Below, in pieces: positions 1 through 64,000 of a DNA stretch of 64,000 nt. A model generated the notes under the pieces. That model searched no databases. It saw only the letters and a list, made by a program, of their open reading frames with translations, and was not told the origin of the DNA. The stretch is from the NCBI GenBank assembly GCA_938084685.1, contig CALKGE010000001.1, positions 434,001-498,000 of the forward strand. Reading direction: 5' to 3'. The translations under genes were made by a program, and so were the position numbers. Origin of the DNA: an uncultured Pirellulaceae bacterium. Lineage in GTDB: Bacteria > Planctomycetota > Planctomycetia > Pirellulales > Pirellulaceae. Position 1 is the first letter of the stretch, and the number at the start of each line of letters is the position of its first letter.

Positions 1-1286
1 TTGGATTCTTCCTGTGACAGCAGGCCAGCCTTATGCAGTTGCAGGATGGCTGGCAGAGTGCCACGGACACGAATTGCTTCAAAGCTGCCGCCATTGATCA
101 ATTGCAGAAAAGGGACAACGAAATTGATCTCCCTGATTCCGCCCGGAGCATTGACGACATCCTGTTGACCGGTATCTTCCCAACGATGCAGCCGCCGTTT
201 TTGAGCTTTGATTCCAGTGATGTCGGCACGGTTGAGGTAGCGTCGATAGATCCATTTTTCCATGTGTTTCAGGAATCGCTGACCTAATCGGAGATCACCA
301 GCAATGGCTCGGGCATTGATCAATTCCTGACGTTGCCAGGTTCTACCCGAAAAGTCAAGGAATCGAATAGCATCGTTAATATGAACGGCTGTTGTGGAAG
401 ATTGGGCAGATAATTGAAAGCTGATGTCAATATCCAGTAGTTTGGTGCCGTTGGGCAGGGTCAGAAAACTGATGGTGTCGTTGAGAATAGTCGCATAACG
501 CTGTTCATCCTGCGACTGCCCGGATGGTGATTCTGACGGTTTGTTTTGATAGATCAGAAAGGCTTGCAGCGTGGTTCCGTAGCTGAGTTGGTTGCCAGCC
601 AGATCTCCCAGAGCAATGAGCGAGAAGGGAAGGTCGGCGGCCGAGGTAGCATTCAGCTGATGTTTCTTAATTGATTTCCGTGAGGCCAGCTCCACAGCAC
701 TTTGCAGCAGGGCTTCACAGAGTATGGATGTTTGATTGGCAACCACATCAGCGGGCTGTTTCATGACCAGGTCACCATAAGCAATCCGCAGCAGCTCGCG
801 ATTCCGGATCCGTTCGAGTTGCTCTGAAATGTCCGGATCACTTGCCAGATTCAGCACCTCGGTTCGGATTTCATCAATCAGGATTGCTCGATCAACCGGT
901 TGGCCGTCGGTCATACGAAGCAGGTCGTAGCACTCCGGATCCTGGATAAGAAGTTCAGCGATTTGCTCACTGGCTGAAAACATGACCAGCAAAGTTGGCA
1001 ATGCGGACTGGTCTCGTTCCCAAAGTGAACCCAGTGCAATGGGGTTACGTGATACGTTGGAGAATCGAGCCAGATAATTCAACGCTTGATTTGGCTTGGG
1101 TACGTTGGGAAGTGCCTGTTCCAGTTGAGTTGCTGTAACAGCGACCAGATCGAGTGTCATACCGGACTCGGCAATAGCTGTTAACGCGTCATGTGCCTGA
1201 CGCTTATCCGTGAGTGTCACGCTTTGAAACCACTTACGGGCGACAGCAGGTGAATCGAGAATTGTGATAAGCTGCTCGGTGTCCAT
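1..1286 (-). CDS. glnE: Glutamine synthetase adenylyltransferase, N-terminal part (runs off left edge)
   Basis: About 428 N-terminal residues are visible, read leftwards from an ATG at 1286; the gene continues beyond base 1, so the ORF track omits it. The order of blocks follows GlnE: an FSLIALGDLAGNQL block, a segment around TWQRQELINARAIAGD, and a GGIREINFVVPFLQL block. GlnE adds and removes AMP on glutamine synthetase to tune nitrogen assimilation. The first nucleotidyltransferase domain looks degenerate: the usual SDxDLIF metal site reads GTTLQAF, so both aspartates are lost, and RLRP is also missing. By family knowledge this first domain is the de-adenylylating half. The second domain lies outside the window. 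Identity as GlnE is fairly sure; activity of this half is doubtful. Confidence 0.85.
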   Translation of the reverse strand, partial: MDTEQLITILDSPAVARKWFQSVTLTDKRQAHDALTAIAESGMTLDLVAVTATQLEQALPNVPKPNQALNYLARFSNVSRNPIALGSLWERDQSALPTLLVMFSASEQIAELLIQDPECYDLLRMTDGQPVDRAILIDEIRTEVLNLASDPDISEQLERIRNRELLRIAYGDLVMKQPADVVANQTSILCEALLQSAVELASRKSIKKHQLNATSAADLPFSLIALGDLAGNQLSYGTTLQAFLIYQNKPSESPSGQSQDEQRYATILNDTISFLTLPNGTKLLDIDISFQLSAQSSTTAVHINDAIRFLDFSGRTWQRQELINARAIAGDLRLGQRFLKHMEKWIYRRYLNRADITGIKAQKRRLHRWEDTGQQDVVNAPGGIREINFVVPFLQLINGGSFEAIRVRGTLPAILQLHKAGLLSQEES

Positions 1287-1357
1287 GACCTGATCGCGTT
1301 CCTGAATATATTCCTAGTCTAGCACGCCACGACAGGAATCGACAATTACGAGTGCAC

Positions 1358-2044
1358 TCAGGATTGGACCAGCTGTAACCAGTCGATTTCCTGGCTCAGT
1401 CCCTGCTGGAAACCGACGGTGGCCAGAACGGGAGGGATACAACACCGTTCAATTTCCGCTGGATTCGAACGAAGGCTCAGATCCTGATCTCCGACAGGCT
1501 TCAGATGATTGATAATCACGCCTGCGATAGGAATTCCATCTTCGTAGGAAGCTGCCGTAATGAGCGTCTGCAGGGTGTGATTAATACACCCCAGTTTGTT
1601 GGGGACGACAACCACGAGCGGAAAGCCGAATGCATAAGCCAGATCCGCAACAAAGTGCTCGTCACTGATCGGTGACATCAGCCCACCTGCTCCTTCGACA
1701 ATGATAAAGTCTGAATGTTCTTGCCAGAACTGGATTCCATCTACCAGCAACTGCGAGTTAATCTCTTTTCCCTCTGCCTTGGCGGCGAGATGGGGTGCCA
1801 GCGGAGCGGCAAACATTTGTGGGCAAACATCTTCTACTGTGCCAGGTTTACCAGCCGCATTCCACAGCGCATCTGCATCTTCACTGAATAGTGTGCCGTT
1901 GCCTTGATCGATACAACCACTGGCGGCTGGTTTGTAGACGCCGACGTTCACACCCTGAGCTCGCAGTTGCCTGGCAATGAGTGCAGATACGTACGTTTTC
2001 CCGACTTCGGTGTCGGTGCCAGTAACAAAGATTCCCGCTGTCAT
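1358..2044 (-). CDS. bioD: Dethiobiotin synthetase
   Basis: ATP-dependent closure of the ureido ring of diaminopelargonate with CO2, the penultimate step of biotin synthesis, in the cytoplasm. The 228-residue protein opens with a P-loop (FVTGTDTEVGKT) and has the VEGAGGLMSPI block typical of BioD. The ORF track extends the frame to 2179, but that extension overlaps aroE and has no similarity to the family; the ATG at 2044, directly before the TAGIFVTGTD strand, is the natural start. It lies 8 bases after the aroE stop, so the two are probably co-transcribed. No other biotin gene is in the window. Confidence 0.93.
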   Translation of the reverse strand: MTAGIFVTGTDTEVGKTYVSALIARQLRAQGVNVGVYKPAASGCIDQGNGTLFSEDADALWNAAGKPGTVEDVCPQMFAAPLAPHLAAKAEGKEINSQLLVDGIQFWQEHSDFIIVEGAGGLMSPISDEHFVADLAYAFGFPLVVVVPNKLGCINHTLQTLITAASYEDGIPIAGVIINHLKPVGDQDLSLRSNPAEIERCCIPPVLATVGFQQGLSQEIDWLQLVQS

Positions 2045-2052
2045 GAGGTGAT

Positions 2053-2901
2053 TCAGATTTCCAGATATTCTTCGAGAGCTTCTCGCATTACCGCTGGATT
2101 GGGGTCGACGTCGGTCCAGATTTTGAATCCGATGACGGCTTGGTTGACGAGCATGCCCAGGCCATCCAGAGTTCGACATTCACGTTGTTGGGCATCACGA
2201 AGCAGGCGAGTCATGGGCGGGTTGAAGACGACGTCCGCGACAACCATGTCGGATGAAAGTGTTTCGACATCCAGGGGTACTCGGGCATCGGCATCTCCCA
2301 GCCCAATACTTGTTGCGTTAATTACGACATTGACGTCATCATCCACTTCGTAATCACCATCCAGAACAATCAGACTGGCGTGTACCCCTTCGATGTTGTT
2401 AAGCAGGTCGACCAGCTCCTGACCACGGGATTCAGTGCGATTCACAATGGTGATGTCGGTCACTCCGTTGAGTGCCAGTTCTACTGAAATGGCTCGCGCG
2501 GCTCCTCCCGCACCCAGGATCACGACTTTTTGCCCGGCAGGTTCGAGTACTGTTTTCAGCGACTGGACAAATCCTTTGCCATCGGTGTTTTCACCGATCA
2601 ACTGACCATCCACCACATTGACACAGTTGACCGCGCCCATACGTTCAGCAGCTTCACTCAGTCCGTCAAGATATTGAATCACTTCCACCTTATGAGGGAT
2701 AGTAAAGTTTCCTCCCCGCAGTCCCATGGCCCGAAAACCAGCCATCGCATCTTTTAAATTCTCGGCAGGGACTTCCAGAGTGAGATATCGCCAGTCGAGT
2801 TCACAGTCTTCAAAAGCTCGTTCCATCATAAATTGAGTGGGATTACCGGCGACCGGCTGCCCCATGCATGACACAAGTTCTTGAATTGGTTTATCTGCCA
2901 C
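2053..2901 (-). CDS. aroE: Shikimate dehydrogenase
   Basis: NADP-dependent reduction of 3-dehydroshikimate to shikimate in the aromatic amino acid pathway. The protein has 282 residues, normal for AroE. It shows the substrate-domain motif NFTIPHK with the catalytic lysine, the GENTDGKGF motif, and a dinucleotide-binding GAGGAARAI stretch. The usual N-terminal shikimate-binding H-S-x-S-P motif reads AGNPTQ, a clear departure. The start is GTG, preceded by AAGGA at a spacing of 8 bases. It is followed by bioD after 8 bases. The function is likely intact, but the altered motif leaves some doubt about substrate range. Confidence 0.9.
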   Translation of the reverse strand: MADKPIQELVSCMGQPVAGNPTQFMMERAFEDCELDWRYLTLEVPAENLKDAMAGFRAMGLRGGNFTIPHKVEVIQYLDGLSEAAERMGAVNCVNVVDGQLIGENTDGKGFVQSLKTVLEPAGQKVVILGAGGAARAISVELALNGVTDITIVNRTESRGQELVDLLNNIEGVHASLIVLDGDYEVDDDVNVVINATSIGLGDADARVPLDVETLSSDMVVADVVFNPPMTRLLRDAQQRECRTLDGLGMLVNQAVIGFKIWTDVDPNPAVMREALEEYLEI

Positions 2902-3027
2902 GGTGAAAGTCCTTACGTGGAAGGGTCTAAGTATCGAGTTCCCGTTATGTTTAGTTTTATTAGGGAGAATTCAGTTCTGCAATTATGGGTTTCAAAAATC
3001 CGTACCTAATTACTCTGGTTACTTTGG

Positions 3028-3846
3028 TTACTCTGGCAAGTAGATTCGGTTAACAGGTGCAGATTCCATGGTCGTGTTATTGCGGCGGGCTTTGATGCGG
3101 ACGTAGGGAGCTGCATAGCAGCAACGTTCGCCAAAACTGTCGCGAGGTGCATTGGGGTCAGCGTGAAACGGCTCGACCAGATCTTCAATAACAAAACCAC
3201 TGCGGCAGATACCACCGATGATTTCTTCCCACCGATGAAGAAACTCCATCGTTCCCTCTTCCCGTAAGCGAGTACCCTGGACCGGCGGTAGTGGTCCCTG
3301 CCGATAGTAGGGTTCTATCAATTCATAGCCATTGGCTGAGCGATTCGTGCTGGCTTGCAGACTGGTCGGTTGCTTGTGCTGGCTGATGTATAGCCCGCCG
3401 GGCCTGGTAATCCGGGCAACTTCAGAAAAGACGTTTGCAATCGATGGAAGATAACAGGTGCTTACCGGATGGATGACAATGTCAAACGCTGCATTGGTAA
3501 ACATTGACAGGTCATCCATCGATGTTTCAACCACTCGTAGATCCATACCGCGTTCGGCAGCGACTTCGCGGTCAAGTTCCAGCATGGCAGGCGAGATATC
3601 AACCACAGTTACGTTGGCACCCGTTGCCGCGTAGATTGCACTTTGTCGGCCACCCCCAGCGGCTAAACAGAGAACTTCCTTTCCGCTAAGATCTCCTCCC
3701 AGCCAACCAATTGCATCGACCGTGTGCAGAGGTTGATGAAGGTCTTCATCTTTGGCAGGTCGAGTAAACCGCTTTTTCCCGGCCACCATCCGATTCCAGG
3801 CATCACGATTGTGCTGTTTGGCAATGGCTTGCTGATTGTCGTCCAT
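3028..3846 (-). CDS. Class I SAM-dependent methyltransferase
   Basis: The 272-residue protein has a Rossmann-type methyltransferase core starting near residue 55. The SAM-binding loop reads LCLAAGGGRQS, a variant of the ExGxGxG loop, and an acidic residue ends strand 2 (VTVVDISPAML). A later VSEVARITRPGG-like block (SEVARITRPGGLY) is the usual post-core segment. The substrate cannot be read from sequence. It starts 9 bases after the stop of the upstream secreted hydrolase gene on the same strand, which suggests co-transcription, although the two proteins have no obvious shared task. Confidence 0.8.
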   Translation of the reverse strand: MDDNQQAIAKQHNRDAWNRMVAGKKRFTRPAKDEDLHQPLHTVDAIGWLGGDLSGKEVLCLAAGGGRQSAIYAATGANVTVVDISPAMLELDREVAAERGMDLRVVETSMDDLSMFTNAAFDIVIHPVSTCYLPSIANVFSEVARITRPGGLYISQHKQPTSLQASTNRSANGYELIEPYYRQGPLPPVQGTRLREEGTMEFLHRWEEIIGGICRSGFVIEDLVEPFHADPNAPRDSFGERCCYAAPYVRIKARRNNTTMESAPVNRIYLPE

Positions 3847-3855
3847 AATTCGCTC

Positions 3856-4860
3856 CTACTCCGTTTCGACGTGCACATTCTGACCTTGCGCATTGGTTTG
3901 AAATTTGCTGAGCCAGTCGAAAGCGGCAGCGGCGATTCCTTCGTGTCCCCCTTCAAAAATGGTGACTCGGCTTTGAGCCGCATAGCGCCGCAGGTGGATT
4001 TCGCGTCCTAACACTTTGTCTGTCATCTGGTCAGAGGCCCAGGGAGTGACGAGGCGTCCAGCGGGAGTACTCAAAGCTTTCATCTCCTGGGCAGTAACAG
4101 GTTTTGTTTTCGCTGCCGTGGCGATTACATTGAACGCCTTCAGGGAATGTGAAATGGGTACAGATCCTGTGTGGCCGTCATGGATTCCGGCAGCTATATC
4201 GAGGGGGACTCGTATCGAATTTGCCAGATAGTGGATGGGGGATCGTTCTTTATACTGTTGATCGACCATGGCATTGGTTCCAGGTGCGCCACCACAACTT
4301 GCTCGCAGCATGGCCCCGTATCTTGTTTCGGCATGTTTTTCATGCCACTTGGAGAGGTCACTAATGCCTACCCAGGCACTGGCTGCCGTCCAGTACTGTG
4401 GGTGCCGACTCACCATCAGCATCGTCATATGCCCGCCGCCTGAAACACCCGCAAGATAAATCCTCGATTTATCCGTGCGATACGTGGCTTTGGCGTAGGC
4501 CAGGGCATCGAGAATATCCTGCTGGGCGAGCTTACTACCGCAAGCTTCGGGCCGACTGTTGGGGCCACGGAAGTGAGGGAAGATGTAGATCCAGTCGCGA
4601 TCAAAGGCCTGCTTTTCCCACTCGGCGTTGTTCTGTTCCACCGAACTGCTCCAGGTATGCAAGGCAACCAGGACCGGATATCGTTGGCTTTCAGATGTGT
4701 CATACCCCTTGGGCAGGATGACGTAACAGGGCTGCTGCGAGTTGTCGACCGAACTGGTAATCATTACCTTCTGCTTTGTCTGGCCGTAGACTGAAGCGGT
4801 GCACAGTAGTGCTAACATGCCAAGGCAAAAGGGCCGGGTTATGGTTGTTGAAGAGATCAT
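3856..4860 (-). CDS. Secreted alpha/beta-hydrolase (esterase/PHB-depolymerase-like)
   Basis: The protein of 334 residues begins with a signal peptide (hydrophobic stretch ending in TASVYGQ). A nucleophile elbow GVSGGG lies near the middle; a candidate acid is in GIHDGHTGS and a candidate histidine in FEGGHEG. This layout matches secreted esterases related to poly(3-hydroxybutyrate) depolymerases and prolyl oligopeptidase-like hydrolases. It likely acts outside the cytoplasmic membrane on esters or polymers; the actual substrate is unknown. It is divergent from the plus-strand secreted-protein cluster, with a shared promoter region of about 130 bases. Confidence 0.75.
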   Translation of the reverse strand: MISSTTITRPFCLGMLALLCTASVYGQTKQKVMITSSVDNSQQPCYVILPKGYDTSESQRYPVLVALHTWSSSVEQNNAEWEKQAFDRDWIYIFPHFRGPNSRPEACGSKLAQQDILDALAYAKATYRTDKSRIYLAGVSGGGHMTMLMVSRHPQYWTAASAWVGISDLSKWHEKHAETRYGAMLRASCGGAPGTNAMVDQQYKERSPIHYLANSIRVPLDIAAGIHDGHTGSVPISHSLKAFNVIATAAKTKPVTAQEMKALSTPAGRLVTPWASDQMTDKVLGREIHLRRYAAQSRVTIFEGGHEGIAAAAFDWLSKFQTNAQGQNVHVETE

Positions 4861-4991
4861 TTTTGAAGACTCAAAGATAAGAATTACGACGTGGAAGTTT
4901 GACTAGCACCAATTGGAGCACTTAAAATGAAAGTTCGGTGAATCCCACCTTATATGCATCCTACCTTTTTATACGTTCACCTGAAGCAGTT

Positions 4992-7289
4992 ATGAAAGAA
5001 TTACGACGTCTGATCCCCGTCTTTCTGGTGGTAATAATTTTTGGCACCCATTCGGTGTTGGCCGCCCCTAATATTACGTCCGCTTCTCCTCGTGGAATAC
5101 CTGCTGGAGCAACAACAGAGGTTAGTTTGGCGGGAGCGTCTCTGACATCACCACTGAAGGTTTGGACAAGTTTTCCAGCCGACGTGGAAGTGTTAGCAAC
5201 GCCGGAAGGAGTGGATGATGCGACCCATGCAAAGCTCCGGGTTACCCTGGCCGATAGTGTTGAAGTTGGAGTAGGAGCGATTTCAGTTGCCAATGCTACG
5301 GGTGTATCCCAGCTTTATATCGTGGTTGTTGATGATGCACCAGTGATTACAGAGCCGTCGCCCAATAATGCGTTGGCTGATGCGGCGTTGATTACCTTAC
5401 CTGCAGCGGTTCAGGCTGCATCCAGCGGTGCGGCAGCCGACTTTTTCAAGTTTGAAGCTCGAGCCGGGCAGGTTGTTTCAGTCGATGTGTTGGCGTCGCG
5501 CGTGAACTCTACGATGGATCCTGTGGTCAGGCTTCTGGCTGCGGACGGAACAGAGTTGGCCTATGCAGATGACAGCGAAGGTTTAGGAGCGGATGCTCGA
5601 GTGCAGACAAAGATTCCCGCCGACGGTCAATATGCGGTCGAGGTTCAGGATAGCAAGTATGCCGGTAATCTTCCCTACTACATCCGGATTGGAGAATTTC
5701 CACTCGCTACAACAACATTGCCTGCAGCTATTCAGGTTGGCGGTGAGCGTGAAGTGAATTTTACTGGTTCGGGTGTGGAGGCAATCTCGGATAAAGTGGT
5801 TCTCGCTGCAACCAGTGCGGGTGGTGATGTTCATGCAGGTGCTCGGGCCGAGCAGGGGCAAATGTCGGGCTTTGCGCGAGCCCTGGCCAGTTCGCATCCG
5901 CAGGCAGTGGAAGTAGAACCGAATAACGAAATCGCTCAGGCAACCGGAGCGGTATTTCCCGGTGGTGCCAGTGGTGTTTTTCAGCAGGCCGGGGACAAAG
6001 ATTATTTCAAATTCAGTGCCACCAAGGGCCAACGTTTGCGTTTTTCAGGTCACTCGCTGAAACTTGGTTCGCCAGCGGTCGTTAATTTCCGAGTGCTCAA
6101 GCTGGACGGAAGTCAACTCGCTGCAGCACCAATCAATCCGGAAAACGAGTACGCTGTGGCATGGAGTGTCCCGGAAGATGGTGAATATCTGTTGGAAACC
6201 AGCGAGTTGCTGCAACGTGGTGGTGAAGCATATGCCTACGTCGTTGAAGTTGCGGCCGGCAACACGTTTACGCTGACTCTGAAAAATGATAAAGCCACTC
6301 GCAATCGATTCCTGGTGGATGAAGGTAAAGGTGGATTTCAGTTTCCCATCACCGTACTCCGTGATGGCTATGTCGGTCCTATCACGATTAAATCAAGGAC
6401 TGAGATTCCTGGAGCTACCTGGCACAATAATGTGATTGCCAAAGATGGTAAAGAAATTACGGTGCTACTGGAGTTTTCAGAGGAGACGAAGGCCGGAGAT
6501 TTTGTCAATCTGGAAATCGTGGGTGAGGCAGAAATCGATGGTCAGACGGTTCAAGTTCCTTTGACATCCCGGGACTGGACGAGAACTCAGTTTGCGCCCA
6601 TCACTTATCCCTATGCATTTTTGCAGGGAGTGGTTCAGTATACGACTGTGCCCGCGATTGAAGAGTTCTTTGAGCCCAAGTTTGAGCCGGAAGCGGTCTA
6701 TGTCGCCCGTGGAGAGACAACGGCAACGCTCAAGATGTCGACCGCCAGTAAGCACAAGGACTTCAAGGGCACGTTGGCTCGAATGTTTGAGGATGTTCCA
6801 GAAGGCATTACCGTGGCAGATAAAGCGGACAAAGGAGTCCACACCATTACGGTGACGGTACCTGCTGATCTGGCGGAAGAAAAAGCATTCACAGTGAAAG
6901 CTTATGCGGAACATGCAGGTCACCTGCAGTTTGTAAAACGGAGTGTTCCGATCAAGGTGGTGGACCCACTGACTGTCACGATCAAACTCGAAGCGGCCAT
7001 TGCTGCCGGAGCAAGCCAAAAGGCAATAGTATCTGTGGTCCGGGGGCCTGGTTCCGCTGCGGAGCCTGTCACACTGACGCTGGCGGGCTTGCCAGACAAG
7101 GTGACCGTTCCTGCAGAGCTGACCATTGCTGCAGATAAAACAGAGTTGGAAGTAGAAATAGCAGCGGCCGCTGATGCAGCTGTCGCCAAAACAGACGGGA
7201 TCACCGTCACTGCAAAGTCAAAATATGCTGGCAAAGATGTGTCAGCTGTTAGTGCCGCCATCACAGTTGAAGTGAAAGCGGCAGAATAG
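4992..7289 (+). CDS. Secreted protein with bacterial pre-peptidase C-terminal (PPC) domains
   Basis: The protein has 765 residues if started at the ATG at 4992, which is followed directly by a signal peptide (KELRRLIPVFLVVIIF, cleavage after LAA). The ORF track starts at an upstream GTG that adds a non-signal-like extension. Two PPC-type beta domains are visible, one around ADFFKFEARAGQ and one around KDYFKFSATKGQ, with beta-rich Ig-like segments before and after. No protease domain is seen, so this is probably a binding or structural envelope protein. It is followed after 20 bases by the DUF1549/DUF1553 gene, a recurrent planctomycete arrangement of secreted proteins with no settled function. 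Confidence 0.75.
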   Translation: MKELRRLIPVFLVVIIFGTHSVLAAPNITSASPRGIPAGATTEVSLAGASLTSPLKVWTSFPADVEVLATPEGVDDATHAKLRVTLADSVEVGVGAISVANATGVSQLYIVVVDDAPVITEPSPNNALADAALITLPAAVQAASSGAAADFFKFEARAGQVVSVDVLASRVNSTMDPVVRLLAADGTELAYADDSEGLGADARVQTKIPADGQYAVEVQDSKYAGNLPYYIRIGEFPLATTTLPAAIQVGGEREVNFTGSGVEAISDKVVLAATSAGGDVHAGARAEQGQMSGFARALASSHPQAVEVEPNNEIAQATGAVFPGGASGVFQQAGDKDYFKFSATKGQRLRFSGHSLKLGSPAVVNFRVLKLDGSQLAAAPINPENEYAVAWSVPEDGEYLLETSELLQRGGEAYAYVVEVAAGNTFTLTLKNDKATRNRFLVDEGKGGFQFPITVLRDGYVGPITIKSRTEIPGATWHNNVIAKDGKEITVLLEFSEETKAGDFVNLEIVGEAEIDGQTVQVPLTSRDWTRTQFAPITYPYAFLQGVVQYTTVPAIEEFFEPKFEPEAVYVARGETTATLKMSTASKHKDFKGTLARMFEDVPEGITVADKADKGVHTITVTVPADLAEEKAFTVKAYAEHAGHLQFVKRSVPIKVVDPLTVTIKLEAAIAAGASQKAIVSVVRGPGSAAEPVTLTLAGLPDKVTVPAELTIAADKTELEVEIAAAADAAVAKTDGITVTAKSKYAGKDVSAVSAAITVEVKAAE

Positions 7290-7309
7290 CCTTTAAGGAA
7301 TTAGTAGTA

Positions 7310-9769
7310 ATGCAATTTCGTAACCTGCGTAAAACGTATGTGTTAATGGTAGCCAGTTTGCTCTGGAGTGGTTTAGCCACCGTGGGCCTGCAGGCGGAAG
7401 AAGCTCAGCTCGAGCGGATTGAAGTCTATCCTGCTGAAGTGCAGTTGACTGGTGTGCGAGAGCAGGCCCAGTTGGTTGTGACGGGGCATTTTGCGGATGG
7501 TTCTATCCAGGACCTGACGCGCGCGGCTACCGTCTCGACAGCTAATGCGGAGGTGGTGACTGTTGATGGAACGGTTGCTTATCCTCAAGCCAATGGGGAC
7601 GGCGCACTGAATGTTGAAGCTGGAGGAAAAACGGCCACGGTGAAAGTGGTTGTGACGAATCAGGATCAGCCTCAACCGGTCTCTTTCCTGTACGATACGT
7701 TAGCTGCATTGAGTAAGAATTCGTGTAATGCCGGTGCCTGCCATGGTTCGCCAAGTGGAAAAGGAGGTTTTCGTTTATCGCTACGAGCCTTTGATCCAAA
7801 GCTGGATGAACTGACTCTCATCCGGGAAGATTTTGGCCGTCGTACCAATTCACTGGATCCAGAAAACAGCCTGTTGTTGCTCAAGCCACTGATGAAAGTC
7901 GCTCATGGAGGGGGTCGGCAAATTCGCGCGGGCGATCCTGCTTACGCCGTGATTCGGGACTGGATTGCGGAGGGGTGCAAAATGGATACTGCCGAGGCGG
8001 CTCGTCCGGTGAAAATCGAAGTTTATCCGAAGTCCGGCCGAGTATTAAAGAAACCCGCGATGCAGCAGCAGCTCAGTGTGTGGGCCCATTTTTCCGATGG
8101 AAGTGTCCGCGACGTAACTCCGTTGGCCGTCTTCTCCAGCTCTGATGTGGAAGTTGCTGATGTGGATCGTAATGGATTAGTTGAAGGACTCAAGCGAGGT
8201 GAGGTCGCTGTGGTTGTTCGCTATCTTGAGTTCATCGAGTCGAGTTTCATTACGTTTGTAGAGGATGTCGAGAATTTTGTCTGGAACGATCCTCAAGTTA
8301 ATAACTATATCGATGTTGCTGTTGACGACAAACTCAAGCAATTAAAGTATCTGCCTTCCGACTTGTGTACGGATGAGGAATTTATTCGTCGTGTTTACCT
8401 GGATGTCATTGGTATCCTGCCGACGCTGGAGGAAGTGACCGCATTTGCGGCGGATGAAGATCCGGCCAAACGTGACAAGACGATCGACAGTTTGCTCGAT
8501 CGATCCGAGTTTTCCAAGTTTTGGGCTCTTAAATGGGGTGACTTATTACGTTTGACCAGTGGCCAGGTGACCAACGAAGGTGTGTATAAATACTATCGCT
8601 GGGTGGAACGGTCTTTCCGGGAAAACCAGCCCTATGATGAATTTGCCACGGAACTGCTTACGGCAACGGGAAGTACATTCAGTAATCCGGCAGCTAATTT
8701 TTATCGCACGTCGAAGGATATGAATGACTGCGTCGAAACAATCTCGCAGGTGTTCCTCGGCGCACGTTTGCAATGTGCCAAATGTCATAATCATCCGTTT
8801 GAACGCTGGACGCAGGATAACTACTATGGCATGGCAGCATTTTTCAACCGGGTGCAACGAGCCAACACGAAGCGTGCTAATGAGATGTTTATCTACGTTT
8901 CTCAAAGCGGGGAAGTTACGCAACCTCGTACTCAACAGCAGATGAAACCATGGGCGCCGGGTGTAGGAGACATTGAGGAACCCAACGAGTTTGATCGACG
9001 AATCGACTTTGCCAACTGGTTAACCAAACCAGACAACCCTTACTTTGCCAAGATTGAAGTAAATCGCATTTGGAGCCAGGTCTTTGGGCGAGGAATCGTT
9101 GAGCCGGCAGATGATTTCCGCGATACCAATCCACCCAGTAATGCCGTATTGCTGGATCAATTGGCAAAGGATTTCGTTGAGAACGGCTATGACCGGAAAA
9201 AAATACTGGCGACGATCCTGAAAAGCCGAACCTATCAGACCAGCTATCAGCCAAATGAATTTAACGAGGACGATACCAAGTACTTCTCGCACTATCAGCC
9301 TCGATTATTGTCAGCCGAACAGCTGCTCGATGCGATCTGTCATGTAACTCAGGTAGCAGAGTCCTTTGGTGGTTTGCCTCCCGGAACGAAGGCAACCCAT
9401 TTGCCGGCGCCGGATCTGGTGAATAACGAGTTTCTCAAGATCTTTGGTCAGCCAGAACGTCAAACGGTATGTGCTTGTGAGCGTACCAATGAATCCAACC
9501 TGAGTATGGCGATTCAGTTTTTCAATGGTCCGTTGATTTACAACAAACTGAAAAACGAATCCAATTCGTTCCGTAAGTCGATTACGGCAGGAGAAGATGA
9601 CACGCAGATTATCACTCGACTCTATAACCTGGCGGTTTGCCGAAATCCAAGTGAAACGGAATTGAAAGCCAGCCTGGATCACATTGCGTCCAAAGAGAAC
9701 CGGGTAGAGGCATTGGAAGACATTTGCTGGGCGATTCTTAATACCAATGAATTCCTGTTCCAGCACTAA
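7310..9769 (+). CDS. Secreted DUF1549/DUF1553 protein with Ig-like and cytochrome-type motifs
   Basis: The protein has 819 residues with a signal peptide ending near LQAEE. In order: a BIG2-like Ig domain (about 35-115), a cysteine motif CNAGACH (C139, C144, H145), a second Ig-like domain (about 230-310), DUF1549 (about 330-550) containing CAKCH (C489-H493), and DUF1553 in the last third. CAKCH is a canonical CxxCH haem-attachment motif; CNAGACH has four residues between the cysteines. RBS AAGGA sits about 10 bases before the ATG. These proteins are hallmarks of Planctomycetes and are suspected to be envelope haem proteins; their role is unproven. It is probably in an operon with both neighbours. 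Confidence 0.85.
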   Translation: MQFRNLRKTYVLMVASLLWSGLATVGLQAEEAQLERIEVYPAEVQLTGVREQAQLVVTGHFADGSIQDLTRAATVSTANAEVVTVDGTVAYPQANGDGALNVEAGGKTATVKVVVTNQDQPQPVSFLYDTLAALSKNSCNAGACHGSPSGKGGFRLSLRAFDPKLDELTLIREDFGRRTNSLDPENSLLLLKPLMKVAHGGGRQIRAGDPAYAVIRDWIAEGCKMDTAEAARPVKIEVYPKSGRVLKKPAMQQQLSVWAHFSDGSVRDVTPLAVFSSSDVEVADVDRNGLVEGLKRGEVAVVVRYLEFIESSFITFVEDVENFVWNDPQVNNYIDVAVDDKLKQLKYLPSDLCTDEEFIRRVYLDVIGILPTLEEVTAFAADEDPAKRDKTIDSLLDRSEFSKFWALKWGDLLRLTSGQVTNEGVYKYYRWVERSFRENQPYDEFATELLTATGSTFSNPAANFYRTSKDMNDCVETISQVFLGARLQCAKCHNHPFERWTQDNYYGMAAFFNRVQRANTKRANEMFIYVSQSGEVTQPRTQQQMKPWAPGVGDIEEPNEFDRRIDFANWLTKPDNPYFAKIEVNRIWSQVFGRGIVEPADDFRDTNPPSNAVLLDQLAKDFVENGYDRKKILATILKSRTYQTSYQPNEFNEDDTKYFSHYQPRLLSAEQLLDAICHVTQVAESFGGLPPGTKATHLPAPDLVNNEFLKIFGQPERQTVCACERTNESNLSMAIQFFNGPLIYNKLKNESNSFRKSITAGEDDTQIITRLYNLAVCRNPSETELKASLDHIASKENRVEALEDICWAILNTNEFLFQH

Positions 9770-9797
9770 GAACTAACTCGAGAGTATTATCAGACAG

Positions 9798-11129
9798 ATG
9801 AATAAGTTTTCCCTATCCCTTTGTGTTGCAGCACTTTTATTACCTTCTTTAAATGCTCAGGATGCGGTCAGTTTCAAAGCCGACATTGCTCCGATTCTGA
9901 TCAACAATTGTCTTGCCTGCCACGGCCCGAAAAAGGCAGAAGGCGGATATCGTGTTGACACGTTTGAGCGGTTTTTGCGGGAGGGAGATTCCGGGGCAGC
10001 AGCCATTACGGCTGGAAATCATGATGAGAGCGAATCTCTGCGTAGAATTAAGTCAGAGGACGAGTTCGAGCGAATGCCGCTCGAAAACGATCCCCTCGCC
10101 GCAGCGGAAATCGAGCTCATTGAAAAGTGGGTCACCGAGGGTGCAAAATATGACGCGGAAGACCCTAAAGCGTTTCTGTCAACCATCGTTCCGGCACCGA
10201 CACATCCGACACCGCCGGAAGTTTATCCCCTTACTGTCCCGATTACGTCAGTAGCATTCAGTCCTGACGGCAGCCAGGTCGTGACAGGTGGCTATCACGA
10301 AGTCGTTCTGTGGAATGCCACTGACGGTACGCTTGTAAAGCGAATTCAAAATGTGGGCCAACGTACATTTGCACTTCGCTTCAGTCATGATGGTCAGCAT
10401 CTCGTTGCAGCGGGAGGTGCTCCGGGAAAGCTTGGTGAAGCGCGTATTTTCGATGCGGCTTCCGGTGACCTGGTGACCGTTTTAGGTACGACGTCTGATG
10501 TTGTATTGGATGTACAGTTCAGTCCGGCTGGTGATCGCCTGGCGATTGCCGGAGCAGATAGTACGATCAGAATTTACGAGTTTCCGGCGGGTAACCTGGT
10601 ACGTGCGATTTCCAGTCACTCGGACTGGATCATGGCCGTTGCCTGGGATAATGAAGGGAAGCGTCTGGCGTCCGCGTCACGTGATAAGACAGCCAAGTTG
10701 TTTGATGTGGAGACCGGTGAGTTGCTGGTGACCTACAGTGGGCACAACAATCACGTGAAAGGGGTGGCTTTTCACCCGGACAATCAGCATATCTATACCG
10801 CCGGTGGAGATAAAAAGGTTCACTGGTGGAAAGCTGCTGACGCGAAGAAAGTTGGAGAGCTTGCTCAGGGCGGAGAAGTATACAAGTTGGAAAAGATCGG
10901 TGGCGTGATTACAACGTCTTCGGCCGATCGAACAGTCCGTCAGATCGATGCCGCCACGCAAAAAGAGGTGCGTAATTATGGTGGACATGCCGACTGGACT
11001 CTGTCATCGGCATTCCATGAGTCGACCAAACGGATTGCCGGCGGTGCTTTCGACGGCGCCGTAAAGATTTGGAATACCGAAGATGGCGCAGAAGTAATCT
11101 CCTTTGTTGCGGCTCCGGGTGCGAAATAA
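9798..11129 (+). CDS. Secreted planctomycete cytochrome C (PSCyt1) and WD40-repeat protein
   Basis: The 443-residue protein has a short signal peptide (LLLPSLNAQ), then a PSCyt1-type domain with CLACH (C38 to H42) as a single c-type haem site followed by PKKAEGGYRV. From about residue 145 to the end there are six or seven WD40-like repeats (for example VAFSPDGSQVVTGG and VKIWNTEDG), forming a beta-propeller. It probably sits in the periplasm, and it may interact with the DUF1549/DUF1553 protein encoded 28 bases upstream. The substrate or electron partner is unknown. Confidence 0.85.
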   Translation: MNKFSLSLCVAALLLPSLNAQDAVSFKADIAPILINNCLACHGPKKAEGGYRVDTFERFLREGDSGAAAITAGNHDESESLRRIKSEDEFERMPLENDPLAAAEIELIEKWVTEGAKYDAEDPKAFLSTIVPAPTHPTPPEVYPLTVPITSVAFSPDGSQVVTGGYHEVVLWNATDGTLVKRIQNVGQRTFALRFSHDGQHLVAAGGAPGKLGEARIFDAASGDLVTVLGTTSDVVLDVQFSPAGDRLAIAGADSTIRIYEFPAGNLVRAISSHSDWIMAVAWDNEGKRLASASRDKTAKLFDVETGELLVTYSGHNNHVKGVAFHPDNQHIYTAGGDKKVHWWKAADAKKVGELAQGGEVYKLEKIGGVITTSSADRTVRQIDAATQKEVRNYGGHADWTLSSAFHESTKRIAGGAFDGAVKIWNTEDGAEVISFVAAPGAK

Positions 11130-11134
11130 CCTGG

Positions 11135-11764
11135 ATGCCGTCATTGCAATGGAATGGCCCTCAATCCGCGGATTGGGTTCTGGTTCTTGCTCATGGTGCC
11201 GGAGCAGGCATGGATTCGCCGTTTATGCAGACCATGGCAGAATCTCTGGGACAACACCGTATCCGGGTGGGGCGCTTCAATTTTCCCTATATGGTGCGCG
11301 CCATTAGCGAAGGTAAACGCAGGCCTCCCGACTCGGCTTCCAGGCTTTTGGATTCGTGGGCAGAGGTGGTCGAGGAAGTCGCTGCAAAACTGAAGCCAGG
11401 CCAACGATTGGCGATCGGTGGGAAATCCATGGGAGGCCGGATTGCTTCGATGTCGACACAGCTGGACCCAGTCAGCGCATTGGTTTGTCTCGGGTATCCC
11501 TTTCATCCCCCCGGGAAGCCAGAGAAATTACGCACGGAACATTTTTCAACAATCCAGGTGCCTACGTTGATTCTCCAGGGAGAGCGGGATCCGTTTGGCA
11601 ACGGAGAGGAAGTTCGGCACATGAAGTTTCCAGGTCACTTCAAAACAATTCTGCTTGCCGATGGTGACCATAGTTTCAAGCCGCGGAAAGCGTCAGGCAG
11701 GACGCTCCAGCAAAACATGGAGCAGGCAACGATGGCGGTGGTCGAGATGTTAAGGTCGTGTTGA
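11135..11764 (+). CDS. Small alpha/beta-hydrolase of the KAN/TEX30-like type
   Basis: The protein has 209 residues when started at the ATG at 11135, six bases after the previous stop; the longer frame in the track overlaps the WD40 gene and is unlikely. A GKSMGG nucleophile elbow, LQGERDPFG for the acid and ADGDHSF for the histidine form a complete triad. LAHGAGAGMDSPFM near the start is typical of COG3571-like predicted hydrolases. It lacks a signal peptide, so it is cytoplasmic. Its 3' end overlaps the end of the convergent oxidoreductase gene by 15 bases. The substrate is unknown. Confidence 0.75.
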   Translation: MPSLQWNGPQSADWVLVLAHGAGAGMDSPFMQTMAESLGQHRIRVGRFNFPYMVRAISEGKRRPPDSASRLLDSWAEVVEEVAAKLKPGQRLAIGGKSMGGRIASMSTQLDPVSALVCLGYPFHPPGKPEKLRTEHFSTIQVPTLILQGERDPFGNGEEVRHMKFPGHFKTILLADGDHSFKPRKASGRTLQQNMEQATMAVVEMLRSC

Positions 11765-13549
11765 CGAATCTGGCAAAAAGCCCGCTTCGTCCCATCCCCG
11801 TTCCAGGTTATACGCTTTTACAAGAGCTTCCAGCGTCTGACGGTTTAGCACGGCATCTGTGTCATCCTCCAATGCTGTTGTCAGCATGCGTTCGGGCAGA
11901 GTGTCTTCTGCGGGTGTCCAGCCGCTGAGGATGTTGAAATGTTTTTTGGTGTTGACGATCGCTTCAGCTGCTCGCACCATCTGCTCGGCATTCAAATTCC
12001 AACCGGTTACCAGATTAAGCATGCTTGCACATTCCGCAAAATAATCGTCAAATACGCCACGCAGGAATTTGCAGAGGATAAGTGAATCCATCATGGCGGC
12101 TTTGTTTTCCGTCTCTACCGCAAGACGAGCCTGACTCACTTTGGCATGGCGGCGGTCGACATGTTCCGAGAAGTCGACTTCATAGGCACCGCTACGGTTG
12201 TGATCGGCTCCCCGGGTCCCCACGGCAAAACCAAGTGCCATGGTTTGTAGTGCTCGAGGTTCGTAGCCAGGCAGTTCCAATCCTTTCACCTGAGGGGCGA
12301 ATGAGATCGTGTTATGCCCCAGTTCCATTGCCAAAGCGCGACTTCCTTTCGCCAGCGAGATACCAAGTGACTTTTGCTGTCCGATCAGGTGGATCGCCTT
12401 GTGCAGAGCTTCACCGCTGCCAAAGCGAAGCCATGGTTCCTGAAGATAACCCTGCTCCACACACTCCATGGCAAATGCGATAGTTCCCCCGGTGCTGATA
12501 GTGTCGAGACCGTAATGATCGCACAGGTGGGAAGCCTGCAGGACGATTTGCTGATCGCTGATTTCACAAAGCGGTCCTAGTGCAAACAGATTTTCGTACT
12601 CAATACGAGTTTGGGATGGTTTACCGTCGACGGGAATGGAATAGATGTGAGTACATCCAATTGTGCAGGCGGCACAACTTTCACGCATTTTGTCCCGCAC
12701 AGCATTCATGGCTTCCGGAGACAGATTTTCTGCGTTTTCAAAAGAACCTTTTTGAAAATTACGAGTGGGTAGGCAATGAAGTCGGTTGAAAACGAGTACG
12801 TTCGCTGCCGTACCTAACTCACGATATTTCTCTGTGGCTGGCCCGAAGGATCGCTGGGATAAATTCCGTGCCTGTTGAACGAGTCCCTGAGTGTCAAACC
12901 AGGAAGTTCGCTGGTCACCACGCACGGCAATCGCCTTGATGTTTTTGGAGCCAAGCACCGCGCCGCTGCCACCACGGCCCGCATGGCGTCCGCTGTGCGA
13001 GATGGTCGCATATCTGACAAGGTGTTCCCCGGCCGGGCCAATAACGGCAAATGAGTATTCCTGACCGAATGCGGTTCGCAATTGTTGCTCCGTCTGTTCG
13101 GCAGGCAGTCCGCAGAGATGATCGGCCGGCTGTAGCGTAACATGGCCATTGTCGATGACGAGTATGGATGGCGACTCTGCCCGACCAGTGATGAGCAGTG
13201 CATCATAGCCGGTTCGTTTTCCAGCAAGGGCAAAACGACTACTCGCAAGCGAGTCATTGATACGGCCGGTCAAAGGGCTGCGGCTGACGACGGCGAATTT
13301 GGCGCTGGTAGTGAGAGGGCTGCCGACGAGAGGGCTGAAGGCAAAAACAATACTAGCCTGAGAAGACAAGGGATCATGCTTCCATGCTTCATGTTCCATC
13401 AGGAGATGGGTACCAAGCCCGCTTCCACCGATCATCTGTTGTAAAACGTCGGCTTGCAATGGATGGCAGCTTGCCGCCCCAGAGGTGACATCGATTTCCA
13501 GATAGCGGTAATGATAGCCGTGTGCTTCACTCACGTTAGCCACCCGCAT
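11750..13549 (-). CDS. Aldehyde:ferredoxin oxidoreductase family protein (tungsten/molybdenum pterin enzyme)
   Basis: The protein has 599 residues, the normal size for the AOR family, which oxidises aldehydes to acids using a bis-pterin W (or Mo) site and one 4Fe-4S cluster. Seen here: the N-terminal pterin domain (FSPLVGSPLTTSAKF, RSPLTG), the AGRGGSGAVLGSKNIKAI loop, the cluster cysteines C292-x2-C295-x3-C299 with a later LILCKF as the fourth, and the GTRGADHNRSG segment. The usual glycine-rich SGG of the first domain is replaced by ASSR. The substrate is not predictable. The start codon lies inside the end of the MoaD-like gene, a 14-base overlap indicating translational coupling. Confidence 0.88.
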   Translation of the reverse strand: MRVANVSEAHGYHYRYLEIDVTSGAASCHPLQADVLQQMIGGSGLGTHLLMEHEAWKHDPLSSQASIVFAFSPLVGSPLTTSAKFAVVSRSPLTGRINDSLASSRFALAGKRTGYDALLITGRAESPSILVIDNGHVTLQPADHLCGLPAEQTEQQLRTAFGQEYSFAVIGPAGEHLVRYATISHSGRHAGRGGSGAVLGSKNIKAIAVRGDQRTSWFDTQGLVQQARNLSQRSFGPATEKYRELGTAANVLVFNRLHCLPTRNFQKGSFENAENLSPEAMNAVRDKMRESCAACTIGCTHIYSIPVDGKPSQTRIEYENLFALGPLCEISDQQIVLQASHLCDHYGLDTISTGGTIAFAMECVEQGYLQEPWLRFGSGEALHKAIHLIGQQKSLGISLAKGSRALAMELGHNTISFAPQVKGLELPGYEPRALQTMALGFAVGTRGADHNRSGAYEVDFSEHVDRRHAKVSQARLAVETENKAAMMDSLILCKFLRGVFDDYFAECASMLNLVTGWNLNAEQMVRAAEAIVNTKKHFNILSGWTPAEDTLPERMLTTALEDDTDAVLNRQTLEALVKAYNLERGWDEAGFLPDSSTRP

Positions 13550-13811
13550 CCATGGAAAGGATCAGCAGGGCATCCCCATCCCGGGCCGTCCCATTTTCGG
13601 TTTGATAGAATCGTGTGCCGTTAAGATTGACCGTCAGATGCTGGTTAAGACGGTCTCCTGCCATACAGTTCCGCTGAAATTCAGGATGTTTCCGTGCAAC
13701 GGCGAGGATGACATCATGAATTTCCATTTCCTCCTGATCAAATTCATAGACTTCACTGGCGATTCCAACACGCTGGCGCGGAATGCCGTAATACTCAATT
13801 TTGATTTTCAT
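13536..13811 (-). CDS. moaD: MoaD/ThiS-family small sulfur-carrier protein
   Basis: The 91-residue protein has a beta-grasp pattern and ends in a C-terminal diglycine (LILSMDAGG), the site of thiocarboxylate formation in molybdopterin synthase small subunits. Because it overlaps the AOR-family gene, it most likely serves assembly of the pterin cofactor of that enzyme; a ThiS-like role is less likely. The codons for the two glycines lie within the first codons of the oxidoreductase gene. It is divergent from the DUF1080 gene across about 167 bases. Confidence 0.78.
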   Translation of the reverse strand: MKIKIEYYGIPRQRVGIASEVYEFDQEEMEIHDVILAVARKHPEFQRNCMAGDRLNQHLTVNLNGTRFYQTENGTARDGDALLILSMDAGG

Positions 13812-13978
13812 GGAAAATGGATACGATGGGGCGGAGTTGCTTGCAAGATGGTCTGGCAGCCATAAAAATATAGCTTCTCTTCATGTTAAGCATAGAAGGG
13901 AAGATCGACAATGAATCAATGTTTCAGAGAACAGGATCCTCGCCCGTTACAGGGATCCATTTCAGGAGAACTTAGAAT

Positions 13979-14986
13979 ATGTACCGTACTTTAACACGAA
14001 CCCTGGCCATGTTAGCTGTCCTGGCTGCCGGAGTGATCACGGCTAACGCAGCTGGTCCAAAGATTGTAGATCCCGCAAAAGTAGACAGCGATTATGCGCT
14101 GCAGGGGGAATATACTGGCGAGTTCCAAAGAGATGGAAAGACATATAAGGCGGGCGCTCAGATTATTGCTTTAGGCAATGGCGAGTTTGCAGGCGCCTAT
14201 TATCCCGGGGGATTGCCAGGCGATGGCTTCGGGCTGGACAAATCCAAGGTAGTTCGAGCCAATGGTAAATTGGAAAATGGGGAAGTGAAATTCACGTCTG
14301 ATAAGGGCACAGCTGTTTTGTCCAAGGAGGGAATCGCTCTTTTTGATCCTCAGGGTAACGGCGGAGCTGTGCTGAAAAAGGTCAATCGCCAAAGCCCAAC
14401 GCTGGGGAAGAAACCTCCCCAGGGAGCGGTAGTTCTGTTTGACGGATCGAATGTGGAGAACTGGAAGAATGGCCGGTTATCCGATGATGGCCTGTTGATG
14501 GAGGGGACGACCAGTAAGAATCTGTTTCAGGACCATCATATTCATTTAGAATTCCGCATCCCCTACCAGCCGCTTGATCGTGGTCAAGGGCGAGGAAACT
14601 CAGGTATCTACGTTCAGGGACGCTATGAGATCCAGATGCTTGATTCGTTCGGATTGCATGGTGCGATGAATGAATGCGGAGGGATTTACAGTGTGGCGGA
14701 AACGCCGATTAATATGGCATTTCCGCCATTGACCTGGCAAACCTACGATATTTATTACACTGCCGGGCGGTATGATGATAATCAGAAGGTTGTAACGCAC
14801 CCTTCGATTACTGTTTACCACAACGGAGTGAAGATTCACGATAAGGTTCAGCTGCCCGGAGAACGAAATACAACGGCAGCTCCATTGAAAGCGGGTCCGG
14901 CTCCAGGTCCCGTCTACTTACAGAACCACGGCTGCCCGGTACGTTACCGAAATATCTGGGTCGTCGAAAGCTCGGACGAGAAATAG
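13979..14986 (+). CDS. Secreted DUF1080 (3-keto-disaccharide hydrolase-like) protein
   Basis: The 335-residue protein has a signal peptide (LAMLAVLAAGVITANA) and an N-terminal beta domain of about 120 residues, then a DUF1080 concanavalin-like fold from about residue 145 (VVLFDGSNVENWKNG, GNSGIYVQGRYEIQMLDSFG). DUF1080 proteins are abundant in Planctomycetes; some are 3-keto-glycoside hydrolases. The NSGIYVQGRYEIQ core is well conserved here. A good RBS (CAGGAGA) lies about 9 bases before the ATG. It likely acts on sugars in the periplasm; the substrate is inferred only at class level. Confidence 0.85.
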   Translation: MYRTLTRTLAMLAVLAAGVITANAAGPKIVDPAKVDSDYALQGEYTGEFQRDGKTYKAGAQIIALGNGEFAGAYYPGGLPGDGFGLDKSKVVRANGKLENGEVKFTSDKGTAVLSKEGIALFDPQGNGGAVLKKVNRQSPTLGKKPPQGAVVLFDGSNVENWKNGRLSDDGLLMEGTTSKNLFQDHHIHLEFRIPYQPLDRGQGRGNSGIYVQGRYEIQMLDSFGLHGAMNECGGIYSVAETPINMAFPPLTWQTYDIYYTAGRYDDNQKVVTHPSITVYHNGVKIHDKVQLPGERNTTAAPLKAGPAPGPVYLQNHGCPVRYRNIWVVESSDEK

Positions 14987-15014
14987 TCGCGGTTTCAACG
15001 ATATGAAGTAATGG

Positions 15015-15049
15015 AGGCTATGGTCCTACTCGGGGCTGTAGCCTTCTTT
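15015..15049 (+). terminator. Possible terminator after the DUF1080 gene
   Basis: AGGCTA and TAGCCT form a six-base stem with an 18-base loop followed by TTCTTT, 29 bases after the DUF1080 stop. It overlaps the 3' end of the convergent VOC gene. The stem is short and the T-run is broken, so this is weak. Confidence 0.3.
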
Positions 15050-15409
15050 GTCAATGACTTCAAAGATGTAGCCGTTAGGATCTCTGAAAAAGAAACGTTC
15101 AAAGGGAGTGTCCCGTAAAGGGTCGATTAATTCTGCATGATGTTCAAGCAACCGGGCTTTGAGGGCTGGAAATTCACTTCCTTGATAGAATATTGCAAAG
15201 TGTCGACCAAATTCAGCTTCATACGGAGATACTTCGAAGTTTTCGACGTGTAGTAAATGGAGCTGTTGGCCAGGTGCGATATCGAGCCATGCTGCTGTGC
15301 GATCGATGTTGTCAGGGCGGGAAATCGGGGTCCAGCCCAGAGTGTTTTGAAAAAATTGGCTGGAAGCGATAACATCCTGTGTGGCAAGTGTTAAATGAGC
15401 AAACGACAT
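15026..15409 (-). CDS. VOC-family (glyoxalase/bleomycin-resistance-like) protein
   Basis: The 127-residue protein has the paired beta-alpha-beta-beta-beta pattern of vicinal oxygen chelate proteins. It begins with LTLATQDVIASSQFFQNTLGW and ends with FFRDPNGYIFEVID, where the last glutamate is the usual metal ligand. One histidine of the early strand (FAHLTL) is also in the usual place. Members include dioxygenases, isomerases and resistance proteins; which type this is cannot be told. It is a single gene between two plus-strand genes. Confidence 0.82.
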   Translation of the reverse strand: MSFAHLTLATQDVIASSQFFQNTLGWTPISRPDNIDRTAAWLDIAPGQQLHLLHVENFEVSPYEAEFGRHFAIFYQGSEFPALKARLLEHHAELIDPLRDTPFERFFFRDPNGYIFEVIDKEGYSPE

Positions 15410-15506
15410 GGGAGTTCCTTATTGGTGATACGGCTTCTATCATAAATGAGGTAGCGAATACAATAAACTCAGACGAAGCGATTCGTTTTGAATTGCCACG
15501 AGTAAT

Positions 15507-17150
15507 ATGAACAGAGCATTTTTAGATATGAAATTGTGGAAAGTAGTTTGTCTGTTATTGGTCATGTTGGCTGGCTGTGGTGATACCGAACAGGCGGAAC
15601 AGACCAGTACCGAAAAACCTCGTACTCTTATTCCAGGTGTGGATGTCCCGCTGAATCCCCAAGGAGATATTCGTCCCAAGGAGAAGCCGAAGAAAAGGCT
15701 GGACCTTGAGCCTGAAGCACCTCCGCGTCGAATCGTTAATACTGCGGGTGTTGTTCAACCAGAAGTGACAAAGCTGCTGACGCAAATAGATGCCAGTCGA
15801 CAGGAAGGACCGACAGCTGTTGCCTGGGTGATCGATCGAAGTAAAAGTGCGGCGAATATGGTCGATGGAATTCGTCTTCAAGTCCAGTCTTACTATGATG
15901 AACTGGCTTTTGAACGGAAACAGCTTGAAATGGAGGAGGCAGCTGAGATTGAGCACCATCATTTGTATACGGCCATCTACACCTTTGGAGAAACGGTCGA
16001 GTGTACGTTACCAGTCAGTGGCGAATTAAAGGCGGCAAAAGACGCGCTCTCAACGATCCCGGTTGATAACACCGGCGTGGAAAACGCCTTCGCGGCACTC
16101 AAGCTGGCAGTGGATGATATAACGGACCTTCGGGTGAATGATGGTTACGAAGTGTTTCTGATAGTGATTACGGATGAGGCGGGTGATGACCAGCAGCTCG
16201 CGGATGAAATTCGACCGGAACTGTCAAAGTACGCGATGCCACTCTACGTGGTCGGAGTGAATGCTCCGTTCGGTAGACGGGCAATTCTTCCTGAACATGT
16301 CGAAGCTGGTGCTAATGGGAAAGGTGAGAAGCAGTTTATTAATCAGGGGCCCGAAACTCGGGAGCTGGAACAGCTGCTGCTTGCATATCCCGCCGCAGGA
16401 TTGAGTATGGATACGGTTGACAGTGGATATGGACCGTTTGCGTGGGAGTTGTTATGTCGAAGTAGTGGTGGACTCTTTCTTGGGGTCAAAGCTCCCGGCT
16501 ATACGTCTTCTATGCTGAGTCGTCCGGGGAGTCGCCCTACCGCATTGATTGGTTCCTACGGAGGAGCCCAGATGACCAAATACGCTCCGGACTACGTAAG
16601 CCGTGCCAAGTACGATGCAATGGTACAGGCTAACGGTGCAGTCAAAGCGTTGCTGGAAGTAGCGAAAATGAAAGATATTCCGACTCTGAATAATTACCGA
16701 GTCGATTTTGAAGGTACGGATGTAACGCGTTTGAATCAGATGCTCAGTCAGGCACAATTGGGGGCAGCCCAGATCGAACCTGCGCTCAACGCGGCCTACA
16801 ACGTTCTCGTCGTCGGCGAACCGGATCGTGAAAACCTGACCAAACCTCGATGGCAGGCCGGATACGATTTGGCCATGGGAAGAATTCTGGCAGCGAAATC
16901 CCGAGTGGAAGGATACAACGCGATGCTGGCAGCGTTGAAGCGCGGGAAGTCATTTGAAAACGAAGGCAGCACACGTTGGGTGTTAACTCCGGCTGAACAA
17001 ACGGAAGCTGGTAGCGCGGTGAAAAAGATAGGCGAAAGAGCGTTGGAGTATCTGCAACGTGTAATTGCAGACCACCAGGGCACTCCGTGGGCGCAAATGG
17101 CGGAGATGGAATTACAGGTTCCAGTGGGTTGGAAATGGGTGGAACAATAA
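15507..17150 (+). CDS. Lipoprotein with von Willebrand factor A domain
   Basis: The protein has 547 residues (or 540 if the ATG at 15528 is used; neither has a strong RBS). A type II signal peptide ends in the lipobox LAGC, so it should be lipid-anchored. A vWA domain begins near residue 110 with a MIDAS-type DRSKS (DxSxS), VDNTGVENAFAAL as the conserved threonine region and a later IVITDEAGDD. The C-terminal half is mainly helical and unassigned. vWA lipoproteins usually mediate metal-dependent protein contacts in the envelope. It is followed with no gap by a 66-residue ORF. Confidence 0.78.
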   Translation: MNRAFLDMKLWKVVCLLLVMLAGCGDTEQAEQTSTEKPRTLIPGVDVPLNPQGDIRPKEKPKKRLDLEPEAPPRRIVNTAGVVQPEVTKLLTQIDASRQEGPTAVAWVIDRSKSAANMVDGIRLQVQSYYDELAFERKQLEMEEAAEIEHHHLYTAIYTFGETVECTLPVSGELKAAKDALSTIPVDNTGVENAFAALKLAVDDITDLRVNDGYEVFLIVITDEAGDDQQLADEIRPELSKYAMPLYVVGVNAPFGRRAILPEHVEAGANGKGEKQFINQGPETRELEQLLLAYPAAGLSMDTVDSGYGPFAWELLCRSSGGLFLGVKAPGYTSSMLSRPGSRPTALIGSYGGAQMTKYAPDYVSRAKYDAMVQANGAVKALLEVAKMKDIPTLNNYRVDFEGTDVTRLNQMLSQAQLGAAQIEPALNAAYNVLVVGEPDRENLTKPRWQAGYDLAMGRILAAKSRVEGYNAMLAALKRGKSFENEGSTRWVLTPAEQTEAGSAVKKIGERALEYLQRVIADHQGTPWAQMAEMELQVPVGWKWVEQ

Positions 17151-17351
17151 ATGACAGATGACAACAACGACCAGACAGAGCAGGGTTTTCAGCTTCCCAT
17201 TTACAAGTCACAGGATTGCTCAACGGCTGATCCGACACCTCAAGTGACGCTCGACATGTTCAATGAATTGCAATTGGAAGTGTTGCAGTTGCGCGCCGAG
17301 TTCGCCAAATTGCGGAATCAGGTTGAACAGCAGAATGCCGCGAATGATTAA
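17151..17351 (+). CDS. Small protein with C-terminal coiled coil, unknown function
   Basis: The protein has 66 residues and its ATG follows the TAA of the vWA lipoprotein gene directly, suggesting translational coupling. The C-terminal half (NELQLEVLQLRAEFAKLRNQVEQQ) is a heptad-like leucine-rich coiled coil; the N-terminal half is acidic and polar. There is no signal peptide, so it would stay in the cytoplasm, unlike its neighbour. I do not recognise a family. Its stop overlaps that of the convergent phosphorylase gene in a TTAA. Confidence 0.55.
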   Translation: MTDDNNDQTEQGFQLPIYKSQDCSTADPTPQVTLDMFNELQLEVLQLRAEFAKLRNQVEQQNAAND

Positions 17352-18184
17352 AGCGTCTTCAGAAGGTCACTGACGATCGCTGTCAGTTTTGGTTCCGCCA
17401 GACGGGCAATATCGACGACTTCCTCCGCAGATGTTTCTGACAGAGCGTCTGGTTTTGCCACGTTGGTGACGGCCGACAGTGCGAGCACTCGCATGTTCAA
17501 TGAATGGGCCGTGAGAACTTCAGGAACCGTGGACATCCCGACGACATCGCCTCCAATCTCTCGTACCATCCGGTATTCGCTGCGAGTTTCATAATTGGGA
17601 CCGGTGAGACTTACATAACATCCTTCCTGGATGTAAAAGTCCTGTTTACGACCCGTCTCCAAGGCCAGATCAATGAAGGCGCGATCGTAAAACAGTGTTC
17701 CCGGTTGTTGATCCATCTCAGCCGTGTGTGTCGGATTCCGCAGCTTGGCATGCTGTTGGAACATCAGATTGATGTGACTGTTGATGACCATCACGTCACC
17801 ACTGGTGAACCTGGGATTGACTCCGCCGCTAGCGTTGGAAACGACCAGAATTTCTGCTCCCAGTTTTTGCATGACATAAACTGGCAGGACGGCATCCAGA
17901 AGCGTATAGCCTTCATAGAGATGAAATCGGCCTTGCATGGCTATGACTGGCACACCTTCCAGTAACCCTACGACTAATTGCCCCTGATGACTCAACGCAG
18001 TGGACTGGGGAAAGTGTGGAATCTCTCGGTATGGCAGTGTGACTTCAGGCTTGATACGAGTTGCAAGTTTGCCGAGTCCGGTTCCCAGAATGATGGCAAC
18101 AAGTGGCCTGGATGTAATGTGTCGGCCGACGTAGTCGGTCGCCTCGTCGATCCTTTCAAAATATTGCAATGAGTCACGTGGCAT
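17348..18184 (-). CDS. Purine nucleoside phosphorylase, trimeric type (paralogue 1)
   Basis: It cleaves purine nucleosides with phosphate to base and ribose-1-phosphate. The protein has 278 residues from the ATG at 18184; the longer frame in the track runs into the neighbouring gene. Motifs are ILGTGLG (phosphate loop), STALSHQGQ, QGRFHLYEGY, NASGGVN and GPNYETRSEYR. The base-contacting position reads SAVTNVAKPD with an asparagine, which in the trimeric family goes with 6-oxopurines such as inosine and guanosine. It is the second gene of a tandem pair, eight bases after its paralogue. Confidence 0.88.
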   Translation of the reverse strand: MPRDSLQYFERIDEATDYVGRHITSRPLVAIILGTGLGKLATRIKPEVTLPYREIPHFPQSTALSHQGQLVVGLLEGVPVIAMQGRFHLYEGYTLLDAVLPVYVMQKLGAEILVVSNASGGVNPRFTSGDVMVINSHINLMFQQHAKLRNPTHTAEMDQQPGTLFYDRAFIDLALETGRKQDFYIQEGCYVSLTGPNYETRSEYRMVREIGGDVVGMSTVPEVLTAHSLNMRVLALSAVTNVAKPDALSETSAEEVVDIARLAEPKLTAIVSDLLKTL

Positions 18185-18192
18185 GGCTGATA

Positions 18193-19020
18193 CTACGATC
18201 GTTCCTCTGCCAACACGCCTTTCACCAGAGCAGTCAAATGGGGTTCCGCTTGATTGGCGACAGCAATGATTTCCTCGACATTCGCTGGTTTGAGGGCATC
18301 CGGTAAACACATGTCGGTAATGATGGAAAACCCAACAACGCGGAGCCCGCAATGTACGGCGACGATCACTTCCGGTACCGTTGACATTCCAACAACATCA
18401 GCCCCAATCGTCCGCAGAAAACGGTATTCCGCTCGTGTTTCCAGATTCGGTCCCGCGACAGCTACAAAGACTCCTCTGTGAGCGATGATGTCCTGTTTGC
18501 GAGCAATCGCCAGAGCGCGATCGACTAATGATTGCTGATATGGCTCGCACATATCAGGGAACCGGGGACCTAAACGATCATCATTGATACCAATCAGAGG
18601 GTTGTCACCCATGAGGTTGATATGATCTTCGATGACCATGATATCGCCACAACGGTAGTTCGGGTTCATGCCTCCACAAGCATTGGATACGACCAGAAGT
18701 TCTGCCCCTAAAGCTTTCATGACACGTACCGGCAGCGTGATCATTTTGAGCGAGTAACCTTCATACATGTGCATCCGGCCTTCCATCGCTACGATCGGAA
18801 TCCCGGATAGCATGCCACAAACCAGTCGTCCGGCATGACTGACAGCAGTGGATACTGGAAAATGAGGAATGTCGCCATATTCGATGGTTGCTTCGACTTC
18901 AATTTCCTCAACCAGACTGCCAAGGCCTGTCCCCAGGATGACACCAGCATGAGGCGTCTTATCCCACTGCTTCCTGATTTTGGCTACGGCATCTTCAATT
19001 TTGTCGTGCAAATCCAACAT
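18193..19020 (-). CDS. Purine nucleoside phosphorylase, trimeric type (paralogue 2)
   Basis: The 275-residue protein has the same motif series as its downstream neighbour: ILGTGLGSL, STAVSHAGR, MEGRMHMYEGYS, NACGGMN and GPNLETRAEYR. The base-contacting segment reads SIITDMCLPD, with aspartate where paralogue 1 has asparagine. In human PNP the equivalent Asn-to-Asp change is known to shift specificity towards 6-aminopurines, so this copy may prefer adenosine or methylthioadenosine; that is inference. It is the first gene of the pair and probably carries the promoter, in the 400-base region upstream. Confidence 0.88.
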   Translation of the reverse strand: MLDLHDKIEDAVAKIRKQWDKTPHAGVILGTGLGSLVEEIEVEATIEYGDIPHFPVSTAVSHAGRLVCGMLSGIPIVAMEGRMHMYEGYSLKMITLPVRVMKALGAELLVVSNACGGMNPNYRCGDIMVIEDHINLMGDNPLIGINDDRLGPRFPDMCEPYQQSLVDRALAIARKQDIIAHRGVFVAVAGPNLETRAEYRFLRTIGADVVGMSTVPEVIVAVHCGLRVVGFSIITDMCLPDALKPANVEEIIAVANQAEPHLTALVKGVLAEERS

Positions 19021-19427
19021 GATGAAACTCCTTGGTTGAAAGGCAGAGGCACCAGATGATCAATCTCGTGCCTAGATTCTAACAAATACGTCTAAAAATA
19101 CATCCAGCCTACTCCAAACCCGGTGCCACCCACTCGGTCAGGGTTGGAAATCGGCTGAAATGGTCTGGCAATGAGTGGGTGTCACCTGTTGGTGGGTAAT
19201 TTTTGCGCGATGGTTCTGAAATCTGCTGGGACAGGGTCGGACAGACGATCGATATCTCATTTATTAAGGATGGGAAGCCTGCGAGACCCACTAGCGGAGA
19301 TGAAGGTGTGAGTTCACAATAAATGTTTGATAAGGAGGGGGAAGCGTGCCGATTTTAGCTAGATAGGCACAAATCTTCACTTAGATTGCTGGCATACCAA
19401 GGCAATTTACCCTTTGGGAAGCACATT
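19021..19427. other. Intergenic region between the phosphorylase pair and fwdD
   Basis: About 400 bases without a convincing gene. It must hold the divergent promoters for the phosphorylase pair and for fwdD. It contains an imperfect inverted repeat at 19120-19188 and a strong Shine-Dalgarno-like AAGGAGGGG at 19332-19340, followed by a six-codon GTG reading frame ending at 19366. A 60-residue minus-strand ORF (19109-19291) lies across the repeat and looks like chance. Confidence 0.6.
19120..19188. repeat. Imperfect inverted repeat
   Basis: The arms CCGGTGCCACCCACTCGG (19120-19137) and ATGAGTGGGTGTCACCTG (19171-19188) match at 14 of 18 positions when one is reverse complemented, with a 33-base spacer. 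It could be a hairpin or a dispersed intergenic repeat; copy number cannot be judged from this window. Confidence 0.45.
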
Positions 19428-19784
19428 ATGTCCAAAACTTACATCATCATTCCTGGCCGTACTAGTCAGCAGGGAGTGGGTATTAATGAAGGTAAGTTTG
19501 AAGAGACCTATCAAAGCGAGATTTCCGTTTTGCAAGTTTCTGAAGAGGATATGGCAGAGCTTGAGCTGGAGGCAGGAGACTGGGTTCGCGTAACAAGCGA
19601 ACACGGCCAGATTGAAATCCGGGTTAAAGCGGCAAAGAAAGGTGAATTACCTGCCGGGCTGTTATTCATTGCTTATGGTGACTATTCAAGTCGACTGATG
19701 GGCGCTGACACGCATGGCTCCGGGATGCCAACAAGTAAGGGATTTGACGTGACGATGGAAAAGATCGCTGCTCCTGTGGAGTAG
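19428..19784 (+). CDS. fwdD: Formylmethanofuran dehydrogenase subunit D (molybdopterin dinucleotide-binding)
   Basis: The protein has 118 residues from the ATG at 19428; the 14-residue upstream extension in the track does not look native. It begins with IIPGRTSQQGVGINEGKF and ends with the block GADTHGSGMPTSKGFDVTME, both characteristic of FwdD/FmdD, the small barrel that closes over the pterin dinucleotide of the catalytic subunit. The enzyme interconverts CO2 or formate-level carbon and the N-formyl group on methanofuran-type carriers. It is the first gene of the fwd series, 138 bases ahead of fwdB. Its presence argues that the complex binds metal. Confidence 0.85.
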   Translation: MSKTYIIIPGRTSQQGVGINEGKFEETYQSEISVLQVSEEDMAELELEAGDWVRVTSEHGQIEIRVKAAKKGELPAGLLFIAYGDYSSRLMGADTHGSGMPTSKGFDVTMEKIAAPVE

Positions 19785-19922
19785 TTCCCGTCTAAGTGCC
19801 AATTAACAGGAGAAATTAACTGGAGCGAACGCTCCCGTCGGTCAGACTGATTCGTGCGAACTGGTGAAAACTGGTCAGGTCTGAACGAGTTTGATATCGC
19901 ACGCACAGTGGAGCGTAACCTC

Positions 19923-21329
19923 ATGGCTACTGTTACAACTGATGCGTCGCAACAAGAACCGGAATTAAAAGTAGTTGAAGATGCGACATGCACATTTTGC
20001 GGATGTGTCTGTGATGACATCGATTTGACTGTCAAAGGTCACGAAATCACGAAGGCTAAACGAGCCTGTGTGCTGGGAACGGCCTGGTTTCTAAACCACT
20101 CGGTGGACGATCGTCCATCCTGCCTGATTAAGGGGCAGCCTGCCTCGGTGGAAGAGGGAATTGAACGAGCCTCCCAGATTCTAACCAAGTCACGTTATCC
20201 TCTGATGTATGGTCTGAGTGATACGACGAGCGAAGCGCAGCGAGTGGCGGTCAGTATCGCCGACTGGGTGGGAGCGAATCTTGATACAACTACCTCTGTT
20301 TGCCACGGTCCGTCGGGAATGGCGTTTCAGGGAGTTGGTGAAGTAACCTGCTCGTTAGGCGAAGTTCGCAATCGGGGAGACATGATCATTTTCTGGGGAG
20401 CCAATCCTGCTGAAAGTCACCCTCGTCACTTTACCCGTTACAGCTTGATGCCCAAGGGAATGTTTGTTCCTAATGGCCGCAAGGATCGTACGTGCGTGGT
20501 GATCGACGTTCGTAAAACCAAATCAGCCAATACTGCTGATATCTTCATTCAGCTTAAACCCCGTTCTGATTTCGAGGCGTTGTGGGCGCTGCGTGCATTA
20601 GCAGCTGGAGTCGAACTGGAAGCTGCGCAGGTATTGGCAGACACAGGAGTCGAGCTTGCGGTCTGGCAGGATCTCATGGACCGCATGAAGGCGTCACGTT
20701 TTGGCGTGTTCTTCTTTGGAATGGGATTGACGATGACTCGGGGTAAGCATGCCAACACCGAAGCACTGCTCGAATTGACTCGGGATATGAACCGTCACAC
20801 TCGATTTGTCTGTAAGCCGAATCGGGGGCATGGCAACGTGACGGGAGCCGATAATGTGGTGGCCTGGAGAACCGGTTATCCATTTGGCGTGAATTTAGCT
20901 CGCGGTTATCCTCGCTTCAACCCGGGTGAATACACGGCCTCGGATGTTCTTGCCCGGCAGGAAGCAGATGCGGCGATTATTATCGCCAGTGACCCGATGG
21001 CGAATTTCAGCGAACCCGCACGTCAGCATTTGAAGTCCATTCCCTACATCGCGTTTGATCCTAAGGAGACGCCGACGACCAGACATGCCGAAGTTGCGTT
21101 CACGGTAGCAACCTATGGCATTAATGTTCCAGGGACAGTCTATCGAATGGATGACATACCGATTTCTTTAAGACCAGCTTTTGAGTGCCATCATCCGGCC
21201 GATCTGGAGATTCTTCAGAGAATTGAAAAGCGGGTCCAGGAATTGATTGCTCTGGAAGCTCCGGCTGAGAATGATAATTCCAGTTTGCGGCCAGCGCGTG
21301 ATTTAGCGAACGGGGTCGCTGCCGAGTAA
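19923..21329 (+). CDS. fwdB: Formylmethanofuran dehydrogenase subunit B (catalytic Mo/W subunit)
   Basis: The protein has 468 residues from the ATG at 19923, chosen over the track start because the extra 23 residues are unlike the family. Near the N-terminus CTFCGCVCDD gives C23-x2-C26-x3-C30 for a 4Fe-4S cluster, with a further cysteine in RACVLG. C127 in TTSVCHGPS is at the position of the metal-ligating cysteine of archaeal FwdB. WGANPAESHPRH and NRGHGN are further family blocks. In methylotroph Fhc complexes the B subunit is reported to have lost metal binding, so the intact cysteines here are notable. It probably works with FwdA, FwdC and FwdD in the cytoplasm. Confidence 0.88.
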   Translation: MATVTTDASQQEPELKVVEDATCTFCGCVCDDIDLTVKGHEITKAKRACVLGTAWFLNHSVDDRPSCLIKGQPASVEEGIERASQILTKSRYPLMYGLSDTTSEAQRVAVSIADWVGANLDTTTSVCHGPSGMAFQGVGEVTCSLGEVRNRGDMIIFWGANPAESHPRHFTRYSLMPKGMFVPNGRKDRTCVVIDVRKTKSANTADIFIQLKPRSDFEALWALRALAAGVELEAAQVLADTGVELAVWQDLMDRMKASRFGVFFFGMGLTMTRGKHANTEALLELTRDMNRHTRFVCKPNRGHGNVTGADNVVAWRTGYPFGVNLARGYPRFNPGEYTASDVLARQEADAAIIIASDPMANFSEPARQHLKSIPYIAFDPKETPTTRHAEVAFTVATYGINVPGTVYRMDDIPISLRPAFECHHPADLEILQRIEKRVQELIALEAPAENDNSSLRPARDLANGVAAE

Positions 21330-21812
21330 TCGCCGTAGCATGCCAAGTTGTCCTGCGTGTAACATTTCGTGATGAGCGCAGAAAATGAGGCACCCCAGTT
21401 TGGTGGGATAGGCAGCATACGGATCTTCGACAGGCTCGTTTAATTGCTCGAGAGGATACGTAGCGAGTTCTTCCATCGACTGATTGTAAACTCGTTCAAA
21501 CACATTCAGGATCTCATCGGGAGCCGGATAGAACTCTGGATCCTGACGAGGAGTGGAGCCACGAGAGAATTTTTTTCGAAACGCTGAAGACATCAATTCG
21601 GTGTCTTCCAGTTTTCGACCGCGTTGGCGGAAAAGCACCAGGCCGTACTGAGCCATGGCGAGGTGCCCGACCTGCCAGGCAACATGATTTAACCCTTCAA
21701 TGGGTTGTCGAAACCAGTCGTTTTGGCCGATACCATCCAGTAGAGAATGGGTGTATTGACGAGCAGCAACGATTTGATCGACGGCCATTTGAAGATTTGC
21801 GGAATTGGACAC
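21303..21812 (-). CDS. DinB-family four-helix protein
   Basis: About 169 residues from a GTG at 21812; an ATG at 21788 is a possible alternative, and the track start at 21974 would overlap fwdA. The sequence LNHVAWQVGHLAM and the late HHEMLHAGQLGMLRRLLG are the DinB/YfiT-like helices carrying the histidines that bind metal. Members are thiol-dependent transferases or damage-inducible proteins of unclear role. It lies antisense between fwdB and fwdA and overlaps the fwdB 3' end by 27 bases. Confidence 0.75.
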   Translation of the reverse strand: MSNSANLQMAVDQIVAARQYTHSLLDGIGQNDWFRQPIEGLNHVAWQVGHLAMAQYGLVLFRQRGRKLEDTELMSSAFRKKFSRGSTPRQDPEFYPAPDEILNVFERVYNQSMEELATYPLEQLNEPVEDPYAAYPTKLGCLIFCAHHEMLHAGQLGMLRRLLGSDPVR

Positions 21813-21862
21813 GGACTTCTTTTCTGCATGAAAATAACGACTCAGGTTATTGGTAAAACCAC

Positions 21863-23533
21863 ATGACGACAGCGTACTTAAAACTTGCCGGTGGATATGT
21901 TTACGATCCAATAAATGGCGTGGACGGTCAAGTACAGGACATTTGGATCCAGGACGGTAAGATCGTGGATCCACCCGGTCCGGGAGTTCGCGCTGGTCGT
22001 GTCATCGATCTGGCTGGATACGTGGTGATGCCTGGCGGAGTTGATATGCATTGTCATATCGCTGGTCCCAAAGTGAATATGGCTCGTAAAATGCGTCCTG
22101 AAGAAAAGCGGCGCGATGAAGTTATTGAGCGAACTCAGAAGACACACAGTGGAACAATGGGTAGTGTTCCCAGCACCTTCGCGACCGGGTACAAGTATAT
22201 TGGTCTGGGATATACGACTGCTTTTGATGCCGCGGTTCCTCCGATGTCGGCACGGCACGCCCATGAAGAATTTGAAGATACTCCCTGTATCGACAAAGGA
22301 TTCTATGTGCTCACCGGGAACAATCACTTCGTGATGAAATCGATTGCTGACAATGAACCGGCAAAACTCAAGGGATTTGTGGCCTGGTTGCTGGGCGCCG
22401 CCAAGGGATACGCTCCGAAGCTCGTCAATCCAGGAGGAGTTGAAGTCTGGAAGCATCATCCGCGAGGTAATGTGGATACGGTCGACCAGATGGTTGACCA
22501 CTATAACGTGACTCCTCGCCAGATCATCTCGGAATTAACTCGTACCGCCAACGAAATCGGATTACCCCATCCCGTTCATATTCATTGCAACAATCTGGGA
22601 ATGCCGGGGAATTATTCAACGACGCTCAATACGATGGATGCGTTAAATGGTCATAACGGCCATATTACTCACATTCAATTCCACAGTTATGGTGGTGGGG
22701 AAGGCGAAGAAGAGACCTTCTGCAGTCGGGTGCCCGAGCTGGTCGAGTATGTGAATTCGCATGAGAACGTTACGGTGGACGTTGGTCAGGTCATGTTTGG
22801 CGAGACGACCAGCATGACCGGTGACGGCCCGTTGGGTTATTACCTGCACAACGTTTATGGAACCAAGTGGTTCAGTGCTGATACTGAACTGGAATCGGGT
22901 TGCGGTATCGCTCCGATCAAATACCGAAACAAAAGTCTGGTGCATGCGCTGCAGTGGGCGATTGGTTTGGAGTGGTATCTGTTGGTGGATGACCCTTGGC
23001 GAGTGGTCATGAGTACGGATCATCCTAACGGAGGCTCTTTCCTGGCCTATCCTCAGATCATTCGACTGTTAATGGACAGCACTTACCGCAAGGAAGTATT
23101 GAAGACGGTACATCCTGAGGTGATGAATCGTTGCATCCTGGCGGATCTGAAACGGGAATATACGCTTAACGAGATCTGTATTATCACTCGCAGTGGTCCG
23201 GCAAAAATCCTGGGGCTCAAGAATAAAGGGCATCTAGGAGCTGGAGCGGATGCAGACATTACGGTGTACCTGCCTCATGAAAACAAAGAGACCATGTTTG
23301 AATTGCCAAAATACGTGATCAAGTCCGGAATCGTGGTTGTGGAAGACGGAGAGATTCGTGAGCCACTTCTCGGGAAGACATTACATGTTGATCCGGATTA
23401 TGACAAAGAAATTGAAGGAGATATCTCGAATTGGTTCGAAGAGTATTACTCGATCCGATTCCGAAACTACCCGGTACAGGATGGTTACTTGCACGACGCC
23501 GAAGTTGTGGAGTGCGATCCTGATGCGAGTTAG
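21863..23533 (+). CDS. fwdA: Formylmethanofuran dehydrogenase subunit A (amidohydrolase subunit)
   Basis: The 556-residue protein is of the amidohydrolase superfamily. The first metal motif is GVDMHCHIAGPKVNMARKM, later histidines are in HPVHIHCNNLGMPGN and HITHIQFHSYGGG, and the catalytic aspartate region is VVMSTDHPNGGSF; these match FwdA/FhcA. The subunit transfers a formyl group between formate and the C1 carrier using a binuclear metal site. It starts 51 bases from the divergent DinB-like gene and overlaps the convergent mobA by four bases at the stop codons. Confidence 0.92.
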   Translation: MTTAYLKLAGGYVYDPINGVDGQVQDIWIQDGKIVDPPGPGVRAGRVIDLAGYVVMPGGVDMHCHIAGPKVNMARKMRPEEKRRDEVIERTQKTHSGTMGSVPSTFATGYKYIGLGYTTAFDAAVPPMSARHAHEEFEDTPCIDKGFYVLTGNNHFVMKSIADNEPAKLKGFVAWLLGAAKGYAPKLVNPGGVEVWKHHPRGNVDTVDQMVDHYNVTPRQIISELTRTANEIGLPHPVHIHCNNLGMPGNYSTTLNTMDALNGHNGHITHIQFHSYGGGEGEEETFCSRVPELVEYVNSHENVTVDVGQVMFGETTSMTGDGPLGYYLHNVYGTKWFSADTELESGCGIAPIKYRNKSLVHALQWAIGLEWYLLVDDPWRVVMSTDHPNGGSFLAYPQIIRLLMDSTYRKEVLKTVHPEVMNRCILADLKREYTLNEICIITRSGPAKILGLKNKGHLGAGADADITVYLPHENKETMFELPKYVIKSGIVVVEDGEIREPLLGKTLHVDPDYDKEIEGDISNWFEEYYSIRFRNYPVQDGYLHDAEVVECDPDAS

Positions 23534-24207
23534 TTTGCCGACTTGAACTGTGCTAGAACTCTGGAGTCCGGTTCGAAACCGGCCTGTTTCAGAGCGGCAA
23601 GGTAGTCGTCCGGTTCATTGATATTGATCAAACTGGACAGATGCGGGTCAGCACCCAGCAGATCCTGAGTGGATACGGTGACCGTATCGATCAGGTCGAA
23701 TAAGAACAAAGGTCGTCGTTTATCAGCGTCCAGCAGTGAGTCAATCACTGGAATGAGGGAGGTACGATATACGGCAGCCAGTGGATGGCGAAACCCGTCT
23801 TCCACAACCACGGCAGCGTCGGCGTCGCCGAGTCTGTCAGCGACAGCACTGACCCAAGCAGGCTGAAGCAGTGGAACGTCACAACTGGTAACGTATGCGG
23901 CTTGTGTCACTGGAGCATCCTTTTCAGGGAACTGTTCCACAGCAGCGAGCCCCATACGAATTCCTTCCAGGGGTCCTTGTCCGGGCGAACGATCCTGAGT
24001 GATCAGGATATCGTCTGGTAACACGGGCAAGGATTGATTGTCGGCCTTGACGACGGCAATCGGTTTGGTGACTTCCGACATGATGCGAACAACCCGTTGC
24101 AGCATGGTTTCCTTACCAAACGGTAATAAAGCTTTGCTCAGCCCCATACGACGGCTTTTTCCGCCACAAAGGACAATTCCGGCGATTGGTTGTTGTAAAT
24201 TGGTCAT
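23530..24207 (-). CDS. mobA: Molybdenum cofactor guanylyltransferase
   Basis: It transfers GMP from GTP to molybdopterin to form MGD, the cofactor form used by FwdB-type enzymes. The protein has 225 residues with the nucleotide-binding opening GIVLCGGKSRRMGLSKALLPFG, a TQDRSPGQGPLEGI block and the acidic AYVTSCDVPLL motif for metal binding. It lies convergent with fwdA and divergent from fwdC (76-base shared promoter region). The position inside the fwd series supports a dedicated cofactor supply. Confidence 0.88.
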   Translation of the reverse strand: MTNLQQPIAGIVLCGGKSRRMGLSKALLPFGKETMLQRVVRIMSEVTKPIAVVKADNQSLPVLPDDILITQDRSPGQGPLEGIRMGLAAVEQFPEKDAPVTQAAYVTSCDVPLLQPAWVSAVADRLGDADAAVVVEDGFRHPLAAVYRTSLIPVIDSLLDADKRRPLFLFDLIDTVTVSTQDLLGADPHLSSLININEPDDYLAALKQAGFEPDSRVLAQFKSAN

Positions 24208-24283
24208 TCCATCCCCTAACCAAGAATCCAGTATATAGAGTTTATAATTCCCCGCGAGTTGTTTTTACAGATAAGAACGATCC

Positions 24284-25099
24284 ATGACTCTGGAACTTAC
24301 TTACCAAGGCAATACGACGATCCCTCTTGAAATCGAAGGGATTAACCCTGATACGGTTGAGCAATTAACGATTGCGGAAATCGAAAAGCTACCGATCTTT
24401 CACGGTAAAGACAAATGCGTGCTTGCTGATTACTTCAAGGTGAGTGGAGACGCAGCAGACCAGCATATCAATCTGAGTGGTCAGCTTGCCGGAGTGCATT
24501 GGATTGGTACGAAGATGGAGCGAGGTACGATCACCATTGAGGGTGATTGTGGTCGGCATCTGGGTAGTGAGATGCGAGGTGGCACGATTACAGTGCAGGG
24601 TAATGCGAGTGACTGGATTGGTGCAGAAATGAGGGGCGGTCACATTCGGGTTCACGGTAATGCAGGACATCAGGTTGGAGCAGCCTACCGCGGAAGTGAG
24701 CGAGGAATGAACCGGGGGACGATCATCATTGACGGAAACGCCGGTAACGAAATCGGCTTAACCATGCGGCGCGGATTGATTGTGATTGGAGGCAACGCAG
24801 GTGATCTCGTCGGCTTTCGCATGCTGGCCGGTACGATTCTGCTGTGCGGAGAATCTGGGATCCGTCATGGAGCGGGTATGCGTCGCGGTTCCATTATCTT
24901 TATGGGGGACCAACATCCGCAACTGTTACCCAGCTTCCGGCACGCGGTAAACTATCAACCCGAGTTCATGAAAGTGCTTCTGCGAAAACTCCGTCACAGT
25001 GGATTTGAAGTGCCCGATGATTTGCTTGATGCTTCCTATGATCTGTTTCATGGCGATATGATCGAAGGTGGACGGGGCGAGATTCTGCTGCGAAGGTGA
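24284..25099 (+). CDS. fwdC: Formylmethanofuran dehydrogenase subunit C
   Basis: The 271-residue protein is built largely of GxGxG-type repeats (for example GTITIEGDCGRHLGSEMRGG, GNASDWIGAEMRGG, GNAGHQVGAAYRG), forming the right-handed beta-helix common to FwdC and glutamate synthase C-terminal domains. It is a structural subunit bridging FwdA and FwdB. It is the last fwd gene seen; formyltransferase (ftr/fhcD) is not in this window, nor are polyferredoxin subunits. Confidence 0.9.
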   Translation: MTLELTYQGNTTIPLEIEGINPDTVEQLTIAEIEKLPIFHGKDKCVLADYFKVSGDAADQHINLSGQLAGVHWIGTKMERGTITIEGDCGRHLGSEMRGGTITVQGNASDWIGAEMRGGHIRVHGNAGHQVGAAYRGSERGMNRGTIIIDGNAGNEIGLTMRRGLIVIGGNAGDLVGFRMLAGTILLCGESGIRHGAGMRRGSIIFMGDQHPQLLPSFRHAVNYQPEFMKVLLRKLRHSGFEVPDDLLDASYDLFHGDMIEGGRGEILLRR

Positions 25100-25120
25100 T
25101 TCGTGTTCCGGGGTAAAGCA

Positions 25121-27040
25121 TCAAGGTTGCAGGCCCAGCTTTGCCAGTTGTTCTTGGATCTCGCTGCTCTTCAAGGCATGCAGAAAGGCTGTTACGGCCG
25201 GTTTATCCCGACGAGCAGCCGGGAGGATGAAATCGAACTCTTCGTCCGCTACCGGCAGGAAACCCAGTACAGGACTAACGACACCCTGAATGGCCACGCC
25301 CCAGTCGGCAGATCCATGCTCCACACTGGCAGCTACTGCATGGTGGCTGCGGGACTGAAAGGAATAACCCGTTGGTAATTGCGTCTGGCCTTCGAGTAGT
25401 TGATCGATCAGGATTCTGGTACCACTCCCCTGATTACGATTAACCATATGAATCGATGGGTCGTTACAGACCAGCCTTATCAGTGCCTCGAGCGATTTAT
25501 CACGGAACCGCGGATCGTCTTTTCTGAAAATAATGCCCTGGGTCCTTTTGTAACCTTTGATCAGCTCCAGCGAGTCGTCGAGTAAATGCTGGTTGTACGC
25601 GGTACCGGTCGAGTCGAGTAAATGGACGCCGGCAATATCGCACTCTCCCCGCCGCACCGCTTCGACTCCTCCAGTCGAACCGACGGTCATCAGTTTGCTG
25701 TGGATGCCTGTTTGCTGAATGGTTGAGAGAATTAGATCCAGCCCCACACAGTGGCTTCCAATAACCACCAGGTCCGCCAGAGGAAGTTGCCGGCCCAGCA
25801 GAGTTACATTGACAACAGCGTCTTTGTCCAGAATCTCCTGGTGCCGATCTATCGTGATAAATCCGTCTGCGTGGCTGAATGTGGTGACACTTCCACTTCC
25901 TTTTCCCATAGGGTAGGCGACCAGCTTTCCATCGTGGTGGCGCTGGACCAGACTAACAAGTAGATATTCTGTTCGGCCGATTTCCGAACGTATTTTGACT
26001 GCCATTTGGGCATCGAGCTGAGTTTGGTCGGCGGGTGTATTACCGGCCAGTTGCCGAATGACGGGTGCCACGAATTCGTGAAAAGTGAAGATTGCGGAAG
26101 TTGGAAATCCTGGCAGAATGACGACCGGTTTTTGTTGGGTGGCAGCTAAGCAGACAGGTTTGCCCGGTTTGAGAGCAACTCCATGAGCCACGATTCCGGG
26201 GTCGTCGAGTTCCGCGACGACCTGATAGGAAATATCTCCTTCTCCCTTACTCGTCCCGCCCGACAACAGAACAACATCGTAACTGGCAATTGCTTCTGAC
26301 AAGTGTTGTTGCAGTTGCTGCTGATCGTCCTGCACAACTCCCAGACTGACAGGTTGCCCTCCCAGTTCGGTGACAGCATCTGCGAGGATTCTGGCATTGG
26401 AATCGAAGACCATCGCCGGCTGCATCGTTTCGTGCGGTGGGATAATTTCGTCGCCAGTGGATATAATCCCCACTTTCGGTTTGCGGTAAACCGGTACTTC
26501 AGACTGACCGATTGCGGCCAGAACCCCTGTTTCACGGCTGGTGAGAACCTGACCCTGGCGGAGGACGATTTCACCCGCGGTAATGTCAGAGCCGGCGAAG
26601 GAGATTCCAAAACCGGCGTTGACAGCTTTACGTACGATCAGACTGTCGCCGACGACATCGGTGTATTCGATCATGACAATGGCATCCGCGCCCCTGGGAA
26701 TCATGCCTCCAGTGGCGACGCTCATGGCATCACCGCAATGGACTTCTGTTTTGGGAACGACTGCGGTTGCGATGGTCTCGTCAAGTACTGTCAGCCGGCA
26801 GGGCAATTCCTCGGTCGCCGAGTGGGTGTCGACCGCCTTTACTGCGTAACCATCATAGTTGGATCGGTGGAAGGATGGCACATTGCACGGAGAGTGAATA
26901 TCCTGAGCCAATGTACGCCCCAGCGCGTCCTTTAACGGGACCAACTCTGGGGCCAGCGGCGTGAGATCGAGCGCACGATGAAAACGTTGTTCCGCTTCAT
27001 CGCGATTGATTACTTCCAGAAACTGTCGTTGTTCGGCCAT
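25121..27040 (-). CDS. moeA: MoeA-type molybdotransferase fused to a periplasmic-binding-protein-like domain
   Basis: The protein has 639 residues. Residues 1-410 are MoeA: HRSNYDGYAVKA, the MoCF loop VGIISTGDEI, LLSGGTSKGEGD and VILPGFPTSAIFTF. From about residue 415 follows a substrate-binding domain like those of molybdate or LysR-type sensors (LDLILSTIQQ, MTVGSTGGVEAVRRGECDIAGVHL, GTRILIDQLL). MoeA inserts Mo or W into adenylated molybdopterin; the fused domain may bind the oxyanion or an effector, without a signal peptide. Similar fusions occur in archaea and anaerobes. It sits two bases after the single-domain moeA. Confidence 0.9.
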   Translation of the reverse strand: MAEQRQFLEVINRDEAEQRFHRALDLTPLAPELVPLKDALGRTLAQDIHSPCNVPSFHRSNYDGYAVKAVDTHSATEELPCRLTVLDETIATAVVPKTEVHCGDAMSVATGGMIPRGADAIVMIEYTDVVGDSLIVRKAVNAGFGISFAGSDITAGEIVLRQGQVLTSRETGVLAAIGQSEVPVYRKPKVGIISTGDEIIPPHETMQPAMVFDSNARILADAVTELGGQPVSLGVVQDDQQQLQQHLSEAIASYDVVLLSGGTSKGEGDISYQVVAELDDPGIVAHGVALKPGKPVCLAATQQKPVVILPGFPTSAIFTFHEFVAPVIRQLAGNTPADQTQLDAQMAVKIRSEIGRTEYLLVSLVQRHHDGKLVAYPMGKGSGSVTTFSHADGFITIDRHQEILDKDAVVNVTLLGRQLPLADLVVIGSHCVGLDLILSTIQQTGIHSKLMTVGSTGGVEAVRRGECDIAGVHLLDSTGTAYNQHLLDDSLELIKGYKRTQGIIFRKDDPRFRDKSLEALIRLVCNDPSIHMVNRNQGSGTRILIDQLLEGQTQLPTGYSFQSRSHHAVAASVEHGSADWGVAIQGVVSPVLGFLPVADEEFDFILPAARRDKPAVTAFLHALKSSEIQEQLAKLGLQP

Positions 27041-27042
27041 GA

Positions 27043-28287
27043 TTATTCGTACAAGTATACTGTGACTTCCGAGTTCCGGGCATAGCCTTCGAGATCTTCA
27101 GGAATAATGACAAAGCCGCTGGCGCGTGTGGTGCTGCTGAGGACACTTGCACCGCTAATAGCGATGGGCTCTACCTGATCGTTGTGAACATGGACTCGCG
27201 CGTAATCAGTACGACCTACTGTGGAGACAAGTTTTCTGGATAGTGGCAGGTTGATAGTACGGTGGGGCCAGGTTGTCGGTAGTCCGGCGAGTTGGCGGAT
27301 AGCGCGGCCGGCAAAAAAATCATAGGCGCAGAGGCAGGAAACCGGATTACCAGGCAATAGAAATACAAGTCGTTTTCCCAGTGTCCCCATACCGCTTGGA
27401 CTGCTGGGCCGCATGGCCACACCGTGAATGTCCAATGACCCGTGTTCTGCCAGTAAACGGGGGGCGTGATCTTCCTGCCCGACACTCGAGCCCCCCGAAA
27501 CCACAATCACGTCGGCATCGGACTGCAAGGCTGCGAGAATGCTTTCAGGATGATCTGAAATAATCCCGGGATGCAGAACCTGCCCGCCGTCTCTGTGGAC
27601 CAATGCAGATAGCATGGGACTATTGGCATCCGCGATCTTGTACTGGTCGGGAGTGGTTCCGGGGGGCAATAATTCGTCGCCGGTGATCACCAATCGTACT
27701 TGTGGTTGCTTGATAACTTCAACAAGCCGGATGCCAATAGAACTCAGAATCCCCAGATCCTGTGGCCGAAGTTTTCTACCCTGTGGTAGGACCTGTTTCC
27801 CAGCTTGAATGTCTTCGCCAGGAAGTCCCACATGTTTTCCGGGAGCAACTTCTCCTTGAACCAGTATGGATTTTTCCTGGATGACAGTCTGTTCTACTGG
27901 CAGGACAGCGTTTGCACCGGCAGGCATCGGCGCCCCGGTCATAATTCGAATGGCTTGCCCAGAAGTTATACTGGCGTGAAACGGATTTCCGGGTAGTGAT
28001 TGGCCAAGAATATCGAGTGTCAGGCTGTTATAGGTACTGGCTCCGGAGGTATCCTCTCCGACAACGGCAAAGCCGTCCATCATCGCTCGTGAAAAATGAG
28101 GCACATCAACCTCACTAGTTATCCCAGTACCCAGAACGCGTCCATAGGCCTCCTGAAGGTCAACCTTTTCCGTTTTTGATTCCGGAATATGTTCGTCGAT
28201 CCAGTCGAGGCAGTTCTGAACTGTCCAGCGGCGCGCAAATCCCTTCATGCGAACGTCGGTCGGGCGATAGAGTGGATCTTGAGTCAT
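27043..28287 (-). CDS. moeA: Molybdopterin molybdotransferase MoeA
   Basis: The 414-residue protein has the normal four-domain MoeA layout: DVPHFSRAMMDGFAV near residue 68, GAPMPAGANAVLPVE, the metal-insertion loop LVITGDELLP, IVVSGGSSVGQED and LLPGNPVSCLCAYDFF. It works in the final step of Mo or W insertion. It is one of two adjacent MoeA proteins, so the pair may split Mo and W or form a heteromer. It follows the Hsp70-like gene by eight bases and precedes the fused moeA by two, all on one strand. Confidence 0.92.
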   Translation of the reverse strand: MTQDPLYRPTDVRMKGFARRWTVQNCLDWIDEHIPESKTEKVDLQEAYGRVLGTGITSEVDVPHFSRAMMDGFAVVGEDTSGASTYNSLTLDILGQSLPGNPFHASITSGQAIRIMTGAPMPAGANAVLPVEQTVIQEKSILVQGEVAPGKHVGLPGEDIQAGKQVLPQGRKLRPQDLGILSSIGIRLVEVIKQPQVRLVITGDELLPPGTTPDQYKIADANSPMLSALVHRDGGQVLHPGIISDHPESILAALQSDADVIVVSGGSSVGQEDHAPRLLAEHGSLDIHGVAMRPSSPSGMGTLGKRLVFLLPGNPVSCLCAYDFFAGRAIRQLAGLPTTWPHRTINLPLSRKLVSTVGRTDYARVHVHNDQVEPIAISGASVLSSTTRASGFVIIPEDLEGYARNSEVTVYLYE

Positions 28288-28295
28288 GGGGGGGA

Positions 28296-29804
28296 TTAAC
28301 CGGTGATATAGTTACGCCAGACTTCGAGTTGTTCGCTGGACAATGTATTTTCGCGAAGGAACTCATTGTCCAGAATGATATCTGTCCCTTTTATTCGAAC
28401 TTTGACACTCAGACGACCGTCTTCCCGGTACTTAAAGAATACTTCAACAGCCGATTTTTCCGGCAAATCGGCAGGGATTCCTCGGATCATGCAGGAGCCG
28501 ATCAGCTGACAGGCTTCTGGTGATCGGCTCTCTCCTTCCACAATCTCGAGTTTGATCGATTGTTGATCCGGGCGAATTCGAAATTCCCGTTTGGCAGTAA
28601 TGGGAAGTCCAGTATTACGAGGAATGATTTTTGCCGTCCGCGGTCGTTGTGTCTCCGGGTCCACGCCAATCACTCCGAGGGTGTGCGAATTGACGTTTTG
28701 GACAGAGAAACTGGTAGGACGTCCCTGCTGCTGATCAAGTAAACGGCCAGCATGTAGTGCTGCGCCATGAGCTACTGCTTCGTCAGGCGACACACTATGA
28801 TCTGGTTCGAGTCCACTTTCAGACTGTAGCATCCTGCTTACTGCAGGCATACGGGTCGAGCCACCCACGAGCAGAATATGGTTGATATCACTCCACTCCA
28901 ATCCTGCCGCCTTGACGGTTTGACCGGCCGTAAAGCGAGTACGTTCCAGCAAATCAGCTGTTAGCGATTCGAACTTTTCTCTGGTCACAGTCACCGGGAG
29001 CGTTTGCTGCTGGAATTCGAGCTGGATTGAGCATTCATCAACTTGGGACAGCACATGTTTTGCATTCTTTGCCTGTTGCCAAAGCATGCCAAGTGATTTG
29101 GGGTCGTTGCGAGGGTCTATTGTGTGTGCAGAAAGAAAAGCCTCGGAAAGGAAATCCACCAGACGCTGGTCCCAGTCGACGCCACCAAGTTGAACGTCAC
29201 CATCGGTTGCCAGTGCTTTGTAATCACGACCTTCTATTTTTACAATCGTGACATCGAACGTTCCACCTCCGAGATCATAAACCAGAATTGTTTGATTCTG
29301 GGACTCCTGGAGGTTTTGTTGAAAGCCATAGGCGATAGCGGCTGCCGTTGGTTCATTGATAATGTCCAGCACTTCGATGCCAGCCAGATAGCCTGCATCC
29401 TGGGTTGCTTTGCGACGGACTTCGTCGAAATAGGCCGGTACGGTAATAACAGCCTTGGTAAATTCGCCAATTTGGACGATGGCGTCTTTGCGTAGTTTAT
29501 TCAGGATGAAGGCTAATAAGGCCTCAGGGGGATATTCAAAGCCAGAAATTTCTTTATGAAAAGCCCGTTTCCCCAAATCGCGTTTAGTGTATTCGGCGAT
29601 CGATTCATAATGATCCGCTTTGGCGACTTCGGCTTTGTTTCCTATTAGAACTTCCTGCTCCTGGAACAGAAGCACGCTGGGGGTGGTGGGCTCACCTTCG
29701 GCATTCAGCAGTGTTTGAGGAGAGTCGTTTTCATCCAGAACAGCAACGACCGAATAGGTTGTTCCCAGATCGATTCCGACAGCAGGTTGTTCTCGTTGAT
29801 TCAT
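28296..29804 (-). CDS. Short Hsp70-family chaperone (DnaK/HscC-like)
   Basis: The protein has 502 residues from the ATG at 29804, giving the canonical opening VGIDLGTTYSVVAV. The nucleotide-binding domain is complete (VITVPAYFDEVRRKAT, NEPTAAAIAYG, VYDLGGGTFDVTIV, LLVGGSTRMPAV). The substrate-binding beta domain follows, but the sequence ends about 100 residues short of DnaK, so most of the helical lid and the EEVD-like tail are missing. HscC-like proteins are similarly short. It is translationally close to moeA (eight bases), suggesting a role in cofactor insertion or enzyme maturation, which is inference. Confidence 0.87.
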   Translation of the reverse strand: MNQREQPAVGIDLGTTYSVVAVLDENDSPQTLLNAEGEPTTPSVLLFQEQEVLIGNKAEVAKADHYESIAEYTKRDLGKRAFHKEISGFEYPPEALLAFILNKLRKDAIVQIGEFTKAVITVPAYFDEVRRKATQDAGYLAGIEVLDIINEPTAAAIAYGFQQNLQESQNQTILVYDLGGGTFDVTIVKIEGRDYKALATDGDVQLGGVDWDQRLVDFLSEAFLSAHTIDPRNDPKSLGMLWQQAKNAKHVLSQVDECSIQLEFQQQTLPVTVTREKFESLTADLLERTRFTAGQTVKAAGLEWSDINHILLVGGSTRMPAVSRMLQSESGLEPDHSVSPDEAVAHGAALHAGRLLDQQQGRPTSFSVQNVNSHTLGVIGVDPETQRPRTAKIIPRNTGLPITAKREFRIRPDQQSIKLEIVEGESRSPEACQLIGSCMIRGIPADLPEKSAVEVFFKYREDGRLSVKVRIKGTDIILDNEFLRENTLSSEQLEVWRNYITG

Positions 29805-29897
29805 ATGACTTGCACGAATTGGGGACAGAGCGAACTTTTCACACTTTGGCTCTTTTCTAACATTGTAGATAGAAAACAAAGTCTGTCAGAGTGGAAA

Positions 29898-30779
29898 TTA
29901 TGGCAAGGGGTAACCCCGGATTACTTTGTAAATAGCGCTATTATCAAGCTCGCCATAGCCAGCATCGATGGCGGAATCCAGTAGCTGCGCATGCAGAGTA
30001 GACAACGGTAATTCCTGTTGATGTTGTGCTGCTAACTGACGAATTAAACCGACATCTTTGCGGTGTTGTTTTAGCCGTGCCTGAGGTGAGAAATCCTGTG
30101 TGATCATTTTCTCGCCTTTCACATCCATCGCAGCGGAATAGGCTGGAGTTGCTTTGAGAACTTCCAAAGCTGAATGGAGAGGAATACCGGCTGCTTCTGC
30201 AAGAGCAAGGCTTTCAGCCAGCACCGCACGATTCAGTCCGAGCGCCAGATTGACAACGAGTTTTACTCGAGCCCCTGCGCCAACTTCGCCAACATGAAAT
30301 ACAACATTGGAAAGGTCACCCAGCAAGGGTGTGTGTTGGCGGAACAGGTCGTCTGGGCCGCCCACCATAAAGACACCGCTGCCCTCTTTTACCTGACTGC
30401 TTGCTCCGGCAACCGTGGCCTCCATAAAGCGAATATTACTGGCACCCAGGAGTTTTGAGTTATCGACTGCGTCTTCCGGTGCGCCGGTCGTGGTATCAAT
30501 CACTGTGGAGCCAGCCGCTGCACAGTGAGCGAGTTGGGCACAGACGGCTTTGGAAATTGTGGAATCAGGCAAGGAAAGGATGATGACTGAAGTGGCGGCA
30601 GCGACATCCTCGATGGACTTTGCTGCCTGGCCGCCTAATTCAACGAGGTCGTCGAGTTGTTCCTGCTGTAGATCATAGCCAATGACCGAGTGGCCAGCTC
30701 CGCGGAGGCGGTGACATAGAGCGGTACCTAATAAGCCGACTCCGATAACGCCAATCAAATTGTTTAATGGTCGTGTCAT
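29898..30779 (-). CDS. 3-hydroxyisobutyrate/6-phosphogluconate dehydrogenase-like NAD(P) oxidoreductase
   Basis: The 293-residue protein has a Rossmann fold at the N-terminus (GVIGVGLLGTALCHRL), the substrate-binding DTTTGAP segment, the G-rich ATVAGASSQVKEGSGVFMVGG block, and the catalytic lysine in GAGARVKLVVNL. The beta-hydroxyacid dehydrogenase family acts on 2-methyl-3-hydroxy acids, tartronate semialdehyde and related compounds; the exact substrate is unknown. The ATG overlaps the upstream MFS stop in ATGA, so transporter and enzyme are probably translated together and may handle one compound. Confidence 0.85.
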   Translation of the reverse strand: MTRPLNNLIGVIGVGLLGTALCHRLRGAGHSVIGYDLQQEQLDDLVELGGQAAKSIEDVAAATSVIILSLPDSTISKAVCAQLAHCAAAGSTVIDTTTGAPEDAVDNSKLLGASNIRFMEATVAGASSQVKEGSGVFMVGGPDDLFRQHTPLLGDLSNVVFHVGEVGAGARVKLVVNLALGLNRAVLAESLALAEAAGIPLHSALEVLKATPAYSAAMDVKGEKMITQDFSPQARLKQHRKDVGLIRQLAAQHQQELPLSTLHAQLLDSAIDAGYGELDNSAIYKVIRGYPLP

Positions 30780-32017
30780 GCTTTGCTGGCCTCTGTACTG
30801 GGAGGCGTTTTAGGGTTTAGCACGATAAGCAGGACTCCCAACATGGCTGCCAGTACTGATAACCCGGCGAATACGTGATTGGTATTCAGGGTGGTAGCAT
30901 CCTTCAGCCAACCGGCGAGTACGGCACCCAAACTGCCCACGCCAAATCCCATAACAAAATTCAGGCCGTAACAGACGCTGCGGTGTTCACGGGGAGTGTA
31001 TTTGGCAACAAGGCTATTGTAGATTGGTTGAAACATAAAGTGAACCAAGGCGAAAACGGCGGCAGATGCCAGTGCCCATTCTGCAGCGAAAATTGCCATG
31101 CCGACGAGGAATGGTGCGTTACAAAGTGTGATAAGTGTGAGTTGTTGTTCGAGTCGTTTAGGGTCTCCAATCTTTCCGGCAATGAACTGACCTGCGCAGC
31201 CGAACAGCATGATCCCGGCCATGAGAAATGAACGTTGGCTTTTCAGGTCAGTGGCCGTGCCGAACAGCTTGCTAAACAGAGGAGTATCCAGAAAGGATTC
31301 GTCTTTAAAAAAGGTGATGACTCCCGAGTAAACCATTCCCTGAATGGCTGCCAGTGTGATCAGGATCAGAAAACAACGCCAGTCCCGATCAGGTTCATCC
31401 ACGTCGGTCTGCACTTCCACCGAAAGCTGGTCGGTTCCGTTCTGCCGGCCAATGATCAGATAACGCCGCAGCACGAAGACAGCCACAGCCCCCGCAAACC
31501 CGAGGAATCCCAGAACTTGAAAGAAATTATGCCATTGCATACCTCCTGTTTGCAGTAGTGCAAAAACCAGAGGTGCCAGTGCGATTCCGGCAGAACCAAA
31601 GACACCATGAATTCCCAGTGCCATGGGGCGTTGTTGAGGAGTTGTCTTGAGTGAAATCAGTGCCAGCCCTGCCGGGTGATAGATGCTGGCGAAGAGTCCG
31701 AGCACAAAGAACATTCCAAATAGCGAATTCAAAGTTGGAATGGATGAAATCAGAAAACAGAGCAGTCCGCAGCCGGCCAGATAGATAACCAACATGGGGG
31801 GAGCTCCGAAACGGTCCACCAAAAAACCGACCAGTAGTGCTCCCAGGCCCCAGGGCCATCGGAAGGCACTGCTCAAAGAACCAATGATCGTATCACTAGT
31901 CCCATACTGCGTTTTCAAATCATCCTGTACGGCCGGCAGCGCCAATTCGAAGACATGCACCAGGGCATGAAGACAGGAAATGAAACAGATAATCCAGAAT
32001 AGCTGCCGACGGGTCAT
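30776..32017 (-). CDS. Major facilitator superfamily transporter
   Basis: The 413-residue integral membrane protein has about 12 hydrophobic segments. The loop between helices 2 and 3 reads GFLVDRFGAPPM, the MFS signature. The first half ends near VFVLRRYLIIG with a charged central loop, and the second half begins at CFLILITLAAIQG. The substrate is unknown; coupling to the downstream dehydrogenase suggests an organic acid. It begins three bases after the trpD stop. Confidence 0.85.
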   Translation of the reverse strand: MTRRQLFWIICFISCLHALVHVFELALPAVQDDLKTQYGTSDTIIGSLSSAFRWPWGLGALLVGFLVDRFGAPPMLVIYLAGCGLLCFLISSIPTLNSLFGMFFVLGLFASIYHPAGLALISLKTTPQQRPMALGIHGVFGSAGIALAPLVFALLQTGGMQWHNFFQVLGFLGFAGAVAVFVLRRYLIIGRQNGTDQLSVEVQTDVDEPDRDWRCFLILITLAAIQGMVYSGVITFFKDESFLDTPLFSKLFGTATDLKSQRSFLMAGIMLFGCAGQFIAGKIGDPKRLEQQLTLITLCNAPFLVGMAIFAAEWALASAAVFALVHFMFQPIYNSLVAKYTPREHRSVCYGLNFVMGFGVGSLGAVLAGWLKDATTLNTNHVFAGLSVLAAMLGVLLIVLNPKTPPSTEASKA

Positions 32018-32020
32018 AGC

Positions 32021-33028
32021 TTACTTTGTAATTTCACTAAACCGTTGAACGACATTATTGGCAGCACCACTGTCGATTGATTCCTGAGCCTCCTTGGCGC
32101 AGTCTGTCAGGGATAAATCAGGTTTTGCCAGTGAAATGGCAGCCGCGGAATTGATGATTACGATGTCCCGGGCCGGTCCTGTCTCTCCCTGCAGGATGGC
32201 CCGTATGCGTTGTGCGCTCTCTGCCGGATCGCTCGCTTCCATGCCTGCCAGCTCGGTTGGCTCGAGACCAAACATGGAAGGTTCCCACTGGGTATCGACC
32301 GTCGTACCAGGCGTAACTTTGGTCACATCGGTTGTACCCGCCAAAGTGATTTCGTCCAGACCATCGCTGCCACAAACGACATATGCTTTTTTGATGTCCA
32401 GCAGTGACAATGCTTGAGCCAGCCTTGGCCGGAGGGCAGGTTTGCCAACACCCAGCACCTGATAGGGGGCCCGGGCAGGATTACAAAGTGGTCCCAGGAG
32501 ATTGAAGATGGTTGGCACTTCAATACTGCGACGTACCGGACCAACGTGTCGCATCGCCGGGTGGAACAGCGGTGCAAAGCAAAAGCAGATTCCGACTTCG
32601 TCCAGCGCATGCTGCATGACATCGACGGGTGCTTCGATATTGATCCCCAATTCCACAAGGACATCAGCGGAGCCGGTTTTACTGGTGATTTTGCGATTTC
32701 CGTGTTTGGCCACGGCGATTCCGGCTCCGGCAGCGACGATTGCAGCGGCAGTGGAGATGTTGAATGTCCCGGAACCGTCTCCACCGGTACCGCAGGTATC
32801 CACTAAATCCTGTCGTGACGAATGGAGTGGAGTCATATGAGCTCGCATCGCTTTGGCGGCTCCAGCAATCTCCTCGACGGTTTCTCCTTTGGCAACCAGC
32901 GCCAGTAACAATTCCCGAATCTGATCCTCGGCACATCGACCCTGCATGACCAGATCAATGGCGGCGGTCATTTCCTCCTGGGAAAGGTTTTCTCCGGCTT
33001 TCACTTTGGTGATTTGTTCATTCAGCAT
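32021..33028 (-). CDS. trpD: Anthranilate phosphoribosyltransferase
   Basis: It joins anthranilate to phosphoribosyl pyrophosphate in tryptophan synthesis. The protein has 335 residues from the ATG at 33028; the track start adds a 38-residue tail that does not belong. Signatures are DTCGTGGDGSGTFNIST, GNRKITSKTGSADVLVELG, and FAPLFHPAMRHVGPVRRSI with PTIFNLLGPLCNPA. No other trp gene is nearby; it heads the minus-strand run that continues into the molybdenum cofactor genes, with only three bases to the next gene. Confidence 0.95.
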   Translation of the reverse strand: MLNEQITKVKAGENLSQEEMTAAIDLVMQGRCAEDQIRELLLALVAKGETVEEIAGAAKAMRAHMTPLHSSRQDLVDTCGTGGDGSGTFNISTAAAIVAAGAGIAVAKHGNRKITSKTGSADVLVELGINIEAPVDVMQHALDEVGICFCFAPLFHPAMRHVGPVRRSIEVPTIFNLLGPLCNPARAPYQVLGVGKPALRPRLAQALSLLDIKKAYVVCGSDGLDEITLAGTTDVTKVTPGTTVDTQWEPSMFGLEPTELAGMEASDPAESAQRIRAILQGETGPARDIVIINSAAAISLAKPDLSLTDCAKEAQESIDSGAANNVVQRFSEITK

Positions 33029-33193
33029 GATTGGTTTTTCATTTAGTGAACTGAAAGGCAAAACAGATACCGATTCATTGTACCGTTGGGAATCCGTTAG
33101 CGTGAGGTAGAGAGACAGGACGGTTTGACTTCCTTCAGGCAAAAACCGATAAACGTAATGTAGGCAGTGAGTTTTTTGAATGGATGATCTCTG

Positions 33194-34120
33194 ATGGTAC
33201 GCCGCATTATTATCGACTGTGACCCGGGCATCGATGATAGTGTTGCTTTGGTGATGGCATTGTTCAGCCGATCACTCGATGTAGTGGCCATTACGGCAGT
33301 AGAAGGCAATGTGCCAGCAGAGATGGCTACCAGGAATGTGCAGACAGTTATCGAGCAACTCGACCCTCCTCGACTTCCCCGTATCGGTGCGGCCACTGCC
33401 AATGACAACGCCGATTATCGTGACGCCTGCTTTATTCATGGCAGAGATGGTCTCGGCGAGGCAGGGTTTGTAACAGCCGATCATCACCAGCGGCACTTGT
33501 CTGAGAAGATCATTTGTGATGAAGTCAGGGCAGCCCCTGGAGAAATCGGCATCGTCTGCCTGGGCCCACTAACCAATGTTGCTCGCGCTATCCAGCGGGA
33601 TCCCCACTTTGTCGAAAACGTGGGTGAAGTTGTAATGATGGGAGGCAGCTTTAACGGGATTGGGAATGTTACTCAAACTGCGGAATTCAATATTCACTGT
33701 GACCCCGAAAGTGCTTGGGAAGTCTTTCACGCTCCGATAAAAAAGACACTCATTCCTCTGGATATCACTTCTCAGGTTCAGTTTTCACTCGGCTTGATAG
33801 ACTCTCTGCCTCACGAGTCTACATCGGTGGGCAGATTCTTGCACCGAGTGATCCCATATTTATTTCGTTCGTATCGTCAGCAACTTGGATTGGAGACGAT
33901 CCAGATTCATGATGCGGTTGCTTTATTACAGTTGATGGAACCTGAGTTGTTTGAATTGGAAGCTCTGGCCGGAGATGTGGAAATCAAAGGTGAGCTTACC
34001 CGGGGAATGACAGTTTTTGAAAAACGTCGCAGCAAAAATGCTCCTCATAATCTGGAAGTGGCTCGAGTGGTAGCCGTATCAGCAGCGCGGCAAGCGGTAA
34101 TCAAGCGACTCCATTCTTAA
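33194..34120 (+). CDS. Inosine-uridine preferring nucleoside hydrolase
   Basis: The 308-residue protein starts with IIIDCDPGIDDSVAL, the calcium-binding aspartate cluster of the nucleoside hydrolase family, followed by ACFIHGRDGLGEAGF, CLGPLTNVARAI and a late IHDAVALLQLM where the last metal aspartate sits. It hydrolyses ribonucleosides to base and ribose. The substrate preference is not predictable. It stands alone and is divergent from trpD. Confidence 0.92.
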   Translation: MVRRIIIDCDPGIDDSVALVMALFSRSLDVVAITAVEGNVPAEMATRNVQTVIEQLDPPRLPRIGAATANDNADYRDACFIHGRDGLGEAGFVTADHHQRHLSEKIICDEVRAAPGEIGIVCLGPLTNVARAIQRDPHFVENVGEVVMMGGSFNGIGNVTQTAEFNIHCDPESAWEVFHAPIKKTLIPLDITSQVQFSLGLIDSLPHESTSVGRFLHRVIPYLFRSYRQQLGLETIQIHDAVALLQLMEPELFELEALAGDVEIKGELTRGMTVFEKRRSKNAPHNLEVARVVAVSAARQAVIKRLHS

Positions 34121-34318
34121 GATTCTCCTTTTGTTTGCCCTGCGTTGAAGTTGGCAGCAACCGGTCCAGGGAATTCGCTAAAAAGGGTGATTTCAGAGGT
34201 CCGATTGTGTCGATTATTCCAATAATGCTGGAAGAACCGAGTATGTCCGCTTCATTGAAATCGGAAATGGAAGCGGTACGTCGGGATCTTTTGATTTTTT
34301 AATGGGGAGATGACAACG

Positions 34319-34714
34319 ATGGCCCGTAAAGACGCCATTGCTAAATTGAAGACGGTTCTGCTGAGTCGCCGTGATGCCCTTCGAAAAGCTCTGGATGGAG
34401 ATTTTAGCGCTCTTAGGGTATTGCGTGAACAGGCATCCGGCGATGTCGTTGATTTCGCTCTGGATTCTGCTCAGGATGAACTGAATTCTCAGCTAGCAGA
34501 AGTTGAGAGCCGTGAATTGAAGCAGATCGAAACGGCGATCGGCAAAATATCAGCAGGCACTTATGGCCTGTGCGAGTTTTGTGAAAAGAATATCCCTCTG
34601 GCGCGGCTGCAGGCGTTGCCTTATGCGTCAAGTTGTATTGCCTGTCAAACCAAAGTGGAAACACTCGGAGAAGATTGGAACCAACAGGCAGAAAACGGCG
34701 AGATTTTCAGCTAG
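34319..34714 (+). CDS. TraR/DksA-type zinc-finger protein
   Basis: The protein has 131 residues. The ATG at 34319 is preferred over 34310 because GGGGAG lies nine bases before it but touches the earlier ATG. The N-terminal half is a coiled coil (DELNSQLAEVESRELKQIETAIGKI) and the C-terminus carries a four-cysteine zinc finger (CEFC and CIAC). Such proteins bind the RNA polymerase secondary channel and alter transcription initiation. Coiled-coil tip residues DksA-like D-x-x-D-x-A are not evident, so it may be a general DksA-like regulator rather than true DksA. Confidence 0.85.
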   Translation: MARKDAIAKLKTVLLSRRDALRKALDGDFSALRVLREQASGDVVDFALDSAQDELNSQLAEVESRELKQIETAIGKISAGTYGLCEFCEKNIPLARLQALPYASSCIACQTKVETLGEDWNQQAENGEIFS

Positions 34715-34787
34715 AGATTGAAGCTTACTTAGACGAACAGAATCATTGGGGGGCAGCACAGTCGAGCATGGCTGTAGCTGATAGGAA

Positions 34788-35894
34788 ATGCATCGATTAC
34801 GTTTAGTGATCTGTCTGGCAACATGTTTGTGGATCGCACCAGCCACGATGGGGCAGGAGCAACCCGTTTCGGTTGCGCTGGATGCACGTGAACGACTCTT
34901 TGAACAACTGGCAACGGATGCGGAACAGTTTGACGCACGCAATATCCTCAAAAAAGTCGTGCGTGTCTCGAAGCCCTCGGTCGTCCACATTCAGAGTCGT
35001 AAAATTGTTCAGACTGGAATGCGGCGAACGATCGAAGAAGCAGGATCAGGGTTTGTTGTAGAGCTGAACGATCAGAGGTACATTCTTACCAATCGCCATG
35101 TTGTGTTTCCGACTGCGACAAATGGTGTCAAAGTATCACTTGAAGATGGCCGTAAGCTGACCGTGGCGGACATTGCATCAGATCCTTCAAGTGACATTGC
35201 GGTGATTACTGTACGAGAAAAGGAATTACTTGTTCCCGCGCATATCGGCGATAGTGGTCGCACGGAAATCGGTGATTTTGTGGTTGCTATCGGAAGTCCT
35301 TTCGGACTGACACATTCGATCACCTATGGAATCATTTCAGCAAAAGGACGTAAAGATCTTGTGCTGGGAACCCAGGGAGTTGTCGTTCAGGACTTTCTTC
35401 AAACTGATGCTGCTATTAATCCTGGCAACAGCGGTGGGCCGTTGGTGAGTATGCGTGGCGAAGTCATTGGCATTAATACTGCGATTGCCAGCAGTTCAGG
35501 TGGAAATGAAGGCATTGGCTTTACGATTCCCATCAATATGGCGATGGTCGTGGTTGGCCAGCTATTGGATAAAAAAGTGGTTCGAGGCGCTTATCTGGGT
35601 GTCCGTATGGATCACGACTTTACAGATTCTACGGCTTTAAAACTTGGCTTAAGTCACGCGCGCGGAGTGCGAATTACCGGAGTCACCAGGAACTCACCTG
35701 CTGCAAAAGCGAAAATCGTTCCCAATGATGTCATTCTGAGTTTCAATGGTACGCTTCTGGAAGACGATGACCATCTAGCGAATCTTGTCAGTCTTACGCC
35801 GGTTGGCAACAAAGTAACTCTGCTATTGTTGCGTGAACGAAAACCGATGCGGATGGAAGTCCAACTGGCATCCCGACCTGAATCAGAAGACTGA
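34788..35894 (+). CDS. HtrA/DegP-type serine protease with one PDZ domain
   Basis: The 368-residue protein has a signal peptide (LVICLATCLWIAPATMG), so it is periplasmic. The S1C protease domain carries a full triad: histidine in LTNRHVV, aspartate in SSDIAVI and serine in NPGNSGGPLV. A single PDZ domain follows from about residue 265 (GAYLGVRMDHD, VTRNSPAAKAKIVPNDVILSFNG). The family degrades or refolds damaged envelope proteins. It is monocistronic and convergent with the aminotransferase gene. Confidence 0.92.
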   Translation: MHRLRLVICLATCLWIAPATMGQEQPVSVALDARERLFEQLATDAEQFDARNILKKVVRVSKPSVVHIQSRKIVQTGMRRTIEEAGSGFVVELNDQRYILTNRHVVFPTATNGVKVSLEDGRKLTVADIASDPSSDIAVITVREKELLVPAHIGDSGRTEIGDFVVAIGSPFGLTHSITYGIISAKGRKDLVLGTQGVVVQDFLQTDAAINPGNSGGPLVSMRGEVIGINTAIASSSGGNEGIGFTIPINMAMVVVGQLLDKKVVRGAYLGVRMDHDFTDSTALKLGLSHARGVRITGVTRNSPAAKAKIVPNDVILSFNGTLLEDDDHLANLVSLTPVGNKVTLLLLRERKPMRMEVQLASRPESED

Positions 35895-35924
35895 TATCGT
35901 TGGCGAGCCATACCGAGTTTCTGC

Positions 35925-37301
35925 TTAACCGGTAGCGACCTGTTGGCAGACTTCGTAAAGTCGATCCAGATAGGACTGGCATTCGTTGGGACACATTGTC
36001 AACGGAGGACTGATCCGCAGTACTTTGCCTGCCAGAGCTCCCAAAAGGTGAATTGCCAAGGAGTCGTTTTCGCCAAGATAACACTTTTCGATAATCTGGT
36101 TTGCCACAGTCGCACCTTCCCGGTCGCCGAGATCAGCACATTCAATTCCCCAGACACAACCTTCGCCACGGACTTTGCTGATAGCTCCGGTTTCCTTCAA
36201 ACGCACCAGTCCCGTTTCAATAATTCCAGCCAGATGTGCCCCTTTTGCCAGTGCATCGGTGGATTCAAATTCGTCAAGTGTGGCGAGGACCGCCGCGCTG
36301 GAAAGAGGATTCGCGCTCCAGGTATCCGAGGCTTCTCCGTAACCCAGGCATTCGAAGATATCCTTGCGTCCGACAGCGGCGCTTACTGGTACACCATTGC
36401 CCAAGCCTTTACCGAGCAGGACGATGTCCGGCTCAATTTCATAATGACTAAATGCATACATCGGTCCGGTACGACCAAAGTTGGATTGGATTTCGTCAAG
36501 AATAAAGACCAGATCGTGCTCACGGCAGAATGACTGCAGCAGCTGCAGGTATTCTTTTTGTGGATGATAGGAACCTCCGCCTCCCAGATAAGGTTCGGTG
36601 ATGATACAGCAAAGTCTGTCGCCATGTTCTTCCCACAGCTGGTCCAGTTCCTGCTGATAGGGAGCCAGATCCAAAGCCTGCTTACGGGTTTCCACGTCGT
36701 CACACTCGGCTTTTGGGAAACTGATGAAGCGAACACGGTCATCCCGTTCCTTATCATGCTCGCTTCCTGTGACAGCACCGGCCAGTCCTTTCTTGCCATG
36801 AAATCCATCCCGAGTGGCGATGATCATGTCCTTGCCAGGTTTGCGTTTCATGGCGGCCCATAACGCTTTTTGTACAGCTTCGCTACCGCTGGCCGACCAC
36901 ATGACCTGGTTGATGCGACTACCTCCCGGGGCTGCCTGAAGATTGGCAATTATCCGCTGGTTGGCTAGCGATTCGACTTCTGTGATGGCATTATAGGCTG
37001 TCAGAGGTACACACTTTGCGTATTCACCTCCCTCTTTGATGGCCTCCAATCCCAGATAATCGATGACCCGATTCCACCAGGAGACGGGGTTATGGCCAAG
37101 GTTGGCAACAAGTACGCCGGAGGTGAAGTCTGCAAGTTTACGCCCTTCCGGCGTGTAATGATAGCTTCCAGCGCTATGGCTGATGACACATTGACTTGGT
37201 GTAAACGTACGTATGGCAAACGGTTCCTGTTGGAGGATGTTTGCTCGAACCTCATTTGATTGTTCTTCGCCGTCGAATTGGATAGGTTTGATGTCGGTCA
37301 T
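35925..37301 (-). CDS. Class III aminotransferase (PLP)
   Basis: The 458-residue protein shows the PLP signatures of the ornithine/4-aminobutyrate transaminase group: SGSEAVQKALWAAM, GFHGKKGL, the ILDEIQSNFGRTG block with the PLP aspartate, and the Schiff-base lysine in LLGKGLGNG. The amino donor is not predictable; acetylornithine, GABA and similar omega-amine donors are all possible. It is followed after about 50 bases (reading the other way) by the Gfo/Idh gene upstream, probably co-transcribed. Confidence 0.88.
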   Translation of the reverse strand: MTDIKPIQFDGEEQSNEVRANILQQEPFAIRTFTPSQCVISHSAGSYHYTPEGRKLADFTSGVLVANLGHNPVSWWNRVIDYLGLEAIKEGGEYAKCVPLTAYNAITEVESLANQRIIANLQAAPGGSRINQVMWSASGSEAVQKALWAAMKRKPGKDMIIATRDGFHGKKGLAGAVTGSEHDKERDDRVRFISFPKAECDDVETRKQALDLAPYQQELDQLWEEHGDRLCCIITEPYLGGGGSYHPQKEYLQLLQSFCREHDLVFILDEIQSNFGRTGPMYAFSHYEIEPDIVLLGKGLGNGVPVSAAVGRKDIFECLGYGEASDTWSANPLSSAAVLATLDEFESTDALAKGAHLAGIIETGLVRLKETGAISKVRGEGCVWGIECADLGDREGATVANQIIEKCYLGENDSLAIHLLGALAGKVLRISPPLTMCPNECQSYLDRLYEVCQQVATG

Positions 37302-37352
37302 GATTGAGAACCAGAATGTTGATTAGTGAAAATGAATGAGATTGCAAGGCAG

Positions 37353-38636
37353 TTAAACCTGACCTTCGTAAAGGACAATACCGTCGGCCTGACCAGGGAT
37401 GTACAGCACAAGCCCTCCCTGTTCTTCATTGACTCGGACGACGCAGTCCGGTTGGCCGGCTGCATGGCGCTCGAGAATGGCTTCCATCGCGTGCACCGCC
37501 GCGACGGTTTGCCGGTCACTGGCGATGTCGTTGTAGTAACCGGATGACAATTGACAGATTCGTTCAGAACGAGCTTTTTCATCGAGGCCGTATTCAACAT
37601 AGGCCACTTCACGTGCGAATTCCTCCAGCACTTCGATTCCGTAGCCACGTTGGGTTCGTCTGCCGTCCGGTTCGACAAACGTTCCGTTGTAGTGGTTGTT
37701 CATTGAGTTCTTGATGGAAATAGGAGTTTTTTCCTCGACAGTACATTCCACTCCTCGTTTGCGGCTGTGTCCGTTCCAGATGCCGTTGTCAAAACGGAAT
37801 TGCACCTCCTGCTCAACATACCCCGGGAAGTTATCTGGCGTGACCCAACTGGTATGAATATCGAAAGCGGCTTCCCGACCGCTGGCGTACTGGTAAATCA
37901 GCCGTAATTGAGTGGAGTCCCAGGTGTTTCCGTCGGCTTGTCCCACGATTCCGCGTTGTCCGCTGCAACTTATACTCCGGAGCTGACCACCGAAAGTAAA
38001 GTCGATCAGTTTGATGTAGTGGACGGCAACGTAGGTGCCGGGGTTTCGCCCCTTAATCCACTCGGCAAATTGCGAGCCAGAGATTTGTTTTGGTTCCAGC
38101 AACGTGCAGTAGCCGGTATTGACATGCTGAAGCACATTATCGGCTACCAGCGTACGGAGTTTTTTGTGATCCGGATCGAACAACTTGTGGTAGACCACCT
38201 TGCACAATACCTGTTGGTCGCGAGCGGCAGCGATGAGTGAGTCGAGTTGCTGCATGGAGAGAACAGACGGTTTCTCCACGATGACGTGTTTACCAGCTTC
38301 GATGGCAGCCATGGCTGCTTCATAGTGTCGATCATCAGGAGTCGCAACGCAGATGAAATCGACGTCGTGGCTGAGCAACTGCCCCATACTGTCCGGCTCG
38401 ATATAGCTTGCAAAATCGTTAATCCGCTCGCCCGCAGACTCTTTGTAATTCGCTGCCCGGCCACCGGTGCGACTGGCGACCGCTGCGATTTCCAGCTTGA
38501 TAACTCCCGTCCGGGCATCATAGATTCCCTGCTGATACGCATTTTCAAAGAACGGCCGGTATGTCTCGTCAAAGATCATACCCATCCCCACCATGCCTCC
38601 TTTGAGCTGTCGTATGGCTGCTGTTGAATCTGTCAT
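37353..38636 (-). CDS. Gfo/Idh/MocA-family oxidoreductase
   Basis: The protein has 427 residues from the ATG at 38636, which fits the family better than the track start. The Rossmann domain begins at GGMVGMGMIFDETY and includes ICVATPDDRHYEAAMAAIEAGKHVIVEKPSVLS, where EKP holds the catalytic lysine. The C-terminal alpha/beta domain includes GYCTLLEPKQIS. Family members oxidise or epimerise sugars and inositols with NAD(P). Planctomycetes carry many paralogues; the substrate here is open. Confidence 0.85.
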   Translation of the reverse strand: MTDSTAAIRQLKGGMVGMGMIFDETYRPFFENAYQQGIYDARTGVIKLEIAAVASRTGGRAANYKESAGERINDFASYIEPDSMGQLLSHDVDFICVATPDDRHYEAAMAAIEAGKHVIVEKPSVLSMQQLDSLIAAARDQQVLCKVVYHKLFDPDHKKLRTLVADNVLQHVNTGYCTLLEPKQISGSQFAEWIKGRNPGTYVAVHYIKLIDFTFGGQLRSISCSGQRGIVGQADGNTWDSTQLRLIYQYASGREAAFDIHTSWVTPDNFPGYVEQEVQFRFDNGIWNGHSRKRGVECTVEEKTPISIKNSMNNHYNGTFVEPDGRRTQRGYGIEVLEEFAREVAYVEYGLDEKARSERICQLSSGYYNDIASDRQTVAAVHAMEAILERHAAGQPDCVVRVNEEQGGLVLYIPGQADGIVLYEGQV

Positions 38637-38745
38637 AGGATCGTTTTCCTGAGGGGATAAAAAACGCGAGTTGTTGTTGAACCACCATTTTGGCAAATTT
38701 GAGGCCCACTTTCATCCGGGCAGATGTGGTACGGACCAATAATAC

Positions 38746-38784
38746 GGACATTTCTCATAGAGGGTCGTGATGAGAGAATGGTCC
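38746..38784 (-). terminator. Hairpin after queE, possible terminator
   Basis: The arms GGACATTTCTCAT (38746-38758) and ATGAGAGAATGGTCC (38770-38784) form a long imperfect stem seven bases downstream of the queE stop. No clear U-run follows on the minus strand, so it may be a terminator aided by other factors or an mRNA-stabilising hairpin. Confidence 0.35.
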
Positions 38785-38791
38785 GGAAGAA

Positions 38792-39478
38792 TCAGGTTCC
38801 TTTTACCGATCCAAACCACTCGATTTGCTTACGGGGACAGTACTGATATTCCAGTTGCTGGCAGAGTGGTTTCAGCCACGACTCGACTCGGGATAGCTCC
38901 TGCTGACTGCGTCCCTGGGCCATGAGATAAACATCGGAAGCAACAATCCTGGGAAACTGCCGGATGTATTCGTCAATTTCCTGTATGTCACTTTCATTGT
39001 CGACAACAAACTTGATTTGGCAGTTAAAGTCATCCAGCAATCGACTGATCACATGAGGAGCAAACCGAGTGCGTTGGTGGCGGCGGTGCCAGCGGGGATA
39101 ATCAATGGCATCTGGCGCACTGTTAGTTGTTTTGGGGCTGATCGACATCAAGTCACAGTCGACCGGCAGATACAGCGTTCCAGCGGTTTCAATGGTGATG
39201 TGATAGTTGTCGGCTCGCAGACGATTACACAACGGAATCATCTCGGCAAACAGCATTGGCTCACCACCGGTGATAACAACATGGCGACAGTCCCAAACGG
39301 AGACTCGTTCCATGATTTCATTGACACTGTAGTCATCCCCGTCAGGATTCCAGGATGCATAAGGAGTATCACAAAACCAGCAGCGCAGATTACAGCCACT
39401 GGTTCGGATAAAGACACTTTCCGTTCCTGTCAGAAGGCCTTCGCCCTGGATTGATCGATAGATTTCAGCAATTTTCAA
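38792..39478 (-). CDS. queE: 7-carboxy-7-deazaguanine synthase
   Basis: Radical SAM enzyme that converts carboxy-tetrahydropterin to 7-carboxy-7-deazaguanine in queuosine biosynthesis. The 228-residue protein has the opening KIAEIYRSIQGEG and the cluster motif CNLRCWFC (CxxxCxxC). The VVITGGEPML block binds SAM. The start codon is TTG at 39478, supported by the conserved N-terminus. It is divergent from queF across 74 bases, giving the first and last steps towards preQ1 side by side; queC and queD are not in the window. Confidence 0.93.
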   Translation of the reverse strand: MKIAEIYRSIQGEGLLTGTESVFIRTSGCNLRCWFCDTPYASWNPDGDDYSVNEIMERVSVWDCRHVVITGGEPMLFAEMIPLCNRLRADNYHITIETAGTLYLPVDCDLMSISPKTTNSAPDAIDYPRWHRRHQRTRFAPHVISRLLDDFNCQIKFVVDNESDIQEIDEYIRQFPRIVASDVYLMAQGRSQQELSRVESWLKPLCQQLEYQYCPRKQIEWFGSVKGT

Positions 39479-39552
39479 GTGAGAAATACCCCCTTTCAGC
39501 TATAGAGCCATCATGACACAATGGACGTTTAGCGAATAGGAGTAAAACATCG

Positions 39553-39933
39553 ATGACTTTGTCTCACACACCAGAATCACGACAACAGATCTTGGAAGTC
39601 TTTGACAATCAGTTTCCTCAGCGGGACTATGTGATTGAGACGATTTGTCCAGAATTTACATCGGTGTGTCCCAAGACAGGTCAGCCAGATTTTGGAGAGC
39701 TGGAATTTCGCTATATCGCTGACAAAAAATGTGTCGAGCTGAAGAGCCTGAAGTTCTATTTGCAGAGCTATCGCAACGACGGTATTTTCTACGAAAACGT
39801 GACGAACACGATCATTAATGATCTGGTAGCCGTCCTCGATCCGCGATGGATTGAACTCAAAGCCAAGTTCAGTCCACGGGGCGGAATTTCAACTAACGTG
39901 ATCGTCGAGTGGAAGCAGGGCGATCCTAAATAG
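39553..39933 (+). CDS. queF: NADPH-dependent preQ0 reductase (QueF, short type)
   Basis: It reduces preQ0 to preQ1, the base inserted into tRNA for queuosine. The 126-residue protein is the short unimodular type. The catalytic cysteine is in [13 protein letters not shown], and the QueF motif reads [16 protein letters not shown]. An AGGAG ribosome-binding site precedes the ATG by about 10 bases. It is divergent from queE. Confidence 0.95.
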
Positions 39934-39942
39934 CGGCGGCCC

Positions 39943-40173
39943 CTATTCGGCTCGCTGGCGTTGACAGTAGGGACAACACCCAACCGTCTCTGCATTCAGA
40001 TCGAAATCTTCGTCGTCGGTTCGATAGGCGGTCGTGAGGCGGTGGCCACAGTCCAGGCATTTGTGTTCCCAGGAATGGATTTCCAGGTCAGCCTGTTGAA
40101 AGAAGTTGTACTTGCAAATGAGTGAATCACTGCCGCACTTAGTACAACCACCTACCGTCTGAATATCTACCAT
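39943..40173 (-). CDS. Small zinc-ribbon protein
   Basis: The 76-residue protein has three CxxC pairs (CTKC, CLDC, CPYC) and looks like a zinc-ribbon protein binding one or two metals. The middle part reads WEHKCLDCGHRLTTAY and is followed by acidic residues. I do not recognise a named family. It ends nine bases from the convergent queF stop and starts five bases downstream of the sugar-isomerase stop on the same strand, so it is probably the last gene of that unit. Confidence 0.65.
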   Translation of the reverse strand: MVDIQTVGGCTKCGSDSLICKYNFFQQADLEIHSWEHKCLDCGHRLTTAYRTDDEDFDLNAETVGCCPYCQRQRAE

Positions 40174-40178
40174 GGGAT

Positions 40179-41192
40179 TTAGAAACCACGTGCCTCAATC
40201 ACATCATTGAAGTCACGCAGATGATAGTCAATGTTTACGTAGTCAAGCACATTACATAGTCCCCGCAATGCGACTCCCAAACCATCCGGACCACTGAATC
40301 CGCCGAATTGACCTCCACCTTTGACGTGTGGCTCCAAATCCAGAAAGACGCCGGGTACCCCTCGTTTTCTAAGCCGACGCTCCATCACTGGAATGTACTC
40401 GCGGAAGTCACGCAGAATAGCTTCGTGCCCGCTGTCACCAATGTCGGCCGGAACGAAATATTTCAGTGCTTCTTCGTCCACATGGCCAACACGTTGTACA
40501 GGTTCTGGATGCCGGTAGTCTTTGATATGCATCCAGCCCATCCCCTTCTTCATCATGTGATACTGCAAAAAGATGTCGTCAGACGAATAACCCTGCGTGA
40601 CAATATTGGCAGCATCAAAAATAGTCAGCATGGCGGGATGCTTCACTTTGCGATGTAATAGCTCCAGCGTGCGGCCACATTGTCCCACCAGATTTGCTTC
40701 TACTTCGAGTCCGAAGGTGATTCCGTTTTCGTCACATAATGCAGCAATGGCAGTGAGCTGATCAACGACCTGATCTACATAGGCATAGGGATCTTCTCCG
40801 CGAGGATGGTAGAACGCAAACCCGCGCATCAGTTTGGTACCAAACGCATTGGCCAGATCACAGGCTCGCTGCACATCATTTTTGAGATACTTTTTGAATG
40901 GGATATATTTGTTGTGCGTTCCATCGTCGACATCGAGCAGTTTCACTTTGCCGATAGGAGAACCCAGTGACGATACTTTGAGTCCATATTCATCCATCTT
41001 CTTTTGGATGTGCTTTACCTCGGTCTTGTTCAGTTGCATGACGTTCTTAACGCCATTGCCGGCATCAATAAAACGAATCGTGTAATACTGCAGGCCGATG
41101 GCTGCAAAGGCAGAGAATTGCTGGTCTACGGTCTTTTGGTTGGCCGCTTCGTCTGCAAAGCCGGATAGGATCACGCTGGGGTTGTCGCTCAT
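40179..41192 (-). CDS. Sugar phosphate isomerase/epimerase (xylose isomerase-like TIM barrel)
   Basis: The 337-residue protein follows the AP-endonuclease-2/xylose isomerase-like barrel: GITFGLEVEANLVGQCGRTLELL with a metal glutamate, TIFDAANIVTQGYSSDD, GWMHIKDYRHPEP with the metal histidine, and HEAILRDFREY. The family isomerises or epimerises sugars and inosose-type compounds. No sugar pathway genes adjoin, so the substrate is open. Confidence 0.85.
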   Translation of the reverse strand: MSDNPSVILSGFADEAANQKTVDQQFSAFAAIGLQYYTIRFIDAGNGVKNVMQLNKTEVKHIQKKMDEYGLKVSSLGSPIGKVKLLDVDDGTHNKYIPFKKYLKNDVQRACDLANAFGTKLMRGFAFYHPRGEDPYAYVDQVVDQLTAIAALCDENGITFGLEVEANLVGQCGRTLELLHRKVKHPAMLTIFDAANIVTQGYSSDDIFLQYHMMKKGMGWMHIKDYRHPEPVQRVGHVDEEALKYFVPADIGDSGHEAILRDFREYIPVMERRLRKRGVPGVFLDLEPHVKGGGQFGGFSGPDGLGVALRGLCNVLDYVNIDYHLRDFNDVIEARGF

Positions 41193-41372
41193 AGTTTCAA
41201 ATTCAGTATTGGGAAGAAGGGTTGTTGCAAGAGGAGAGTTTATTTTGAAAGGGAGTCAGGACTGCGTCAAGCAACTCGGCAAGAGTTAGTTCAAGTTCGT
41301 CAAACGGACCTGATTAGCCACACGACGTTTGATTTTTAGCCAAGGGTCGTTAGCGTTCCAGTCCAGTCCAGG

Positions 41373-41726
41373 TCAGGAGATTTCTTTTCCGAGCAGGCGG
41401 CCGATTTCAGCAACGGCTTTCTGCAGCGAGACAGCTGCCATTTTAAAATTCGTGTGATTGGAGATTTCAGGTTGGATTTCAGTAAATAACTCGCACGCTT
41501 CCCGCAGCCGGCGCCATTTTTTATTGGCCTGCCGCAGGTAGCCATCAGCATCCCCCGCATTCAGATGGCTGCCGAGTGCCAGCGAGAAATCGTAGAGACG
41601 CCGGTGAACCAATGCCAGTTCCTCATCTTCTTCCGTTTCATCGCTGTGCTTGAGAAACGTACGCACCATCCAGACGTGACTGAGTTCGGCATCCAGTTGA
41701 TGCATTAACTGAGTTTCATCACTCAT
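41373..41726 (-). CDS. Conserved-looking small helical protein, unknown function
   Basis: The 117-residue protein is mostly amphipathic helix with acidic stretches (HSDETEEDEELALVHRRLYDFSLAL) and basic ones (RQANKKWRRLREACELF). It has no signal peptide, membrane segment or cysteine-rich motif. I do not recognise a family. Codon usage and the ATG fit a real gene. It follows the duplicated membrane protein gene by 51 bases on the same strand. Confidence 0.55.
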   Translation of the reverse strand: MSDETQLMHQLDAELSHVWMVRTFLKHSDETEEDEELALVHRRLYDFSLALGSHLNAGDADGYLRQANKKWRRLREACELFTEIQPEISNHTNFKMAAVSLQKAVAEIGRLLGKEIS

Positions 41727-41777
41727 GAGCTAATCCGAGTTTCCCGGAACAGGTAAATGTTGTCGCTGTTTTGCTGA

Positions 41778-43094
41778 TCAGGCACTCTCATCTGATGGCG
41801 TTTCGCCCGTCTCATCGTCCGGAGCACCAGATTCACTTTCATCGCCTGATGTTGTTTCTTCAGTGGCCTCTTCCTCTTCGCTGGATTCATCCTCTGCTTC
41901 GACTTCCGAGTCGGTGTCGGCTTCAGCCACGCTGGCAGAAATTTCTTCACGCACCTGATCCCACAACGGCTTATCTTGCTCTGCGGCTTTTGGTTTTTTG
42001 CCTGGCTTCGGAGCGCTGACGAGTGTCACGATGGCACCCAGTATTACGGTCGTCAAGCTGGCAAAGAACATGGGGCTTACATTTCCGACGGAGTCCATTT
42101 CGAGTACGGATATGATGGTATTTACGATCGGTGCTCCTCCGAAAACCAGTGGCATTACAAAAACAGGTTTCCCGCCGAACGTGAATGAGAGAATAATTCC
42201 CAGAGCTCCCACAGAACCAAAAACCCCGGCTAGCAGGGAAAAGACCCAGCCACTGGTTGTTGTCTCCTGTGGAAAGCCGGACTGGCTCATAATGGCCAGA
42301 GGGATGATGACTGCAAGAACGAAGTAGGAAATACCTACGCAAAGCAGTGGTCGTAAGCGACTCCCCTTCATTAAATGCTGGCTTTTATGAAGAACGCTGC
42401 CGTAGGCACCCCAACTGAGTACGGTCAGGCAAATGCCACCCACGATTAACATGATGTTGGTAGACTTCTTTTCATTTTGGGCCTCGGCACTGTCGGTAGC
42501 CGAGTGGTTTTCTGTCGCTAACGCTTCCACTTCAGGACCGCTTTCATCTGCGGGATCTGTTGCTGATGTGGGAGTCTCTTCAAAGTTGACCGTCGTGATT
42601 TCAGCCTGGATGTGTGACTCCTCTTTCACTTCGGCCTTCGGTTTGAAGGTAAAGACGCCACAGGCTCCCAGGGCGACAAGAATAATTCCCAGATAAAATG
42701 CCGGAGTGATTTCTTTGAAGAGTTTGGCCATGAACATGGAGACAAACGTATTCACGACTGGTGCACACCCGAAGACGATCGGCATGACGTAGGAGGGAGA
42801 ACCTCCACTGGTTAACGCAGTGATGATTCCCAACGCCCCAAAGGCTCCCAACGCACCTGCTGCCAAACCCCATTTAATGCCGCCGATACTCCATTTTCCC
42901 TGCTCTCCTTTGGACTTTAATACGTACAGGGGGACGACAACTGCTACGACAAAGTAGGAGATACCTACGCAGAGTAGCTGGATCCAGGCGTTTCCTCCCA
43001 TGCCGGGTTTGCCGTGGTGGAGGACCGGACCGTAGGATCCCCAGCAAAGAACAGTTAAAAGGGCAAAGGGGAGGGAAGCGACGATGCCACGCAT
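41778..43094 (-). CDS. Duplicated DMT-like integral membrane protein with acidic tail
   Basis: The protein has 438 residues and two repeated membrane halves. The first opens with LTVLCWGSYGPVLHHGK and has ALGAFGALGIITALTSGG; the second opens with LTVLSWGAYGSVLHKS and has GSVGALGIILSFTFGG. Each has about five transmembrane helices, resembling the drug/metabolite (EamA/RhaT) transporter fold. A hydrophilic linker of about 55 residues separates them. The last 70 residues are extremely rich in glutamate, aspartate and serine. Transport of a small solute is likely; the substrate and the role of the tail are unknown. Confidence 0.7.
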   Translation of the reverse strand: MRGIVASLPFALLTVLCWGSYGPVLHHGKPGMGGNAWIQLLCVGISYFVVAVVVPLYVLKSKGEQGKWSIGGIKWGLAAGALGAFGALGIITALTSGGSPSYVMPIVFGCAPVVNTFVSMFMAKLFKEITPAFYLGIILVALGACGVFTFKPKAEVKEESHIQAEITTVNFEETPTSATDPADESGPEVEALATENHSATDSAEAQNEKKSTNIMLIVGGICLTVLSWGAYGSVLHKSQHLMKGSRLRPLLCVGISYFVLAVIIPLAIMSQSGFPQETTTSGWVFSLLAGVFGSVGALGIILSFTFGGKPVFVMPLVFGGAPIVNTIISVLEMDSVGNVSPMFFASLTTVILGAIVTLVSAPKPGKKPKAAEQDKPLWDQVREEISASVAEADTDSEVEAEDESSEEEEATEETTSGDESESGAPDDETGETPSDESA

Positions 43095-43172
43095 GTTTTG
43101 GTTCTCACAGGAAGTTGGATAAAGCGATTTTGATACTTAGAGGATAATTCTAATTGATTCTGGAGTGGATTG

Positions 43173-43937
43173 TTAGGCTTGGATTATCGAGCTTGAAAGT
43201 GCGACCAGCAAAGGATCATCATCCGCCTGACAGAATCCCAGATGCAGGTGTTTTCGCCAACCCTCGGCATGACTGAACCTGCCAGAAAGTGCTCCTAACT
43301 GCTGATCCAGGTCGGACATGGTTGTTAAGTACGAGTCCAGTCCCTGACTTTCGTCAAGCCATTGTTTTTGACTGGCATGCAGTGCCAGCATGTCCCGTTT
43401 CCGCTGCTGCAGCTGACTGACATCCACGTAGTAGTCCGGGCGAATCAAGTTTCCCAGGGGATCGTGGTGTGAGTAGGGTTGAGCGTGATAGAGGGTCACG
43501 TTTTGTGTGGTTACATCGCTGGCTGGCTGTGTGCGATAGTTGGGCATGCCGCGACAGAATGCAGCAGTGACTGCCAGACGGCAGGTGTTGGTGTGATCTT
43601 CCATGTAATCGGTTGGGCTGTGCGTCAGAATAATATCGGGAGCGACCTGGCGGATGATCGCTGTCAGCTGTTGCAGCGTACTTTGATCGTAAAAGACTTC
43701 CAGATCGTTACAGAGAGGTGGATGAAAGGTAGCGCCGAGAAAGGCAGCGGCAGCCTCTGATTCTGCCAGTCGAATGCGGGCTGTTTCTTCAGCTGTGTGG
43801 ACCGTACTGCCACAACAGCCGTTGGCCACGTTCATATAGTGCAGCGTGTATCCGGCCTCAGCCAGATGCATCATCGTTCCTGACATGAGGAATTCGATGT
43901 CGTCGGGATGAGCACAAATAGCAAAAGCAGTTTTCAT
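43173..43937 (-). CDS. LmbE/PIG-L-family zinc deacetylase
   Basis: The protein has 254 residues from the ATG at 43937; the GTG at 43976 in the track would overlap the permease stop. The metal site reads ICAHPDDIEF with a later HSPTDYMEDHTNT, the family AHPDD and HxxxxDxxxDH-like motifs. The family removes N-acetyl groups from GlcNAc-type conjugates such as bacillithiol or mycothiol precursors and glycolipids. It follows the ABC exporter genes closely and may be part of that unit. Confidence 0.85.
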   Translation of the reverse strand: MKTAFAICAHPDDIEFLMSGTMMHLAEAGYTLHYMNVANGCCGSTVHTAEETARIRLAESEAAAAFLGATFHPPLCNDLEVFYDQSTLQQLTAIIRQVAPDIILTHSPTDYMEDHTNTCRLAVTAAFCRGMPNYRTQPASDVTTQNVTLYHAQPYSHHDPLGNLIRPDYYVDVSQLQQRKRDMLALHASQKQWLDESQGLDSYLTTMSDLDQQLGALSGRFSHAEGWRKHLHLGFCQADDDPLLVALSSSIIQA

Positions 43938-43968
43938 GGGAATGGTCCTGGCCTCCTGTTTCACCAGA

Positions 43969-46900
43969 TTACTCACCTCGGAGTGCGGGTATTAACGGGG
44001 CTTTCAAAGTAGCTCGGACTGCCAGCAGCCCAGAGACAATACCGACAACTAATATAACCAGCAGCATGACGAACAGATCGAAGCCAGGCGGCGAGGCTTC
44101 AGCGAAAATGATGTGCGGTAGTACAGCAAACAGGGCTGCTAGAACTCCTGTGACTAATCCCGTGCAAAGCAGGACCACGTTTTCACAGAGGACCATCTTT
44201 GCCAGGCGGCGCGGAGAGAACCCTGTTGCTTTCATCAGTGCAAGTTCCCCTCGACGTTCCAGAATGCTGCGGAGCTGGACGGTTGCCAACCCAAAGGTAC
44301 CCAGCAGCAATCCCAGAGCGCCGAGGCTTTGGAAGGCGCTGATGTAAGTGTTTTGCACCGCCAGAAGTTCTTCCAGCAAAGACTGAGTGGACTGCATGTC
44401 CAGTCCCTGATCACGAAAGCGGTTTTCCAGAATGGAACGCGTGGTACCATCGGCTTGTTGTTCAGTAGCCAGGAAATAACGATAACCACTGATGTGAGGG
44501 AACAGTTGTTTGAAATCCTGCTCACTAACCAGCAGGCTCCCTTGCAGGATGCTGTTGGCAAGAAACCCGACGACCTGAAAATGAATCGTGTGTCCGTCTT
44601 CGTAGGTAATGTCGAAAGTTTGTTCCATACCACCATACAGTTTCAGGCTGTACATGGCAGTATTTTTATCGATGACGACAGGGACTGGATTGCCTTCTGT
44701 TCCGTCATGTGCTGCGCCGGCGGAGTCCAGGAGGTGCCAGGGATTTTTCTGCTGGTTCTGATCGGCAGTATTGGTTCCCCAAATGAATGGAGTGGCGGCT
44801 GTATCGAAATGATCGATGAAGTCCTGCGGGATGCCCAGAACGCGCGGTCGCGCGGCCTGATATACATTACTGCAACTGGCATTATCTCCCGGTTTGTAAC
44901 GGAGACAATGGATCGTTTCAGTGGTTAGTTGAGCCGCGTCACCTTTTTCAAAGACACGCGCATGCAGATCACGTTGGGCAAGGTTTTCGTAGACAGGCAT
45001 GGAACTCAGGCCCCAATAGGCGAAACCGCCACGGCCGTTGTCAGATGGAGTGAGCTTGAAGGCGCCCATGGCGATAATCAGAAAAGAGGCCATCGCCATC
45101 AGACCAATCGTCAAGGTGCTGCGGCCAGGATTGCGTCCTGCGTTCCGGGAGGCAAGCCAGTGGATGGGCAGGTGCATTCGACGAATAGAATCGGCAGCCC
45201 AGCCTCCTCGGAGGAACGAGCGTATACGTAACAGGAGGGCGGTCAAAACCAGAAATCCTGCTCCAACAAAAGCTCCAGCCTGACCCTCACTGCCCAGCGA
45301 AGATCCGACGTCGGGTAATGCTGCAGCGATTGCCAGGAGCATGCCAATTCCAAACAGCACGAGTGCCGGGCTGATAATTGACGAGCGTTTTTTGGTCTCT
45401 TTCTGCCCCAGCGGATTGTCAATATTCCCCGCCAGCAGTCGTCTGACTGTGACATTGCAGGTTCGACGTATGGCCCAGGCGATTGTGCCCGCAGAGATCA
45501 GCACACCAAGCAGATAACCGATGGCCAGACTTCGTCCGGTCACATGGAAATTCAGAAAAGAAGTAACAATGGCGTCCACCCACCAGGTACTGAGCCCGGT
45601 AAGCATCAGTTTGCCATAGCCGATCCCGATGAGCACTCCGAGTGCAGCTCCGGCAGCCGAAACGGCGGTAGCTTCACAGATCAGAAGCCTGCTAATCTGC
45701 TGTCTTCGAAGTCCAAGTGCCAGCAGGACGCCCAGCTGATCGGCTCGTTGCTGGATCCCCAGTTTGAAGAGTACGGCGATCAGCATCAGCGCACTGGCGA
45801 TCACAAACAGACTCAGCCCCAGGAACAATCCGTCAAAGGGGGTGGAACCTGCAGCAGCTTTCAGTCCATCCCGTTTTACCGAGATGAAATTCATTCCAAA
45901 GGTTGAATCGGATTGCGTAACCCCGTTTTGCATTTTCTCGGCAACCGTCTGCTGATCACTGAAGGGTATGCGAATGGTCGTGTGGCTGCCAAAGCGACTT
46001 CCCCATAGCTTACGTCCCAGTTCAAGCGAGACAAAGGCTTTTGGCGTGGTGCGATGATTGTTCCAGTAATTGTCATCCTGGCCGCGAATACGGTTTACCG
46101 TTGCAAACGGAAGATCCCAATCGTTAATCGAATCCTGATCGGTCACACCAGGGACTTCCGGAGTCAAATCGGGGTCGTTCAGCAATGTTGGTGGTTGACG
46201 GAAGAGTGCCTTCCGTCGGCGGCCGTACGGTCTTCGTGGCTCGGTCAGACTGAAGACTTCGACCACTTTCAGGTCAACCCAACGTTCAATAGTCTGTCCA
46301 TGGGTCGTTTCAGGTTCGAAATAATCGATTCTAATCCAGTCACCAGGTGAAACTTCCAAGTCGTCTGCCAGCCAGCTGTTGATCGCAACTTCATCATCTT
46401 TTAGCCGGAGTGGTTTGCCATTCGCATCCAACAGAGGTCCCAGGCCTTCCATGCTGTCAACGGCGGTGATCATGGAGTACGGTACAATGTCTCCGTAAAT
46501 TTCGGGATCCCGTTTTTCGTCAACAATGCCACCGGTAACCGACGGTGATTCGTTTACAGGTACTTTCATCATGGCGTTGGCCAGATAGGTCATGACCGGC
46601 TGGGCGTCCTGGCCCAATGCCTGACTTGCCAGATTGACAGCCTCGTCGTCCAGTATCATCTTGACGCTGGAAAGACTGTGGTACTTCAGTATCACATTGT
46701 CCTCGCTGTTACCGCCTTCAGGTTCCCAATCGATAGAGACATCGGTAAGCAGCAGTCCCAGGTCATCAATAGTCGGCTTGAGTGATGTTTGCAGAATGGC
46801 TGTCGCGGCTGCATCGGGTGCCGTTTCTATTTGGCCACCGGAAACCAGAATGGCATTGGCCCGATCTTCCTGATCCAATTCGTCCTGCAGAAACGTCAGA

Positions 46901-47565
46901 TTGACATATGCGTTCAGGGAAACCTGTTGCGAGGATGTGAGTGAGAAACGGCCCAGATCGGTAGCAGGGATGATTTCCGAAACGGTGAGACGGGGAATAC
47001 TGTGGATTCGGTCATCCTGACTTCCCAGAGGACTGTCAGCATTGACCTGCTTGTCTTCGGGAAGACGAAGTGTAACAAGATCACCAACCTGAACTTTCAG
47101 CTCATCTGCCAGTGGTTGATTCAGTACGATTTCATCCTCCGCGGGTTGAATGGATTCCTCCCGTTCTGTCTGACCAAAGCTCCAGAATTGCTCATTGACT
47201 CCCATCACCAGAATGTTGGATGCGATCTGGATGGTCTGCGTGTCACCGGTCATGGTGGCGGATTCCAGCGTCCCCTGGGGGAAGAGAATGGCGGCGGTAG
47301 CCTGTTGATACAGCTCCTGCTGAAAAGCTTCCGAAGCTTCCAGCTCGTCGACTAGCTTGGTACGGAAAAAATGCGGGGTGACCAGAATCTCATCGATCAG
47401 TCCCAGGCGTCCCAGGGTAAGTTCTTTGAGGCTTCCGCGCATACTGTCGCCGATGAGCAGTGCCCCGGTGAGCACGGCGGTTGCGGCTGCTACTCCGAGC
47501 GCGACCGTCAGATTGATCCGCCAGTGGTGAACGAGACTTCGCAGAACGAATTGTTTGTTGTTCAT
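43969..47565 (-). CDS. FtsX/MacB-type ABC transporter permease
   Basis: The 1198-residue protein has an N-terminal membrane helix (LTVALGVAAATAVLTGALLIG), a very large extracytoplasmic domain of about 500 residues, then FtsX-type helices in the middle (LFLGLSLFVIASALMLIAVLF) and another set at the C-terminus (LGLLLGTFGLATVQLRSILERRGELALMKATG). The last two match PF02687. Its ATPase lies 23 bases upstream on the same strand. Such pairs export or extract lipids, lipoproteins or peptides across the inner membrane. Substrate unknown. Confidence 0.87.
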   Translation of the reverse strand: MNNKQFVLRSLVHHWRINLTVALGVAAATAVLTGALLIGDSMRGSLKELTLGRLGLIDEILVTPHFFRTKLVDELEASEAFQQELYQQATAAILFPQGTLESATMTGDTQTIQIASNILVMGVNEQFWSFGQTEREESIQPAEDEIVLNQPLADELKVQVGDLVTLRLPEDKQVNADSPLGSQDDRIHSIPRLTVSEIIPATDLGRFSLTSSQQVSLNAYVNLTFLQDELDQEDRANAILVSGGQIETAPDAAATAILQTSLKPTIDDLGLLLTDVSIDWEPEGGNSEDNVILKYHSLSSVKMILDDEAVNLASQALGQDAQPVMTYLANAMMKVPVNESPSVTGGIVDEKRDPEIYGDIVPYSMITAVDSMEGLGPLLDANGKPLRLKDDEVAINSWLADDLEVSPGDWIRIDYFEPETTHGQTIERWVDLKVVEVFSLTEPRRPYGRRRKALFRQPPTLLNDPDLTPEVPGVTDQDSINDWDLPFATVNRIRGQDDNYWNNHRTTPKAFVSLELGRKLWGSRFGSHTTIRIPFSDQQTVAEKMQNGVTQSDSTFGMNFISVKRDGLKAAAGSTPFDGLFLGLSLFVIASALMLIAVLFKLGIQQRADQLGVLLALGLRRQQISRLLICEATAVSAAGAALGVLIGIGYGKLMLTGLSTWWVDAIVTSFLNFHVTGRSLAIGYLLGVLISAGTIAWAIRRTCNVTVRRLLAGNIDNPLGQKETKKRSSIISPALVLFGIGMLLAIAAALPDVGSSLGSEGQAGAFVGAGFLVLTALLLRIRSFLRGGWAADSIRRMHLPIHWLASRNAGRNPGRSTLTIGLMAMASFLIIAMGAFKLTPSDNGRGGFAYWGLSSMPVYENLAQRDLHARVFEKGDAAQLTTETIHCLRYKPGDNASCSNVYQAARPRVLGIPQDFIDHFDTAATPFIWGTNTADQNQQKNPWHLLDSAGAAHDGTEGNPVPVVIDKNTAMYSLKLYGGMEQTFDITYEDGHTIHFQVVGFLANSILQGSLLVSEQDFKQLFPHISGYRYFLATEQQADGTTRSILENRFRDQGLDMQSTQSLLEELLAVQNTYISAFQSLGALGLLLGTFGLATVQLRSILERRGELALMKATGFSPRRLAKMVLCENVVLLCTGLVTGVLAALFAVLPHIIFAEASPPGFDLFVMLLVILVVGIVSGLLAVRATLKAPLIPALRGE

Positions 47566-47588
47566 AACTCTGCAACCAGGAGGGCTTG

Positions 47589-48269
47589 CTATTGCTCAGG
47601 TGTCGTCAGACGACCATCGTTGATTTCCAACTGCTTCTCCAGCATGTTTGCCAGATCTCTGCTGTGGCTGACCACGATCAGCACCATTTCTTCGGCTTGC
47701 TGAATTTCAAGCAGAAGCTCGCCGATCTGCAGAGCGTTTCTACGATCGAGATTCCCGGTCGGCTCGTCGGCCAGGATGAGTGATGGACGGCAGATGAGTG
47801 ATCTGGCGACCGCTACGCGTTCTCGTTCGCCACCAGACAATTCAGCGGGGCGGTGCAGAGACCGATCGGCCAATCCGACTCGTTCAATTAATGCCTCTGC
47901 ACGGGCAATATCATCCTTGGATGGCTTTCCAGTGGCCATGGTTGGAATAAGCACATTTTCCAACACACTTAACTGCGGCAGTAAGTGGTGTTCCTGAAAG
48001 ATGAAGCCAATATTAGCGTTGCGAAACTTTGCCAGTTCATCCTCATCTAATGCGAATGGATCAATGTCATTGAGTGTATAGGTGCCGCTGGTGGGGTAGT
48101 CCAGTGTTCCGAGGATGTTCAGTAAGGTACTTTTTCCTGAGCCGCTGGGACCGATGACCGCGACGTTATCACCGGCGCGCAATTCCAGGTCAATCCCTTT
48201 GAGGATCTGCAAGGGTTCACCATGCGAAGGATATTCCTTTTTGAGGTCTTTGATGACAAGATGCGCCAT
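47589..48269 (-). CDS. LolD/MacB-type ABC transporter ATP-binding protein
   Basis: The 226-residue protein has a Walker A of VIGPSGSGKSTLL, a Q-loop FIFQEHHLLP, the signature motif ELSGGERERVAVARSL and a Walker B LILADEPTGNLD. The LolD/MacB subgroup drives FtsX-type permeases, and the very large permease gene follows 23 bases downstream. The upstream neighbour, 14 bases away, is the terpenoid-cyclase-like gene. Confidence 0.93.
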   Translation of the reverse strand: MAHLVIKDLKKEYPSHGEPLQILKGIDLELRAGDNVAVIGPSGSGKSTLLNILGTLDYPTSGTYTLNDIDPFALDEDELAKFRNANIGFIFQEHHLLPQLSVLENVLIPTMATGKPSKDDIARAEALIERVGLADRSLHRPAELSGGERERVAVARSLICRPSLILADEPTGNLDRRNALQIGELLLEIQQAEEMVLIVVSHSRDLANMLEKQLEINDGRLTTPEQ

Positions 48270-48283
48270 AGTTGTCCTTTAGC

Positions 48284-49222
48284 TTAGTTTTCCAGGTCAG
48301 CATGAATCAGCGCCAGGCAGCCGATTCCATAAAAGGTGTATTCAACGTCACAGACTTTATCCCATTGAGCCCCGTGAAAACCGCCTGCATCCTGCTGGAG
48401 TCTATTAGCATACCTCAATAACTGCGTTCGATCGATTTTTCTGCCTCCTCCGAGGTCGATCAAAGTGAGATATCCGGTGAAGCTGCTCAGCAGATCGGCA
48501 ATTGGAATCCGAGTGTTTGCTCGTAATCCCCCTTCGTCAGTCTGCATTTCACCAAGGAACTCAACGGTGTCTTCTCGCAATTCATCATCCAACGCATTGA
48601 GAATTTTGAGGATGCCAATGGCTGCCGCGGTGGGATTGGTTCCAGCACGTTTTTGTTGCCGGACTTCCCGGAATCCTCCTCCGCTTTCATTTTCCTGATC
48701 AAAGACGAATTGAATGAGGGGATTGGGGTCTTTGATTGGCCGCTCGATAAGTTCGCAACAGAGTAAAACGAGAAAGGAATTGTAGGTGCTGCCGACGCTG
48801 CTGGCGGGATTCTTGGCATAGCCACCATCGTCACGTCGTAAGGATTCGAAGAAATCCGCCACGGCATCTTTCCATTGAGAGCAAGCGGATTCAAAGACAT
48901 CGATCCCGGCAGCGTTTTCCAGAAGTGAAGCGCTGTAAATCAAGGCAGCCAGATCAACTACCGATTCCTGTTGGGCCAATCGGGATCGTAGAAATTGTGC
49001 AGCTAATTCGGCACGTTCGCCGTACAGTTCGCCTGTGATGGCCAACGTTCTTAATGCAAACGAAGTGTAATATGGATCACTGACACCTTCGCGGCCTGAC
49101 CATCCACCATCTCCGTTCTGTTTTTCACCTACCCAGCAGGCATGTCGCTGGCGAATTGCTTCAGGTACATTGCCCATGGCCGTCGCCAGTCGTATGGTAA
49201 GCTCCTGAAGATATGCAGACAT
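48284..49222 (-). CDS. Terpenoid cyclase/protein prenyltransferase beta-like alpha-barrel protein
   Basis: The 312-residue protein is built of helical repeats with glycine-rich turns (QNGDGGWSGREG, RRDDGGYAKNP, QTDEGGLRAN, QQDAGGFHGAQW) typical of the (alpha/alpha)6 barrel shared by squalene cyclases and protein prenyltransferase beta subunits. The segment CDVEYTFYGIGCLALI aligns with the zinc site region of prenyltransferases, but the histidine ligand appears as tyrosine, so a zinc-dependent prenyltransferase is doubtful. No DxDD motif of SHC is present. Function is open; lipid binding or modification is plausible given the ABC exporter next door. Confidence 0.72.
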   Translation of the reverse strand: MSAYLQELTIRLATAMGNVPEAIRQRHACWVGEKQNGDGGWSGREGVSDPYYTSFALRTLAITGELYGERAELAAQFLRSRLAQQESVVDLAALIYSASLLENAAGIDVFESACSQWKDAVADFFESLRRDDGGYAKNPASSVGSTYNSFLVLLCCELIERPIKDPNPLIQFVFDQENESGGGFREVRQQKRAGTNPTAAAIGILKILNALDDELREDTVEFLGEMQTDEGGLRANTRIPIADLLSSFTGYLTLIDLGGGRKIDRTQLLRYANRLQQDAGGFHGAQWDKVCDVEYTFYGIGCLALIHADLEN

Positions 49223-49255
49223 CGTGGAATGATCTTAAGTCAGGGAGAAGTTGGA

Positions 49256-49696
49256 TCAGGTGGGATTGCTGAGAGCAGGATCTACAAACGATTCAAGCTG
49301 TTGTCGAATTTCTTCCGGAATCTCACGTGAGGTTGGTTTCTGTCCCTTTTCGATGCGACAGCAGACAGCAGTAATCTCTCCGCTAGCGACCGACTGTTCG
49401 TTAACCAGGAAATGGTGATGGTAGGTGACACTACGAGACCCCAGTTTTTTTATGCGGACTTCGATTGTCATTTCGTCTTCGAAATGGACCGGTCCCCGGT
49501 ATTCGGCACTGGCTGACACGCGAGGCCAGCTGACTGTATCAGATCCGGCGTTCAGCACGACACTTGTACCAATACTTCGCAGCAGTTCATGTTCTGCTTC
49601 TTCCATGTAGGTGAAGTAAGCCGAAAAGTGCATGATACCGGCGGCATCGGTGTCACGAAATTCAACACGTTTTGTGGTAGTAAAAAATTGAGCCAT
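49256..49696 (-). CDS. Acyl-CoA thioesterase, 4HBT/YbgC hotdog family
   Basis: The 146-residue hotdog-fold protein has the N-terminal active-site block VEFRDTDAAGIMHFSAYFTYMEEAEHELL, with aspartate in the family position, and IEVRIKKLGSRSVTYHHHFL. It hydrolyses acyl- or hydroxybenzoyl-CoA thioesters. It heads a minus-strand unit with the terpenoid-cyclase-like gene (33 bases downstream) and is 133 bases from rpsR, with the rpsR terminator between. Confidence 0.88.
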   Translation of the reverse strand: MAQFFTTTKRVEFRDTDAAGIMHFSAYFTYMEEAEHELLRSIGTSVVLNAGSDTVSWPRVSASAEYRGPVHFEDEMTIEVRIKKLGSRSVTYHHHFLVNEQSVASGEITAVCCRIEKGQKPTSREIPEEIRQQLESFVDPALSNPT

Positions 49697-49758
49697 GGCT
49701 TTATTATAGATACCGTTTTATCGGTTGAAGCTGCTGTTACTGATAAAAAGAAGGCGAT

Positions 49759-49790
49759 AAAAAAACACACGTCCTGCAGGAGAACGTGTG
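49759..49790 (-). terminator. Rho-independent terminator of rpsR
   Basis: On the minus strand the stem CACACGT/ACGTGTG, with an inner TCC/GGA pairing, is followed by seven Ts. It lies about 40 bases past the rpsR stop. Stem, T-run and position all fit an intrinsic terminator. Confidence 0.8.
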
Positions 49791-49829
49791 CTTGATGACT
49801 TGAAGCGGCAGACAATAGATTACCGAAGT

Positions 49830-50099
49830 TTATTCGCCTTCGTAGGGCAGCAGAGCCATAAAACGGGCTCGTTTGATCGCCTGAGTTACCGCATGCTGGC
49901 TGGCAGCCGAGCAGCCTGTTTTACGTCGACCGACAATACGGCCGTGTCGATTGACAAGCTTTTTGAGCATGTCGGTATCTTTGTAATCCACAAACATGGG
50001 ACGTGGACGTTTGCCATCCACCATGAGTGGATCACGTTTACGGGAACGAGAACGAGCTTTTGTACGTTTTCGTGCTTTTGATGATGAACGAGGTGGCAT
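49830..50099 (-). CDS. rpsR: 30S ribosomal protein S18
   Basis: The 89-residue basic protein has the S18 signature region ([49 protein letters not shown]). The N-terminal extension [17 protein letters not shown] is longer and more basic than in E. coli S18. The gene stands alone: its usual partners rpsF (S6) and rplI (L9) are not in the window. It has a structured leader and a strong terminator, so it is likely a separate transcript. Confidence 0.97.
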
Positions 50100-50156
50100 T
50101 TAACTTTTACTCCTGAACGGGCCCGCAAAGGCCAATGGGATCTTAACCGTTCGTCA

Positions 50157-50218
50157 CCTCCCCAAGACTCGGTTCCAGTCTTCTGGTCTCACCTGCACGT
50201 GCAGGCAATGGAGGAGGG
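50157..50218 (-). promoter_or_regulatory. Structured rpsR leader, possible S6:S18-type autoregulatory element
   Basis: On the minus strand, between the promoter candidate and rpsR, there is a palindrome CCTGCACGTGCAGG (50192-50205), then a hairpin AAGACT-GGAACCG-AGTCTT (50164-50182) whose loop contains CCG, enclosed by a possible CCTCC/GGAGG outer pairing. Known S6:S18 leader RNAs carry a conserved CCG next to a hairpin, so self-regulation by S18 is a reasonable guess, not shown. Confidence 0.4.
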
Positions 50219-50227
50219 AAACAGTCC

Positions 50228-50255
50228 ATTTTAGGTCACTCAAAGAACCCCACAA
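50228..50255 (-). promoter_or_regulatory. Candidate sigma-70 promoter for rpsR
   Basis: On the minus strand TTGTGG and TAAAAT are separated by 16 bases, upstream of the structured leader. It overlaps the terminator stem of the preceding gene. Weak -35; inferred from sequence only. Confidence 0.3.
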
Positions 50256-50287
50256 GGCCAAATCAGTCGGACTTTGTGGGGTTTTTT
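50246..50287 (-). terminator. Terminator between the symporter gene and rpsR
   Basis: A perfect ten-base stem (AACCCCACAA/TTGTGGGGTT) with an 18-base loop, 31 bases past the symporter stop. On the minus strand it is followed by CTTTGA, a short T-run; on the plus strand by six Ts, so it could work in both directions. Only the minus-strand symporter gene needs it. Confidence 0.75.
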
Positions 50288-50317
50288 GGGTATTTGTCGG
50301 TGCGGATCTAATTGGTA

Positions 50318-52309
50318 TTAGCGGGGATCCGGAAAGAACTTTTTGAGTGTTTCGTCAGACGGCGGTTTGGTGACCAGAGACACAATGATCATGGCTGATG
50401 TTGAAATCAGGATCATGAAGGTGACCGGCATTACTCCCAAAACGTCGTAGTGTGGATTGGATGCAAATCCGGAATCCTGGAACATGTAAAGCCAGCTTAT
50501 TCCCGCTCCGATTACGGCTGCGTAAGCACCTGCTTTGGTCAGTTTTCTCCAGTAGAGGCTGGCCAGGACCAAGGGGAACAGGCTGGAGAATCCGCTAAAG
50601 CACCACACACCCAGAGTGAAGACTCGCCGTGGTTCAAACAGGCTGAACAGGTAGGTTAACGCGACGATTCCGACGATGAAGGTTCGGGCAATCACGATCA
50701 GCTGTTTGTCTGTGAAACGGTCATTTCGGCTGTAGTGAGTCACAATGTCGGTCGTGAACATGGTTCCTACGCAGAGGAACTGACTGTCAAGCGAGGACAT
50801 AATGGCCGCCAGAATACCTGCGGACAGTAGCCCGGCCACAAAGGGATGTGTTAATGCCTTCACGGCAGCAGGCAGGACGGCATTGGGAGGAAAGTGTGAA
50901 GGAATGAGAGCAGCACCAGTGTCAGGATGAACAGCACTGGTCATCCAGACACCTAATAGAACACACGGTACCCAGACCAGCATGATAAAGATTGGGTGAG
51001 CCACAACAGCCAGCTTGAAGCTGTCCGCACTCTTGGCGGTCAGCCAGTGCTGGAAAAGGTGAGGGAACATGCCGACCGAGAGTGGTACGAAGAAGTAGGT
51101 CAGGAATTTCCAGGGGTTCATACCGCGAGGTGCATCCGGTGCCCACTTCGAAGCTCGATAAACACCTCGCGCTTTCTTCCGTGTCCATTTGCCAGGATCG
51201 CTTGGATTTCCAATTTGCGCCTTAAACATTTTTATACCCGCTTCATCCGTTCCTGCTTGGCGAGGATAATGTTGCAACTCCTCGTGGGTCAGTAAATGAT
51301 CTGCGAAATGGTCACTATCTTTAGCATCGAATTCACGGTCGTCCTGTTCCAGCAGAGCATGATTTTTTTCTTCGACAGACAGAGAGTCGAGCAGTCCATT
51401 TCTCCTGGCAAATGCGGCTGGCGCTCTGTCCTTTTTCAGAAATGGCGGAAGTGGTGCTTTAAATTCATCAAAGGCCTGCTTCGTTTGTTCGTCCGTCAAC
51501 GTCAGCTTCTGGTGGTTGACAGCATAGTTATAAAACGCCACGGTCTGCCATTTTGCATAGGCTTGCTCGTACTCCTGAGTATCCTGTGGATCGACTGAAC
51601 GCTTCATCTTGGATGGGTTTTTCTCTAGCACGTTAGCAGTTGCCTGTTCGAGTCCACCCAGTTTGTTGGAGATGATAAAGAAGGTAATCAGGCCAAGAAT
51701 CATGAAGACAATGGTCTGAGCTGTATTCGCCATGGCTGTACCGCGCATCCCGCCGAAGAATACATAAATCAGCACAACGATACAGATGACCAGTGATGCC
51801 ATCCAGGGAGGCACTCCGTAGTCATATTCCGCAAACGCCGTTTCAAATGCTCCTTCGGTGATACTGTTGATCACAGTTCCCGAAGCCATCACGCCGATGA
51901 GCAGGTAGGGGATTACCAGGCCTACGAGAATGGGGAACAGGATGACTCCGATCTTGTCACTTTCCAAACGATCCCGGAAGTACTGGATCTGAGTTGTATA
52001 TCCGTACTTGCGTCCCAGGCTCCAGAGTTTGACCCCGAGAACGAAGAAGCATAGTGAGTGAATAATACCGCTGGAGGAAGCCAGCAGTCCGTAAACTCCG
52101 GCGCCTTCTTTAAAGGATTCTCCTGTGGATCCGACCAGAGCAAAAGCGGTCATGGTAGTTCCGAACAGAGACATTAGCAGCATGAAGGGGCCAATGGAAT
52201 GACTGGCCAGCATGTAATCCTTACTGGTTCCCCGGAACAGTTTACTGGAAAAGATTCCCAGCCCGAGAAGTAAACAGAGGTAGATGGAGATGATGATTAA
52301 CTGGGTCAT
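50318..52309 (-). CDS. Sodium:solute symporter (SSS family) with large hydrophilic insert
   Basis: The 663-residue membrane protein is longer than usual SSS members (about 480-550). The N-terminal half has TM segments with LFGTTMTAFALVGSTGESFKEGAG and the second half GILAAIMSSLDSQFLCVGTMFTTDI, family blocks of the LeuT-like fold. Between about residues 230 and 400 there is a hydrophilic, charged insert (starting NVLEKNPSKMKRSVDPQ) before the helices resume at FLTYFFVPLSVGMFPHLFQHWL. The solute is unknown. Its ATG shares one base with the stop of the DUF3311 gene (TAATG). Confidence 0.87.
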   Translation of the reverse strand: MTQLIIISIYLCLLLGLGIFSSKLFRGTSKDYMLASHSIGPFMLLMSLFGTTMTAFALVGSTGESFKEGAGVYGLLASSSGIIHSLCFFVLGVKLWSLGRKYGYTTQIQYFRDRLESDKIGVILFPILVGLVIPYLLIGVMASGTVINSITEGAFETAFAEYDYGVPPWMASLVICIVVLIYVFFGGMRGTAMANTAQTIVFMILGLITFFIISNKLGGLEQATANVLEKNPSKMKRSVDPQDTQEYEQAYAKWQTVAFYNYAVNHQKLTLTDEQTKQAFDEFKAPLPPFLKKDRAPAAFARRNGLLDSLSVEEKNHALLEQDDREFDAKDSDHFADHLLTHEELQHYPRQAGTDEAGIKMFKAQIGNPSDPGKWTRKKARGVYRASKWAPDAPRGMNPWKFLTYFFVPLSVGMFPHLFQHWLTAKSADSFKLAVVAHPIFIMLVWVPCVLLGVWMTSAVHPDTGAALIPSHFPPNAVLPAAVKALTHPFVAGLLSAGILAAIMSSLDSQFLCVGTMFTTDIVTHYSRNDRFTDKQLIVIARTFIVGIVALTYLFSLFEPRRVFTLGVWCFSGFSSLFPLVLASLYWRKLTKAGAYAAVIGAGISWLYMFQDSGFASNPHYDVLGVMPVTFMILISTSAMIIVSLVTKPPSDETLKKFFPDPR

Positions 52310-52566
52310 TACTCACCTCCCTCCTGGGAAACGGCTTCGGTGGCAGCCAGCTCCACATCGTCCTCACTGAAGTCAGGCCAGGCAATTTTCGTGGCCAGAA
52401 ACCAGGTTGCTCCGGCTCCGATTGAGATGCCAGCCTGCCACAGAAGTGCCATGGGCATGAACCCAAAGACAGGTTCTTTATTGTCCCAGTTCCATATATC
52501 GTGGTGTAAAACAATCAGCAGGATAACCAGGCCGACGATAATCCACTTACCGGTAGATTTATTCAT
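52309..52566 (-). CDS. DUF3311-type small membrane partner of the symporter
   Basis: The 85-residue protein has two hydrophobic segments (WIIVGLVILLIVLHHDIWNWDN and MALLWQAGISIGAGATWFLAT), then an acidic tail. DUF3311 proteins often precede SSS symporter genes and are probably small subunits. The TAATG overlap with the symporter gene supports co-translation. Confidence 0.78.
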   Translation of the reverse strand: MNKSTGKWIIVGLVILLIVLHHDIWNWDNKEPVFGFMPMALLWQAGISIGAGATWFLATKIAWPDFSEDDVELAATEAVSQEGGE

Positions 52567-52771
52567 GATCTGTTATGTAGTCCGTAGGTGATGAAATGAC
52601 CGTGCAACCTGAGGTTCAGGGCCAGAGCGGTAAACTACTAGTTTAGTATTTCAGTGCGCGGTCCGCCACAGTTTTCGAATTGGGAAGGGACATCTGTCCC
52701 AGATCGAAGTCGTACAGTTAGTTCGACCCAAAAAGTTTACCAAAGTAACGGGTTCAGAGGGACGTTTGAGC

Positions 52772-54060
52772 TCAGGTGTTGTCCCTTTCGTCCATGGTTG
52801 CCGCGGCGTCAGAAGAGGCCATCTTTTCCGCTTCTGCCATGGCTGGTTCCATTTCATCAAAGATATCTCCCGCCGATTCGTGGAAGATACGACCGATAAG
52901 CAAGTCCGTCAGATGGCCGATATGATGAGGGTGCTGTTTGAGAAACTTTCCAAAACTGAACTCGTTTGTGTAATAGGCGTTGACCAGCTTATGAATCCAT
53001 TGTGTACCACTGGCGTAATCGGCGACCCATTTCCCCAGCTGGCCGGCTGACAGGTCGTCCTTGGCAAAGCCTTCGACAATCGCATCGGCGGCAAGTTCTC
53101 CTGATTTCAGAGCAAAATAGACTCCGGAACTGTAGATCGGATCGATAAAGCCAAAGGCATCGCCTACCAGTACCCAACCATCGCCGGACTGTTTGGTGGT
53201 GCCGTAGGAGAATTCCCGTGCGACCCGATACTTTTCCACTTCGCTGGCATTGGCCAGTCGCCGTTGCATCGCTTCACATAACTCGAGTTCTTCGGCAAAG
53301 GTCGTTTCTGGTGACTCGCGTCCTTCTAGCATGTAGTCCCGATTGCCAACAACCCCGACACTGGTAATGTTGTCCCGCAAGGGGATAAACCAGAACCAGG
53401 AGTCTTTCCTGCGAGTGTGCAGAATGATGGTTGCTCCGCCGTGCGGACCAGGGTCACGTTCCGCGTTTTCAAAGTAGGTCCAGATGGCAATCTTTTTGAG
53501 ATGTTCGTATTCCTGTTTAAGATTCAGCCGGTTAGCCAGCAGTGCACTCAGGCCGGTGGCATCTACAACGACTCGAGCGTTTACCTGTTTCGAGCAGCCG
53601 TCTTCCAGCGCGAGTTCCACTCCGGAGGCCTGTTCTCCATCAAACAGGACATTGGTGACACGAGTTTTATCTCGGCAATGTGCTCCCTTTTCTGCGGCAT
53701 TATCGAACAGCATCTGGTCAAAAGCGCCACGCTCGACCTGCCAGGTTTGCGAGCATTCCCGGGGGTCATGTTTTTCAAAAAAGAAAGGGCTCGATTCTTT
53801 TCCACTATGACTGACAAATTGCACACTCAGCTTCTGACGAAGTCGCTGTTTCGCATTTTGTCGAGTACTCCGAGTCGTTCGAAGGACCAGAACGTTTCAG
53901 GCATGAGTGATTCGCCGACGTGGAATCTGGGTACGGCTTCCCGTTCCACAAGCAGGACGCTGTGACCGGCTTCGGCGACAAGTGCGGCCGTTGCGCTTCC
54001 ACCCGGGCCTCCGCCCATTACCACGCAATCGTAACTATCCTTGATGGGACCATCGTACAT
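52772..54060 (-). pseudogene. Flavin-dependent halogenase-like oxidoreductase, split by a frameshift
   Basis: Two adjacent frames make one protein of about 430 residues. The first (start ATG 54060; TTG at 54069 possible) carries the FAD loop VVMGGGPGGSATAALVAEAG and FHVGESLMPETFW, and stops after NSDFVRS. The second begins directly at VQFVSHSGKESSPFFF and carries the WFWFIPL motif (WxWxIP) of flavin halogenases and GDAFGFIDPIYSSGV for FAD. A single missing base in AGAAGCTGAG would restore RKLSVQF. Relatives also include geranylgeranyl-reductase-like enzymes, so halogenation is not certain. This could be a real mutation or a sequencing error. It is the last gene of the six-gene run. Confidence 0.75.
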
Positions 54061-54085
54061 CGTTGGCAAGCCTCTTCTTCTGGGA

Positions 54086-54646
54086 TTAGGTTACGGGAGC
54101 AACAACTTCGAGTAATTCAATTGCCGGTTCACCGTTACAATGAATCCAGCCCGTGCGGCCCCAGACTTCGGTTCCGGTCGTAACTCCAAATAACTCAGCC
54201 AGATCCGAGCCAGCTGCTATTTTCCATAATTCAGAAAGTTCTACGCTTCTGAGGACATTGCGTTCGATGAGAATTCGTCCAAGGGGGGTTTCTTCACCGA
54301 TGATTTCCTGCTGGACATCGTTTGCGAGGCAGGCAAAGTTCAACCTCACAATGCCGAATTGAACAACAGATCGATCGGACTGTTTTGTCAGGAGAATTTT
54401 ACGACTGTAATAGTTGGCCACGTGCATGGATTCGAGCACCTGCACGTCGACCATTTCCCCGTATTGCGATTCGACCGTGACGGTCATATGATGTTCGTGC
54501 GAGAGCAGCTGCCGGTAGACTTCCGGTATTTGCTCGGCTTTAACTTTCGTTGGTGTGCCGAATTCTTCCCCTTGAGGATAAAACAACCCAATGAGGGTAT
54601 GAATATCAGGGGCAGGTGTATCGGAATTCACTTGAACCAAATTCAT
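54086..54646 (-). CDS. Chorismate pyruvate-lyase-like protein (Rv2949c/DUF98 type)
   Basis: The 186-residue protein contains LLSHEHHMTVTVESQYGEMVDVQVL, NYYSRKILL, and TPLGRILIERNV, then VWGRTGWIHCNGEPAIELLEVVAP, a pattern matching the PF01947 chorismate lyases, which make 4-hydroxybenzoate and pyruvate from chorismate. The arginine and glutamate of the family active site appear in SRKILL and IELLEV. It lies between the polyprenyl synthase fusion and the halogenase-like gene on one strand, suggesting a prenylated or otherwise modified aromatic product. Assignment is by motif, so moderate confidence. Confidence 0.7.
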   Translation of the reverse strand: MNLVQVNSDTPAPDIHTLIGLFYPQGEEFGTPTKVKAEQIPEVYRQLLSHEHHMTVTVESQYGEMVDVQVLESMHVANYYSRKILLTKQSDRSVVQFGIVRLNFACLANDVQQEIIGEETPLGRILIERNVLRSVELSELWKIAAGSDLAELFGVTTGTEVWGRTGWIHCNGEPAIELLEVVAPVT

Positions 54647-54682
54647 TGTTTGGCAGGGGGTGGGATTGTCAACGAACGAGAA

Positions 54683-56542
54683 TCAGGTGGGATTGGAATT
54701 CTCAGTATCGATTGTGGCGGGGATCAATTCTTGTATCTGTTGCTCCGGTCGTTCCAAAATGGAGTCGATCAGGAAGTACATTAAACGTCGTAAGTCTTCT
54801 GGCTGGATTTCATCGGCAATGGCTTCAGCGCGGGCCTGATGTTTATCGACCAGCTTGAGGGCCATTTCGAACACATGAACACTTTCGTACAGGTATTTTA
54901 CACGTTCAATCCGAACGGCCGGATCTGCAGGATTATCTTCACGGCACAGTTCCAGTAATTCGGCCCGGTTTTCATCCGATAGTGCTTCCAGTGCCAGTGC
55001 ATGTAACACAGTGGGCCGGCCACCTAACACGTCACCGCCGGCTGCCATTTTATTAAAATCGTCTCCCTGCCAATCGAGCAGGTCGTTGAGAATCTGGAAG
55101 GCTACGCCTAAATTCCGCGCGAACTGTTTAACCGGTTCACGGTATTCCCCGATTGGCTGGGCCAGGCGGATACCAGACAGCATCGCGGCTTCGAATGCAG
55201 GAGACGTTTTGAGTGCGTAGACTTTGAGGGCATCGATGGGTTTGAGTTGTTTGTCGAGCGAGTCACGCCAAAGCAGCTCGGCGCCCTGACCTTCCGAAAG
55301 CTTGGTATGGGCTTCGGCCAGGACATCCAGAATATCTGTAGTGACATCAGGTCCCAACGTTGCTGCTTCCGTACTGACAAACCGGTAACCCATCCCAATC
55401 ATGTAGTCACCGATATTGATAGCTGTGGGAATACCATAGCGATTATGAACTGTTTCTTCCCCGTAACGGAACGGATCATCATCTTCAATGTCGTCGTGAA
55501 TGAGTGATGCCTTGTGAAATGTTTCAATTGACATGGCACAGCGTTTGACCGAGTCAGACCAGTATTCGATGGTCTTGGCACCGTCACGCAGCGTGGCATG
55601 GCCTCCGGTCAGAGCATCATAAGTGGCCAGCGTGATGAAGGGCCGTGAATGTTTTCCACCTTTACTGAGAAAGTCATAGGCGACAGCTTCGGTAAGCGCG
55701 ACCGGGTCGATCGTACCCAGGCCATTGCCCTCAATTTCACTCAGTCGCGGGCCACCTCGCAACCGGGGAATGATGCGTTCCAGTTCATCGGCCTCGAACA
55801 GCTCTGTGGACGCTCGCATCAAGTGCAGGTACGTTCGGGTTTGTGGTGCTGAATCGTCATAGGGAATCTGGATCATTTCATTGACCCAGTCTTCATCCAC
55901 CGCAGTATTTCGACAATCGTCGGAAAGCAGAGGGACAGCCATGCAAGGGATACCGGCCAGCAGTATCTTGTCGATCGCTTTTTCCAGGACGTTGAGGCAG
56001 GCGACTCCGACGATGGCATCGACATATCCGGAGACAATAATCTTATGCACAATCGGCGAACCTTCGGCTACCAGTACACGATACCCCATTTCCTCTGCCA
56101 TCCCGCGGAAATCAGCAATACTGCAGGCACCACAGGTTTTACAGTCGAGACCGAATTGGTCATAGTCTGCCGGACAACCTTCGGCATGTTTGAGACAGTG
56201 GGGTAAAAGGAAGAGGCGTCGATTGGGTGGTACAGCAGCAACCTGTTTCCGCCAGAATTCCGACGCGAACATGACCATTGTCCATCCCAGATACCCTTCT
56301 GGTAATTCCATCTCGTCGAGAATCTTGCGGACCTCGACTTCCATTTCATCCTTGGTCATCGGACGGGACTTATCGATGCCGTCACAGATCGCACGGCACT
56401 TTTCACGAACCGTTTTCCGCAGGTCCTTGGAGTCAGGAACCAGCTTCAAATGAGAAGTCTTTCGTCGCTTGGACTTGCGCTTCGGTCGGTCGCTGTCGGC
56501 TGAGGCATTAACGGATCCATCAGCAGATGATGCAGTTGCCAA
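54683..56542 (-). CDS. DUF116 and polyprenyl synthase fusion
   Basis: The protein has 619 residues from a TTG start at 56542 (GGAAAG lies 10 bases upstream). After a basic linker, residues 60-240 are a DUF116 domain with LPHCLKHAEGCPADYDQFGLDCKTCGACSI, a cysteine set able to bind a metal or cluster. Residues 270-610 are a trans-prenyltransferase: GGKHSRPF, the first aspartate motif IHDDIEDDDP, and a second motif NDLLDWQGDD with N in place of the first D. It makes linear prenyl diphosphates from IPP; chain length is not readable. The fusion itself is unusual, and the gene is 17 bases downstream of the SHC-family gene. Confidence 0.85.
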   Translation of the reverse strand: MATASSADGSVNASADSDRPKRKSKRRKTSHLKLVPDSKDLRKTVREKCRAICDGIDKSRPMTKDEMEVEVRKILDEMELPEGYLGWTMVMFASEFWRKQVAAVPPNRRLFLLPHCLKHAEGCPADYDQFGLDCKTCGACSIADFRGMAEEMGYRVLVAEGSPIVHKIIVSGYVDAIVGVACLNVLEKAIDKILLAGIPCMAVPLLSDDCRNTAVDEDWVNEMIQIPYDDSAPQTRTYLHLMRASTELFEADELERIIPRLRGGPRLSEIEGNGLGTIDPVALTEAVAYDFLSKGGKHSRPFITLATYDALTGGHATLRDGAKTIEYWSDSVKRCAMSIETFHKASLIHDDIEDDDPFRYGEETVHNRYGIPTAINIGDYMIGMGYRFVSTEAATLGPDVTTDILDVLAEAHTKLSEGQGAELLWRDSLDKQLKPIDALKVYALKTSPAFEAAMLSGIRLAQPIGEYREPVKQFARNLGVAFQILNDLLDWQGDDFNKMAAGGDVLGGRPTVLHALALEALSDENRAELLELCREDNPADPAVRIERVKYLYESVHVFEMALKLVDKHQARAEAIADEIQPEDLRRLMYFLIDSILERPEQQIQELIPATIDTENSNPT

Positions 56543-56559
56543 GTTAATGCTTTCCTTTA

Positions 56560-58470
56560 TTAAAACTCGGTTTCATGGGCAGCTGCCGAATCGATCAAGC
56601 GACTCAAGGCGGCACCTAAAGTAGAAACCGTAAAAATCAGTGGATATAACCTCTCATGATACCACAGCTTGGCGAAGTAGAAACCAATTGGCGAACAATC
56701 GAGATATCTGTCAGTTTCTACTCGATCAACCAGCCATGCAAGTCCCTGTTTGATTACCTCCGCATGTGTCGTTAAATCGGGAAGATGAAGCAGAGCTTCC
56801 AGTGCCAAGGCTGTTTCTTCAACACTGCTGCCCTCCCGTTTGTTTCGCAGTTTTCCGTTTTTCAGCCGAGTATGATCAACTCCGCTTCCCCAGCCGCCAT
56901 CAGGATTAGAGGCACCGGCCAGCCACTCAAACCCCCGTTGGGCAGCAGCTTCGTGGTTACGGTTCCAGGCGCTGTAGGCCAACAGGACTTTAGCCGTTCC
57001 ATAAACAGGGTTTTCCTCCTGGGGATGATCCTGATTACCGAACCACAATGGGAACCAGCTGCCATCGTCGTTCTGTTGTACCTGCAGGTATTCAAAGCCC
57101 TGGTCTACGACGTGGGCTAATCCCTCCGGGTTGTGGGCAAACAGGCCACCATCGGCCAGCAGCTCATTTTCCCATGCTTTGATTGCGCGGAGAACGTGCG
57201 CTGAAAGATCGGCGCCGCTGCGGTCAAATGGTAACTTTCCCCACCCGCGGCAAAAAGTGGGCCAGCCCTTGTCCCTGTTCTGGAGATCGAGCATCCATTG
57301 CACGCCTGCCAGGATAGCTTGACGGATCCGGGGTATACCGGCCGGATCGAAAGAGGGTGAGCGCCGGATACTGTCCAGTGCAAGAATTGCCGAAGGAGTG
57401 TCGTCGCAGTCAGGAACAGCCCCGGACAGATCACTCCAGCCCCAGCCGCCCGGATCAGCTCCGGTAAAGGGGTGTCGTTCTACGTGCTGACAACTCAGCA
57501 GCCAATCGGTCATATCTAATGCCGCAGTGTCGACTCGGTGGTTATCCAGTGCATTGATAGCAAGCGAGGTATTCCAGGTCGCCAGATTGGTATCGATCGG
57601 CCAGCTCCCATCAGGACGCACTGTATCGAGCAGAAAGCGGACTGCATTTTTCGCGACTGAATGGGAAGCTCGGCCAGTTGAAATCAGGCTCATTGCAACA
57701 AAGGATGTCAGCGGGATGGCTTCCAGGTACCCACCGCTGGTTGGCTGCATGCGTTCCAGTACCTTCAGGCTTTTCTTTACCGTGAGTGAGCGGATGATTC
57801 GGCTGACCGGGTTCCACGGTTTGGAATGAAAGAACTTGGCCTGCCCGATACCAACCAGAGCCGGGATGGCATAGCTGACGACAGGCAGTTTGAGGAAACG
57901 GTAAAACGATTGAGGGAAACAGGCGAGTTCAAAGGGGAGTGAGGCTACTGCGGACCAGGGAACGAGCCCGGCCAGTGCCGCATTGGTCAGGATAGGGACT
58001 GCAAACGTTTTATCTTTCCCATAGCGAGCTTTCAGGCCGTCGATCCAACCCAACCGGTCCACGTACGCAGTGCCAGCCAGAATGGCCTCGCTGTACTGCG
58101 CTTCTTCGCCAGCCAGCTTGAATGCAGCGATGGCCAGTATGGTGGTGGCGATATTGGAGTAACTCAGCGTCGTGTCTCCCCAGCCACCATCCTCATTCTG
58201 GTGGTTGGCGAGCCATTGCGTACCGGCTTCTATATGGCTTTTCAATTCCTCCTTGCTGGGCAGGCTACTTGCCACTTGATCGCTGGCAGGATAATGCTGG
58301 TAGAGCAGCCCTAGCGTACTGATTGCCGTGGCAGTTGAAAGTGCTGATGTTGCCAGCTCGCCTTCCCAGTAGGCCTGATGGGAACGGTCGTCCAATAGCT
58401 GTTGCCGGGCCTTGGCGGCCGCCGATCGTAATCGGGCCGTATCGACCAGCGGTGATTCAGTCAGAGGCAT
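56560..58470 (-). CDS. shc: Squalene-hopene cyclase family protein
   Basis: The 636-residue protein, the normal size for SHC, has the class II cyclase acid motif DCDDT (around residue 354-357, DxDD) and many QW-type repeats with GGWG (QNEDGGWGDTTLSYSN, NPDGGWGSGVDHTR, QNDDGSWFPLWFG). It cyclises squalene or a related linear isoprenoid by protonation to hopanoid-type products at the membrane. No hpnCDE squalene genes are in the window. It is followed by the DUF116-polyprenyl synthase gene after 17 bases, linking supply and cyclisation. Confidence 0.85.
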   Translation of the reverse strand: MPLTESPLVDTARLRSAAAKARQQLLDDRSHQAYWEGELATSALSTATAISTLGLLYQHYPASDQVASSLPSKEELKSHIEAGTQWLANHQNEDGGWGDTTLSYSNIATTILAIAAFKLAGEEAQYSEAILAGTAYVDRLGWIDGLKARYGKDKTFAVPILTNAALAGLVPWSAVASLPFELACFPQSFYRFLKLPVVSYAIPALVGIGQAKFFHSKPWNPVSRIIRSLTVKKSLKVLERMQPTSGGYLEAIPLTSFVAMSLISTGRASHSVAKNAVRFLLDTVRPDGSWPIDTNLATWNTSLAINALDNHRVDTAALDMTDWLLSCQHVERHPFTGADPGGWGWSDLSGAVPDCDDTPSAILALDSIRRSPSFDPAGIPRIRQAILAGVQWMLDLQNRDKGWPTFCRGWGKLPFDRSGADLSAHVLRAIKAWENELLADGGLFAHNPEGLAHVVDQGFEYLQVQQNDDGSWFPLWFGNQDHPQEENPVYGTAKVLLAYSAWNRNHEAAAQRGFEWLAGASNPDGGWGSGVDHTRLKNGKLRNKREGSSVEETALALEALLHLPDLTTHAEVIKQGLAWLVDRVETDRYLDCSPIGFYFAKLWYHERLYPLIFTVSTLGAALSRLIDSAAAHETEF

Positions 58471-58479
58471 GATGTTTAT

Positions 58480-60228
58480 TTATTGTGAGATGTACTGGAA
58501 GTACTCATCAAACTGAGGTGTTCTGGCAAACTCTCGCAGTTCAGGTAGCGCCTGCAGGTCCATTTCAACTCCTAGATCATGCAGTTTTTTGAGGCCTTCC
58601 AGAATCGCGTCGTTATCGCCGTCGATAAAGGCGATGTCCATCATGGCCAAGTATACGTGCGGCATATCCGGATCCGCTTTTTTGGCCGCTTCCAGAAACT
58701 GTTTGGCTTGATCCACATCTTCCATGAGGCGGCAGGTATCCGCTTTCAGAATCAGCAGGTAAGGGACTCCGCCCACCGACTTGTCGAGTATATCTACGGA
58801 AGCCAACGCCTCCTTCAGTTGATTGCTGAGAATGTGATAGTCAATCATGAGGATTGGCAGTGCTTTGTCGTTGGGATGGAATTTCCTAAAATCAGCCAAC
58901 GCGTCCAGGTAGGGCTTCTCATTTTGAACATTACCGAGATCGTCAAAGCTCATCAGCGTCGACGCAGCATTGATTCGACTCATTAGCATGTTTTTATCCC
59001 GCTTCAATTTATCTGGCAGTTGATTGTAAAGAGCCAGGATTTGCTGGAAATTCCCGGCCCGTACGGCTGAGTTCATGGAGACGATATGTTTGAAGTCGTC
59101 GGTGTTCGAACCTCCCAGGAATCTTGAAATGACCGACTGATCGATTTGTGAAGCTATTAGGACGAATGCACGGCGTAATGTCTGAGACATTCGTTCGCCC
59201 GTCAAATACACGAAGATATCGACAATTCTGACCTGGCCATTGATTTTGCTCAGCATCAATTTGTGGTAGTTGATTCCACCGTCTTCGCCCCCTAGCTGAA
59301 AACGAAACAGAGCTGTGCGAAAACCATCGAGTTCACGGAAACGGAGGAACTGATAGCCGCCGCCGCCACCGACGGGCTGGCCAAATTGATCCTGCCCACC
59401 AAAGATGGCGGCGTCAATCTCTTTAACCATTCCGTTCGTAATTCCAATGCTCACACCTGTTTGAAACCCGCTCACGGCCTGATTCATCTGCGTTGTATTG
59501 CTGTCGGAAACGTACGGTCGCAGCGCGATGTCACACATCGCTTTAGTATCTATCAGGTTTCCAAATGCTTGGGCACTTCGACTGTCGAGACCATTATTTA
59601 TTAAATCAACTAACTGTTGAGCCTCCTGTTCACTTACCATCGTTGCCTGAGCAAATTCAGGTGGAGCGATTTCCTCTGTCGAGGAAGCGACGGCCAAGCT
59701 TTTACCGTCAGGCCCCTGATTTAACAGGAAGACAGTGAGACACCCAGCAATGACCAGGACCGAAGTCACACAAATTCCAATCATCATATTGCGACTGGAA
59801 TTCTTACTACTGCGACGACGTGCCGGTCCAGCTGCTGGCTGTGCTGTAGCAGTTGGTGCCGACGGAGTATTCATGTGAAAAGGACTGGCTGGCAAAGCTG
59901 AAGGAAGCTGAGGCAATGCTGGGCCTGCCTGAGGTGCTTGAGTTAGCGCATCGATTGGTTGTGCAGTAGGTGGAAGTGGGGCTGCGGCAGGAGGACTTGC
60001 TGTCGGCATTGCCAGTGGGCTCGGCAGGGGAGCGGCAACAGGCGGGGTCGGAGCGGCAACAGGTGGAGTCGGAAGGGCGACAGGTGGGTTTGGGTGCGCT
60101 GGTGCCACTGTCTGGTGATCAGGTATGACTAGCGGCGCTTTACATTTTGGACAAGCGGCTTGACGGCCTGCGAATTGCTGAGGAACTTGAAATGTTGCGC
60201 CACATCGGCAGGAAACGTGAATGGCCAT
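58480..60228 (-). CDS. Zinc-ribbon, proline-rich, membrane-anchored TPR-like protein
   Basis: The 582-residue protein starts with a zinc ribbon (HVSCRCGATFQ and CPKCKAPLV). Then comes a long proline/alanine-rich linker, a basic patch, and one membrane helix (MMIGICVTSVLVIAGCLTVFLL) near residue 150. The C-terminal part is helical, with TPR-like units (KPYLDALADFRKFHPNDKALP, AKQFLEAAKKADPDMPHVY). The zinc-ribbon-linker-TM layout recurs in planctomycetes as a membrane scaffold of unknown role. It sits three bases after the radical SAM gene and nine before the SHC-family gene, so it belongs to the same operon. Confidence 0.7.
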   Translation of the reverse strand: MAIHVSCRCGATFQVPQQFAGRQAACPKCKAPLVIPDHQTVAPAHPNPPVALPTPPVAAPTPPVAAPLPSPLAMPTASPPAAAPLPPTAQPIDALTQAPQAGPALPQLPSALPASPFHMNTPSAPTATAQPAAGPARRRSSKNSSRNMMIGICVTSVLVIAGCLTVFLLNQGPDGKSLAVASSTEEIAPPEFAQATMVSEQEAQQLVDLINNGLDSRSAQAFGNLIDTKAMCDIALRPYVSDSNTTQMNQAVSGFQTGVSIGITNGMVKEIDAAIFGGQDQFGQPVGGGGGYQFLRFRELDGFRTALFRFQLGGEDGGINYHKLMLSKINGQVRIVDIFVYLTGERMSQTLRRAFVLIASQIDQSVISRFLGGSNTDDFKHIVSMNSAVRAGNFQQILALYNQLPDKLKRDKNMLMSRINAASTLMSFDDLGNVQNEKPYLDALADFRKFHPNDKALPILMIDYHILSNQLKEALASVDILDKSVGGVPYLLILKADTCRLMEDVDQAKQFLEAAKKADPDMPHVYLAMMDIAFIDGDNDAILEGLKKLHDLGVEMDLQALPELREFARTPQFDEYFQYISQ

Positions 60229-60231
60229 AGT

Positions 60232-61485
60232 TTACCCCGGTTTTTGAGGGTTTTCGGTTCTTGTATCAATCCACTTATCTTCCTGAAAGTGTTTGCCGTA
60301 AACTCCATAGTCATTGAACCAGAATTTCTTGGCAAGCCGATAGGCAAGGTTCTTTTCAGGGATTTCCTTGCCGGGATTGTATTGGGATGGTCGGATTTCC
60401 ATTTCCTCAAGTTCTTTAACTGCTTCGCCCCGGATAGTGGTATCTTTCGCGCCATGCCTTTCGGCCAAGTCTTTGAGTAGATCAGGTCGCTCGAGAATAA
60501 TACATCCGCGCGTACTCTCCGCGGCCACTTTCCGGAAGTCCGTCAGGAACTCTGATTGATTAAAGATTTCTTTCAGAGGTCGATCATCGTAAATCGACTC
60601 CTTGGAGAACTGGATAATGGGGCACGGTTCAATGTCGCCCCAGGGACTGATGTGATGGGTGAATCCAGTTGCTGCCGGGCAGAGTGCATTGCCTTCCCCA
60701 TCGTGATAGGCATCTATCATGACGATCGGTTTTTTGGCTCGCGTTTCCACGACAAATTTGCGAACGTTGTATTGCTGTTCTGGCGTGAGTGCCAGCTCGG
60801 GACAGGCATCTGGGCCGACTGGGCGATAGATGTGATACCAGCCGTACATCACGCCCAGTTCAATCAGGCGATCAATCCAGGCCTCGTTGACCAGGTCCTC
60901 ATAGTTTGTCTGGCAGACACTGGTACAGACTCCGGTCAGCAATCCAGCATCCAGACAATTGTGCAGTCCTTCCATCGTGTCGTTCAGGACCTGGAGTTTT
61001 CCACGACGTTCGTTGGAGACAATTTCTGTCCCTTCGACGCTAATGAGCGGTGTGGCATTGCCAAGGCGACTCAGTTCCTGAGCGACCTCTTTGGTGATGA
61101 AATGACCGTTGGTAAAGATTTGAAAGTAGACATCCCGGTTGTCTTCAAGAATCTGCAGGATTTCTTTATGTAAAAAGGGTTCGCCTCCCAGCAGGCCAAA
61201 AAACGCGTTCCCCATCTCCTTTGCTTCACCAATGATGCCGTTCATTTTGTCGACATCGATCTTTTCCTGTTTGGCGGCAACATCCACCCAGCACCCCTGG
61301 CAGCGGAGGTTACAGCTGTTGATGATCGAGATATACAAAAATGGAGGAAAGAATTCTCCCTGCTTGAGTCGTTTTTTATGCTTTTGGACAGAGCGAATAC
61401 CCTTAATACCGGCTTTATAAGCCAGATTCCACAAGAGTCGCTTGTTGGTATGAAACAACAAGCGTTTTGCCATTTTGAAGTACAT
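60232..61485 (-). CDS. Radical SAM protein with C-terminal SPASM-like segment
   Basis: The 417-residue protein has the cluster motif SCNLRCQGCW (CxxxCxxC), GLLGGEPFL for SAM contact, and a later C-terminal cysteine segment CPAATGFTHHISPWGDIEPCPIIQ resembling the SPASM/twitch cluster sites. The start at 61485 could also be the ATG at 61473. It resembles HpnH-like enzymes in general class but not in the signature, so I do not assign HpnH. As first gene of the SHC/prenyl synthase run, it may modify an isoprenoid or aromatic intermediate; the reaction is unknown. Confidence 0.82.
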   Translation of the reverse strand: MYFKMAKRLLFHTNKRLLWNLAYKAGIKGIRSVQKHKKRLKQGEFFPPFLYISIINSCNLRCQGCWVDVAAKQEKIDVDKMNGIIGEAKEMGNAFFGLLGGEPFLHKEILQILEDNRDVYFQIFTNGHFITKEVAQELSRLGNATPLISVEGTEIVSNERRGKLQVLNDTMEGLHNCLDAGLLTGVCTSVCQTNYEDLVNEAWIDRLIELGVMYGWYHIYRPVGPDACPELALTPEQQYNVRKFVVETRAKKPIVMIDAYHDGEGNALCPAATGFTHHISPWGDIEPCPIIQFSKESIYDDRPLKEIFNQSEFLTDFRKVAAESTRGCIILERPDLLKDLAERHGAKDTTIRGEAVKELEEMEIRPSQYNPGKEIPEKNLAYRLAKKFWFNDYGVYGKHFQEDKWIDTRTENPQKPG

Positions 61486-61715
61486 GGAACTGGGTGACCC
61501 GGAAGAGGGTGAATCGGGAATAAAAAACTGTATGTTTCCAGTATACCCGCCGTCCAGCCGTTTAGCACCTCATGGATGATTCCTGCCGTGGAACATGCCT
61601 GTTTCGGGCTTTGCAAGTCGCAAGGGGCGTGATAGTTTAAACGATTCACAATGTTGGATTCCTGTTGACCAAGAGGTCTGCAGCGATTACCTGGTTATTT
61701 ACCTTGGAAAAAACA

Positions 61716-61814
61716 ATGGCTAAACCAAACCACAAAATCAAAAAAGCGAACCATGGTCGTCGGCCGGCCAGTTCCAAAGCGCGCAAGGCAAAACGTAAGC
61801 ACATCAAGACTTAA
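61716..61814 (+). CDS. 32-residue highly basic small protein
   Basis: ATG at 61716, TAA at 61812-61814; it is below the length cut of the ORF track. The sequence begins AKPNHKIKKANHGRRP and is half lysine, arginine and histidine. TTGGAAAA precedes the ATG. It resembles small ribosome- or nucleic-acid-binding basic proteins such as Thx in charge, not in sequence; I do not assign a family. It is followed after 56 bases by the FabZ-like gene. A candidate promoter (TTGCAA-16-TAGTTT) lies about 80 bases upstream, weak. Confidence 0.6.
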   Translation: MAKPNHKIKKANHGRRPASSKARKAKRKHIKT

Positions 61815-61870
61815 GAGTCTGAGCTGATTGGTTTCCTGATACAGGTTTCACAGCCGTCAGGAATTAACGG

Positions 61871-62419
61871 GTGTTGCCTGATTACAAAGGACGACGAAAG
61901 TTGGCAGATAAAGAACTACTCTTTGATCTCGATTCGATCGATTTAAATCAATCCATCGCAGACATTGAAGAAATCCGTTCGTTTAATCCTCAGCGTTTTG
62001 AAATGGAACAGTTGTCAGGCGTTCTGTATCAGAGTCTGGAAGAGGGTGTGGCGGTGGCCTACAAGGACATCACCGAAGATGACTTTTGGACTCGGGGACA
62101 CATGCCCAACATGCCATTGATGCCAGGCGTGATCATGCTGGAGGCTTGTGCTCAGGCCTGCAGTTACTTCTGTCAGAAGAATGATATCCTGGGAGCAGAT
62201 ATGCTCGGGTTCGGTGGTCTTGATGAAGTGCGTTTTCGTGATCCGGTCACTCCTGGTGATCGTCTGATCGTCATCTGCAGGCTGATCAAAGCCCGCCGAA
62301 ATCGCATGGTTATTTGTAAGTTCCAGGGGGTCGTCAATGGCAGCCTGGCCGTGGAAGGTGTTCTTCGCGGTATTCCAATTCCCACAGAGCAGTTACAAGC
62401 TGCTTTAAATTCCAAGTAA
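61871..62419 (+). CDS. fabZ: FabZ-type 3-hydroxyacyl-ACP dehydratase
   Basis: The 182-residue hotdog protein carries the FabZ helix motif RGHMPNMPLMPGVIMLEACAQ with the active-site histidine and glutamate, and later GFGGLDEVRFRDPVTPGD. It dehydrates 3-hydroxyacyl-ACP in fatty acid elongation. About 40 residues precede the hotdog core (LFDLDSIDLNQSIADIEEIRSFNPQRFEM), longer than most FabZ. The start is GTG at 61871 (AGGA 8 bases before) or TTG at 61901 (AAGGA before); both are plausible. It is probably co-transcribed with trmB, 29 bases downstream. Confidence 0.87.
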   Translation: MLPDYKGRRKLADKELLFDLDSIDLNQSIADIEEIRSFNPQRFEMEQLSGVLYQSLEEGVAVAYKDITEDDFWTRGHMPNMPLMPGVIMLEACAQACSYFCQKNDILGADMLGFGGLDEVRFRDPVTPGDRLIVICRLIKARRNRMVICKFQGVVNGSLAVEGVLRGIPIPTEQLQAALNSK

Positions 62420-62448
62420 TGCTGCTCGGTTCAGCCTGCTGAATTCTC

Positions 62449-63093
62449 ATGGGTCGTCGCGCACTACCAAAACTCAACCCCTCGTTGGAGTATTCGGCCT
62501 ATTACGGTGAGATTGGCAGTTTACCTGATGACTGGGATGTCAGTTCGATTTTTGATCCGGCGGTTCCGCTGGAAGTAGAACTGGGAAGTGGTAAAGGGTT
62601 GTTCATGACAACCGCTGCGGGTCTGCATCCCGAGCGTAATTATCTGGGGATTGAGATTCGCAAGAAGTACGCTCATTATTGTGCAGCCAAATTATCTGAG
62701 GCTGGTCGCGACAACGCCTACATGCTTCAGGGTGATGGATTGTTATTCTTCAGCAAGTACCTGCAGGACAAGTCTGTTGACGATGTGCACGTTTATTTCC
62801 CCGATCCCTGGTGGAAGTCCAAGCACCGTAAACGACGCGTGCTGAATTCATCCTTTCTGGAAGATGTCGTACGCGTGTTAAAGGACGAAGGCCGCTTTCA
62901 TTTCTGGACAGACGTTGAGGAGTATTTTCACTCAACGCTTGAATTGCTACGCGATTTTCCCATGCTGGAAGGCCCATTGGATGTCGAGCCGCGACCGGCT
63001 GAACATGACATGGACTATCAGACACATTACGAACGTCGCACTCGACGTTACGAACGACCGGTTTATCGCAGTCTGTATCTACTGCGTCGCTAG
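62449..63093 (+). CDS. trmB: tRNA (guanine-46-N7)-methyltransferase
   Basis: It forms m7G46 in tRNA using SAM. The 214-residue protein has the SAM motif VELGSGKGLFM, IEIRKKYAHYCAAKL, and the family signature VHVYFPDPWWKSKHRKRR, then FHFWTDVEEYF. All are TrmB hallmarks. It is the last gene of the plus-strand unit and convergent with purF over 13 bases. Confidence 0.95.
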   Translation: MGRRALPKLNPSLEYSAYYGEIGSLPDDWDVSSIFDPAVPLEVELGSGKGLFMTTAAGLHPERNYLGIEIRKKYAHYCAAKLSEAGRDNAYMLQGDGLLFFSKYLQDKSVDDVHVYFPDPWWKSKHRKRRVLNSSFLEDVVRVLKDEGRFHFWTDVEEYFHSTLELLRDFPMLEGPLDVEPRPAEHDMDYQTHYERRTRRYERPVYRSLYLLRR

Positions 63094-63106
63094 CGGGCAG
63101 GGGCAA

Positions 63107-64000
63107 TTAGTAAGCCCGTGCGTCGTTCTTTTCCATGAAGTTGATAAAAGACCGGTTGGCCACCCAGTTTCCTCCTGGGGTGGGATAATCCCCAGTAAAG
63201 TACCAATCCCCTGTGTGGTTTGGGCAGGCAGTGTGCAGTCCTTCGATGGACTGGTAGAGGATTTCGACTTCGGCATTCATGTCCGGTGGAGTGAGTATTT
63301 GAGCGATCCGCTGGGAAATTTCTTCCGGCGAGAAAGGTTGAAACAGTCGGTTGACATGATTTACGGTCTGGGCTCTTGGTTGCTGTTCTTCCTGCAGGCA
63401 GGCTTGGTATATGTCATCAAGGATATGCGTGTCACCCCGTTCACGAATCAATTCAACCGCCGCTTCGAAGGCTACAAAATCTGCCATCTTTGACATGTCG
63501 ATTCCATAACAGTCGGGAAACCGGATCTGGGGAGAAGAAGAGACGATAATAACTTTCTTCATTCCCAGGCGATCCAGAATTCGCAGGATGCTGGTTCGTA
63601 ACGTGGTCCCGCGGACGATGGAGTCATCGAGTACAACGAGCGTGTCCTGTGGGCCGACAATTCCATAGGTCGTGTCATAGACTTTGGCGACCAGGTCTTC
63701 GCGATCTGCGTCTGCAGTGATAAAGGTGCGCAACTTGGCATCTTTGGTCATCAGTTTTTCGACGCGTGGTTGTACGCTCAGCAGGTGATCGATTTCAGAC
63801 TGGTCCGCACCCTCGCTGATGGATTTGGCGACTTTCTGCATAACGTATTTACGAATCCCTTCCACCATGCCGTAGAACGCTGTTTCCGCAGTGTTGGGAA
63901 TATAGGAGAAGACCGTATGTTCCAGATCGTAATTAACTTTTTCAAGTACGCTTTCAGCCAGTGAGCTGCCCAGCTCTTTCCGTTCCCGATAGATATCGCT
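63107..64000 (-). CDS. purF: Amidophosphoribosyltransferase, C-terminal part (runs off right edge)
   Basis: The frame is open from 64000, so the true start lies outside; the track start at 63868 is internal. About 298 C-terminal residues are visible. The PRPP-binding block VVLDDSIVRGTTL and SSSPQIRFPDCYGIDMSK match PurF, and upstream ERKELGSSLAES and FSYIPNTAETAFYG fit the linker. It makes phosphoribosylamine from PRPP and glutamine, the first step of purine synthesis. The glutaminase domain with the N-terminal cysteine is not visible. Confidence 0.9.
   Translation of the reverse strand, partial: SDIYRERKELGSSLAESVLEKVNYDLEHTVFSYIPNTAETAFYGMVEGIRKYVMQKVAKSISEGADQSEIDHLLSVQPRVEKLMTKDAKLRTFITADADREDLVAKVYDTTYGIVGPQDTLVVLDDSIVRGTTLRTSILRILDRLGMKKVIIVSSSPQIRFPDCYGIDMSKMADFVAFEAAVELIRERGDTHILDDIYQACLQEEQQPRAQTVNHVNRLFQPFSPEEISQRIAQILTPPDMNAEVEILYQSIEGLHTACPNHTGDWYFTGDYPTPGGNWVANRSFINFMEKNDARAY

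Follow-up and report, generated by a model that had tools for sequence, protein, structure and literature searches.

Gene content of the locus

The window, the whole 64,000-nucleotide stretch of DNA analysed here, belongs to a genome that is 89.75% complete and carries four fwd genes, named after the subunits of formylmethanofuran dehydrogenase (FMD). The original prediction placed fwdD, fwdB, fwdA and fwdC on the plus strand, alternating with mobA and two moeA genes on the minus strand, and all seven genes were recovered at these places and on these strands. The fwdD gene (19428-19784, plus), whose presence had been correctly recognised and whose product is the predicted second half of the metallopterin-binding unit, has a Molydop_binding match, and its closest model is NF042908 (75.8 bits, below the cut-off of 175); judged by its sequence, the product is a clear homologue although it falls under the curated cut-off of this archaeal tungsten-FwdD model. 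The catalytic subunit gene fwdB (19923-21329, plus) matches TIGR03129 with 491.9 bits (cut-off 327.8), and since its best start is the ATG at 19923, the earlier numbering of Cys127 is correct. The fwdA gene (21863-23533, plus; TIGR03121, 755 bits) encodes a predicted binuclear-metal amidohydrolase of formyl-methanofuran hydrolysis or condensation, and fwdC (24284-25099, plus; TIGR03122, 268.6 bits) a subunit with the GXGXG fold. On the minus strand lie mobA (23530-24207), a housekeeping gene for molybdopterin guanylyltransferase assigned by domain and family matches, a moeA gene with a C-terminal PBP_like domain (25121-27040; PRK14498, 708 bits) and a second moeA assigned by its family match (27043-28287). 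The third MoeA copy of the genome is located outside the window at C1:821681.

Two further features, a DinB-superfamily ORF and an AOR-moaD pair (11750-13811, minus), were not part of the original prediction, the pair lying outside its coordinates. The DinB-superfamily ORF (21303-21974, minus; PF12867) lies between fwdB and fwdA in antisense orientation, extends into the 5' end of fwdA and is kept in 16 of 80 loci of relatives. The first gene of the pair (11750-13549, minus) encodes a 599-amino-acid protein of the aldehyde:ferredoxin oxidoreductase (AOR) family, with both the AFOR_N and AFOR_C domains (PF02730 and PF01314) and the cluster cysteines, the motif ESCAACTIGC being kept, and it matches 1AOR with E=3.5e-97. 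Nearly all known AOR-family enzymes are tungstoproteins (PMC6147048), and the window protein is predicted to be a tungsten-type aldehyde enzyme. Beside it, a MoaD-like small protein of 91 amino acids with a GG terminus (13536-13811, minus) shows a weak match to TIGR01687, below the cut-off, and matches the MoaD structure 1vjk with E=6e-4.

Metal-site residues and predicted fold

The window FwdB aligns with FwdB of the tungsten enzyme from Methanothermobacter wolfei (5T5I_B) with E = 2.2e-109, and every ligand position is kept. Cys23, Cys26, Cys30 and Cys49 align with the [4Fe-4S] cluster cysteines Cys9, Cys12, Cys16 and Cys35, Cys127 with the metal ligand Cys118, and His128, Arg301 and His303 with His119, Arg288 and His290, respectively. 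The claim that FwdB retains its cluster cysteines and Cys127 for the metal is thus borne out, and a mismatch of Cys127 with the metal-ligand position, named beforehand as an observation that would count against a metal site, was not seen in this sequence alignment. The AlphaFold2 model of FwdB (mean pLDDT 80) gives TM-scores of 0.81-0.82 with solved FMD B subunits and about 0.61 with the metal-free FhcB of Methylorubrum, so that the predicted fold is closer to the metal-bearing B subunit than to the metal-free one. The comparison with FhcB that had been proposed therefore places the window protein with the metal type by its residues as well as by its model (TM 0.81 versus 0.61).

The His, Lys and Asp ligand motifs of FwdA (beginning at residues 61, 186, 239, 270 and 384) align with 5T5I_A, as does the proposed gating Lys. 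FwdA with its binuclear-metal ligands and FwdC, as well as the FwdB cysteines, ligand and histidines and an FwdD subunit, which are among the marks of formylmethanofuran dehydrogenase, are all found in the window; two marks of the formyltransferase-hydrolase complex (Fhc), the lack of an FwdD-type subunit and the loss of metal-site residues from the B subunit, are not.

Two types of B subunit in Planctomycetes

A class-wide scan covered 110 genomes, namely the window's own and others of at least 95% completeness. Strong FwdB/FhcB matches were found in 101 of 110 genomes, and the high-scoring metal type (at least 468 bits, counted from the score list) in 32 of 110, of which 12 encode Cys and 20 have an in-frame TGA. 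A first phylum-wide sample had suggested that the metal type is rare, and this was overturned by the class-wide count. At the loci examined the in-frame TGAs sit exactly at the ligand position, which indicates selenocysteine (Sec). In the residue comparison, where the Cys type was defined by at least 62% identity to the window sequence, the complete ligand-His-Arg-His set is present in 90 of 91 Cys-type, 20 of 20 Sec-type and 1 of 32 FhcB-like sequences; the residue in the single Cys-type exception is undetermined. The Cys/Sec-His-His triad is kept in 110 of the 111 metal-type sequences. The search patterns contained three of the cluster cysteines, so that their conservation partly reflects selection, while Cys49, Cys127, His128 and His303 lay outside the patterns.

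FhcB-like sequences keep the four cluster cysteines wherever the alignment covers them. Either their ligand position holds a gap or one of G, S, E, Q, Y and F, or the Cys is kept and His303 is replaced by P, Y or Q. The ligand Cys alone was accordingly rejected as a marker of the metal type, as several FhcB-like proteins keep it but lack both His303 and FwdD. In the tree, the Sec-type sequences form a single group with support; branches are short in the Cys type and long in the FhcB-like sequences, and the window FwdB is on a slowly evolving branch. The tree is midpoint-rooted, so no direction is claimed from it alone. At one locus (L165, G282:C360) a Sec-type FwdB is directly followed by a second, Cys-containing FwdB-like gene with the full triad, the only FhcB-like-scoring sequence of this kind. 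Planctomycete-like FwdB proteins are also carried by loci labelled Euryarchaeota (L075, 80% identity) and Acidobacteria (L145, 71%), reflecting either mis-binning or transfer.

FwdD follows the B-subunit type and is its most telling marker. In a genome-wide search FwdD was found in 17 of 41 genomes, namely 16 with a metal-type B subunit and G292, in which fwdD and fwdB are fused in one frame; the 24 genomes that lack it possess FhcB-like B subunits only. The association (17/17 versus 0/24) gives a Fisher p=7e-12, uncorrected for relatedness, and such p-values overstate independence because the genomes in these co-occurrence tests are related. The fused B subunit of G292 retains the ligand Cys and carries Tyr in place of His303; by identity it groups with the FhcB-like sequences. 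The fusion gene itself (L186, G292:C2, ~9210-10952 of the locus, minus) encodes ~580-596 amino acids, and no other FwdD occurs in that genome. In G235, a complete genome from the window's family, the same locus holds a VWA protein and two purine nucleoside phosphorylases followed by fwdB; fwdD is missing both at the locus and genome-wide, and FwdB is degenerate. The Cys type of FwdDB is widespread in Planctomycetes and correlates cleanly with the metal-site residues. Steps between a dehydrogenase and a metal-free hydrolase can thereby be followed within the phylum as a natural series, one of them a locus that has lost fwdD in place.

Conserved gene order around fwdDB

Neighbours were clustered around fwdDB at 80 named planctomycete-type loci. 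An AOR-family protein is present at 34 of these, usually together with a MoaD-like gene (26 of 80), and lies within 1.2 kb of fwdD at 21. The order fwdA (plus), mobA (minus), fwdC (plus) recurs at 15 relatives' loci, and mobA sits inside the cluster in other orders at 4 more; this recurrence indicates that the interleaving is not due to chance. The complete order AOR, fwdD, fwdB, fwdA, mobA on the opposite strand, fwdC, moeA-PBP and moeA is found at L145, with variants at many others. The arrangement moaD-AOR-fwdDB-fwdA-mobA-fwdC-moeA-moeA is a recurrent island, of which no description was found in a literature search of partial coverage. None of fwdD, mobA, moeA and AOR occurs within ~10 kb on either side at 26 FhcB-like loci. 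Among the clustered neighbours of the 80 loci there is no conserved ferredoxin or flavoprotein as electron acceptor, and the ferredoxin subunits FwdF and FwdG are found neither in the window cluster nor as a conserved neighbour family. In the complete genome G249, AOR and fwdD remain together (C1:1018383-1019888 and C1:4702276 for the two separated parts) at a distance of 3.7 Mb from fwdB, which points to an old AOR-fwdD junction.

Distribution of cofactor genes and choice of metal

MobA is present in all 33 genomes searched, including those without FwdD, with one good match in nearly all. It is therefore not diagnostic of Fwd, and its candidacy as a dedicated supplier of the MGD cofactor form to Fwd, together with the earlier use of mobA as a pointer to a metal-active enzyme, had to be abandoned. 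Three MoeA copies occur in 12 of 13 AOR-positive genomes (2 in the remaining one) and in 0 of 20 AOR-negative genomes, which have 1 or 2. Three MoeA are also found in each of the genomes that combine AOR with only an FhcB-like B subunit (G024, G137, G194), against one or two in Sec-type Fwd genomes lacking AOR. The extra moeA pair is accordingly assigned to AOR in the first place, and the two moeA genes were rejected as Fwd-specific factors. Apart from FwdB itself, the FwdB model detected a single MopB protein in the window's genome, an FdhF/YdeP-family molybdoenzyme (L003, G000:C3, ~286.4-288.5 kb); it has Cys at the ligand position, and its gene neighbours an aldehyde dehydrogenase-like gene. 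The molybdenum-cofactor genes of the genome thus have another client.

Whether such an enzyme carries tungsten or molybdenum cannot be told from its sequence (PMC11656701). AOR is found in all 10 Cys-type genomes tested, in none of 6 Sec-type and in 3 of 24 FhcB-only genomes, and on this distribution tungsten may reasonably be guessed as the metal of the Cys-type Fwd. We infer that use of tungsten by the window Fwd is plausible, though unproven, and more likely than that of molybdenum. The linkage of AOR and MoeA may provide a genomic marker for tungsten use beyond what the enzyme sequence gives.

Pathway context and interpretation

The genome encodes one Ftr (on another contig; the counterpart of the Fhc subunit FhcD), one Mch and one Fae, the last adjoined by a methylene-H4MPT dehydrogenase (Mtd); the ftr, mch and mtd-type genes proposed for a search elsewhere in the genome were thus all located, along with Fae. 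No second FwdB or FhcB was detected in the genome by the FwdB model search. The genome also possesses COX1, a haem-copper oxidase. Planctomycetes with FhcB-like B subunits share the Fae-Mch pathway. In methylotrophs the last step of formaldehyde oxidation is carried out by the metal-free Fhc, and formate is released.

The fwdABCD genes would encode a true metal-dependent formylmethanofuran dehydrogenase. FwdB and FwdD would hold a bis-pyranopterin metal with Cys127 as its ligand and an electronic connection to one [4Fe-4S] cluster; FwdA would hydrolyse formyl-methanofuran to formate at its binuclear metal site, and a putative internal tunnel would pass the formate to FwdBD for oxidation to CO2. 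The direction is most likely oxidative, with Fwd closing the H4MPT-linked route of formaldehyde oxidation (Fae, Mtd, Mch, Ftr, Fwd), and formaldehyde oxidation ending in CO2 via Fwd is the simplest reading of the pathway genes. The nearby AOR, the MoaD-like protein and the two extra MoeA would form, together with Fwd, a tungsten-cofactor island. Taken as a whole, this explanation is considered probable. FMDs are oxygen-sensitive, and the occurrence of this enzyme type in the same genome as a haem-copper oxidase was counted against it, as were the absence of FwdF and FwdG from the cluster and its conserved neighbours and the presence of a second molybdoenzyme.

There is good support for the window complex being a metal-active formylmethanofuran dehydrogenase and not a metal-free Fhc, and it comes from the co-variation of residues and FwdD across Planctomycetes, not from gene layout; the original conclusion of a metal-active enzyme thus stands, and the layout with its mobA and moeA genes, on which it was partly based, does not carry it. 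A metal-free complex that merely retains old residues and releases formate could draw on the Fae-Mch pathway being the same in FhcB-like planctomycetes, on some FhcB-like subunits that retain the ligand Cys although FwdD is absent, and on a separate FdhF/YdeP-type enzyme that could be imagined to oxidise the formate. The Cys-keeping FhcB-like subunits, however, have lost His303 in all but one case and FwdD is gone, whereas the window keeps ligand Cys, His303 and FwdD on a slowly evolving branch and its modelled fold is nearer to the FMD B subunit, which makes such a complex very improbable.

That the complex is metal-dependent but uses molybdenum, with the moeA pair and AOR serving AOR only and the clustering reflecting a shared molybdenum-cofactor supply, is a possible but less than even prospect. 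It agrees with the moeA pair tracking AOR even without a metal-type Fwd (G024, G137, G194) and with the Sec-type Fwd managing with one or two MoeA; the presence of AOR in all 10 Cys-type Fwd genomes tested and the recurrent AOR-fwdD junction, found even in G249 with fwdB moved away, speak against it, as linkage and not as proof of a shared metal. Operation in reverse, in which low-potential electrons supplied by AOR or ferredoxin would reduce CO2 to formyl-methanofuran to serve assimilation or acetogenesis, is unlikely: archaeal FMDs do reduce CO2 (PMC11656701) and the AOR neighbour could exchange electrons via ferredoxin, but Fae lies next to Mtd, the genome has the full pathway for oxidising formaldehyde and the COX1 gene suggests respiration.

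A broader scheme is put forward tentatively for Cys-type planctomycetes with a respiratory oxidase. These would possess a dedicated tungsten C1 module in which AOR and a tungsten Fwd share a tungsten-loading MoeA pair and a low-potential carrier, so that formaldehyde is oxidised to CO2 and low-potential electrons are conserved and not lost as formate; the island would be ancestral in Planctomycetes, and the metal-free FhcB type would have decayed from it in place. Two questions can now be put to the test. One is whether formyl-methanofuran is oxidised directly to CO2 by a bacterial Fwd that has no ferredoxin subunits, the other whether an organism with a respiratory oxidase can harbour a working FMD.

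Comparison with known systems

The locus probably represents a planctomycete formylmethanofuran dehydrogenase of archaeal type that is embedded in a probable tungsten-cofactor island. Bacterial FwdB homologues have been counted (PMC10100899), and a 2016 opinion article stated that fwdD is absent from Planctomycetes (PMC5020050), which is contradicted by its presence in 17 of 41 planctomycete genomes. With the archaeal tungsten FwdABCDFG (Methanothermobacter wolfei, 5T5I) the window shares FwdA, B, C and D, the [4Fe-4S] cysteines, the equivalents of Cys118, His119, Arg288 and His290, and the amidohydrolase ligands; it differs in the lack of FwdF and FwdG from the cluster and in its bacterial genome with haem-copper oxidase, Fae, Mtd, Mch and Ftr. 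In 2016 a Sec-containing FmdB was described from an fmdDBAC operon of the planctomycete P2 from Porphyra, with Gly homologues in others (PMC4807772). A metal-type B and a D subunit in a planctomycete are common to both, and the Sec group is related to the window's Cys type; P2, however, has Sec where the window has Cys, and the tested Sec-type genomes are without AOR and have at most two MoeA. The actinobacterial fwdDBA-ftr-fwdC of the Hakuba SAGs, in the parts of the account available to us (PMC7325909), likewise combines FwdD, the [4Fe-4S] motif and the Cys118 ligand without FwdEFG; these are Wood-Ljungdahl pathway genomes, reportedly without methanopterin-synthesis genes, and those parts describe no AOR/MoeA/MobA island.

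FhcABCD of Methylorubrum extorquens (6S6Y) has homologous A, B and C subunits and the same place in formaldehyde oxidation. It contains neither an FwdD-type subunit nor a metallopterin, the metallopterin having been lost along with the D subunit and loop remodelling (PMC11656701), whereas in the window the D subunit is present and the metal-site residues are retained. A predicted metal-dependent complex thus stands where bacteria usually carry the metal-free version.
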